From positions 1 to 40,082 of the forward strand of contig JASBRJ010000113.1 in assembly GCA_030149525.1 (NCBI GenBank): 40,082 bases of DNA. The letters are read 5' to 3'. A program made the position numbers and the translations under genes. Source of the stretch: a bacterium. Its GTDB lineage: Bacteria; Vulcanimicrobiota; Xenobia; Xenobiales; JADMJV01. Each line of letters starts with the position of its first letter. Within the stretch, counting starts at the first letter, position 1. Positions 1 to 40,082 of this stretch are shown piece after piece. The notes beneath the pieces are model-generated. The model was not told the origin of the DNA, did not search any database, and saw only the letters and a program-made list of their open reading frames with translations.

Positions 1-822
1 GTGCACCCCGAGGATCAACTCCGAACAGACTCCACAGGTAAGCTTGTTCTGACCTACTTTCACGACCAACATCGCGAGGTGGTGGCCCCTGAGACCGTGG
101 TTAAGACGGGGTTTCGCGATCTGAAGAAGACCTCCGAGGACGGCGAAGTTCGGAAGGAGCGGCCCAAAGATCGAAGCGTCTCGGAAATTCCTATCCCTTA
201 CCTTTTCATTCGTCAATTGACGAAGCCGGAATTCGCAGGTGCCGACGAAGATGGAGCCTACGAAAAGGAAAACACCTACTTGAGCAGTTACGTGAAAGCT
301 GAGTCCTTTCCGCCGGTTTGGGTATGGAGCGACACAGGAGCCACCAAGTACAAGCTTCAGTTGTTCAATGAGTGGGACGAGTTCCTTTACGAGAAAGAAA
401 CGACAGAGACTCGTTTCAAGTATCCTTACCAACCGGACTTCCGTTTGGCCAAGAACTCTCTCTACAAATGGCAAGTTGTGGACCAGAGCGACAATATCGT
501 GGTGAGAAAGTACCCTTTTGTCTTGCTCACGACCCTCCACGCCCGCGAAGTCGAGAGAGCTGAGAAGCGCTACGAAAATCTGGAAAAAGCGGGCAAGGCT
601 ACCACAGCCGACCAGACCGACCTCTTTCTCCTTTACGTTCAGCGAAAAATGATCGATAAGTACCTCCACACTCTGGAGAAGATGGCCAAAAAGGATCATC
701 AGAACCCTATGATTCATCGAGGGCTGGTTCGAGCTTATCTGGCTAAGGGTGCACCCGCTCACGCATTGGAGGCATTGGAGAATGAAAGAAGCTACGGTGC
801 CGTGGACGAGGTGAGAGACTAG
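1..822 (+). CDS. C-terminal part of an unrecognised protein with a TPR-like tail
   Basis: The frame is open from the first base of the window, so the true start probably lies upstream and this is a 3' fragment of 273 codons. Residues about 100-178 alternate tyrosine and tryptophan-rich strands (WVWSDTG, YKLQLFNEW, YKWQVVD), which looks like an immunoglobulin or fibronectin-type beta sandwich. The last 90 residues are helical with a TPR-like pattern (MIHRGLVRAYLAKGAPAHALEALE). Proteins of this layout often follow a FecR-type domain, but that part is not visible here. No catalytic motif is seen. The gene ends 4 bases from the stop of the convergent kptA-like gene. The beta-then-TPR layout is inferred by eye; I do not assign a function. 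Confidence 0.6.
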   Translation: MHPEDQLRTDSTGKLVLTYFHDQHREVVAPETVVKTGFRDLKKTSEDGEVRKERPKDRSVSEIPIPYLFIRQLTKPEFAGADEDGAYEKENTYLSSYVKAESFPPVWVWSDTGATKYKLQLFNEWDEFLYEKETTETRFKYPYQPDFRLAKNSLYKWQVVDQSDNIVVRKYPFVLLTTLHAREVERAEKRYENLEKAGKATTADQTDLFLLYVQRKMIDKYLHTLEKMAKKDHQNPMIHRGLVRAYLAKGAPAHALEALENERSYGAVDEVRD

Positions 823-826
823 ACCG

Positions 827-1411
827 CTAGTGGTCGTCTTCTTCTAGATATTCTGCAGGCACCCAGTCTGTCAGCCACACACCGTTGTCGGCGAGGTAGA
901 ACTGATGGCCTGCCTTGTGCATCCTGGAAGCCTGCACCGTCAGGATGACCGGTGTACCCCGCCGACTGCCGACCTTGAACGCTTGACTACGGTCTTGGGA
1001 GAGGTGAACATGATGCCGACTCATAGGCTTGAGTCCGTCTTGTCTTATCGCCTTCAGAAACGATCCCACCGTTCCGTGGTAGAGGGCTTCGGGAGGTAGC
1101 GCAGGGAGAAGGTTGAGTTCCACCTCCAAAGAGTGGCCTTGCACGGCCCGAATTCTCTTGCCGTCAGGAGAAAATGAAAATCGCTTTTTGTCGTTTTTAA
1201 GGACGATCTTTTGTAGTTGGCGGAGAGAAACAGGCTTGCCCTGGTGGGCAAGAGCGCACAGAAGGCTGTCGACCTCGACCCATCCTTCAGGATCTAAGCT
1301 TAGCCCCACAGACTCCGGTTCGTGTCGCAATATTCGGCTGAGCATCTTGCTCTGTTTGACAAGGTTCACACAGGAGTCATTCGGATAGCTGTCTAGATGG
1401 GCCTCCGGCAA
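827..1411 (-). CDS. kptA: RNA 2'-phosphotransferase, Tpt1/KptA family
   Basis: Members of this family move an RNA 2'-phosphate onto NAD+, giving ADP-ribose 1''-2'' cyclic phosphate. The family signatures run in order: LSRILRH (residues 24-30, catalytic-type Arg29), RAVQGHS (88-94, His93), LYHGT (110-114), the RHHVHLS block (132-138, with Arg132) and the C-terminal NGVWLTDWVP (176-185). Length (about 194 residues) matches bacterial KptA. The start used is TTG at 1411; an internal GTG at codon 15 or the ATG at codon 23 just before LSRILRH are alternatives, and the exact start is uncertain. All key residues are present, so activity is expected. The biological substrate in bacteria is not established. 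The gene stands alone, convergent with the fragment at 1-822 and divergent from the acidic protein at 1438. Confidence 0.9.
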   Translation of the reverse strand: MPEAHLDSYPNDSCVNLVKQSKMLSRILRHEPESVGLSLDPEGWVEVDSLLCALAHQGKPVSLRQLQKIVLKNDKKRFSFSPDGKRIRAVQGHSLEVELNLLPALPPEALYHGTVGSFLKAIRQDGLKPMSRHHVHLSQDRSQAFKVGSRRGTPVILTVQASRMHKAGHQFYLADNGVWLTDWVPAEYLEEDDH

Positions 1412-1437
1412 GGAGGCCTTGAACCATTAAAGAAGTT

Positions 1438-2820
1438 GTGGCCGTGGATCCGATTGATGAAATAGACGGCAAGAAGAAGCGAAGAACGATGCTGGAGAAC
1501 CTGCAAAGGTCGTCCAGCCTCTTCCAGTCCAAGGTTCAAAAGTCGGAGAACAAGCAAGCCGAGAAGGCTCAGGAGCAAAAAAAGGCAGAAGAGCCTCAGC
1601 AGCAGGAAGACTCCACGGATTTCTCCAGCGAGTTCTCCAACCAGGACACAAGTTTTCACTCCCAGACCCGGTCGGATGTGGTCAAGAATTGGGAGGATCT
1701 TCTCGATGACGACGACTGGTTGGAAGAGGATGAGGGAGAAGACGGAGACTATGACGACGACGGCGGAGAGCCGTCGGAGGACGAAGACTCCGAGGACAGC
1801 GATCTCGAAGAGCACGAGGGCGAGAATTGGAAACCCATGTCTCGACCCGCTTTTCAGTCTCGACCCACCGGAGGAGCGCCGGTATCGCAGCCCTCCACCG
1901 AGCAGAAGCTGGGCTTCCAGTGGGGAGCCGTTCAGAAACGAGAGCCGGCGGCTGAGCCATCTGTTCCCCCCGAAGCTGGTGAGCCTGAGCCGGAGGCACC
2001 GGCTCATCTCGAATCCGGAGTGCCTAGACTGCCATCCGAGTCCGGAATCCCTAACTCGGCCGGCACGGGTGATCCCTCGGTCACTACGTTCTCTCGTCGA
2101 GGCGCTCTCGATGTTTCTCGTCGCGGCGGATTCAGCGGATTGCCCAAGGAGGCCGAGGTTTTTTCTCCACGGGTTCGACCCATGGCAAAGATCCAGTTGC
2201 CGCCTCGAGGGCAACTGGAAACGGTGGACTCAGCCATCGCGTCAGCGGCTCGACTCCTCATTCAGACGCCGGAAGATGAGCCGGGATACGAGGAGTGCGT
2301 TCGCCTGCTCTGTCGCTTCGGTTTGGGAGCGCTTCGACTGTGTAGCCGGGCGAAGATCAAGGTTCATATTCTCGACGAGAAAGGTTTTACGACGTTCCCC
2401 GAGTTGGCCCAGATGGGTTTGCAGCCGGACCAATTTCCGGTTGACGGAGCTTACCTGGTGAAGAGTAAAACGTGTCTTATCGATCGGCGCTGCCTGATGG
2501 AAAAGCCGCTCTTTTTTCACCCTGCTCTTTATTACTTCGCCCATGCTCTTGACCACGCCCAGGGGGGCGACGAGTTTAGCAGTCGCAAGGCGGCAGCCGT
2601 TCTGGCCTGTTTCGAGGCTTCGTGCAGTGGGTTTAACGGAGCGGATTTTGTGGATGAATTGGCGGCCGCCGATCCGGTCAGATATTTTGCCCGTTCCGTG
2701 GCTATCTATCTGGGCAGAGATGACTGCTCCGACCCTATTTGGACTCATCAAGATCTGATCGATTTCGACAGATCGATGTACGATTATCTTCAATACCTTT
2801 TTGCGAGATTTACGGCGTGA
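1438..2820 (+). CDS. Acidic low-complexity protein with C-terminal degenerate ATLF-like (lethal factor type) peptidase domain
   Basis: 460 residues from a GTG start. Residues about 15-60 are lysine, glutamate and glutamine rich and probably coiled coil. Residues about 80-130 are a dense Asp/Glu tract, and residues about 130-255 are Pro/Ser/Glu-rich linker. From about 255 to the end there is a compact domain. Its FAHALDHAQGGDEFSS stretch (367 onward) and the DPVRYFARSVAIYL segment (about 412-425) line up by eye with the HEFGHALDHALGG and DPxEYFAEAFAxYL elements of anthrax-lethal-factor-like (ATLF) zinc peptidases. The zinc and catalytic positions are lost: HExxH is Tyr365-Tyr366-Phe-Ala-His369, and the downstream Glu is Arg419. 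This looks like a pseudopeptidase, possibly a binding or regulatory protein. No signal peptide is visible. The TGA overlaps the GTG start of the next gene. The domain assignment is an inference from motif spacing. Confidence 0.72.
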   Translation: MAVDPIDEIDGKKKRRTMLENLQRSSSLFQSKVQKSENKQAEKAQEQKKAEEPQQQEDSTDFSSEFSNQDTSFHSQTRSDVVKNWEDLLDDDDWLEEDEGEDGDYDDDGGEPSEDEDSEDSDLEEHEGENWKPMSRPAFQSRPTGGAPVSQPSTEQKLGFQWGAVQKREPAAEPSVPPEAGEPEPEAPAHLESGVPRLPSESGIPNSAGTGDPSVTTFSRRGALDVSRRGGFSGLPKEAEVFSPRVRPMAKIQLPPRGQLETVDSAIASAARLLIQTPEDEPGYEECVRLLCRFGLGALRLCSRAKIKVHILDEKGFTTFPELAQMGLQPDQFPVDGAYLVKSKTCLIDRRCLMEKPLFFHPALYYFAHALDHAQGGDEFSSRKAAAVLACFEASCSGFNGADFVDELAAADPVRYFARSVAIYLGRDDCSDPIWTHQDLIDFDRSMYDYLQYLFARFTA

Positions 2821-3107
2821 TTCTCTACGGTTATAAACGCACGTCCAAGGGGCGAAAGAGAAGCGAGTTTCCTATCGGTAACATCGACTGGGATGGGAAG
2901 CTGGTTTTGGATGTGAGGGACAGGGCGCTCCGAGAGAGTCTCAAGGAATATTTTCAGGAGCCCATCTGGGTGCCGCTGCCTCTGGGAGACGCCGAGAACT
3001 TCATGGGACACACCTGGGAATGCCTTCGACCGGGGGACGAAGAGCATTTTCTGGAGGCGGTCAAGCGCCTTCATCGACGTGATCTCTTCGTGGACCTGGA
3101 TTCCTAG
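2817..3107 (+). CDS. Small unrecognised protein, translationally coupled to the pseudopeptidase
   Basis: The start chosen is GTG at 2817, which overlaps the upstream TGA in a GTGA arrangement typical of translational coupling. The frame stays open upstream to 2739, but a start there would overlap the previous gene by about 80 bases and is less likely. The product is 96 residues, basic at the N-terminus (YGYKRTSKGRKR) and mixed beta/alpha afterwards (GKLVLDVRDR, EYFQEPIWVPLPLG, EEHFLEAVKRLHRRDLF). There is no signal peptide, membrane segment or known motif. The tight coupling suggests a functional partner of the protein at 1438, for example a binding subunit. That is inference from gene arrangement only. 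Confidence 0.65.
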   Translation: MILYGYKRTSKGRKRSEFPIGNIDWDGKLVLDVRDRALRESLKEYFQEPIWVPLPLGDAENFMGHTWECLRPGDEEHFLEAVKRLHRRDLFVDLDS

Positions 3108-3202
3108 TCATCAAGTTTTGAGGATAGTAGATCTGTCTAAGTATTTGTCTCCTCAAGGCGACAGGATGCATCTCGTTTAAGCATAACTCATGAATCAGGG
3201 CG

Positions 3203-4138
3203 ATGTCTGAGAGTCAGCAAATAAGGGATGCGAGAACGCTTCTCCACGAGGCCAATTCGTATTTTTCCATGGCCCTTGGGGAAGGCCCGCTCTCTTGTAT
3301 TCTCTTCATGAACCCCCATTCGCACGACTTTTCACTCTACAAGAGCGAATGGAGTTTTTCCGACTTTGTGGGTGAGCCCGCGCGTAAGAAGCTCCTGAAC
3401 GAGGCCGGCAAGAGCGGTCGCCCTATTCTAATTCTGGACGCCTCTACAGACTCTCGCCTGGCCGATGTCAAGCGACCCGACGGTGTCAGTTCGATCTTGT
3501 GCCTACCGATCATCGATGAAGCGGGCGTTCTCGGCTTTCTCTACTCTGAGACAAAAGGGGCTAACCGAGCTTTCAATCAGAAGCAGCTCGACGAGCTTGA
3601 AAAGTATATTAAAGGCGTTTCCAAGGAGTGGAATTCTCATTTTGCCCCTGTGAATGAGTCCGATTGGAGCTTGCTATCTCAGTGGGGTATGACGGCGGCC
3701 CTGGTCTTTGCCATCGTCTTTTGTTTCGGCGCCTACAGAGTGAGCTCCCGAATTGGAGCGCGTCCCACCACCGGAGAAGTGATCCAACCCAGCGAGGTCA
3801 ACCCGGAGGTCGTGGTGAGCAGCTTTCTCACAGCTCTCAAGCTCCGACGTTTCGACTCAGCCTATTTTTTCTTAGACGACGGCCTGAAGAAAAAGTATTC
3901 GCCGACGGCTTTCAAAAAAATTGCTACCCTGTGGATGGAGGATGATGCCAACGCCTGGGAACTCAAGTATCGCAAGGCCGGTTCTGATACCGCCAAGGCG
4001 GGAAGAGTGACTGTTCGCGTGATTTCCGATGCACCTAATAAGAGGCAAGCCGACTGGCGTTGGCACCTCGTTCAAAGGGATGAGGGATGGAAGTTGTACA
4101 GATTCGACGGGGGGCTCAATGTTGCCGCACGAACGTAG
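3203..4138 (+). CDS. GAF-domain protein with one membrane segment and an NTF2/DUF4878-like C-terminal domain
   Basis: 311 residues. Residues about 15-150 form a GAF-like sensory fold, with the typical pattern of SGRPILILDASTDSRL followed by SSILCLPIIDEAGVLGFLY. A single hydrophobic helix follows at about 167-185 (MTAALVFAIVFCFGAYRVS). The rest (about 203-305) begins VVSSFLTALKLRRFDSAYF and ends RRDE-type strands with WRWHLVQRDEGWKLYRFDGG, a layout seen in NTF2-like or DUF4878-like extracytoplasmic domains. The product would be a small inner-membrane protein with a cytoplasmic GAF domain and an outside ligand domain. The gene overlaps the next pilin-like gene by 20 bases, so the three genes 3203-5139 probably form one transcript. 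The ligand is unknown. Confidence 0.7.
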   Translation: MSESQQIRDARTLLHEANSYFSMALGEGPLSCILFMNPHSHDFSLYKSEWSFSDFVGEPARKKLLNEAGKSGRPILILDASTDSRLADVKRPDGVSSILCLPIIDEAGVLGFLYSETKGANRAFNQKQLDELEKYIKGVSKEWNSHFAPVNESDWSLLSQWGMTAALVFAIVFCFGAYRVSSRIGARPTTGEVIQPSEVNPEVVVSSFLTALKLRRFDSAYFFLDDGLKKKYSPTAFKKIATLWMEDDANAWELKYRKAGSDTAKAGRVTVRVISDAPNKRQADWRWHLVQRDEGWKLYRFDGGLNVAART

Positions 4139-4523
4139 AAAGAGACGAGCAGGAGTCAGTTTGCTCCTTGAGGTCGTCATCGGTTTGGGAGTCTTCGCCG
4201 GGGCAGTGCTTGTTTCACTCGGAGTCATTAGTTTCTCCGACAGGGCGGCCGTGGGGGCCAGAAATCACACCACGGCCTTGAGTTTGTGTAAGGGGGCTCT
4301 CGATAATGAGCTCTCCAAAACTTTTGGTTCCGTGGCCGACAGTGTGAACACCTTGCCTATCCAGAATGAGAACGCCGGTGTCGTGAGTTCGGTCAATTTT
4401 CAAGTGAGCGTTAAAGTCACAAATATAGCTGCCAACCAGGACCTTGTCACTGTAGAGGTGAGTTGGCCGGAGAATAACCGGACTCGCAAAGTGACTCTTC
4501 AGGGATATTCTGTTAATGCGTAG
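4119..4523 (+). CDS. Type IV pilin-like (pseudopilin) protein, GspI/PilV-like
   Basis: The ATG at 4119 is chosen over upstream starts in the same frame (open to 4029) because it puts a short basic leader (PHERRKRRAG) directly before a class III prepilin signal, with a purine/G-rich stretch upstream as ribosome site. The product is 134 residues: leader, then V-S-L-L-L-E followed by a hydrophobic helix (VVIGLGVFAGAVLVSLGVI), then a small beta domain. The Glu is at +6 after the expected Gly/Val cleavage point, one later than the usual +5. The gene overlaps both neighbours (20 bases with the GAF gene, 8 bases with the next pilin), so it is part of an operon. It is likely a minor pilin or pseudopilin of a type IV pilus or type II secretion machine encoded elsewhere. 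Confidence 0.72.
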   Translation: MLPHERRKRRAGVSLLLEVVIGLGVFAGAVLVSLGVISFSDRAAVGARNHTTALSLCKGALDNELSKTFGSVADSVNTLPIQNENAGVVSSVNFQVSVKVTNIAANQDLVTVEVSWPENNRTRKVTLQGYSVNA

Positions 4524-5139
4524 TTCCCGGTGCGGTTTCACCGTGGTGGAAACCGTCGTAGCACTCAGTTTGCTTTCTCTTCTCTTGCTGGGTCTTTATG
4601 CCGTTCTCACGATTGGATATCGGCAGGCCCGGGAAGCGGAGGTCTTTGAAACCGTTCATCGCGAGGCGATGGTGGGCGTCAAGAAGCTGACTCAGGAAAT
4701 CGAACTCACCTCCCGGGGCAGTTTTAGCGATCTTTCGTCCGGCCCGACCTTCGTCATTTTCGCCTCCCCTCAACAGCTTCAGAGCGCTCCAAACTTTGAG
4801 CAGTATAGTTACGACGGTAACGGAGATTTGCGCTGGCAAAAATGGGTGTGTTACTACTTGGACTCTGCCGATCAGACCGTTTACCGCGCGGAGATGGCGC
4901 TACCGTCGCCTGTTCCGGCGCCTCCAACGGCAGCGACTCAGCCTCCACTCAGTGACTTCCAAGCGCTTTCCGCAGCAGAGCGTAAACCGGTGTTCAGGAA
5001 CTGTTCGCAACTCCGGTTTCGGGTCGGCACGACTCCGGCTTCTGTGCGGATGACCCTGGAAACGAGTGATAATGTCAACAGCGACAAAGTCACGAGGATT
5101 CTTATCGACAACGAAATTGTGCCCAGAAACACGGTCTAG
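4516..5139 (+). CDS. Type IV pilin-like (pseudopilin) protein, GspJ/PilW-like
   Basis: 207 residues. A six-residue leader ends in Cys-Gly and is followed by FTVVETVVALSLLSLLLLGL, a canonical prepilin signal with Phe at +1 and Glu at +5 recognised by PilD-type peptidases. After the N-terminal helix the body is beta rich with a proline/alanine-rich insertion around residues 131-145, and it ends in RILIDNEIVPRN. Size and single N-terminal helix suit a GspJ or PilW-type minor pilin. The ATG overlaps the end of the previous pilin by 8 bases. A strong terminator follows at 5159-5196. The main pilus or secretion ATPase genes are not in this window. Confidence 0.78.
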   Translation: MRSSRCGFTVVETVVALSLLSLLLLGLYAVLTIGYRQAREAEVFETVHREAMVGVKKLTQEIELTSRGSFSDLSSGPTFVIFASPQQLQSAPNFEQYSYDGNGDLRWQKWVCYYLDSADQTVYRAEMALPSPVPAPPTAATQPPLSDFQALSAAERKPVFRNCSQLRFRVGTTPASVRMTLETSDNVNSDKVTRILIDNEIVPRNTV

Positions 5140-5158
5140 ACAGGCCGCTCAGGATAGG

Positions 5159-5196
5159 AAAAAGCCCCTGGCCGAGTTGTCGAGCAGGGGCTTTTT
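5159..5196. terminator. Bidirectional rho-independent terminator
   Basis: A perfect 12-bp inverted repeat, AAAAAGCCCCTG (5159-5170) and CAGGGGCTTTTT (5185-5196), surrounds a 14-base loop. T-runs lie at both ends, so it can stop transcription of the pilin genes from the left and of the PilX-like gene from the right. Confidence 0.92.
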
Positions 5197-5209
5197 CGTC
5201 TCTCCAGAC

Positions 5210-6454
5210 TCAGCGGTCGAAGCGCTGGTAGCTCTTGATAATCGGGTGGGTCGTTCCGCTACTTGAGACCGCTCCACCGGCAGACGGGTCAAAGAAGAGC
5301 GATGAGCCGTCGATGAGAAGGCTCGCTCCGATTAGGTTTCCATACTGTTGGCTTCCGTTTTTCAGGACGACGGGAGAATTGGGAGCGTTCAGGATATAGT
5401 AGGCCGCCCCTCCACCACTCAAATCTAGGGTGACTGTACCCGAGGTCACTTGAATCTTGAGGTTGGAAGGTTTCTTATCCTCGTTCACAAGAGACCCGTT
5501 CTTGAACTCAACGCTGCCCGTGGCGTAGAGGTCCACCGGCTTGTTGGAGAGGATTCTCATCTGCGAGCCGTCGACCAGGATGTTGTCGAAAACGTAGGTT
5601 CCCCCTTTCATTTTGAGCGTCGCGCCGTTCTTGATGACGAGATCGCCGTAAGTCCCGGGTTGGAGTGGAGAATTGATATTGTCGACCACCCCTCCCACCG
5701 TAAGAGAGGTCCCATCGGCCTCGACTTTCTTGCTGGGGTCGGAAGGGTTGGGCGGTGAGACCGGGTCGAGAGGCACGCTCGACGGGAGCGGTGCGTAGCC
5801 CAGTGTGGCGTTAGCTCCGTTGAGGACGCTTACAGCGTTGGGACCTGCGCCCGGGCCGGGTCTGGCCATTCCGCTCACTCTCGAGTTGGTATCCAGTTTG
5901 ATGGTGTTGTCGCCCACGGCGTTACTTACGATGGTAGCTGCTGCCGGAAGTACCGCGTCGGTGGAAGGATCGCGTGATTCCACAACCGAGCCGTTCTTCA
6001 ATTCAATCTCTCCGGTAACGGCTGCCGCGTAGTCCAGGGCGCCTCCGTTGGCCTTGATCATATAACCCACGGTGGTGACCCTGTCGGCGGGACCCGTAGG
6101 TGGTGTTCGGCCCACCGACTCGACATAGAGCAGTCCCGGCGGAACGACCACCCCGTTACTGGGAGTTGGTCCTGTCTCGCTGAAAACATTCACTCGAAAA
6201 CTCGCTTCGCCACCAGGCATAAGGACGTCGGGCGGGCTGAACTTTTTCCAGTTGGCGTTGTTGCGCAGCTCCACCAGCGCCAGTTTGGCTCCGGCCTCCG
6301 CAGCCCGGAAGGCGTCTTCTTGGGTTTCTGCTCGAGCGGTTGTCCGTAAGGTGCCGGCGCTTATCTGAACGATGGCCGCCGTAATAATGACGAGAAGGGT
6401 GAGAATGATCAGAACGATGATAATAATCGCCCCACGTTGCTTTTTGAGCCTCAT
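5210..6454 (-). CDS. PilX-like protein: pilin-type N-terminus with a large repetitive beta domain
   Basis: 414 residues. The N-terminus MRLKKQRG is followed by AIIIIVLIILTLLVIITAAI and an amphipathic helix rich in Ala/Glu (ETQEDAFRAAEAGAKLAL), the pattern of PilX-type N-terminal domains found with type IV pili. From about residue 130 on, the chain is a series of short beta strands with recurring G(S/A)xxxxxG and KNGS motifs (IELKNGS, VIKNGATLKMKGGTY, VEFKNGS, VVLKNGS). This resembles DUF7305-like or bactofilin-like parallel beta folds. It is probably a pilus-associated or surface protein. It lies opposite the two pilin-like genes, convergent across the shared terminator. The function of the beta domain is not known. 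Confidence 0.75.
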   Translation of the reverse strand: MRLKKQRGAIIIIVLIILTLLVIITAAIVQISAGTLRTTARAETQEDAFRAAEAGAKLALVELRNNANWKKFSPPDVLMPGGEASFRVNVFSETGPTPSNGVVVPPGLLYVESVGRTPPTGPADRVTTVGYMIKANGGALDYAAAVTGEIELKNGSVVESRDPSTDAVLPAAATIVSNAVGDNTIKLDTNSRVSGMARPGPGAGPNAVSVLNGANATLGYAPLPSSVPLDPVSPPNPSDPSKKVEADGTSLTVGGVVDNINSPLQPGTYGDLVIKNGATLKMKGGTYVFDNILVDGSQMRILSNKPVDLYATGSVEFKNGSLVNEDKKPSNLKIQVTSGTVTLDLSGGGAAYYILNAPNSPVVLKNGSQQYGNLIGASLLIDGSSLFFDPSAGGAVSSSGTTHPIIKSYQRFDR

Positions 6455-6501
6455 GCCTTGAATCTTACCAAAAGAATGGGGAGGGGGCAGCCTTCGATCG
6501 G

Positions 6502-7293
6502 CTACCTGGCGACGGCTTCAAACGCTTTTCGAACCTGCTCCACCAGGGCTGGTTCGGAATACTGGACTTCCTGACCGGTCCATTCTTTGGGAGCGTAGAG
6601 CGAACACCAGGCCAAAGCTTTACCGGGAACTTCCGGCGGTTCCAATTGATTATTCGCGTGGAGAGCTTGGAAATATTCCGCCAATTGGGCCGGCATCAGT
6701 TCCTTGCGGTCGCGAATGTTTTGTTGCATAGCCGTGTTGACCACTCCGGGGGCAAAACTGAAGGCGGTAATCTCGGGCTTCTCCGCAGCAATAACTCTGG
6801 TCAGCATCAGAAGAGCCGCTTTGCTGGTGCAGTACGCGCTCCAACTCGGGATGGGTGAGGTGGCCGCGCCGGTCCCTATGGTGATGAGGCGACCTGAGTT
6901 TTGAGCTAAGGCCGGCAACAGGTGTTTGGCCAGCAGAAACGGAGCGGCCAGATTGAGCTGAACGGCTTGGAGCCAGGCGGTCTCATCAACAGTCTCTATC
7001 GTACCGATGGGCTCGACACTTCCCGCGTTCAGGACGACCGCGTCGAGCTTGCCGTTGGCCGTGGCCTTTGCCGCGACCTCTGCACACACTGCGCTCTGGG
7101 TGATATCACCGTCCACAATGGTGACCTTATTTCCCAGTTCGAGATCCTGGATTCGCCGGGCCGTATTCTGGAGGCCTTCGCGGGAACGCGCCGTAAGCAC
7201 GAGGTTCGCTCCAAGTTGAGCTGTAGCAACGGCGGCTTCGGCTCCCAGTCCCCGACTGGCGCCTGAAATTAGAACGGTGGGTTTTTCACTCAT
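6502..7293 (-). CDS. Short-chain dehydrogenase/reductase (SDR), sepiapterin-reductase-like
   Basis: 263 residues, the usual length of a classical SDR. The Rossmann glycine motif GASRGLG (11-17), the NAGS motif (89-92) and the active-site YCTSK (Tyr154, Lys158) are all present. The position normally held by the catalytic serine, 13 residues before the tyrosine, is Thr141 (ITIGTGAA). This is an uncommon but potentially functional substitution. The family uses NAD(P)H to reduce carbonyl groups; the substrate cannot be told from sequence. The gene is upstream of the PilX-like gene on the same strand with a 47-base gap, and divergent from dut. Confidence 0.9.
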   Translation of the reverse strand: MSEKPTVLISGASRGLGAEAAVATAQLGANLVLTARSREGLQNTARRIQDLELGNKVTIVDGDITQSAVCAEVAAKATANGKLDAVVLNAGSVEPIGTIETVDETAWLQAVQLNLAAPFLLAKHLLPALAQNSGRLITIGTGAATSPIPSWSAYCTSKAALLMLTRVIAAEKPEITAFSFAPGVVNTAMQQNIRDRKELMPAQLAEYFQALHANNQLEPPEVPGKALAWCSLYAPKEWTGQEVQYSEPALVEQVRKAFEAVAR

Positions 7294-7383
7294 ATTTGGG
7301 GGGTTGGTGACCGGAAGGGGGACTCCTCTTATGGGGACGGGCTAAGAAGGAGTTCCCGAGAACTGTCCAATATCGCAAGCCTC

Positions 7384-7815
7384 ATGTCCCAACTTCCAAC
7401 CCTGAATGTGATGATCGAACTTCTTGACAGTAACGCCCGCTTGCCTTCCAGAGCTCACGAAACCGACGCTTGCTTCGATCTTCGTGCCAGCCGCAGTTTG
7501 ATTCTTGAAAACGGCCAGACCGGCATGGTTAGTCTGGGTTGGGCTATGCAGTTGGAAGAGGGATGGGAAGCAAGAATTCGCGGTCGGAGTGGTCTTGCCG
7601 GTAAGGGAATCCTAGCCCATCACGGTACTATCGATCACCTCTATCGTAAGGAAGTGAAGGTGATACTTCACAATTTCAGCGGCGACAAGTTCACGGTAGA
7701 GGTTGGCGACCGGGTTGCTCAGTTGACTTTCGCACCCATCTATCCCGTGGAGCTTAGCCAGGGGAAGATCGCTGTGACAGCGCGAGGTGGATTCGGCTCT
7801 ACCGGGTTGAAATGA
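7384..7815 (+). CDS. dut: dUTP diphosphatase (trimeric dUTPase)
   Basis: 143 residues, typical for the trimeric enzyme that hydrolyses dUTP to dUMP and pyrophosphate, keeping uracil out of DNA and feeding dTMP synthesis. All five dUTPase motifs are visible: DACFDLRA (28-35), RGRSGLA (66-72), GTIDHLYRKEV (81-91, with Asp84 as the water-activating residue and Tyr87 for ribose selection), GDRVAQL (108-114) and the C-terminal lid RGGFGSTG (134-141). Motif 3 departs slightly from the common GVIDxxYRGE. The ATG at 7384 has no strong Shine-Dalgarno. A metallopeptidase gene follows 68 bases later on the same strand. Confidence 0.95.
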   Translation: MSQLPTLNVMIELLDSNARLPSRAHETDACFDLRASRSLILENGQTGMVSLGWAMQLEEGWEARIRGRSGLAGKGILAHHGTIDHLYRKEVKVILHNFSGDKFTVEVGDRVAQLTFAPIYPVELSQGKIAVTARGGFGSTGLK

Positions 7816-7883
7816 TGCAACCGCCGCCATAAGTTTACATGTAGCGGCAGGTCGAAAGCCCGGGGATTGGGGAACTTGAGGGT

Positions 7884-9548
7884 ATGACAATCGAACCCAC
7901 TCGAATAGGGAAAACTCCCTCTCCCGCTCCCACAACTCTTACTGCAAAAGCCGCCGAAAAGCCTGTGGCGGAGCCCGCCTCGGCCCCCGCGCCCAGCGAC
8001 AACTTCACCGAAACGGTTCGGGTCAAGGTATATCCCCAGGACCCCCTGGTGAGTGAGACGGAAGAGATTGAGCTTCCCAAATCCCTTGTGGGAGACCGCC
8101 TTTCTTCGGAGCGTCTTCAGACTCGAGATGCAGCCCCCATCGCTATCGCCGATCCCGACGGTAAGTACGACTACGAATTGGGTACGCCCCAATTCGATCA
8201 GGCCAACGCTCACGCCCTGGTTTCCAGCACGCTCCTCATGTACGATCGCTACCTGGGGACTCAAGCAAACTTTTCTTTCCGCGGTCCACTGCGGGTCATT
8301 CCCCACAAAGGGGAAGGCAAGACCGCCTATTTTAGCCGGTGGGATCGCTCTATTAACTTCTTTGAGTGGGACAGTCCGTCGCTTGGTAAACGAGTGACCA
8401 CCTCCCAGTCGGCCGATGTTATCGCTCATGAGATCGGTCACGCCGTATGGGACGGAATTCGCCCACGGGCCGGATACTCCGGGGAGGCCGGAGCGTTTCA
8501 TGAAGCTTTCGGAGATTGCTCTGCTCTCTTGCAGGCACTTCAACACGACAGCAATCTGACCAAAGCGCTGAAAGAGAACGGTGGCGATTTCACCAAGCCA
8601 AGCCTTCTATCAAGAATGGCCGAAGAGTTCGGTTCCGGTTTCAACAAGGAAGACAAAGACCCCAACAACGACAACCGTATGTACTACCGAACCGCGCTCA
8701 ACGAGTTCAAGTACATCGATCCCAAAGACCTGCCGGACGACGATTATCCTCCCACCGTCCCGGAAGATGTTCTCACGCGAGAGTTTCACTCTTTCAGCCG
8801 CGTTTTCAGTGGCGCTTTCTATCGCATGCTCACGAGCCTTTTCAATGGGGCCAAGTCCGATGGAGCCGATGCGGTAACGGCTCTAAAAACTGCTCGTGAA
8901 AAGCTGGGTCATACCTTCGGTCAGGCGCTCCATGAGTTGCCCCCCACCGGTATCAAATTTGGGGTGGTTTCCGAAGCGATGCTGAAAGTTGCCGCCCGAA
9001 ACGGTGACCTGGTAACCTTCGACCGCCTGTCGTCTGTGATGGTCGATCGGAACCTCTTGGATGAGGGAACCGTGAACAAGCTCCGCACCAGCGGTTCTAT
9101 GCCGGAGGTGGATCTGGCCGACGGCAAGCCGGAAACCGTTCTCAAGTCGATGGAGAAAGTGCTCGATCTCCCCAACGGTTTTGCCTCCGAAGGGGAGCCG
9201 ACCAAGCTCGAGGATGGTCGAGTGGTCTATCTCTTCACCAAGCCCGAGCGTCATCAACTCCCAGGAGTTCGCCACGAGGGTGATGTTGTGGAGGTGGAGT
9301 TGCGAGAAGGCCTGTCTGTGACTTTCGACGACAGCGGCAAGATGATCAACTACTTCCACACACCTGTGGGCCAAGCCGAGAAGGAGGACGCGGAACTCTT
9401 CTGCGCCGACCTCATGAGGCGGGACCGGGTGAAGGAAGAGCCGTTCAGCTCTCAAGAGGAGAACTCTGCGGGTCGGGTCTTTCTCGGTCAATTGATCCCC
9501 GACCGAAAAGGGGTCAAAGTCTTCGAAAGACGACCTGTCTTCGACTAA
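7884..9548 (+). CDS. M4-like (gluzincin) zinc metallopeptidase without signal peptide
   Basis: 554 residues. The zinc site is clear: HEIGH at 182-186, then GAFHEAFGD with Glu207 as third ligand and Asp211 behind it. This is the HExxH plus E(x3)D layout of thermolysin-type (M4/M36) peptidases, with almost the thermolysin spacing. Residues 1-50 are a Pro/Ala/Thr-rich tail with no signal peptide. The M4 N-terminal beta region is represented by about 60-165, and the helical lobe runs to about 360. Residues 380-554 are an added C-terminal part with no motif I recognise. The absence of a secretion signal suggests a cytoplasmic role or a non-classical export route. GAGGG-type ribosome site just before the ATG. 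It may be cotranscribed with dut. Confidence 0.85.
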   Translation: MTIEPTRIGKTPSPAPTTLTAKAAEKPVAEPASAPAPSDNFTETVRVKVYPQDPLVSETEEIELPKSLVGDRLSSERLQTRDAAPIAIADPDGKYDYELGTPQFDQANAHALVSSTLLMYDRYLGTQANFSFRGPLRVIPHKGEGKTAYFSRWDRSINFFEWDSPSLGKRVTTSQSADVIAHEIGHAVWDGIRPRAGYSGEAGAFHEAFGDCSALLQALQHDSNLTKALKENGGDFTKPSLLSRMAEEFGSGFNKEDKDPNNDNRMYYRTALNEFKYIDPKDLPDDDYPPTVPEDVLTREFHSFSRVFSGAFYRMLTSLFNGAKSDGADAVTALKTAREKLGHTFGQALHELPPTGIKFGVVSEAMLKVAARNGDLVTFDRLSSVMVDRNLLDEGTVNKLRTSGSMPEVDLADGKPETVLKSMEKVLDLPNGFASEGEPTKLEDGRVVYLFTKPERHQLPGVRHEGDVVEVELREGLSVTFDDSGKMINYFHTPVGQAEKEDAELFCADLMRRDRVKEEPFSSQEENSAGRVFLGQLIPDRKGVKVFERRPVFD

Positions 9549-9615
9549 TCGGGGCGTCCCACTTCCCTTTTCCTTTAGCCAGGCGTTAGCGTTTCCTTGG
9601 AGAATACCGTAAGGT

Positions 9616-10422
9616 ATGGATATGGAAGTTTCTGTAGAAACGCTTTCCGAGGCCTTCGGGTTCCTGGTTTCTGAAGGGTTCGAAAAGGCGGTTAAGGCGG
9701 CTATCGCCAGGTCGCCGGAAGAGCCTCATCACGGCTTGAGTAAGTTTGGTTTGGAGCTCGGTGGCCCCTTGTTTGCCGCCGTGGGTGGTAGCTCGGCTCA
9801 ATCCTTGCGTTGCCCCCAGATGCCACCGGAATTTTTCCCCTTCGCGGTTCGTCGCTCTCGACCGGACATCTATGTTGGATTTCTCGTGGATAATCCCACC
9901 TTGGAGGGTGAGCCTAGAACAACGTTTGCCGTCTTCGTGCCGGAAAAACCTCACCGGTGTGGGGTGGTCGCACGCAACGAGCAAGAGCTTTTTCGTTGGC
10001 TGGGGGCTCATCTGGACTGTCCCGACGAACTGGGAACCGAGAAGGGGAGCAATTCCTACAGCCCTGAGGAAGTGAAAGCCTGGCGCATGGAACAGATCGG
10101 TTACCGCACCGCCGACCAGCTAGGCGTCGTCGCTCCCGAGGAAAACACGCCCCTCTCTCTGCTTCATGAAGAGATGCGCTGTATTCTTATCGAGAAGCGC
10201 GATATCGGCAAGGTTCGAGAGGTCGGACAGGCGGCGCTCAAGGTGAATGCGCCCGGAGCGGCTCTGGCCCTAGCAAGGGATCTCACCTGGTGGCTTGGTC
10301 ATCGCGATCACTGGTATCAACTGGCCACCGACCTCTATGTTGGCGCCTATACCCAATTGGGTCGACCGCTCCTGACGCGGATCGTACGTCGAGAGTGGGT
10401 TCGGTTGTACGGGCGTCCTTAG
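9616..10422 (+). CDS. Unrecognised soluble protein
   Basis: 268 residues from an ATG preceded by GGAGA; a second ATG two codons later is equally possible. No signal peptide or membrane segment. The N-terminal half has repeated turns and strands (GLELGGPLFAAVGG, PDIYVGFLVDNP, RTTFAVFVPEK). The middle is charged, and the C-terminal third is helical and tryptophan-rich (LARDLTWWLGHRDHWYQLATDLYVGAY). The strand-turn pattern loosely recalls SUKH/SMI1-type immunity folds, but no diagnostic motif supports that. It is 67 bases downstream of the M4-like peptidase on the same strand, so a shared transcript is possible, and convergent with the dehydrogenase gene. Confidence 0.7.
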   Translation: MDMEVSVETLSEAFGFLVSEGFEKAVKAAIARSPEEPHHGLSKFGLELGGPLFAAVGGSSAQSLRCPQMPPEFFPFAVRRSRPDIYVGFLVDNPTLEGEPRTTFAVFVPEKPHRCGVVARNEQELFRWLGAHLDCPDELGTEKGSNSYSPEEVKAWRMEQIGYRTADQLGVVAPEENTPLSLLHEEMRCILIEKRDIGKVREVGQAALKVNAPGAALALARDLTWWLGHRDHWYQLATDLYVGAYTQLGRPLLTRIVRREWVRLYGRP

Positions 10423-10426
10423 CCTG

Positions 10427-11695
10427 TTAGGCCTCTGACAGCTTCTGCCAAACCTCTTGGGCGATGGCTTTGGCTCGTCCCGGCCAGATCGGATGTTGTT
10501 GCTGCATGAGCGCCTCCGCGCGGTCGGCAGCGGCACGCAGGGGTGGCCTCCCCGAGTGCTTCGAATCCTCCAGTAAACGCTGAACGACCGGCCCAATGGC
10601 ATGATCCCAATTCCAACCGAGATGCCTTTCGATGGCCGGGTCGCAGAGAAGTCGACCATACTGCTCGTCGGCGCAGTTGACGATTCCCATGCGATTCACC
10701 ACGAAGTCCGGAACATAGATGATTCCTCGCTGGTGTATCAACTTCGAATCCCGACTGTCTTCAGCCAGTTGATTGTTGGCGGCTCCGCAAATCACTTTAC
10801 AGTTGAGTTTCGGGATAGTCTGAGGGTTCAGAATAGCTCCCAGGGCACAGGGGCTCAGAACGACCGCCTCCTCTTCAAGTATGCCTTGGGCAGTGGAGGC
10901 CCGGTGTCGCTCGGAAAGCGCAAGAACTTGCCCTACCTTCTCTTGTTCGGGATCAAACACAACGAGATCAGCACCGGACTCGTGGAGCTGAAAAGCCAGG
11001 CGCGAACCCACCTCGCCGAGGCCCTGGAGCGCCACAGTGACGCCTTTCATAGAGGAGATCCCCAGGCTTTTAAGAGCGGCCTCTATGCCTACGAAAACTC
11101 CGCGCGCCGTAGCCGGCGAAGGGTTGCCGCTGCCGCCGAACTCTGCGGGTATGCACGTGGTGAAGCGGGTGGTCGAAAAGATTGTCGCCATATCCCGGGG
11201 CTTGGTACCTACGTCTTCAGCGGTAACATAGCAGCCGTTCAGTGTACTCAGGAAAAGCCCGAACTCTCGATAAACTTCTTCTCTCACGCTGCGTGAGTCG
11301 TCGGGGCAGCCGATGACACCCTTGCCGCCGCCCCACCATAAGCCTGCCAGCGCGTTCTTACAGCCCATGCCGATGGCCAGGCGAAGCCCGTCCGTCACCA
11401 TTTCCAGCAGACTAGGATAGGCGATGCGCCGAACGCCTCCGGCGCCGGGGCCGCGTTCGGTACGGTGAAGAAAGACAGAATGGAGGTGGCCTGTCTTTGG
11501 CCCGACATGAAAGAAGGCCGCCTGATGATTGCGAAAATCGGGCAGTTCGGCGATGGCATCGGCCAGCCACTGAAATCGACTGTTGGAGGCGAGTAGCTTC
11601 GAATCATCGTTCCACAGCCCCAAGTTTCCACCGGCATCTTGGAGTTGGGGGATAAAGTCTGTGAGGTTTTGCTGCAATCGGGATGTTGTCGTCAT
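10427..11695 (-). CDS. Glu/Leu/Phe/Val dehydrogenase family, leucine/valine-dehydrogenase-like
   Basis: 422 residues. It reversibly deaminates an amino acid to its 2-oxo acid with NAD(P)+. The family signatures are present: GMGCKNALAG (109-118, Lys113), WWGGGKGVIG (120-129, Lys125), TAEDVGT (158-164, Asp161) and the nucleotide-binding GLGEVG (225-230). The wording of these motifs is closer to leucine or valine dehydrogenase than to glutamate dehydrogenase, but the chain is about 50 residues longer than classical leucine dehydrogenase (about 365). Extra residues sit mainly at the N-terminus and near the C-terminus. The exact substrate is not certain. It is divergent from the HTTM-like gene across a 101-base region with inverted repeats. 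Confidence 0.88.
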   Translation of the reverse strand: MTTTSRLQQNLTDFIPQLQDAGGNLGLWNDDSKLLASNSRFQWLADAIAELPDFRNHQAAFFHVGPKTGHLHSVFLHRTERGPGAGGVRRIAYPSLLEMVTDGLRLAIGMGCKNALAGLWWGGGKGVIGCPDDSRSVREEVYREFGLFLSTLNGCYVTAEDVGTKPRDMATIFSTTRFTTCIPAEFGGSGNPSPATARGVFVGIEAALKSLGISSMKGVTVALQGLGEVGSRLAFQLHESGADLVVFDPEQEKVGQVLALSERHRASTAQGILEEEAVVLSPCALGAILNPQTIPKLNCKVICGAANNQLAEDSRDSKLIHQRGIIYVPDFVVNRMGIVNCADEQYGRLLCDPAIERHLGWNWDHAIGPVVQRLLEDSKHSGRPPLRAAADRAEALMQQQHPIWPGRAKAIAQEVWQKLSEA

Positions 11696-11734
11696 AATCT
11701 CTCCCTCGATTATCGGGTTCGTCGCTTGATACCT

Positions 11735-11787
11735 TTCCAGCCTGATCTGTATCAGATTGGAGAAGGGGCCCCATCACAAGGCTGGAA
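11735..11787. promoter_or_regulatory. Inverted repeat overlapping the ribosome site of the HTTM-like gene
   Basis: TTCCAGCCT (11735-11743) and AGGCTGGAA (11779-11787) are perfect 9-base complements. Between them lies a second small palindrome, CTGAT-CTGT-ATCAG (11742-11755). The right arm contains the GGAAGG that serves the ATG at 11797. The element sits in the divergent promoter region, so it may be an operator or an RNA hairpin that hides the ribosome site. Confidence 0.45.
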
Positions 11788-11796
11788 GGCGCCCCC

Positions 11797-13266
11797 ATGA
11801 GCGAGTACCTAGCCCTTTCCTGGTCTGTCCAGGCCCTTATTCGATCCGGTTTTGCCTTCTGCATGCTGGGCATGTTGCTGTTGAGTCTTCCCAGTGCCCA
11901 TCGTTTCTTCGGGAGTGAGAAGTACAACGGCTACGCCGACGACGAACCCCTTCTGAATATTCTTTTCAGTCCGGTGGGCAGGGTTTTGGTTTTAGCCAGC
12001 TGGGTCGCAGCCGCCTGTTGGTTGATGGTCGACAAACACACTGTGCCGGCCTCTCTCGTCTGTCTGCTCTGGTCGCGTTTTTGCTTTATCAGTTTACGTT
12101 GGCGCAGCATCAGCCGAGGGATGGGGGCGCCGGGTTTTATGCTCTACTGGCTGGCAGCTCTCGTGTTCTTTCTGGAATACACCAGGTTCTATGACCCCTC
12201 GGGCACTCTCCGTTTACTGGCTATTCTCGCCTTTAAAGTGGACTTCGCGGTGATCATGCTGTGCGCCGGTCAGTACAAGCTCTTCAGTGGATACCCCCAG
12301 AATAACGGTATGGAGCGCGGCATGGTGAACCCCTGGTGGGGTCGACTCCGACGTTTCTACCGTCCCTTGCCCCATACCCACATCGTGTTCCGATTTCTCA
12401 ATCATTGCGCTTACTTGGGCGAGCTTTTGGCCGGGGCCGCTATGCTCTATGCTCCCTGGTCGGAGTACGGGGGGCTTTTTATGGCCTTTAGCTTCATTAT
12501 CATCTTCCTCCATATCAAGCTCGGCTTTCTCTGTCACACCGTGATTGTGAGTTGCTTCTTGTTCTGTCACCCCGGCGGCTTGGTGGATGGGCTCTTGCCC
12601 ACGCTAGCGACCACCCCGCAAGATTTGGAACCCAACATTTTTCTCAGCCTTTTTAACGGCGCAATGGGGCTCTTTTTCCTGATCTATCTCGTTCTTCTCC
12701 CCTTCATGAAGCTGGGAACCTACTACAATTTCTACGGGCAAAAGCGCCTACCCGAGGCCTGGCAGAAGTTTCAAGATACATGGACCAACCTCTGGGGGAT
12801 CATCATCTGGCGTGTCTTCACCATCGATAACACCAACTTCTACGTCCAAGCCTTTTTGCAAGACCGGGCCACCGGTGAACGCACGCTCTACTCCATACCG
12901 GAAGAATTCTCTTTCTCCAAGGGGTTTCGCTATCTTCATGTTTGCGAGTACGTTTGCTTTGTCTCTATCTTCACAACCCTGAAGTATTTCCCCAGCAACT
13001 CGCCGCTCTTTACCAAGAAGCTCTATCGCTACGCTAAGACCATTCCTTGTAAGGACAGCCAGGTTTTGGTCTTCCAGTGGGTAGATGTGAAAAAAGAGGG
13101 CGACTATTTCGTGGATGTGGCCAGTCGAGAATTCAAGGTCGACCTTCTTGAGCAAGAGCTGACCGTGACGGAACTTGCCGATGGTTCTTCGGCCACCGAT
13201 TCGCTCAGATTCTCCGACCTTCACGAAGCCGGCCAGGTGGGTTCCTACGCTCCCGCATCAAAGTGA
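11797..13266 (+). CDS. Polytopic membrane protein, HTTM/VKGC-like
   Basis: 489 residues. About eight hydrophobic helices occupy residues roughly 12-35, 58-78, 82-100, 108-128, 138-160, 200-222, 225-255 and 285-312. The helix-loop LAFKVDFAVIMLCAGQYKLF, followed by a tryptophan-rich loop (GMVNPWWGRLRRFY), resembles the HTTM (vitamin-K-dependent carboxylase-like) membrane fold. Residues about 330-489 are a soluble C-terminal part with strands (DSQVLVFQWVDVKKEGDYF). No catalytic lysine motif of true gamma-carboxylase can be pointed to. The GGAAGG ribosome site lies 7 bases before the ATG. The 3' end overlaps the convergent gene at 13258 by 9 bases. Fold assignment is tentative; membrane location is certain. 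Confidence 0.72.
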   Translation: MSEYLALSWSVQALIRSGFAFCMLGMLLLSLPSAHRFFGSEKYNGYADDEPLLNILFSPVGRVLVLASWVAAACWLMVDKHTVPASLVCLLWSRFCFISLRWRSISRGMGAPGFMLYWLAALVFFLEYTRFYDPSGTLRLLAILAFKVDFAVIMLCAGQYKLFSGYPQNNGMERGMVNPWWGRLRRFYRPLPHTHIVFRFLNHCAYLGELLAGAAMLYAPWSEYGGLFMAFSFIIIFLHIKLGFLCHTVIVSCFLFCHPGGLVDGLLPTLATTPQDLEPNIFLSLFNGAMGLFFLIYLVLLPFMKLGTYYNFYGQKRLPEAWQKFQDTWTNLWGIIIWRVFTIDNTNFYVQAFLQDRATGERTLYSIPEEFSFSKGFRYLHVCEYVCFVSIFTTLKYFPSNSPLFTKKLYRYAKTIPCKDSQVLVFQWVDVKKEGDYFVDVASREFKVDLLEQELTVTELADGSSATDSLRFSDLHEAGQVGSYAPASK

Positions 13267-13680
13267 GTCGTCGCTTGAGGGGCCTTGCTTCTCGGCTTCG
13301 GACAGCGCCTGTTCTGCGAGCTCTTCAAGGCTTCTCCTGGGCCGCCGACGGCTCTGACGCGCCTGGTAACGTCCCATCACGGCCAGCACGAAGGTGAGGC
13401 CGTGAAGAAGCGCGATCGCCAGGAGGCCTGGACGGCCGCCGACCCCCAGTAAGCCCAGAATTCCCTCAACCGTACAGAGCAGAAAGCCAACGAACGAGGA
13501 GACGCGGTGAGCCCAGTTTTCCAGGCTTTCCACAAAGATGGCGGCAAAGGCGATGAGAAACCATAGAAGCGAGAGGCCGACGACCATCTGGGCTTTAGGC
13601 ATCGAAGGGGGAAGCATCCAGTAGACGGCCCCGCTGAGTGCGATCCAACTTTGCAACCATAAAATCTGAGCTCTCTTCAC
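13258..13680 (-). CDS. Small integral membrane protein, four predicted helices
   Basis: 140 residues. Hydrophobic stretches lie at about 7-24, 32-52, 60-78 and 82-102. A basic segment follows (RYQARQSRRRPRRS, about 103-116), then an acidic C-terminal tail. By the positive-inside rule the tail should face the cytoplasm. No family recognised. Its 3' end overlaps the HTTM-like gene tail to tail by 9 bases. Confidence 0.7.
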   Translation of the reverse strand: MKRAQILWLQSWIALSGAVYWMLPPSMPKAQMVVGLSLLWFLIAFAAIFVESLENWAHRVSSFVGFLLCTVEGILGLLGVGGRPGLLAIALLHGLTFVLAVMGRYQARQSRRRPRRSLEELAEQALSEAEKQGPSSDDSL

Positions 13681-13739
13681 CTATACAGTTTTCGGGCGAC
13701 CGGGGTTTTTCCATTTCTCCTCCGGGGTAACCTCATCTC

Positions 13740-13955
13740 ATGGACGAGCCCGAGACCCTGGAAATTCCCTATCAGCAACTCTCACCCGAAGCCTTGAGGG
13801 GTATATTGGAGGAGTACGCTACGCGAGGTGGGTTCGAAGCCGATACATCTATCGATTCCAGGATTGAGGAGATGATGGAGAAGTTACGGCAAAAAAAGAT
13901 AAAGATCGTTTTTGACCCTAAGACCGGTCTCACCAACGTTGCCGCGAGAAAATAG
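13740..13955 (+). CDS. UPF0270 (YheU-like) small protein
   Basis: 71 residues. The line IPYQQLSPEALRGILEEYATR (residues 9-29), the heptad-like EEMMEKLRQKK and the closing KIVFDPKTGLTNV match the YheU/UPF0270 pattern, whose members are 70-80 residues. The usual ReGTdYG after the first helix is here RGGFEADTS. The molecular role of the family is not established. It stands alone, divergent from the small membrane protein gene at 13258. Confidence 0.8.
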   Translation: MDEPETLEIPYQQLSPEALRGILEEYATRGGFEADTSIDSRIEEMMEKLRQKKIKIVFDPKTGLTNVAARK

Positions 13956-14069
13956 CTCTTCAGCTCAAGCGTTTGAAACGTTGATCTGACCAGGATGTCA
14001 CAACTTGTCATGCTTCTTTAAGGGTGGTTAGGGCATACTCAGCCTAACAAATACATCCGGAGGCACCCC

Positions 14070-14261
14070 ATGAGCCAAGCCAAGAACTTTTTTGCAAACT
14101 ACCTAGGAACCATAATTTTGGCACTTTTTGCCATTCTCTCTTTTGTCTTCGTAGTGCAAGCTCGTGACGCGTTCGGGTTTATGGGTTGGGTATTCTGTTT
14201 CGCCGTTGTCGTATGTGCAGGCCATGGCAAAGAGCCCGCTTTGAACGAACATCAGATTTAG
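14070..14261 (+). CDS. Small membrane protein, 63 residues
   Basis: A good CCGGAGG ribosome site lies 7 bases ahead of the ATG. The product has a hydrophobic helix at about 11-31 (LGTIILALFAILSFVFVVQA) and a second at about 37-52 (GWVFCFAVVVCAG), then a short polar tail. No family recognised. Its stop overlaps the stop of the convergent Omp85-type gene by 4 bases. Confidence 0.6.
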   Translation: MSQAKNFFANYLGTIILALFAILSFVFVVQARDAFGFMGWVFCFAVVVCAGHGKEPALNEHQI

Positions 14262-15490
14262 AATCGTTCTCCCACAGTGAAGTAGAAACCGTTACGACCT
14301 CGGTCGTTCCAAGCGGTTTCTATTTTCATGAGGCCGAAGTCCGTCCCAAACTGGAGACCCGCACCGTAGCCGTATCCATCTTCCGGCTTGCCGAGAAGCT
14401 GTGGAGGGTGAGCCTTGAGTTGGGATGTTGTTCCCAGGGTGGAGGCGTAGTCGCCGAAGAGAGCAAGGCGGGTCGTGATCTTTTGATCGAACATTTCAAA
14501 CTCGGTGAGGTAGTGTCGATACTCCACCGTTCCCTGAACAAAAGAGCGTCCACTCGCCAGTTCTCCTGGATTGTATCCACGCACGGAGTAGGTTCCTCCC
14601 AGGTGGAAGGCTCTCACCGGTGGAGGGCTTCCTAGAATCGTTCCGGCTTGGAGATTGAGGAGAAGGCTATGCTTTCCATCGTTGAACCCCGGGGCTCTGA
14701 ACAGATGGGCGATGTTGGTGGAAAGTCGATTGAAAGACGTCCCAGCGTCTCCGAGTCCAATGGCCTGCTCCATTCCGAAGCGGATTTTCGTCCCTTCGGT
14801 GGGGAGGTTTGGGTCGTCTAGAGTCGTGAAGATTCCGTTCACCCGCAGTGAGGCAAAGCGTTCCGTGGCATTTCGGCCGTTGACCGTCACAGGTGAGAAA
14901 TTGCGGTCCACGTTGTAGCGATTGCCGGCTAAAAGATCATCGGAGAATCCGTATTGATAGTAGTTGAGCCCGAACGCCACGTTGAGATCTTCGGTAAACG
15001 GTTGCACATACTCGATCCCCGCCCCGAGCGATTGAACCATGGGCTCATCGCCTGAGGGCAGCTTCACTTTGTAGAAATCGATGTCGAACGGGGCGAAGCT
15101 ACCGGAGGAGACCCAGGTGTTGAAGTTAAGAGTCCCTTCCCAGTCCTGCGGTTTCACGGAATAGCTCAGATCTAAGCCGAGAAAATTTGGATCGAAATTA
15201 CCTTGCAAAAGAAGGCGTTGGTTGTCGCTGATTTTGTAGCCGTAGAAGGCCTGGATATCTACCAGCGATTCTCGGTCGGTTCCGAAGAGAACGACGGGAA
15301 TGCGACTTGGGCCTTAAAGGGCGGTGGGGTCGTTGACGGCTGTGCCCAGTCCGAAACCCTCCTGATCGCCGATAACGAACTGTCCACCCGTCGGGCCACC
15401 AAAATCACTCTTGTTGCCGGAGTTCTCTCCGGCGTCCGGCTGGGCCCAACCGGCGGTAAAAAGCAATAGCAAAAGCAAAATGATTTGCAT
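14258..15490 (-). pseudogene. Omp85-superfamily outer-membrane barrel without POTRA domains, interrupted by an in-frame stop
   Basis: From ATG at 15490, after an AAGGA ribosome site, the frame encodes a clear signal peptide (MQIILLLLLLFTAGWAQ). It continues to codon 58 and meets TAA at 15316-15314. The same frame then stays open to 14258 (352 codons) and encodes an Omp85/D15-type barrel: alternating strands, the conserved GTYSVRGYNPGELASGRSF loop-6 motif, and terminal aromatic strand (NGFYFTVGERF). No POTRA domain fits before the barrel, so it resembles the short 'noNterm' Omp85 proteins. As written the gene makes only a 58-residue secreted stub. Removing one T from the T3 run at the stop and adding one C to the following C3 run would give a natural sequence (ALKAQVAFPVVLFGTD). 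A single substitution of the TAA would also restore it. The lesion could be real or a base-calling error. Confidence 0.72.
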
Positions 15491-15556
15491 GTGAAATCCT
15501 TCTCAACAAGCCCCAGGCGTCGAGGATAACATAATTCCGTTTTGAATCAAGGCCTT

Positions 15557-16444
15557 ATGCGAGACCGCTACCTTCGATTTTGTCCGAACCTCTGTCTTCG
15601 CCCATTCGTTCCGCCCAAAGATCGCCGGGTTAAGGGTCATCTCACCGGCGATATTCGGCGACATCAATTTCAATCGGACATTGTGGGTGAGCGAGAGGTT
15701 CTTGTATATCTCCCGCCGGGATACAGCGATGCCGACACCTGGACCTATCCGTTCGCGCTGCTCCACGACGGCCAGAACGTGTTTGACGCAGAGAGTTCGG
15801 TTTTCGGAGTGGAATGGGGAGTCGATGAGGCGGCCGAACTCTTGATCGCCGACCAGAAGATTCAACCGGTCATCCTGATCGCCATTTACAACAGTCCTGA
15901 CCGCATCGCCGAGTATACACCTTTCCCGGACCCCGAGCATGGAGGAGGTGAGGCGGAGAAGTATGCAGCCTTTCTTCTCACCGAGCTAGTTCCGTTTTTA
16001 GACAGCAAATATCTCCTGAGTCATCGCCGAGAAGAACGAGCTGTGATCGGGTCCAGTTTGGGCGGGTTGGTGTCTTTGTATCTCGGTTGGTATTGTCGCG
16101 ACTTCTTCGGATTGATCGGAGCTCTTTCACCTTCTCTGTGGTGGGGGAGGAGAGCTTTTATCACGGGGATGGCCGGAGACCCCGCGCCCGAAATCAGGCC
16201 GAAGATCTGGCTAGACGCCGGCACCCATGAGGCGTGGTCGGATATCAACGGGAACGGTGTCCCCGATCTTATCGACGATCTTCGCACCTTGAAAGCGGTC
16301 CTGCTCTATCACGGCTATGAAGAGGGCGAAGACTTCATGTACAAAGAGGTGGAAGGGGCCACTCATGACGAGCTCTCCTGGAGCAAGAGAATCGGGGATG
16401 TCCTGACCTATTTCTTCTCCAAAGAGAATCGTCTTCGATACTGA
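15557..16444 (+). CDS. Enterochelin-esterase-like alpha/beta hydrolase
   Basis: About 295 residues from ATG at 15557; a TTG five codons upstream (15542) is an alternative start. The family layout is clear: REVLVYLPPGYSD, then YPFALLHDGQNVFD, the nucleophile elbow GSSLGGL (serine in GxSxGG), WLDAGTHEAW and a late ATHDELSW providing the catalytic His. These are marks of the putative esterase/IroE-type family (S9-like fold), which cleaves siderophore esters or other small esters. No signal peptide is evident at the ATG, so it is probably cytoplasmic. The substrate is unknown. It is divergent from the broken Omp85 gene and convergent with the SUF operon. Confidence 0.85.
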   Translation: MRDRYLRFCPNLCLRPFVPPKDRRVKGHLTGDIRRHQFQSDIVGEREVLVYLPPGYSDADTWTYPFALLHDGQNVFDAESSVFGVEWGVDEAAELLIADQKIQPVILIAIYNSPDRIAEYTPFPDPEHGGGEAEKYAAFLLTELVPFLDSKYLLSHRREERAVIGSSLGGLVSLYLGWYCRDFFGLIGALSPSLWWGRRAFITGMAGDPAPEIRPKIWLDAGTHEAWSDINGNGVPDLIDDLRTLKAVLLYHGYEEGEDFMYKEVEGATHDELSWSKRIGDVLTYFFSKENRLRY

Positions 16445-16462
16445 GTCCCCTATAAAAAAAGA

Positions 16463-16526
16463 AAACAGCCGGGGGATAACTCGAGTGCGGAGGGGGGTGG
16501 TGTGTGTACCCGAGTTACGGCTGTTT
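16463..16526 (-). terminator. Terminator of the SUF operon (also usable by the esterase gene)
   Basis: A two-part stem: AAACAGCCG (16463-16471) with CGGCTGTTT (16518-16526), and TAACTCG (16477-16483) with CGAGTTA (16511-16517). A 5-base bulge sits on one side and a G-rich loop on top. Read on the minus strand, the stem is followed by TCTTTTTTTATA, a proper U-tract, so its main job is to stop the SUF transcript. Confidence 0.85.
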
Positions 16527-16590
16527 GCTCTCTTATCTTAGAATGTATTCGTGCAGAAAACGTGGAGAAATTCGGCTTTTTTTGGGGAAT

Positions 16591-16956
16591 TCACCAGATG
16601 CCGAGAAACATCTGTGCTTCTTCCGAGGCGTGAACACTAGGGTCCCAACGGGGCTTCCAGACAAGGTTCACTTCACAATCTTCCACACCGTCCATGCGCT
16701 TCACGGTGAGCCACACAGCGCTTTTGAGTTCAGGACCCACGGGACAACCGGGGGAGGTGAGGGTCATGTTGACATTGACCTGTCGGGTTGCGGGATCGGG
16801 CTCTACATCGTAGATCAGTCCCAGATCGACGATATTCATGCCGATTTCAGGGTCGATAACATCCTTGAGAGCCTCTCGAATGGCTTCCTCGTCGGGCATT
16901 TCACCAGTGGCCTTAGGGGCTTCGGATTCGGTCTGTGTGACGGTTTCATCTGACAT
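16591..16956 (-). CDS. sufT: SufT-like DUF59/MIP18 protein, iron-sulfur cluster maturation
   Basis: 121 residues. After a disordered Glu/Pro-rich head (1-20) comes the DUF59 domain: DPEIGMNIVDLGLIY (35-49), then MTLTSPGCPVG (64-74) with the conserved cysteine at 71. Members (SufT, PaaD-like, human CIA2) act late in Fe-S cluster transfer or repair. The C-terminal extension VWKPRWDPS is typical of SufT. TAGGAGAT ribosome site before the ATG; 9 bases downstream of sufU. Last gene of the SUF operon, before the terminator. Confidence 0.9.
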   Translation of the reverse strand: MSDETVTQTESEAPKATGEMPDEEAIREALKDVIDPEIGMNIVDLGLIYDVEPDPATRQVNVNMTLTSPGCPVGPELKSAVWLTVKRMDGVEDCEVNLVWKPRWDPSVHASEEAQMFLGIW

Positions 16957-16965
16957 TGTAATCTC

Positions 16966-17415
16966 CTAATTTACGGATTGTTTCCTGAGAGCGCCCTCGA
17001 AGGTCTCCCAAGCAAGAAGTGCACATTTGATGCGCACGGGATAATTTCGAACGCCGCCCAGAGCTTCCAGTTCATCCAGGTCAACAGGGCTCGGTTCGGG
17101 TTCGCGAACGGTGATCCAGTCTTTGAAAGCCTGGCGAAACTCTTTGGCTTCCTCCACGGTCTTGCCGCGAAGAAGTTTGGTGAGCATAGATGCCGAGGCT
17201 AAGCAAATGGAGCATCCTACCCCGTCAAAATTGACTTCCTGGACCACATCATCGTCGACTTTGATGAAGAGTTCTATCTCATCCCCGCAACTGGGGTTGA
17301 TGCCCTCATCATAGTGAGTGTGTTCAGGCAACGGGCCCTTGTGGGGCGGCCTGGAGTAATGTTCCAGAATAATTGCTTTGTACAGATCGTCGTCGGCTGC
17401 TAAATCCACTACCAT
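16966..17415 (-). CDS. sufU: SufU, zinc-dependent sulfurtransferase partner of SufS
   Basis: 149 residues. The zinc/sulfur-transfer ligands are at the expected places: NPSCGDE (Cys43, Asp45), GVGCSIC (Cys68) and RIKCALLAW (Cys131). The long insert between the second and third cysteine and the extra Cys71 fit SufU rather than IscU. It accepts sulfur from SufS and passes it to the SufBCD scaffold. GAGGA ribosome site; it follows sufS by 17 bases. Confidence 0.93.
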   Translation of the reverse strand: MVVDLAADDDLYKAIILEHYSRPPHKGPLPEHTHYDEGINPSCGDEIELFIKVDDDVVQEVNFDGVGCSICLASASMLTKLLRGKTVEEAKEFRQAFKDWITVREPEPSPVDLDELEALGGVRNYPVRIKCALLAWETFEGALRKQSVN

Positions 17416-17432
17416 TGTTCCTCGTCTTGCGT

Positions 17433-18671
17433 CTATAAAATGACGTCTTTAAAAACTTCTCCCGCTTTCTTGAGGGCTCCCACCAGAACATCCACATCTT
17501 CACGGGTATTATAGATGTAGAAGGAAGCGCGGGTTGTTCCCTGGCGGCCCAGATTTTTCATCAAAGGCTGGCAACAGTGGTGGCCGGCCCTGGCGCAGAC
17601 TCCCTCTCGGCCGATGATGGTGGCCAAGTCATGAGGGTGAATGCCACGAAATTCAAAACTTATCACTCCGGAGCGTCGGGCCGGGTCTTGAGGGCCGAAG
17701 ACCTTCAAGCCGTCCAGTTGACCGAGTTGCTCCATGGCGTAGGTGACCAGTTCGACCTCGTGCTTACGAACTTTGTCCATGCCGATGGAGTTGAGGTAGT
17801 CGATGGCGGCTCCCAGCCCGTGGACGCCGGAAATGTTGGGAGTGCCGCCCTCAAACTTGTGAGGAATTTCGGCCCAGCGAACCCGGTCGCGGCGCACACT
17901 TAAAATCATGCTACCCCCAAACCGACAGGGAGGCATCTCCTCCAACAGTTCGGCACGACCCCAAAGGACGCCGATTCCTGTCGGCCCGAGCATCTTGTGA
18001 GCTGAGAAAGCGAGAAAATCAGCTCCAAGTTTGGTCACATCACAGGGCATGTGGGGAACGGCTTGAGCACCGTCTAGGACAACGGTGGCCCCGTGCTCCT
18101 TCAGTTGAGGAATGAGCTTTTCAACCGGATTGATAGTGCCGAGGACGTTGGAGACCCAGGTCAGAGCCACCAGTTTGGGCTGGGCGGCCAGAATCTCCGG
18201 CAGTTGGTCCAGGTCGAGTTCACCTTCATCGGTGACTTCCCACCAGATCAGGTTGGCGCCTTTCCGCTCGGCAAGTTGAGTCCAGGGAAGAAGGTTGGAA
18301 TGATGTTCCATGGACGTTACCACCACAGTGTCGTGGGCGGTGATATTCGTTTCGCCCCAGGTTTGGGCAAGAAGATTCAGGGCGTCCGTGGTTCCGCCGG
18401 TGAAGATGCACTCTCGCTCATCCTGAGCGCCGATAAAAGCGGCCACCTTGCGGCGGGTACATTCAAACTTGTCGGTGGCTCGAACCGACCAGTCGTAGAC
18501 CCCTCGATGAACGTTACTGGCACCCAGTCGATAGTGCTCCGACATGGATTCACAGACCGGCACCGGCATCTGGCTTGTGGCGGCACTGTCGAGAAAAATA
18601 GTGCCGTCGAGAAAGGGAAAGTCTTTCTTGATGGTCGGTTTGTCTATGAGTCTTGTTTCGGAGAGTGTCAT
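17433..18671 (-). CDS. sufS: SufS, cysteine desulfurase (group II)
   Basis: 412 residues, the usual SufS length. PLP enzyme that takes sulfur from cysteine as an enzyme-bound persulfide. Landmarks: DSAATSQMP (28-36), TGGTTDALN with the PLP phosphate site (91-99), MEHHSN (121-126), VLDGAQ with the PLP-binding Asp200, the Schiff-base lysine SAHK (Lys226) and the persulfide cysteine RAGHHC (Cys366). An extra cysteine follows at once (Cys367). The ATG overlaps the stop of the Rieske gene by 4 bases (ATGA). Confidence 0.96.
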   Translation of the reverse strand: MTLSETRLIDKPTIKKDFPFLDGTIFLDSAATSQMPVPVCESMSEHYRLGASNVHRGVYDWSVRATDKFECTRRKVAAFIGAQDERECIFTGGTTDALNLLAQTWGETNITAHDTVVVTSMEHHSNLLPWTQLAERKGANLIWWEVTDEGELDLDQLPEILAAQPKLVALTWVSNVLGTINPVEKLIPQLKEHGATVVLDGAQAVPHMPCDVTKLGADFLAFSAHKMLGPTGIGVLWGRAELLEEMPPCRFGGSMILSVRRDRVRWAEIPHKFEGGTPNISGVHGLGAAIDYLNSIGMDKVRKHEVELVTYAMEQLGQLDGLKVFGPQDPARRSGVISFEFRGIHPHDLATIIGREGVCARAGHHCCQPLMKNLGRQGTTRASFYIYNTREDVDVLVGALKKAGEVFKDVIL

Positions 18672-18988
18672 TCGTCAATATCCAGATAGACCGATTTCCC
18701 TCGGACCATGACTTCGAAGGACTCGATGGGGTAAATGGCGGGCGGCTCGGTCACCGTACCGTCACGCACGTCGAACTTGGCTTGGTGGCGAGGGCACACA
18801 ATGGAGCAGCCTTCCAGTTCGCCGCTTCCAAGCTCCTCGTCGTCGTGGGAGCAACGATTTTCCACCGCGTAGAGCTTGCCTTCGAAGTTGCAGATAACAA
18901 CGGAGAAACCGTCTACCTCAACGGCGACGGCTTGTCCCTCGGGGAAATCTGTTTGATTGCCTACTTTGATCAGGTTCTTGTTCGACAT
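18668..18988 (-). CDS. Rieske-type [2Fe-2S] ferredoxin within the SUF operon (NirD/NDO-ferredoxin like)
   Basis: The ATG at 18988 gives 106 residues and starts right at the domain (SNKNLIKVG). The frame extends upstream to 19099, but that would overlap sufD and add nothing recognisable. Cluster ligands are CSH (Cys46, His48) and CPRH (Cys65, His68), 16 residues apart, in a NirD/ferredoxin-type Rieske fold without membrane anchor. It is soluble and cytoplasmic. Its place between sufD and sufS suggests an electron carrier for cluster assembly, or a client; that role is inference. Confidence 0.9.
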   Translation of the reverse strand: MSNKNLIKVGNQTDFPEGQAVAVEVDGFSVVICNFEGKLYAVENRCSHDDEELGSGELEGCSIVCPRHQAKFDVRDGTVTEPPAIYPIESFEVMVRGKSVYLDIDE

Positions 18989-19061
18989 GGCTTTGCTATT
19001 CTTTTGTTGAAGACGAGCCGGGCTGAGTTCTGAGCTCAGCCCGGCCGTCGGTAGGCCGAGG

Positions 19062-20288
19062 TTACTTGCCCAGGACGTGATCCATTTTTTCGGCCACAAG
19101 GTCCATCAGGTAGTCCACGATGACCGGCTGTTCGACTCGGTTGACAACTTCTTGAAAAAAGCCTCTCACGAGAAGTCGCTTGGCTTCCGCCTCCGATAGG
19201 CCACGACTACGACAGTAGAAGTATTGACCCTCGTCATAGGTGGTGAAGGTGGCGCCGTGAGTACAGGCAACGTCGTTGGCCTCGATCTCAAGTTTCGGCA
19301 TGGAGTCGGCACGGGCCGTGTCGCTCAGCAAGAGGTTTCGGTTCTGTTGGTAACCGTCGATCTTCTGGGAGCCCGGTGCGCAAAGAACGTTACCGCTGAA
19401 ATTGGAACGGGCTTTGTCGGCCAGAGCCACATGGAAGAGGACGTCGGAAACGTTGGAACCCACTCTGTGGTATTGATTCAGGTCGAAGTCGAAGTGTTGC
19501 TGGCCGGCTGCCATAACCAGCCCGTTCACTTCCGATTTACAACCTTCACCTTCGAGGTCGGACTCCACGAAGAGCTTGGTGACTTTTCCGTCCAAGCCCA
19601 CGTAGAGAACCTGGAGATGAGCGTCTTTGCCGACTTCAGTGCGAATCATGGGAACGCAGTTTGTTTCGTTACCCCAACCCTGAACAAAGACGTAGCGGAC
19701 GTTGGTACCTTCTTCGACTTTGATATCGATGACAGGACAGGCCATCAATTCGGCGTCGTCGGAGGTGAAGGTCTCGATGATAGAGGCCTTCGAGAATTTG
19801 CCCACATGAATGACGCTTCTTGTCAGTCCGAGGCAGTTTTCTCCACCTTTAAAGGTGTGCTTAGCGTGAAGGGTGAGGTCTCCGAAAGAGACATCGGAAT
19901 TCACGTGGAGCAAGCTTCCGCCTTGCCACATGGCTTTGTTGAGAGCCGTGAAGCTGTTGATTCCGTTGTCCCGCTTGCGGATCATCAGTTTGTGCAGCTT
20001 CTCGTCGTAGAGATCGGTGATACTGCCGAAGGTCGCGCCCTCGGGGAGATTTCCCTCACCGATTTGGCCGAACTCAGAAACAGGTGCGATCACCTCTTTC
20101 CCTTCCAGGCTCACAAGTTTGGGGTTGGTTCGACGCCATGTCTCTTCGGTACGAACGGGAAACGGGATCTTCTCGAACTCGTTCATACCGGCCTGGCGGT
20201 CGGCTTTGAGCCATTCGGCAGTTTTGGCCGTCAGGTTGTCTAAGGTTTCGCGGTTGATAGGTTGTTTCATCATAGTTGCTGGTGTCAT
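19062..20288 (-). CDS. sufD: SufD, Fe-S scaffold subunit
   Basis: 408 residues. The SufBD beta-helix core is seen in the middle (about 120-330), with the family C-terminal block ACTHGATFTTYDEGQYFYCRSRGL, of which only the central part is typical: CTHGAT followed by YFYCRSRGLSEAEA. The helical N-terminus includes the FEKIPFPVRTEETWRRTNP segment. SufD joins SufB and two SufC to form the SufBC2D scaffold. The start at ATG 20288 has GGAGAG 8 bases upstream; a second ATG at MMKQP is possible. It follows sufB by 19 bases. Confidence 0.93.
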   Translation of the reverse strand: MTPATMMKQPINRETLDNLTAKTAEWLKADRQAGMNEFEKIPFPVRTEETWRRTNPKLVSLEGKEVIAPVSEFGQIGEGNLPEGATFGSITDLYDEKLHKLMIRKRDNGINSFTALNKAMWQGGSLLHVNSDVSFGDLTLHAKHTFKGGENCLGLTRSVIHVGKFSKASIIETFTSDDAELMACPVIDIKVEEGTNVRYVFVQGWGNETNCVPMIRTEVGKDAHLQVLYVGLDGKVTKLFVESDLEGEGCKSEVNGLVMAAGQQHFDFDLNQYHRVGSNVSDVLFHVALADKARSNFSGNVLCAPGSQKIDGYQQNRNLLLSDTARADSMPKLEIEANDVACTHGATFTTYDEGQYFYCRSRGLSEAEAKRLLVRGFFQEVVNRVEQPVIVDYLMDLVAEKMDHVLGK

Positions 20289-20307
20289 ATCAGTGCTCTC
20301 CTTCGGA

Positions 20308-21717
20308 TTACCCGATGGATCCCTCCATCTCCAGTTGAATCAGGCGATTGAGTTCCACGGCGTATTCCATGGGAAGTTCCTTGGTGAAAGGCTCGAAGAA
20401 GCCGTTCACAATCATGCTCACCGCGTCGTCTTCGGACATTCCACGACTCATCAGGTAGAACAGTTGCTCCTCACCGACCTTCGAAACAGTCGCTTCGTGG
20501 CCGATATCGGTGCTCTTATTCTCAACTTCCATGTAAGGGAAGGTGTTGGAGACCGACTTTTCGTCTAACAGAAGTGCGTCGCATCGAACGTTACACTTCA
20601 CGTTATGGGCCTTAGGTAGAACCTTCACCAAGCCACGGTAAGAGGTGATTCCACCGTCTTTGGAGATCGATTTGCTGAGCACGGTGGAGGAGGTGTTGGG
20701 AGCCAGGTGCACCATCTTGGCGCCGGCATCTTGAACCTGACCCTTACCGGCGTAAGCGATGGAGAGAACCTCTCCGCGAGCGCCTTCTTCCATCAGGTGA
20801 ACGGCGGGGTACTTCATGGTAACCTTGGAGCCCAGGTTTCCGTCGATCCACTCTACGGTGGCGTTTTTGTAGGCTTGAGCGCGTTTGGTGACCAGGTTGT
20901 AAACGTTGTTCGACCAGTTCTGAATGGTGGTGTAGCGGATCTTGGAACCTTCCATTGCGATCAGTTCCACCACGGCGCTGTGCAGCGAGTCGGTGGACCA
21001 GATGGGCGCGGTACATCCCTCGATGTAGTGAACGCTTGAGCCCGGCTCGGTCACGATGAGAGTTCTTTCAAACTGACCCATGTTTTCCGCATTGATTCGG
21101 AAGTAGGCTTGCAGCGGAATTTCTACTTCCACGCCTTTGGGTACCCAGATGAAAGAGCCACCGGACCAAACGGCCGAGTTGAGGGCGGAGAACTTATTGT
21201 CGGAGTAAGGGATGACCTTACCGAAATACTTCTTCACGATCTCGGGGTGCTCGCGCAGTCCGCTGTCCATATCCAGGAAGATAACTCCCTGAGCTTCCAG
21301 GTCTTCACGAATGGAGTGGTATACCACCTCCGATTCATACTGGGCGGAGACTCCAGCCAGGAACTTGCGCTCGGCTTCGGGGATTCCCAGCTTATCGAAG
21401 GTCTCTTTGATGTACTCGGGTACGTCGTCCCAGTTCTTCTCGGTCTTTTCCGAAGGCTTCACGTAGTAGTGAATATTGGCGAAATCGATCTCTGAGAGGT
21501 CGTGACCCCATTGGGGCATGGGACGCTCGTGAAAGTGCTTTAGCGCTTTCAGTCGGTACTCCAGCATCCAAGCGGGTTCATTCTTTCGCTCACTGATGGC
21601 ACGAACGATCTCTTCGGTGAGACCTTTCTCACTTTTGTAGACCGGTTCATGGTCGTCGTGAAAACCGTATTTATAGTCTTTGCCGACTTCTTCTAAGAGT
21701 GCTGCATCTGTAGACAT
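20308..21717 (-). CDS. sufB: SufB, Fe-S scaffold subunit
   Basis: 469 residues, standard for SufB. Recognisable blocks: [15 protein letters not shown] near residue 45, the [20 protein letters not shown] segment, [42 protein letters not shown] and [20 protein letters not shown] near the end. It is the core scaffold where clusters are built, working with SufC and SufD. It is followed by sufD and preceded by sufC with 14 bases between. Confidence 0.97.
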
Positions 21718-21731
21718 GGTGGGTGTCCTTT

Positions 21732-22520
21732 CTATACGTTAGCGGTTTCAGCGCTCTCGACGCCGTACTTCTTGATCAGTTCGTCGTAGCCGTGCTCTTC
21801 CAGTTGGAGAGCGACTTCGGGGCCGCCGGACTGGACGATCTTACCGGAAACAAGCACATGGACGAAGTCGGGCTTGATATGGTTGAGCAGGCGCTGATAG
21901 TGGGTGATGACCAGAGAGGCCATTTCGGGGCGCTCTTTCATCTGCTTGGTCACACCTTCGGAAACCACTTTAAGGGCGTCGATGTCGAGACCGGAGTCGG
22001 TCTCGTCGAGGAGGGCGAGGGAGGGCTTGAGGAGAGCCATTTGCAGGATTTCGCAACGCTTCTTTTCTCCGCCGGAGAAACCGTCGTTGACGTAGCGGCG
22101 AGCGAAGTCGCGGGCGATGCCCAACTCTTCCATAGTCGACATCAGTTCTTTGCGAAAGGGCAGCGGCTTCACGTTGTCGGCGCCGCGGACAGCTTTGACC
22201 GAGGCCAAGAGGAAGTTACCCATAGACACTCCGGGAATGGAAGTGGGGTATTGAAAAGCGAGGAAGATTCCGGCCTTGGCTCGCTCGTCGGGCTCGGCTT
22301 CGGTGATGTCCTCACCGCGAAAAATAATCTGACCCTCGGTCACCTCGTAGGCGGGGTGCCCCATGATGACGTTGGAGAGAGTGGACTTGCCCGAACCGTT
22401 CGGTCCCATAAGGGCGTGGGTTTCTCCCTCGTTAATGGTGAGGTCGAGACCTCTCAGGATCGGTTGGCCGTCGATCTCAGCGTGAAGGTTTTTGATTTCT
22501 ATCAGGGGGGCTTTAGCCAT
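21732..22520 (-). CDS. sufC: SufC, ABC-type ATPase of the Fe-S scaffold
   Basis: ATG at 22520 is chosen ([20 protein letters not shown] ribosome site); the frame is open further upstream but would overlap the rrf2 gene. 262 residues. Walker [10 protein letters not shown], the signature FSGGEKKR and Walker [14 protein letters not shown] are all intact. SufC powers the SufBC2D complex in the cytoplasm. The ATG lies 4 bases after the rrf2 stop, so the two are probably coupled. Confidence 0.96.
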
Positions 22521-22524
22521 TGTT

Positions 22525-23058
22525 TTACCTCTTGTTGTTTTCTGATATTGAAGATGCCAGGCTGACGATGCGGTTTCCGCCGCCGTCATGAGCATCTCCC
22601 GTGGTGGTGGAAGTTAAACTCTTTGTGTCCTGGTTGTTGAGAGTGTTGTCGCTTTGTTTAAGTATGTCGGCGAGAGTGGTGCCCCCAAGAACTCGAGTCA
22701 TGGAAGACTCTAATTCGTGGCACAACTCTCTACAATCGCACTCGGATTCCGTTCGACAGTTGTCACTTCGCAGCCCCGGGTTGGTGCAGAGAATGGGCGG
22801 AAGTTCGCCCTCCACACTTTCCACCAGTTGTGCAATAGTGATTTCCCGAGGCGGCCGACTCAGCGAGTAGCCGCCTTGTGCTCCCCGGGTGGATTCCACC
22901 AATCCGCTTTGTCTCAAGGCAGAAAGGATCTGTTCCAGGTAGCGTTTCGGTATACCGTCGCGCTCGGCTATCTCAGAGCTGGAAAGGCGTTGGTTGGCCC
23001 TTGCCAGAGTGAGACATGCACGAAGCCCATAACTTGATTTTGTTGACAGTTTTAACAT
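22525..23058 (-). CDS. Rrf2-family regulator of the SUF operon (IscR/SufR-like)
   Basis: 177 residues. Winged-helix domain at 1-80 with the family start [19 protein letters not shown] and the wing [12 protein letters not shown]. Cysteines suited to bind an Fe-S cluster lie at 91, 101, 107, 109 and 113 ([18 protein letters not shown]), so it can probably sense cluster status. After residue 130 there is a polar Ser/Thr/Asn-rich tail of about 45 residues that is longer than in most IscR proteins. First gene of the SUF operon, so autoregulation is likely. The ATG at 23058 has no good ribosome site. Confidence 0.9.
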
Positions 23059-23069
23059 CTAGCGTGGTC

Positions 23070-23098
23070 AAGTTAGCAATCCCTACTAAAATTGTCAA
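23070..23098 (-). promoter_or_regulatory. Sigma70-type promoter of the SUF operon with overlapping palindrome
   Basis: On the minus strand TTGACA (23098-23093), a 17-base spacer and TAACTT (23075-23070) make a good promoter. The start point would be around 23063, only about 5 bases from the rrf2 ATG. The 17-base imperfect palindrome TTAG-N9-CTAA (23073-23089) covers the spacer and part of the -10, a fitting place for an Rrf2 operator. Confidence 0.6.
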
Positions 23099-23194
23099 GA
23101 TTAAAATCGAAGAGTTTGTTACTCTTTTATGTTCAAATTCGTAACATGTTTGTAATGTATTCAGCGTCCCGGAAGACTAGGTTGAGTTTAAGCT

Positions 23195-24397
23195 ATGACC
23201 ATTCCCTCACTCTCACCATCTCCTGTCTCTCGCCGTGGCAAGATGAGCCCACCCAAGGTGGGTCCCCGGGCGTTTCCCGTTGTGTCTCTTCGCGAGGGAG
23301 ACGAAGTCAAATTTTCCGCAGCCCTCGCTCGCTCGAAGCAGAAGACCGACAGGGTCGTGGGGAAAGCCCTTCTGACCGCCCTGGCTGGAGCTGCCTCGCT
23401 CACCTGTCTAGCGGGACCCGCCATGGCGCAGGTGCCTCCAGGTATTGAGCCTCTCGTCTTGGAGACCGTGAGTCAAAGCGATCTCTTTCGGTCGGAGCCG
23501 GACTTGCTGCGGTTGGATTTGCCGCTGGAGCCGATGGCTCGTGACACCACGAAGACAAAGTTTGGTGTTCAGTTAAACTCGGTCAATGATTTTATGCCAG
23601 ACGCTTGGACAGGCTGGCTGGGTGGCCCGGAGCACAAGATTCCCGACGGTACCGCTTTCGACGATGACGGTTTCACGGCGGAGGTGCAGTTGTTGGGGAA
23701 TCTTCAACAGGGGAATGAAGAGTGGGTGATGGGAGGACGTGTCGTTATGGTGACTCAGCCTGGCTCACGCTACCCCTTTGCTGAAGATTATCAAGGCTTG
23801 AGAGCCGATATCGGAGAGGTTGTTGTTCAACGGAATCTTCGAACCCGACTGTCTTCTGAAACCGTCCTGGATTACGGAGTCGGTGGAGGTCTTCAGTTTG
23901 TGGGGAATGTAGGGGGCGAGGACCTCCAAAGGTGGTGGCATGTGGCTGGGCCGGCGGGGGGTCGCGTGGGAGAAGACCTGCAGGGGAATCAAGTGCGGGA
24001 CGGGTTTCGTGCCATGCCGCTCATGACCGGTGGAGCCAAGTTGACCCACACAGTCTCTCCTGATCTGGACGTGATGTTCACCACTCAAGCCAGTCTACCG
24101 CTGGGTCGAGGGGTTGGGAATATTGGTTTCCGGGCCGGTCTAGGTAAGACTGTGGGTCCTGTTAATATCGAAGTCGGCGGCAAGCTCGACGCTACCTGGA
24201 TGGCTGCGCCTGAGCTGGACTTTCACGCCTCGAGCGGGTTGCGCGAAGGTTGGTACGGGCGTTTGGAGTTTGAGCCCGGGAAGTGGGGAGGCGTCTACAC
24301 CCAGCTTGAGACAGGCGGCCTTAGAAATGAACCGGTTTTGACCTTTGGGATTCGTCTTGGTGGTGGCACAGGTGCGCGCTTGAGTCCATTCTGGTAG
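23195..24397 (+). CDS. Outer-membrane beta-barrel candidate
   Basis: 400 residues from ATG 23195. A classic signal peptide (KALLTALAGAASLTCLAGPAMAQ) sits at residues 57-79, cleaved after Ala78, so the stretch before it is either a very long n-region or not translated. ATG codon 17 and GTG at 23357 (codon 55) are alternative starts; the GTG would give a normal signal peptide. The mature part is rich in amphipathic strands and glycines (YGVGGGLQFVGNVGG, NIGFRAGLGKTVGPVNIEVGG) and ends in a short aromatic terminal residue run (LSPFW), as outer-membrane barrels do. A weak likeness to LpxR-type lipid A deacylases (DDDGFT near a long strand pair) is not enough to name it. Divergent from rrf2. Confidence 0.6.
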   Translation: MTIPSLSPSPVSRRGKMSPPKVGPRAFPVVSLREGDEVKFSAALARSKQKTDRVVGKALLTALAGAASLTCLAGPAMAQVPPGIEPLVLETVSQSDLFRSEPDLLRLDLPLEPMARDTTKTKFGVQLNSVNDFMPDAWTGWLGGPEHKIPDGTAFDDDGFTAEVQLLGNLQQGNEEWVMGGRVVMVTQPGSRYPFAEDYQGLRADIGEVVVQRNLRTRLSSETVLDYGVGGGLQFVGNVGGEDLQRWWHVAGPAGGRVGEDLQGNQVRDGFRAMPLMTGGAKLTHTVSPDLDVMFTTQASLPLGRGVGNIGFRAGLGKTVGPVNIEVGGKLDATWMAAPELDFHASSGLREGWYGRLEFEPGKWGGVYTQLETGGLRNEPVLTFGIRLGGGTGARLSPFW

Positions 24398-24501
24398 GGC
24401 GTTGTTAACGTTGTCCGAAAGAACCCGGTTTTGGGCCAGTTGTACTATTCACTAATCCGGGGAACTCTTCAATACTGACTCGGTTAAGTTCTGCTCGGTG
24501 A

Positions 24502-24544
24502 CCGGGAAGGACTTAGGAGGCCCTCCTGGGAAGGCCTCGCCCGG
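24502..24544. other. Structured intergenic element
   Basis: CCGGG (24502-24506) pairs with CCCGG (24540-24544) and encloses the hairpin AGGAG-GCC-CTCCT (24515-24527). GGGAAGG occurs twice inside. It lies in the 257-base gap between the barrel gene and tpsB. No riboswitch class I know fits. Confidence 0.35.
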
Positions 24545-24585
24545 ACGTATATCCGATATTTTTAATAATCAAATAATTTAGCGTA

Positions 24586-24626
24586 AAAGGATTCTGGTCT
24601 CAAGGGCTGTTGAACCAGAATCCTTT
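24586..24626 (+). terminator. Perfect 13-bp hairpin ahead of tpsB (terminator or leader element)
   Basis: AAAGGATTCTGGT (24586-24598) pairs fully with ACCAGAATCCTTT (24614-24626) around a 15-base loop. The 3' T-run is short (TTTGCTTT). An AT-rich stretch lies just upstream (24555-24580) and a G7 tract just downstream (24632-24638), then GGAG and the tpsB GTG. It may end the barrel-gene transcript or form the leader of the tps transcript. Confidence 0.55.
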
Positions 24627-24654
24627 GCTTTGGGGGGGTGGAGCATGACTTACT

Positions 24655-26250
24655 GTGAAGTTAAAACACTGTTTCACCCAAGGTATTTTGGGTCTTTACG
24701 CCGTCTGTCTTGGGGCGTTTCTTCAGCTTGATGCCACGGCTCAACCGGTTCCACCGACCCGGTTTACTGTGAAAGCCTTCGACGTCGAGGGTATGAAAAC
24801 TCTCGATAGGGCTTTGGCACAGGACGTGTTGAAGGATTATCTGGATCGGCCACTGTCTTTTGCCGAACTGGAGAAGGCGGCCCAGCTGGTGGCCGAGCTT
24901 TATCGGGAGCACGATTACTTCACGGTAACGGCTTATCTCCCTAAGCAAGAACTCAACGACGGTCAAGTCACCATCAAGGTGGTTGAGTCCACACTCCAGG
25001 ACCTGAAGATTGAAGGGAACACTCGTTACTCCGATGAGTATTTGCAGTGGATGCTGGAGCCGGTCAAGGAAGACGTTCAAGACGGGCTCCCGCGCCGAAG
25101 TGTCCTACAGAGACAGTTGTTGCTCATCAACGACAACATGGATCTTGAAGCCCGATCCATTGTTCAGCCGGGCGACTCTTCCGACAAGGTCAATCTGCTC
25201 ATCCAGGCCGACGACGATCTGCCCACCCACCTGACTCTCGACTACAACAATCTGGGTGCGGTGTCTACCGGTCGACACAGGCTGGGCGCCACTTTCGAGT
25301 GGGGGAATTTCACCAATCGGGCCGACGTCCTCACCCTGAGGTATGTAGAGTCGGGATTGCTGAACGCCAATGTGGATGGGCTGGATCTCTTTACGCTGGC
25401 CTATCGCACTCCCCTCAATAATCAAGGGACCCACCTAAACTTTAGCTATGCGAACTCAGCTTTCCAGGTTGGTCGTGAGCTTCAGGTGCTCGATATCCGC
25501 GGTGATGCCGACGTTTTCAATCTCTCCGTCGACCATCCCATCATTCGCGGGACCGACGCCAACCTATACGTCAACGGCGGCTTTGTTTTCCAGGATATTG
25601 AAAACAGCATCCTCGGAACTCGACTCTCTCGAGACCGCTTGAGAGAGATCGTGGTAGGAGTTCGCGGCGACTGGACCTCCGGACGCGGCCGCAACTACGG
25701 TGGCTTGAGAGTCACCCACGACCTGGGCAACTTTCTGGGCGGCCTCGACTCCAACGATCCGTTCTCCAGTCGCCAGGCCGGCGGCGGATTCACCAAGCTG
25801 AACCTCGACCTGGCCCGAGTTCAGCGCTTCAACGAAGAGTTCTACGCTATCCTTCGAGGTCACCATCAGGCTGCTTTCAATTCTCTACCGTTTGCTGAGC
25901 AGTACGGCCTGGGCGGTATCAACACCGTGAGAGGTTACGACCAGTCGGTTTACCTCGGCGACTCAGGATACAACCTCAATGCTGAGCTTCGCTGGGCTCC
26001 CTTAGACGATCATCGGGACCTCCTGGAATTCGGCGTTTTTCTTGACCACGGTGGTGCCTCCCTACGTCGCCCGTTTCCCGGAGAGATCTCAAGTACCACT
26101 CTCACCGGAGCAGGAGTTGGAGTTCATCTCCGACTCCCTGAGGAAACCTACATCCGCGCCGAGGTTGGGTTCCCGCTCTCCGACAACGAGATCACCGACC
26201 AGAACGGTCGAAATCCCGTTCCCTATCTCATCTTCAGCAAAAAATTCTAA
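24655..26250 (+). CDS. TpsB transporter of two-partner secretion (ShlB/FhaC/HecB family)
   Basis: 531 residues from GTG at 24655, with GGAG 11 bases upstream. Signal peptide at 1-30 (ILGLYAVCLGAFLQLDATAQ). POTRA domain one at about 35-110 (FTVKAFDVEGMKTLD, YFTVTAYLPKQELNDGQVTI), POTRA two at about 111-190 (LQDLKIEGNTRYSDEYLQ), then a 16-strand-type barrel with the conserved loop-6 motif GLGGINTVRGYD (Arg426). It inserts in the outer membrane and exports the partner TpsA through its pore. The 27-base gap to the giant gene with a shared direction makes it the cognate transporter. Confidence 0.95.
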   Translation: MKLKHCFTQGILGLYAVCLGAFLQLDATAQPVPPTRFTVKAFDVEGMKTLDRALAQDVLKDYLDRPLSFAELEKAAQLVAELYREHDYFTVTAYLPKQELNDGQVTIKVVESTLQDLKIEGNTRYSDEYLQWMLEPVKEDVQDGLPRRSVLQRQLLLINDNMDLEARSIVQPGDSSDKVNLLIQADDDLPTHLTLDYNNLGAVSTGRHRLGATFEWGNFTNRADVLTLRYVESGLLNANVDGLDLFTLAYRTPLNNQGTHLNFSYANSAFQVGRELQVLDIRGDADVFNLSVDHPIIRGTDANLYVNGGFVFQDIENSILGTRLSRDRLREIVVGVRGDWTSGRGRNYGGLRVTHDLGNFLGGLDSNDPFSSRQAGGGFTKLNLDLARVQRFNEEFYAILRGHHQAAFNSLPFAEQYGLGGINTVRGYDQSVYLGDSGYNLNAELRWAPLDDHRDLLEFGVFLDHGGASLRRPFPGEISSTTLTGAGVGVHLRLPEETYIRAEVGFPLSDNEITDQNGRNPVPYLIFSKKF

Positions 26251-26277
26251 CCACTTCATCCATACAGGAGCCATCCA

Positions 26278-29200
26278 ATGAGAAACCTCAAACGTTACAG
26301 TCTGAGAAATAATCCCTTCAGAAAGGCTAAGAAGAAGCTCGCGGCAGCTCTTCTGGCTACGCTCACCACAGCGAGTCTGGCCAACCCTTCGGGGCCGGAT
26401 GTGCGGAGCGGACAGGTCAATATTCAGGGTCTGGGGACCAACTCGGTCAATATCGAGCAGCTCACCAATCAGGCTATCGTGAATTGGAACAGCTTCTCCA
26501 TCGGGGCCCAGGAAGCGGTGCGTTTCCTCCAGCCGAACCAGATGGCGGTTATTCTCAACCGGGTAACAGGCGGTGACCCTTCCCAGATTCTCGGTCAACT
26601 CCAGGCTAACGGTAACGTGTTCGTGGTTAATCCTGCTGGAATCACAGTGGGTGCGGGTGCCCGTGTGGACGTGGGTGGCCTGGTCCTTTCGACCCTAGGT
26701 ATCACCGATGAGAATTTTCTCTCCGGGAACTACACCTTCGAACAAGACCCCAATCAAGCTCTGGCCTCCATCGTCAATCAAGGCACTATCAAGATTTCCG
26801 ACGGCGGCTATGCCATTCTCACGGCTCCTCTGATTTCCAACGAAGGCCTCATCGTTGCCAATCTGGGTAAAGTTGTGCTGGCTGGTGGAGAAAAAACCAC
26901 CCTCAACTTCGATGGTCGGAATCTGATCAACTACGAGCTTGCCGGAATCACCGGTGACGCCGGAACGGTCGTCATGCCCCGCGAGTCGGTCAGTGCCGTT
27001 CTCACTGATATGCTCGGTATTCGAGACCGGGCGAAAGGTCTTATTCAGAGAGAGGACGGTTCGTTCGCTCTGGAAGGCGCGAGTGGCACCGTCTATCAGG
27101 CTGGAACCATCCGGGCCGACGGAGCGGAAGGACAAGAGGCCGGCGTCATAGCTATCGATTCGGCTCGGTTGACCGTTCTGGGTGAAGACTCTGTGACAGC
27201 CGCCGACGGGGTGGGGGCCGATTCGTCCGGCGGCGTCGTCTACGCTCTGTCTAACCGTGGTCGAAACGGAGATACCGGTGGACTGATCGTTGGACAGGAG
27301 GGTTCTCTTCTCTCTTCGGTAGGTGGGGAAACCGGAGACGGTGGTTTTATCGAATTCTCCGGGGAGAAGTTTGACTTCGCCTCCTCCGTTCAAACGGCGT
27401 CGTTTCTCTTGGACCCTCGAGATATTTTTATCATTGATGGAGCCGGGAACACGATTGACGGCAATAACGACCAGACCATCGGGGATGCCGTTCTTGAAGC
27501 CATCACTGCTCAGGTTATCACTCTGCAAGCCGACCGAGACATCATTTTCAATATCAACGGTCAAGCCGGGGGTGGGGACAACGACCTCAATCTTTTCACT
27601 AATAACAACAACTCCAACAAGCCGATTACCTCGAACGTCGAGTCCAACAACCACCTGGTTCTCATCGCCGGTGGTGATGTCAATTTCGGAGACGATCTGG
27701 TCATCACCCAAGCCATTGATATTCTGGCCGGTCTCGATGCGGTGGCTCAAGGTCGATCCGGTAACGTGACCGGCGGTGTTATTAGAGCCAACGATATCGA
27801 TATCGGCATTGACGCACGAGGGGGAGAGAACCCCGCTTTCGACGGCGCACCCGCCGGATCCGGGCTCGCTCGCACCAGCACTAGCTCATCGAACTATAGA
27901 AATAACATTGTTGCCGTCGGAGGAAATCTTTCCAATAGATCGATTCGAAGGGTCACCGGAAACGTTAATATCAGCTTTGAGCGGCTGACAGCGCCCTCGG
28001 TGGGCTCTGCGACCTCCACGCTTCTTCTTCCCGAGTCTCAAACGGTGGACCAGGATCTCTCCGTGTTGGCGGTAGGGGATATCACCCTCACCGATGTTAC
28101 GGCCGGCCTCCCTGCCACTATCGACGCTCGAGACCAGATTCGCGTCGAGCGGTATAACAACGAAGTCAACAGCGGCGGTTCCGGTGGCCAGACAGGTATC
28201 AACTCCCAGAGCGGAGACATTACCATCACCGCCACCGACCGATTCTTCGGGGTGGGCAAAGGGGATAGCAACGCCGACGCCAGCGGAGACAGCGGCACGA
28301 ATAGCGTTCAGGCCGACTCGGCCGGGGCGACCATCAAAATCACGGCCGGCGCCATTCAGGACCGCTCGGGCACTCGACAAGACGTCGCTGCCCGGGACGG
28401 ACTTATTGAGCTGATCGCTACCAATAGCGACATCGGTGGAGTCGGGGTGGACGGTACGACTGGTGCCGTTTCTTTCTCAACCGCGCTCCCTTTCGACACC
28501 GTATCCAAGAGCTTGATCGCCGAGACCCGGGCGGTCGGGGCCACCATCGGCCTCGACATCGAAGGTGGGTCCGGTAGCCTCGATCTCCTTGATGTGACCA
28601 CTAACGACGGAGCCGTGGGGCTTCGTGACAATGAGCAGTCGCCCATCGCCATTCTCACATTCAACCCGCTCACAACCGAGGTTGCTACTACCGGTGCCCC
28701 AATAAGCGTGTCTAAGGCTCGTTTCGCTAACCGTGGAAATATCGCCATTGGTAGTGTTGAGGTGCGGAATATCCTCATTCTGGAAGCCATCGCCGAGGGC
28801 GGCGCAGCGGGCAATATCACCGACCTCGACGGGGCCGGTAACGATATCACTTTAAACAACACCAACTCCATCATCGGGCTCATCGCAGACGGCGGGATCG
28901 GTACTTTGGCGGATCCCCTCGAGATGATCTCCACCGACAGCGGCAACATGAGCTTTGAGGCCGGAGACGGCGGTCTCTTCACTACTGTGACCGGTAACAT
29001 CGACATCGATCAGGCCATCCTAACCACCAACGTGGTAACGCCCACTCGAACCACTCGCTCCATCACCGGCGGTACCAGCAGTGGAAATGTTCGGATCGAC
29101 GCCACCGGAAACATCGTGGTTCGGGAAGATGTCACTGTAAACAACGGAGCGGTCACCACTGAGAAACTTGATCTGGTGGCAGGAGGGAATATCGACTTTT

Positions 29201-32200
29201 CCACCTCTACTGCGGGTAACGGCCAGGCTCAGGTGTCGGTAGGCGACTCAAGCGGCGGTACACTGGTGCTGGATGCCGACGGTAACGTGACCCAAGATCA
29301 GGGAGGGCTTCTCACCTCCAGAGTTATCGGTCTCGACGTGGAAGGCAATGTCGGCCTCATCGGGGGTAACGATGATGCTCGTGCGCTTGACGTCGATACA
29401 GACTTTATCTCCTTTGAGGTCGGTGACGGCAACGCCGGGAACGGGCTGGGGAGCGCCAACATTCTCAATGCCAACGGGAACCTCGACAATGCAGGGGCTG
29501 TGTTTGCTCAAGACGGCAACGCCATAGGCTCGGCGAACTTCACCGAGGGTTCGTTGGAGCTTGAAACTCCGGGGAATCTGGCCATAACATCCAACACACT
29601 GACAATAGGCACGAGCGGAGACCTGGTTTCTCGCACCGGAACGGTAAGCATTCTCGCGAGCGCGGTGAACATTTCCGCCGGTGACAACCTGGTTATCACA
29701 GCAAGCTCATCTATAAGAAGTGTAGGCGGTGCTTCCTTGATTGCGGACGCCATCGGTCTGAATTCCGGTGGCAATATCGAAGAAGTCGGCGGAGACGGGC
29801 ATCTCGATATTCAGGCCGACCAACTGTCCTACCAAGCCGGAGGCGGTTTTGCTCGCATCCAGGATAACAACGGCAACCTGGAGCTGGTGGACAGCGTGAC
29901 GGCAGTCGACGAGTCCGCCGGAATAGCCGGTGGTGCAGCCAGTGGTGCCGTTTCGAGAAACGGGGCGTCGATCAACGCTTCGTCCGGCTCTCTCACCGTC
30001 TCTACTAACGTTACGAACTCGACTGTCAGCGGAATAGATCTCCTGGCCGCCGACGACATAGCTCTCAACGGCAATGTGACGAATACGGGGCGTAATGTGG
30101 TGGTTCGCGCAGGATCTGATGCCGGCGACGACATCACTCAGACCAACGGGAACACCATCACGGCAGCCGGACTTGGCCTCCAGGCCGGAGGAAATATTTC
30201 CGATACCGCCGGACCATCTGCTGCCGGTGAACTTGATTTTAATGTGACCAGCCTCGCCTTCGACGCGGGTAATGATTTCGTTGTTCAAGACACGGCCGGT
30301 GGTGTGACCATCGTGAACTCCGTGACGGGGTTCAACGAAACGGTCACCACAAACTCGGGCGGCGATAGTGGTCGCAATATTCGAGTAGAGACGGCTGCCG
30401 GTGGACAAATCACTGTGGATGCTACCAACGGCCTCGCCCATTCCGGCGGGACGGCGGGCGGAATCGACCTGGTCTCCAACGGTAACATCGCTCTGACAAA
30501 CGGAGCTCTTTCAGGCTCTGATCTTGTTCTGTCGGCCGCCAATAACATCACCCAGACAGGCGGTACTATCAACGTTGCCAATTTGGGTATTCAAGCGACA
30601 GGTGACGTGGGAGCAACCGGAGACCTCTTCGAGTTCAATACCACCGACCTGACCGTGAACGTCACCAACGATGCGTTTCTGCAAGACACCGCAGGCGGCG
30701 TCAACCTCACTGGCTCTGAAACCGGGGCCTATGAGACCGTTAGCGGTAACAGCGCCCGCAACCTTCGGGTAGAAACGGCCGGTGCCGGCTCGGACCTCTC
30801 GGTTTCCGGCAATATTACAACGGCCCAGGACCTCGACCTGGTAGCAGTCGATCAGGTCAACCTTAACAGCGGTACCATCACGGGTCGAAACGCGGTTATC
30901 TCTGCCGGTGGTACTATCACTCAAGCCGTCGGTCAGAACTTTGCCAACCTCGCGGTGACCTCCCTGGGCTTACGTTCGGGAGCCGATATCGGTAGTTCCG
31001 GCGATCATTTCGTCTTCGACACCACCAATCTTGTGGTCAGCACTCCGGGTAACGACGCCTTCCTTCAAGACGCCGACGACCTCACTATCGTCAACAGCGT
31101 CACCGGTGTGAATGAAACCGTGACCGGAAACTCCGGCGACGATCTTCGCTTTGTCTCAGGAACCGAGCTTACCGTGGATTCCTCGGTGGCAAGCTTTACC
31201 GCCAACGATATCGATCTGGTGGCGCGTAATAACGTGGTCCTCAACGGGGATGTCAACGCGGTGAACAACATCGTGATCAGAGCCGACTCGGATAACAACG
31301 GCGTGGGCGGCATCTCTCAGACTCAGGGTGAAACCCTCACGGCCACTCAAATCGGTCTTTCCGCAGGCGACGGCGGCATCGGTACCGCCGGTGCCGATAC
31401 AAACGCCATCGATATCAACGCCACCGATCTTGCCCTTGAAACCTCGGGCAACGCCAATGTACTGGACTCTGCCGGTGGTGTTCGACTGGTGGAGACGGTG
31501 ACCGCCGTTACCGAGAGCGTAGGTACCTTGGGCGGCACCACAACCATAGGCGGCTCCTTGGAATTGGAAGCTGATGGTGGAGACACCGCGGCGCTCACTA
31601 TCAACGACGACGTCACCGTGGGACAGGGTTCGGATCTTGTTGCCGACGACGACGTGGTTATCAATCAGAACGTTACGGTAACCAACAATCTGGTAGTGAA
31701 AGCCGACGACGACAACAATAACAACGGTGTCATCACAGCAACCGGCAATCTCAGTTCAACGGGTCTTGGCTTGTCGGCGGCCGGTAATATCGACAACGGT
31801 GCCGGTGGAGCCCTCCAGGTGGACGTGGCTACCTTCGGCGTGGACGGCGGCGGCAGCGTTCATGTGCAAGACCTCAACGGAACCTTTACCGTGGCTTCGG
31901 TCTCCGGTGTAGATGAAACCGTGGCCGGGGCGACCGCTGGAACGGACCTCAAACTAGAGGCCAGCGGCACCGACCTCATTCTCAACGCCGATGCTTCGGC
32001 CGGTGGTAACATCGATCTCCTGGCCGACCAGAACGTGGTCCTCAACGCCGACGTGACTTCTACCGGGCCGACCTCCACCGTGGTTGTGGTGGCCGACGCC
32101 GACGGCGTAGGTGGAGTCGGAACCATCACGCAAACAGACGGAGAAGTTATCACCGGAAACACGGTTGGACTCTCCGCGCAAGGAAATATCGGAACCGGTG

Positions 32201-35200
32201 GTACCGGTGATATCGACATCAACGCCAACAATCTGGCTGTGGAAACAGCGGCCGGAAGTGCCAACGTCGACGATCTTAGCGGAACTCTCAATATCGTCGA
32301 CACAGCAGTCGGTCAGTGCTTCACGGTGACCGGAAATACCGCTGCCGGAGATTATCGGGTTCGCACCACCGGACTTCTCACCGTAGACGATGCGGTGGCG
32401 GCCAACGATATCAGCCTCCTTTCAAGCGGCGGCGGCATCACTGTCAATCAGAATGTGACCGCCACAACCGACGCGGTTCTCTCCGCCTCAGGGGATATCA
32501 CCGGTAACGGGGTCGTTCAAGCGACCAATGTGGGACTCGATGGAAACAACATCGGCGCCTCCGGCAACAGTTTTGACATCAACGCTAGCAACCTCGCTAT
32601 CGATTCTGAGAGCAACGCCTATGTGGAAGACGCCGATGGTGTCACTCTGATCAACAGTGTGCGTGCGACGAGTGAGAATGACGAGGTCGTAGGCAACGAC
32701 GCCACCGGCGATTATCGGGTCCTCGCCAACGGAGCTCTCAGCGTCAACGATGTTGTCACCGGTCAAGATATCAGCCTCATCGCCAACGGCGGAGCCCTTA
32801 CCCTTAACAGCAATGTGGGTGATGGGGGGACTGTGAATACCGTTCTCTCGACCACCGCCGACCTGGTCCAAACCAGTGGTCTGGTGGCGGGTACGAACGT
32901 AGGTCTGGACGCCACCAATATCGGTGCTGTGGCCAATAATTTCGACACCAACGCCACCAACCTGGCCATCGACTCCGAGGGCAACGCTTACGTGGAAGAC
33001 GTGAGCGGTGTCAACCTGATCGCAAGCGTCACGGCCACGGCTGCCAACGACAATGTGACGGGCAACGATGCGACTGGTGACTACCGAGTTGAAGCCAACG
33101 GTGTCCTGAACGTTAACGACGCCGTGACCGGTGGAGACGTCAGTCTGACGGCAACGAGCATTGCCCTGAACAATTCCGTGGGGGATACTGGAACTGTTGA
33201 TGCAGTCCTTGAGGCGACTGGCAGTATTACTCAAACCGCCGGCACCGTGCGGGCGACCAACGTCGGTCTTGAAGCGTTCAACATCGGAACCTCGACCGAT
33301 AGCCTCGACACCACGGCAACAAATCTCGCCGTCGATTCCGGCAATCGAGCCTTCGTAGAGGATGCGGACAGCGTAACTCTTGTCAACAGTGTGACGGCAA
33401 CGGCTGCCATGCATACCGTGACCGGAAACCAGGGTACGGACGACTATCGCGTGCAGGCCAACGGGGATCTCACAGTGAGCGATAACGTGACTGGCGACGA
33501 CATCAGCCTGGTGGCAAACGGCGGGAGCGTTATCCTGAACAACACGGTACAGGGCTCCAACAACGTAGTCTTGTCGGCGAGCGGAAACCTGGTTCAGAAC
33601 GGTGGAACAGTTCAATCCACTAACGTTGGGCTTGATGCTACCAATATCGGAACGGCTGCCAACAGCTTCGATACCACCGCCACCAATCTGGCCATCGACT
33701 CCGAAGGCAACGCTTATGTGGAAGACTTGAACGATGTCACCCTGGTGGGTAGCGTGACATCCACTGCGGCCAACGACACGGTCACGGGTAACGATGCTAT
33801 CGGTGACTACCGTGTCGAGGCCAACGGTCTTCTCATTGTGGACGATGCTGTGACCGGAGCTAATATCAGCCTCGTCTCCGACGGTGGAGGTATCAGGCTG
33901 CAAAACTCTGTGGGTAGTGGAGGCACCACAAATGCCGTTCTTTCCGCTTCAGCAACCATAGAGCAGATCAGCGGTACGGTTCAGGCCACCAATGTTGGTC
34001 TCGACGGTAACAACATCGGGACTTCCGGAAACAGCGTGGACACCAACGCCACCAATCTTACCATCGATGCTGAAGGTAACGCCTACGTGCAGGATGCCGA
34101 CGGGGTGACTCTGGTTAACAGCGTGACAGCCACTGCTGCCAACGACTCTGTGACCGGCAACGACGCCACCGGAGATTATCGAGTGGTAGCCGGTGGCAAC
34201 CTCACCGTGAGCGACGACGTGACCGGTGGGGACATCAATCTCACCACCACGGCTGGAAACATTACTCTCAACAACAGCGTGGGTGACGCCGGAACTGTAG
34301 ATACGGTGCTTTCCGCCACGGGCAATCTGGTGCAAAACGGCGGAAGCGTTCAAGCTGCCAACCTGGGATTGGACGCCACCGATATCGGAAGCGCCGCCAA
34401 CAGCTTCGACACCAACGTCACCAATCTCACCATCGACTCCGAAGGCAACGCCTACGTTGAGGACACCGATGGTGTGAATCTCGTCAATCTGGTTGTGGCC
34501 ACAAGCGGTACCGGCCCGGTGGTAGGCAATGATGCCACCGGTGACTACCGAGTGGAAGCCAGCGGAGATCTCACCGTGAGTGACGACGTGACCGGTGGAG
34601 ACATCACGTTGAAAGCCGACGGCGGCAGTATCACGCTCAACAACTCGGTGGGGGATGCCGGAACCGTGGATGCGGTTCTTACGGCCACCGGTAACCTGGT
34701 CCAGAATGGTGGTACGCTCACCGCTACTAACCTCGGTCTTGATGCAGCCAACATCGGGTCTGCTGCGACACCGGTGAGCATCGACGCCGACAACCTGGCT
34801 GTGAACGCTGACACCGATGCTTTCGTGAGCGACTCCGATGACGTGACCCTGGTGGACAGCGTCACCGCAACGGCTGCCAACGACAGCGTCACCGGCAATA
34901 CTGCTGGAAACGACCTCAGGGTTGTGGCGGTAGGCGATCTCACCATCAATGCGGGAACCAACGGAGTGTCCGCCGACGACATCGATCTTGTCTCCACCGG
35001 CGCAAACGTGAATCTCACCGATGGAACCGTGGCTGCTGTCGACGCGGTGGTGATCAAGGCCAACGGCAACATTACCCAAGCAACCGGAGAGACTCTCACC
35101 GGTACGAATATCGGTCTTGAGGCGGGTAGTAACATCGGCACTCCCAACGCGGGAACTGATAATAACGCTATCGCCTTCAACGCGACCAACCTGGCCTTGA

Positions 35201-38200
35201 CCGCTGGAGGTTCTGCCAACGCGCGAGATACTGCCGGTGGTGTCACCCTGATCAACAGCGTGACCGCTGTCCAGGAGACGGTGACCGGAACCAGCACAGG
35301 CACATCGCTTGAATTAGAAGCCAACGGCACCAACGCCAACCTCACTATCTCCGATGATGTGGTTGTGGGAACCGGTGCCGACCTGGTGGCCGATGGAAGC
35401 GTCGTCTTCAACAACAGTGTGACGGCGACCAATAATATCGTCATCTCCGCCGATAACGACCTCGACGGTAACGGAGCCATCACTCAGACGGCAGGTACCA
35501 TCACCGCCGACGGACTCGGTCTGCGCGCCTCCGGCAATATCGATAACGGGGCCGGCGGAGCCATTTCCACCAGCATCAACACCCTAGCGGTTGACTCGGA
35601 TCCCACCGGATCCGGTACCGGAGGAGACATCCATCTGCAAGACAGCACCGGCAACTTCGTGCTCAACGCCGTGACCGGTGTGGATGAAACGGTGGGCGTG
35701 ATCCGCGCCGGGGGAGACCTCAAGCTTGAGGCTCTGGCAGGCGATCTGATTCTGAATTTGGATGCTGCTGCAGGCGACGATATTGAGTTGAACTCCATCA
35801 CCAACGTGACTCTCAACGGTAGTGTGACCGCCTCTTCTGCGGGCAGCATCGTGACCGTTGTGGCCGACAGCGACAACAACGGCACCGGTGGCATCACTCA
35901 AACCAACGGCGAGGTGATCACCGGGGAAACCGTGGGTCTGTCTGCTGGTCAGAACATAGGAACTGCTGCCAACTCCATCGACATCAACGCCACTAACCTG
36001 GCTATGGAAACGGCGGGCGGCTCGGCCTACGTCGTCGACTCTACGGCCGGTCTGAACATTATTGACCAGGTGGTCGGTCTTTGTACCACCGTAACGGGCA
36101 ACACCGCCTCCGGTGACTACAGAGTAGAGACTCCCGGCCTTCTGACTGTGAATGACGCAGTGAGCGGCGATGATGTGGCTCTCGTTTCAACTGCCGGCGG
36201 CATCACCGTCAATCAGAACGTGACCGCAACCACCGACGCGGTTCTGTCCGCCAGTGGAAACATTACCGGTGACGGCGTGGTTTCTGCAACCAATCTGGGA
36301 CTTGATGCCGCCGATATCGGAACGTCTGCCAACAGCTTCGATACCAACGCAACCAACCTCGCTATCGATTCGGAAGCAAACGCCTACGTGCAAGATGCCG
36401 GCGGCGTGACCCTGGTCAACAGTGTGACGGCTACGGCTGCCAACGACAACGTGACGGGCAACGACGCCACCGGAGATTATCGAGTTCGAACCACAGGCGA
36501 TCTCAACGTTGACGATGCAGTCACCGGTGGTGACATCAGCCTGAACGCCGACGGTGGAAACCTCGTACTCAACGGCTCGGTAGGTGACGGCGGTACTGTT
36601 GATACGGTTCTCGCCACTACAGGGAATCTTGTTCAGAACAGCGGCACCGTTGTCTCGACCAATCTGGGATTAGACGCAGCCAACATCGGCTCGGTTGCTA
36701 CATCGTTGAGCATTGATGCCGACAACCTGGCGGTGAACGCCGATACCGATGCCTTCGTCAGTGACTCCGATGATGTGACTCTGGTCAACAGCGTGACAGC
36801 CACGGCTGCCAACGACACCGTCACCGGCAACACCGCGGGCAACGACTTTCGAGTGCTGGCCGCCGGTGCTATTAACGTAGACGACGTTGTGACCGGTAGT
36901 GAGATCAGCCTGATTTCCACCGGTGGAAGTATCACCCTCAATCAGAGCGTTGGTGGTGCGGGGACAGATACGATTCTTTCCGCGGCCGGTGATCTCGTTC
37001 AGAACGCGGGCACAGTGAGCGGTACCAATCTCGGTTTGGACGCCACCAATATCGGGACATCCGGCAATAGTTTCGATACCGACGTTACCAATCTGACCAT
37101 CGACTCCGAAGGCAACGCTTACGTGGAGGATGCCGATGGAGTCACTCTTATCAATAGTGTCACCACAACCGGTGCGGGCGATACGGTGACCGGCAACGAT
37201 GCTACCGGTGACTTCCGTGTGGTGTCTAACGGTGCTCTCCAGGTTCGCGACGACGTCACAGGTGGCGACATCAGCTTAATAGCTAACGGTGGAAACCTGA
37301 CCCTCTTCAATTCTGTGGGTGACGCAGGAACTGTGGACGCCGTCCTCTCCTCTACGAACGATCTCACCCGGTCCGGCGGAAGCGTCGTCCAGGCGACCAA
37401 TCTTGGGCTCAGAGCCGCCAATATCGGCTCTCGCGCCACACCCTTGAATATTGATGCCGACAATCTTGCGGTGAACGCCGACAACAACGCCTTCGTAGAT
37501 GATTCCGACGACGTCACTTTGGTGAACAGCGTGACCGCAACAGCGACCGGTGACTCCGTCACCGGAAACAGCGCTGTCGATTACCGTTTGGAAGCCTCCG
37601 GAAACATCACGGTGGACGATGCTGTGACAGCCACCGACGTAGTTCTCATCACTGATAACGGCGGTATTGCTGTCAATCAGTCGATCACCGCCACCTCGGA
37701 TGCTGTCTTAAACGCGTCGGGCGATATCACCGGTAACGGAACGGTGTCTGCGAGCAATCTTGGATTGGACGCTGCTAACATCGGTACCGCTGCCAACTCG
37801 CTGAATATCGACACAAATAACCTGGCCGTGAACGCCGATACCAACGCCTTTGTAGACGATTCCGACGATGTCACTCTTGTGAATAGTGTGTCTGCTGTCG
37901 GCGGCGTAGACAGCGTCACAGGGAATTCCGCAGGCAACGACTTGCGGGTGGAAGCCTCCGGTAACATCACCGTCGATGATGCTGTAAATGCAACGGACGT
38001 GGCGCTCGTCACCGATAACGGCGGTATCGCCGTCAATCAGTCGGTCACCGCCACCTCGGATGCGGTTCTCAATGCCAGTGGTGACATCACCGGTAACGGC
38101 ACCGTCACCGCCCCTAACCTGGGCCTTGATGCTGCCAACATCGGTACGGCTGCGAACTCACTGAACATCGACGCGGACAACCTGGCCGTGAACGCCGACA

Positions 38201-40082
38201 CCAACGCCTTCGTAGATGACACAGACGATGTGACCCTGGTGAACAGCGTGACCGCCACGGCTGCCAATGACACCGTCACCGGCAACACCGCAGGCAACGA
38301 CTTCCGAGTGGAAGCATCCGGTAACATCACCGTCAATGATGCGGTGAACGCAACGGACGTGGCTCTTGTCACCGGCAACGGTGGCATCGCTGTGAACCAG
38401 TCGGTCACCGCTACCTCCGACGCCGTCCTGAACGCCAGTGGCGACATCACCGGTAACGGCACCGTCACCGCTCCCAACCTGGGGCTCGACGCGGCTAACA
38501 TCGGCACGGTGGTGAACCCGCTCAACATCGATGCGGATAACCTGGCTGTGAACGCCGACACCGACGCTTTCGTGAGCGACTCCGATGAGGTGACCCTGGT
38601 GGACAGCGTGACGGCAACGGCTGCCAACGACAGCGTCACCGGCAACACCGCCGGCGACGATCTCAGAGTGGTGGCGGCAGGCGATCTCACCGTCAATGCG
38701 GGAACCAACGGAGTTTCCGCCGACGACATCGATCTTGTCTCCACCGGCGGTAACGTGAACCTCACCGACGGCTCGGTAGCGGCAGTCGACGCTGTGGTTA
38801 TTAAGGCCAACGGCAACATCACTCAGACCACCGGCGAGACTCTCACCGGTATCAACATCGGTCTTGAGGCCGGTGGAAACATTGGCACTCCCAACGCTGC
38901 CGACGACAATAATGCGGTGGCGCTGAACGCCACCAATATCGCTCTCACAAGTGGTGGTTCGGCCAATGTTCGGGACACCGCCGGCGGTGTAACTTTGGTG
39001 GACAGCGTGACGGCCGTTCAGGAGACAGTGACGGGAACAAGCACAACGACTTCCCTTGAGTTGGAAGCCAACGGCACCAACGCCAATCTCACCATCTCCG
39101 ACGACGTGGTTGTGGGAACGAGTGCCGACCTGGTGGCCGATGGGGACGTTATTCTTAACAACAGCGTAACGGCGACCAACAACATCGTCATCTCCGCCGA
39201 CAACGACCTCGACGGCAGTGGAGCCATCACCCAGGCGGCCGGTACCATTACTGCCGACGGATTAGGGCTGCAAGCCTCCGGCAACATCGACAACGGAGCA
39301 GGGGGAGCCATCTCCGCCAACATCAACACCCTGGCAGTGGATTCCGACCGGACCGGTTCAGGTACCGGTGGTGACATCCATCTGCAAGACACAACCGGTG
39401 ACTTCGTTCTCGACGCTGTGACCGCTGTGGATGAGTCCGTGGGCGTGATTCGGGCCGGTGGTGACCTCAAACTTGAGGCTCTAGCAGGCGACCTCATCCT
39501 GAATCTGGACGCTTCAGCCGGTGACGACATCGAACTGAATTCCATCACCAACGTGACCCTCAACGGTAGCGTGACCGCCTCTTCCGCAGGTAGCATCGTG
39601 ACCGTTGTGGCCGACAGCGACAACAACGGCACCGGTGGCATCACTCAAACCAACGGCGAGGTGATCACCGGGGAAACCGTGGGCCTGTCTGCTGGTCAGG
39701 AAATCGGAACTGCGGCCAACTCCATCGACATCAACGCCACCAACCTGGCCATGGAGACGGCGGGTGGCTCGGCCTACGTCATCGATTCAACGGCCGGTCT
39801 GAACATCATCGACCAGGTGGTGGGACTCTGTACCACTGTTACGGGTAACACCGCTTCCGGCGACTATCGAGTGGAGACCCCCGGCCTTCTGACGGTAAAT
39901 GATGCGGTGAGCGGCGATGATGTGGCTCTCGTCTCAACGGCCGGCGGCATCACCGTCAATCAGAACGTGACCGCAACCACCGATGCCGTGCTCAACGCCG
40001 CTGGTGATATCACCGGCAACGGAACGGTTTCTGCCACCAACCTGGGACTCGATGCCGCTAACATCGGCACCGCCGCTAACTC
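26278..40082 (+). CDS. Giant TpsA exoprotein (filamentous-haemagglutinin type), open to the window end
   Basis: The frame from ATG 26278 (AGGAG site 8 bases before) stays open for at least 4601 codons and leaves the window; the C-terminus is not seen. A basic head and hydrophobic segment (KKKLAAALLATLTTASLA, about 18-35) make an extended signal peptide. The TPS domain runs about 40-300 with the family motif NPAGI (118-122). After a link with LLDPRDIFII, the rest is strands and turns rich in Asp, Asn, Thr, Gly and Val, expected to form a very long beta helix. From about residue 866 modules of 119-151 residues repeat, marked by GLxAxNIG-like anchors. From about residue 1563 ten modules form a repeating superunit. 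Only three cysteines were seen (residues 2014, 3269, 4518). It is a surface or released adhesin/filament candidate; the partner is unknown. Confidence 0.93.
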   Translation, partial: MRNLKRYSLRNNPFRKAKKKLAAALLATLTTASLANPSGPDVRSGQVNIQGLGTNSVNIEQLTNQAIVNWNSFSIGAQEAVRFLQPNQMAVILNRVTGGDPSQILGQLQANGNVFVVNPAGITVGAGARVDVGGLVLSTLGITDENFLSGNYTFEQDPNQALASIVNQGTIKISDGGYAILTAPLISNEGLIVANLGKVVLAGGEKTTLNFDGRNLINYELAGITGDAGTVVMPRESVSAVLTDMLGIRDRAKGLIQREDGSFALEGASGTVYQAGTIRADGAEGQEAGVIAIDSARLTVLGEDSVTAADGVGADSSGGVVYALSNRGRNGDTGGLIVGQEGSLLSSVGGETGDGGFIEFSGEKFDFASSVQTASFLLDPRDIFIIDGAGNTIDGNNDQTIGDAVLEAITAQVITLQADRDIIFNINGQAGGGDNDLNLFTNNNNSNKPITSNVESNNHLVLIAGGDVNFGDDLVITQAIDILAGLDAVAQGRSGNVTGGVIRANDIDIGIDARGGENPAFDGAPAGSGLARTSTSSSNYRNNIVAVGGNLSNRSIRRVTGNVNISFERLTAPSVGSATSTLLLPESQTVDQDLSVLAVGDITLTDVTAGLPATIDARDQIRVERYNNEVNSGGSGGQTGINSQSGDITITATDRFFGVGKGDSNADASGDSGTNSVQADSAGATIKITAGAIQDRSGTRQDVAARDGLIELIATNSDIGGVGVDGTTGAVSFSTALPFDTVSKSLIAETRAVGATIGLDIEGGSGSLDLLDVTTNDGAVGLRDNEQSPIAILTFNPLTTEVATTGAPISVSKARFANRGNIAIGSVEVRNILILEAIAEGGAAGNITDLDGAGNDITLNNTNSIIGLIADGGIGTLADPLEMISTDSGNMSFEAGDGGLFTTVTGNIDIDQAILTTNVVTPTRTTRSITGGTSSGNVRIDATGNIVVREDVTVNNGAVTTEKLDLVAGGNIDFSTSTAGNGQAQVSVGDSSGGTLVLDADGNVTQDQGGLLTSRVIGLDVEGNVGLIGGNDDARALDVDTDFISFEVGDGNAGNGLGSANILNANGNLDNAGAVFAQDGNAIGSANFTEGSLELETPGNLAITSNTLTIGTSGDLVSRTGTVSILASAVNISAGDNLVITASSSIRSVGGASLIADAIGLNSGGNIEEVGGDGHLDIQADQLSYQAGGGFARIQDNNGNLELVDSVTAVDESAGIAGGAASGAVSRNGASINASSGSLTVSTNVTNSTVSGIDLLAADDIALNGNVTNTGRNVVVRAGSDAGDDITQTNGNTITAAGLGLQAGGNISDTAGPSAAGELDFNVTSLAFDAGNDFVVQDTAGGVTIVNSVTGFNETVTTNSGGDSGRNIRVETAAGGQITVDATNGLAHSGGTAGGIDLVSNGNIALTNGALSGSDLVLSAANNITQTGGTINVANLGIQATGDVGATGDLFEFNTTDLTVNVTNDAFLQDTAGGVNLTGSETGAYETVSGNSARNLRVETAGAGSDLSVSGNITTAQDLDLVAVDQVNLNSGTITGRNAVISAGGTITQAVGQNFANLAVTSLGLRSGADIGSSGDHFVFDTTNLVVSTPGNDAFLQDADDLTIVNSVTGVNETVTGNSGDDLRFVSGTELTVDSSVASFTANDIDLVARNNVVLNGDVNAVNNIVIRADSDNNGVGGISQTQGETLTATQIGLSAGDGGIGTAGADTNAIDINATDLALETSGNANVLDSAGGVRLVETVTAVTESVGTLGGTTTIGGSLELEADGGDTAALTINDDVTVGQGSDLVADDDVVINQNVTVTNNLVVKADDDNNNNGVITATGNLSSTGLGLSAAGNIDNGAGGALQVDVATFGVDGGGSVHVQDLNGTFTVASVSGVDETVAGATAGTDLKLEASGTDLILNADASAGGNIDLLADQNVVLNADVTSTGPTSTVVVVADADGVGGVGTITQTDGEVITGNTVGLSAQGNIGTGGTGDIDINANNLAVETAAGSANVDDLSGTLNIVDTAVGQCFTVTGNTAAGDYRVRTTGLLTVDDAVAANDISLLSSGGGITVNQNVTATTDAVLSASGDITGNGVVQATNVGLDGNNIGASGNSFDINASNLAIDSESNAYVEDADGVTLINSVRATSENDEVVGNDATGDYRVLANGALSVNDVVTGQDISLIANGGALTLNSNVGDGGTVNTVLSTTADLVQTSGLVAGTNVGLDATNIGAVANNFDTNATNLAIDSEGNAYVEDVSGVNLIASVTATAANDNVTGNDATGDYRVEANGVLNVNDAVTGGDVSLTATSIALNNSVGDTGTVDAVLEATGSITQTAGTVRATNVGLEAFNIGTSTDSLDTTATNLAVDSGNRAFVEDADSVTLVNSVTATAAMHTVTGNQGTDDYRVQANGDLTVSDNVTGDDISLVANGGSVILNNTVQGSNNVVLSASGNLVQNGGTVQSTNVGLDATNIGTAANSFDTTATNLAIDSEGNAYVEDLNDVTLVGSVTSTAANDTVTGNDAIGDYRVEANGLLIVDDAVTGANISLVSDGGGIRLQNSVGSGGTTNAVLSASATIEQISGTVQATNVGLDGNNIGTSGNSVDTNATNLTIDAEGNAYVQDADGVTLVNSVTATAANDSVTGNDATGDYRVVAGGNLTVSDDVTGGDINLTTTAGNITLNNSVGDAGTVDTVLSATGNLVQNGGSVQAANLGLDATDIGSAANSFDTNVTNLTIDSEGNAYVEDTDGVNLVNLVVATSGTGPVVGNDATGDYRVEASGDLTVSDDVTGGDITLKADGGSITLNNSVGDAGTVDAVLTATGNLVQNGGTLTATNLGLDAANIGSAATPVSIDADNLAVNADTDAFVSDSDDVTLVDSVTATAANDSVTGNTAGNDLRVVAVGDLTINAGTNGVSADDIDLVSTGANVNLTDGTVAAVDAVVIKANGNITQATGETLTGTNIGLEAGSNIGTPNAGTDNNAIAFNATNLALTAGGSANARDTAGGVTLINSVTAVQETVTGTSTGTSLELEANGTNANLTISDDVVVGTGADLVADGSVVFNNSVTATNNIVISADNDLDGNGAITQTAGTITADGLGLRASGNIDNGAGGAISTSINTLAVDSDPTGSGTGGDIHLQDSTGNFVLNAVTGVDETVGVIRAGGDLKLEALAGDLILNLDAAAGDDIELNSITNVTLNGSVTASSAGSIVTVVADSDNNGTGGITQTNGEVITGETVGLSAGQNIGTAANSIDINATNLAMETAGGSAYVVDSTAGLNIIDQVVGLCTTVTGNTASGDYRVETPGLLTVNDAVSGDDVALVSTAGGITVNQNVTATTDAVLSASGNITGDGVVSATNLGLDAADIGTSANSFDTNATNLAIDSEANAYVQDAGGVTLVNSVTATAANDNVTGNDATGDYRVRTTGDLNVDDAVTGGDISLNADGGNLVLNGSVGDGGTVDTVLATTGNLVQNSGTVVSTNLGLDAANIGSVATSLSIDADNLAVNADTDAFVSDSDDVTLVNSVTATAANDTVTGNTAGNDFRVLAAGAINVDDVVTGSEISLISTGGSITLNQSVGGAGTDTILSAAGDLVQNAGTVSGTNLGLDATNIGTSGNSFDTDVTNLTIDSEGNAYVEDADGVTLINSVTTTGAGDTVTGNDATGDFRVVSNGALQVRDDVTGGDISLIANGGNLTLFNSVGDAGTVDAVLSSTNDLTRSGGSVVQATNLGLRAANIGSRATPLNIDADNLAVNADNNAFVDDSDDVTLVNSVTATATGDSVTGNSAVDYRLEASGNITVDDAVTATDVVLITDNGGIAVNQSITATSDAVLNASGDITGNGTVSASNLGLDAANIGTAANSLNIDTNNLAVNADTNAFVDDSDDVTLVNSVSAVGGVDSVTGNSAGNDLRVEASGNITVDDAVNATDVALVTDNGGIAVNQSVTATSDAVLNASGDITGNGTVTAPNLGLDAANIGTAANSLNIDADNLAVNADTNAFVDDTDDVTLVNSVTATAANDTVTGNTAGNDFRVEASGNITVNDAVNATDVALVTGNGGIAVNQSVTATSDAVLNASGDITGNGTVTAPNLGLDAANIGTVVNPLNIDADNLAVNADTDAFVSDSDEVTLVDSVTATAANDSVTGNTAGDDLRVVAAGDLTVNAGTNGVSADDIDLVSTGGNVNLTDGSVAAVDAVVIKANGNITQTTGETLTGINIGLEAGGNIGTPNAADDNNAVALNATNIALTSGGSANVRDTAGGVTLVDSVTAVQETVTGTSTTTSLELEANGTNANLTISDDVVVGTSADLVADGDVILNNSVTATNNIVISADNDLDGSGAITQAAGTITADGLGLQASGNIDNGAGGAISANINTLAVDSDRTGSGTGGDIHLQDTTGDFVLDAVTAVDESVGVIRAGGDLKLEALAGDLILNLDASAGDDIELNSITNVTLNGSVTASSAGSIVTVVADSDNNGTGGITQTNGEVITGETVGLSAGQEIGTAANSIDINATNLAMETAGGSAYVIDSTAGLNIIDQVVGLCTTVTGNTASGDYRVETPGLLTVNDAVSGDDVALVSTAGGITVNQNVTATTDAVLNAAGDITGNGTVSATNLGLDAANIGTAAN
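30964..34731 (+). repeat. Superrepeat copy A (ten modules)
   Basis: 3768 bases. Module lengths from the anchor: 387, 414, 399, 366, 369, 363, 363, 369, 369, 369. It is the most diverged copy, clearly alignable with copy B at protein level, and carries a cysteine codon at 32317 (VGQCFTVTGN). Confidence 0.75.
34732..38478 (+). repeat. Superrepeat copy B (ten modules)
   Basis: 3747 bases. Module lengths: 378, 405, 417, 363, 369, 366, 372, 357, 360, 360. The cysteine codon is at 36082 (VGLCTTVTGN). The first four modules are near-identical to copy C. Confidence 0.88.
38479..40082 (+). repeat. Superrepeat copy C (partial, cut by the window end)
   Basis: Starts at the same phase as copy B and repeats its first module lengths exactly (378, 405, 417, 363). 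The offset from copy B is a constant 3747 bases, with 92 consecutive identical bases at 39592-39683 against 35845-35936. The cysteine codon is at 39829. Confidence 0.88.

Follow-up and report, generated by a model that had tools for sequence, protein, structure and literature searches.

A giant TpsA gene continued on a second contig

The window analyzed here, from a bacterium of the Gram-negative type, comprises contig C142 in its entirety (40,082 bases), part of an assembly of 8.27 Mb in 398 contigs. It carries a pair of genes on the forward strand. The first (24655 to 26250) encodes a TpsB-type outer-membrane transporter with a ShlB/FhaC domain (Pfam PF03865, 2e-29) and a POTRA_2 domain (PF08479, 1e-16), an assignment that was confirmed in a whole-genome search. 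It ends 27 bases upstream of the second gene (26278 to 40082), an open reading frame that starts at 26278 and runs without a stop codon to the end of the window, which is also the end of the contig. The signal-type N terminus and TPS secretion domain of this gene (26278 to 27600) match PF05860 above the cut-off (E value of 3.2e-34) and TIGR01901 (6e-26), and by sequence also the structures of EtpA, HMW1, and HxuA. The TPS domain was recovered by a piecewise scan of the reading frame, whereas a Pfam scan at full length returned no domain. From its sequence, with a TPS secretion domain and a cognate TpsB encoded directly upstream, the gene is a tpsA, and its product is predicted to be secreted by the neighboring TpsB.

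The final 102 bases of the contig (39981 to 40082, forward strand), which hold the end of the module designated C3 below and the start of the beta module C4, are repeated exactly at the start of contig C46, and this sequence occurs nowhere else in the genome. The reading frame remains open across the overlap and ends at a stop at position 4126 of C46, giving a joined protein of 5942 amino acids (586 kDa) that is strongly acidic (764 Asp and Glu versus 149 Lys and Arg). Its C terminus (VNLVESVIDEMLEEENNEDKIYNENGW...) is similar to that of a 2810-residue paralog encoded elsewhere in this genome, on contig C41 (VGLVEAVLEEALDNYDLIYNETGW...). The exact overlap, the in-frame continuation, and a C terminus like that of a paralog with a 67% identical N-terminal TPS domain make the join well supported at the level of the gene. 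This support does not extend to the exact module count at the join, since a contig end inside a repeat marks an ambiguity of the assembly; modules could have been lost there, and the assignment of two short modules to the third copy depends on the 102-base overlap within the repeat. Small contigs may also have been dropped from the assembly, given that the smallest in the sample checked measures 3.7 kb. A search of the assembly for a further close copy of modules C1 and C2 found none. Contig C333 has exactly the length of the repeat offset described below (3747 bases), but it carries a different TpsA N terminus, and the agreement was taken as a coincidence.

The part of the reading frame on C46 has no Pfam or NCBIfam domain. 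A Pfam match of modules A4 to A9 to the SBBP beta-propeller family (2.5e-11) was not accepted, because its best stretch is 17 residues long and lies in repetitive sequence. CDI toxins (CdiA) are characterized by a VENN or (Q/E)LYN-type motif followed by a variable C-terminal toxin domain with an immunity gene. Judged by its modules, which reach to about 115 residues from the stop, by its C terminus, which is like that of the C41 paralog, and by the lack of family domains in the C46 part, the protein does not resemble this class. Predicted exported proteins flank the tpsBA pair on both sides, upstream of tpsB (23195 to 24397) and 10 bases past the tpsA stop (C46, 4137 to 4862). Neither has a confident Pfam or NCBIfam family, and both are possible operon partners of tpsBA. 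Further downstream (C46, 6037 to 12064) lie genes for a subtilase-family protease and for a protein of 1351 residues that has Big_2 Ig-like domains.

The genome contains eight TpsA loci (on C142, C41, C30, C5, C31, C333, C297, and C225) versus six detected TpsB genes, two of which (on C347 and C368) are on contigs without a detected TpsA. No TpsB was detected on the contigs of the C41, C5, C31, and C333 loci, and the whole-genome search detected none near the C41 paralog. The start of contig C30 (L055, 1 to 14000) encodes a second giant TpsA of more than 4085 residues that is likewise truncated within its repeats by the end of the contig, and no exact overlap of this end with another contig was found.

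Module layout and repeat periodicity

A first-pass annotation of the window had described the gene as a giant TpsA with a higher-order repeat above the size of the single module, made of ten-module units that start at 30964, 34732, and 38479. The assignment and the existence of such a repeat both hold, and the anchors and lengths of the modules and the starts of the copies were recovered as given; these starts lie one codon past the module starts at residues 1562, 2818, and 4067. Copies A and B each comprise one X module, three special modules (S1, S2, and S3), and six short modules. Their module lengths are 130, 137, 133, 122, 123, 121, 121, 123, 123, and 123 residues in copy A and 126, 135, 139, 121, 123, 122, 124, 119, 120, and 120 residues in copy B. 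Up to the end of the window, copy C has modules of 126, 135, 139, and 121 residues, which are exactly the first four lengths of copy B, as had been noted.

All modules are encoded on the forward strand. Four diverged leading modules, p1 to p4 (29347 to 30960), with about 24 to 50% identity to other modules, stand outside the superrepeat. Module p5 (30961 to 31350), where the first-pass annotation began copy A, occupies the X slot of this copy and is 49% identical to either of the X modules A10 and B10, which are 89% identical to each other. It is followed by the special triplet A1-A2-A3 (31351 to 32526; S1, S2, and S3 of 137, 133, and 122 amino acids), which shares 58, 58, and 71% amino acid identity with B1 to B3 at a dS of 1.5 to 2.0 and contains Cys 2014 in A3. 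The six short modules A4 to A9 (32527 to 34728) are all of type alpha (clade support of 98/90). Modules A10, B1, B2, and B3 (34729 to 36291, 521 codons) have the order X-S1-S2-S3 and form one half of the strongest repeat. The six short modules that come next, B4 to B9 (36292 to 38475), are in turn alpha, intermediate (neither type), alpha, beta, beta, and beta. The other half of the strong repeat, B10, C1, C2, and C3 (38476 to 40038), again has the order X-S1-S2-S3 and matches the first without gaps at an offset of 3747 bases. Past the join to C46, copy C is found to have six modules; its two short modules (C4 and C5) are of type beta and are followed by C6, which is X-like, and by a fourth unit, D, that has diverged. 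An offset of 761 amino acids pairs B8-B9-B10-C1 with C4-C5-C6-D1.

Self-comparison of the DNA displays the periodicity of about 3.7 kb that had been proposed. A diagonal is present at an offset of 3747 bases, with 67 to 95% identity in 100-base bins from 34701 to the end of the window and mostly 20 to 45% elsewhere, and a weaker one (about 58 to 76%) is seen at an offset of 3765 bases, spanning 32201 to 33100. At the corresponding protein offset of 1249 residues, an 80-residue window reaches 99% identity, and the residue-shuffled protein never gave an 80-residue window at 35%. The two strong cassettes, A10-B1-B2-B3 and B10-C1-C2-C3, are 84% identical in DNA and 91% identical in amino acids over their 521 ungapped codons, with a dS of 0.71, a dN of 0.056, and a dN/dS of 0.08. 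Among single modules, the closest copies are 88% identical in DNA with a dS of about 0.5, and dN/dS among the closest copies is 0.03 to 0.10.

A probable four-module cassette with a variable spacer

The special modules of the successive copies correspond by position, and the X modules do so between the later copies (A10 and B10). The short modules do not: the mean positional identity of A4-A9 to B4-B9 is 55.7%, versus 56.4% over all 720 permutations of their order (P = 0.69). Of the ten-module unit proposed earlier, the special and later X positions are thus retained and the short-module positions are not. The number of short modules that follow successive cassettes is 6, 6, and 2 in this gene and about 1 in the C41 paralog. 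This paralog, half as long and with repeats that lack cysteine, shares the order S1-S2-S3-short in two full copies and one partial copy. Given short modules of A and B that do not match by position, a shorter copy C, and the module order of the paralog, the recurring unit is probably (we estimate about 70%) a four-module cassette, X-S1-S2-S3, of about 521 residues (1.56 kb), followed by a spacer with a variable number of short modules.

A tree of 52 modules from both paralogs places S1 and S2 in one group each that spans the two proteins. B pairs with C at each of the three special positions (99 to 100% bootstrap), and A pairs with the C41 paralog in S2 and S3 (98%). When the triplets were joined, A again grouped with the paralog (94/94), although a clade of A, B, and C was not formally rejected (AU P = 0.068) and was likewise not rejected in tests of single modules (P values of 0.14 to 0.29). 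With triplet A placed next to the paralog instead of B, the divergence of copies A and B may predate the split of the two paralogs; the trees favor this without proving it.

The same data bear on the alternative that the gene grew by tandem duplication of entire ten-module blocks, after which copy C lost four short modules and conversion scrambled the short modules of A and B. Several features fit such a history: A and B both have exactly ten modules, the longest exact repeats of the gene lie 3747 bases apart, and C4-C5 align to B8-B9 at the offset of 761 residues, as expected if the equivalents of B4 to B7 had been deleted from C. The lack of positional correspondence between the short modules of A and those of B, the grouping of triplet A with the paralog instead of B, and the cassette order of C41 with its single or so short module argue against it, and we regard it as unlikely. 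A far smaller probability is given to an assembly artefact, with B and C as one locus assembled twice or C46 misjoined. The contig does break within a repeat, and short contigs, below the 3.7-kb minimum of the sample checked, may have been dropped; B and C nevertheless differ at 16% of bases, and their dS of 0.71 and dN/dS of 0.08 lie beyond assembly error and exclude the assembly duplication that the first-pass annotation had named as the finding that would undo its repeat. A misjoin has against it the 102 exact bases that are unique in the genome, the in-frame continuation, and the C41-like C terminus. With the cassette as the recurring unit, the matching blocks A10-B1-B2-B3 and B10-C1-C2-C3 support at least one block duplication, so that the growth by block duplication suggested earlier is supported for the cassette and not, with spacers of 6, 6, and 2, for blocks of ten modules.

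The longest exact repeat in the gene is a 92-base tract on the forward strand at 35845 to 35936 that recurs 3747 bases downstream at 39592 to 39683. Identity along the B/C cassette is patchy, with a run of 30 identical codons that none of 5000 shuffles reached. This tract suggests recombination between the copies, possibly gene conversion, and local constraint could contribute. The next longest exact repeats measure 44 bp at the same offset of 3747, 42 bases at an offset of 2283, and 35 bases at an offset of 360. As the two longest lie exactly 3747 bases apart, a length step of 1249 residues, close to the steps of about 1250 residues between strains proposed in the first-pass annotation, is possible and would be mechanistically the easiest if the length changes; steps of 761 and 120 residues, which have shorter exact tracts of their own, are open as well.

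The copies are old (dS of 0.71), and a recent amplification of copy number was rejected, as no copies exceed 88% DNA identity outside the short tracts. CdrA, a TpsA of Pseudomonas aeruginosa, is listed among surface proteins of variable length whose repeat number varies between strains (PMC8201768, PMC9704523), and the mosaic identity, the 92-base tract suggestive of recombination between copies, and a contig end that may mark a branch of the assembly could all be accommodated by a fast length-switching gene of the Periscope type, with copy number differing among strains. The most extreme variation in repeat number occurs where repeats are most alike (PMC8201768), however, and the very high DNA identity of tandem repeats that characterizes Periscope genes is not seen here (88% and a dS of about 0.5 for the closest modules), which makes this reading improbable, somewhat more so than duplication of ten-module blocks. 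The gene would rather have grown by duplication of cassettes and by separate duplication of single short modules of about 120 residues, and purifying selection would then have acted on the duplicates as they diverged, while copies would at times have recombined with one another.

Predicted structure, function, and relatives

The AlphaFold2 model of the cassette A10-B1-B2-B3, built on a shallow five-row alignment, consists almost entirely of strands (mean pLDDT of 93.7, pTM of 0.89). A fold search of the PDB returned weak matches only, the best being HxuA (E value of 0.5), with FHA and EtpA also listed. The model of B1 to B9, from a two-row alignment, has a pLDDT of 63 and is too poor to use. 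The hydrophobic periodicity of 20 to 21 residues is weak (0.096 at a lag of 20), and lags of 7 and 32 score higher. On the basis of the protein family, the secondary-structure pattern, and the shallow five-row alignment, each short module would form about six turns of a right-handed parallel beta-helix with about 20 residues per turn, and the whole protein a single continuous rod. A beta-helix rises 4.8 Å per turn, which would give the repeat region a length of about 0.1 micrometre. By analogy with known TpsA proteins, which is the only ground for this proposal, the rod is most likely a surface adhesin or a cell-cell or matrix filament.

There are three cysteines in all 5942 residues (2014, 3269, and 4518), one in each S3 module, with spacings of 1255 and 1249 residues; the C terminus has none. 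The one cysteine in each cassette hints that cassettes are functional sites, a reading open to experiment. It is conceivable, if very doubtful, that the rod acts as a periodic ruler in which each cassette places one functional site, including the cysteines, and arrays of short modules space these sites, so that the cassettes of neighboring filaments align and can be cross-linked, while recombination at the repeats 3747 bases apart changes the length in steps of whole cassettes. Periodic cysteines were also observed in the giant TpsA on C30, at about one per module of 140 to 150 residues. A giant TpsA of another genome (G002, contig C44; L060) has pairs of cysteines about 15 to 19 residues apart in each module, which would suit stacked turns.

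Rods with imperfect repeats are already known in TpsA proteins. EtpA of enterotoxigenic E. coli (PDB 8cpk and 8vba), which matches the TPS domain with an E value of 2e-40, has four repeats of 228 residues, each of nine turns, which have been described as some of the longest in TpsA proteins (PMC10284417). Both proteins have a long repetitive C-terminal part. The rod of EtpA is built of imperfect repeats, whereas the present protein, about 3.8 times the length of the EtpA chain of 1564 residues listed in the PDB, has a repeat of repeats, with modules of about 120 residues in a four-module cassette that recurs at about 1250 residues. CdrA is a secreted TpsA with a long repetitive stalk, as predicted here; the copies in the present gene differ from it in their DNA identity, which does not exceed 88% except in short tracts, and the C terminus in lacking cysteine. 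HxuA and HMW1 match in the TPS secretion domain by sequence, FHA and HxuA were among the weak fold-search matches, and a cassette-and-spacer architecture was not found for HxuA, FHA, or HMW1 in the literature examined. Within one open-access library, to which the search was limited, no nested cassette-and-spacer order of this size and no higher-order TPS repeats were found. The gene combines two levels of repeat, a four-module cassette that is conserved and an array of filler modules that varies, and the paralog keeps the same order. It offers a concrete case for the growth of very long, predicted beta-helical filaments by cassettes and single modules and not by one fixed large unit.

A search of 149 genomes from the phylum at an E value of 1e-25, with the genus represented by one genome only, found the cassette in no genome but this one. 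In the named genome collection, the single TPS match was distant and came from a Deltaproteobacteria MAG. The C termini of several TpsA proteins of this genome (L054, L057, L058, and the joined protein) have an acidic stretch followed by a basic end in RR (for example, KKFRR, RKRR, and TNRR), which is possibly a shared C-terminal signal.
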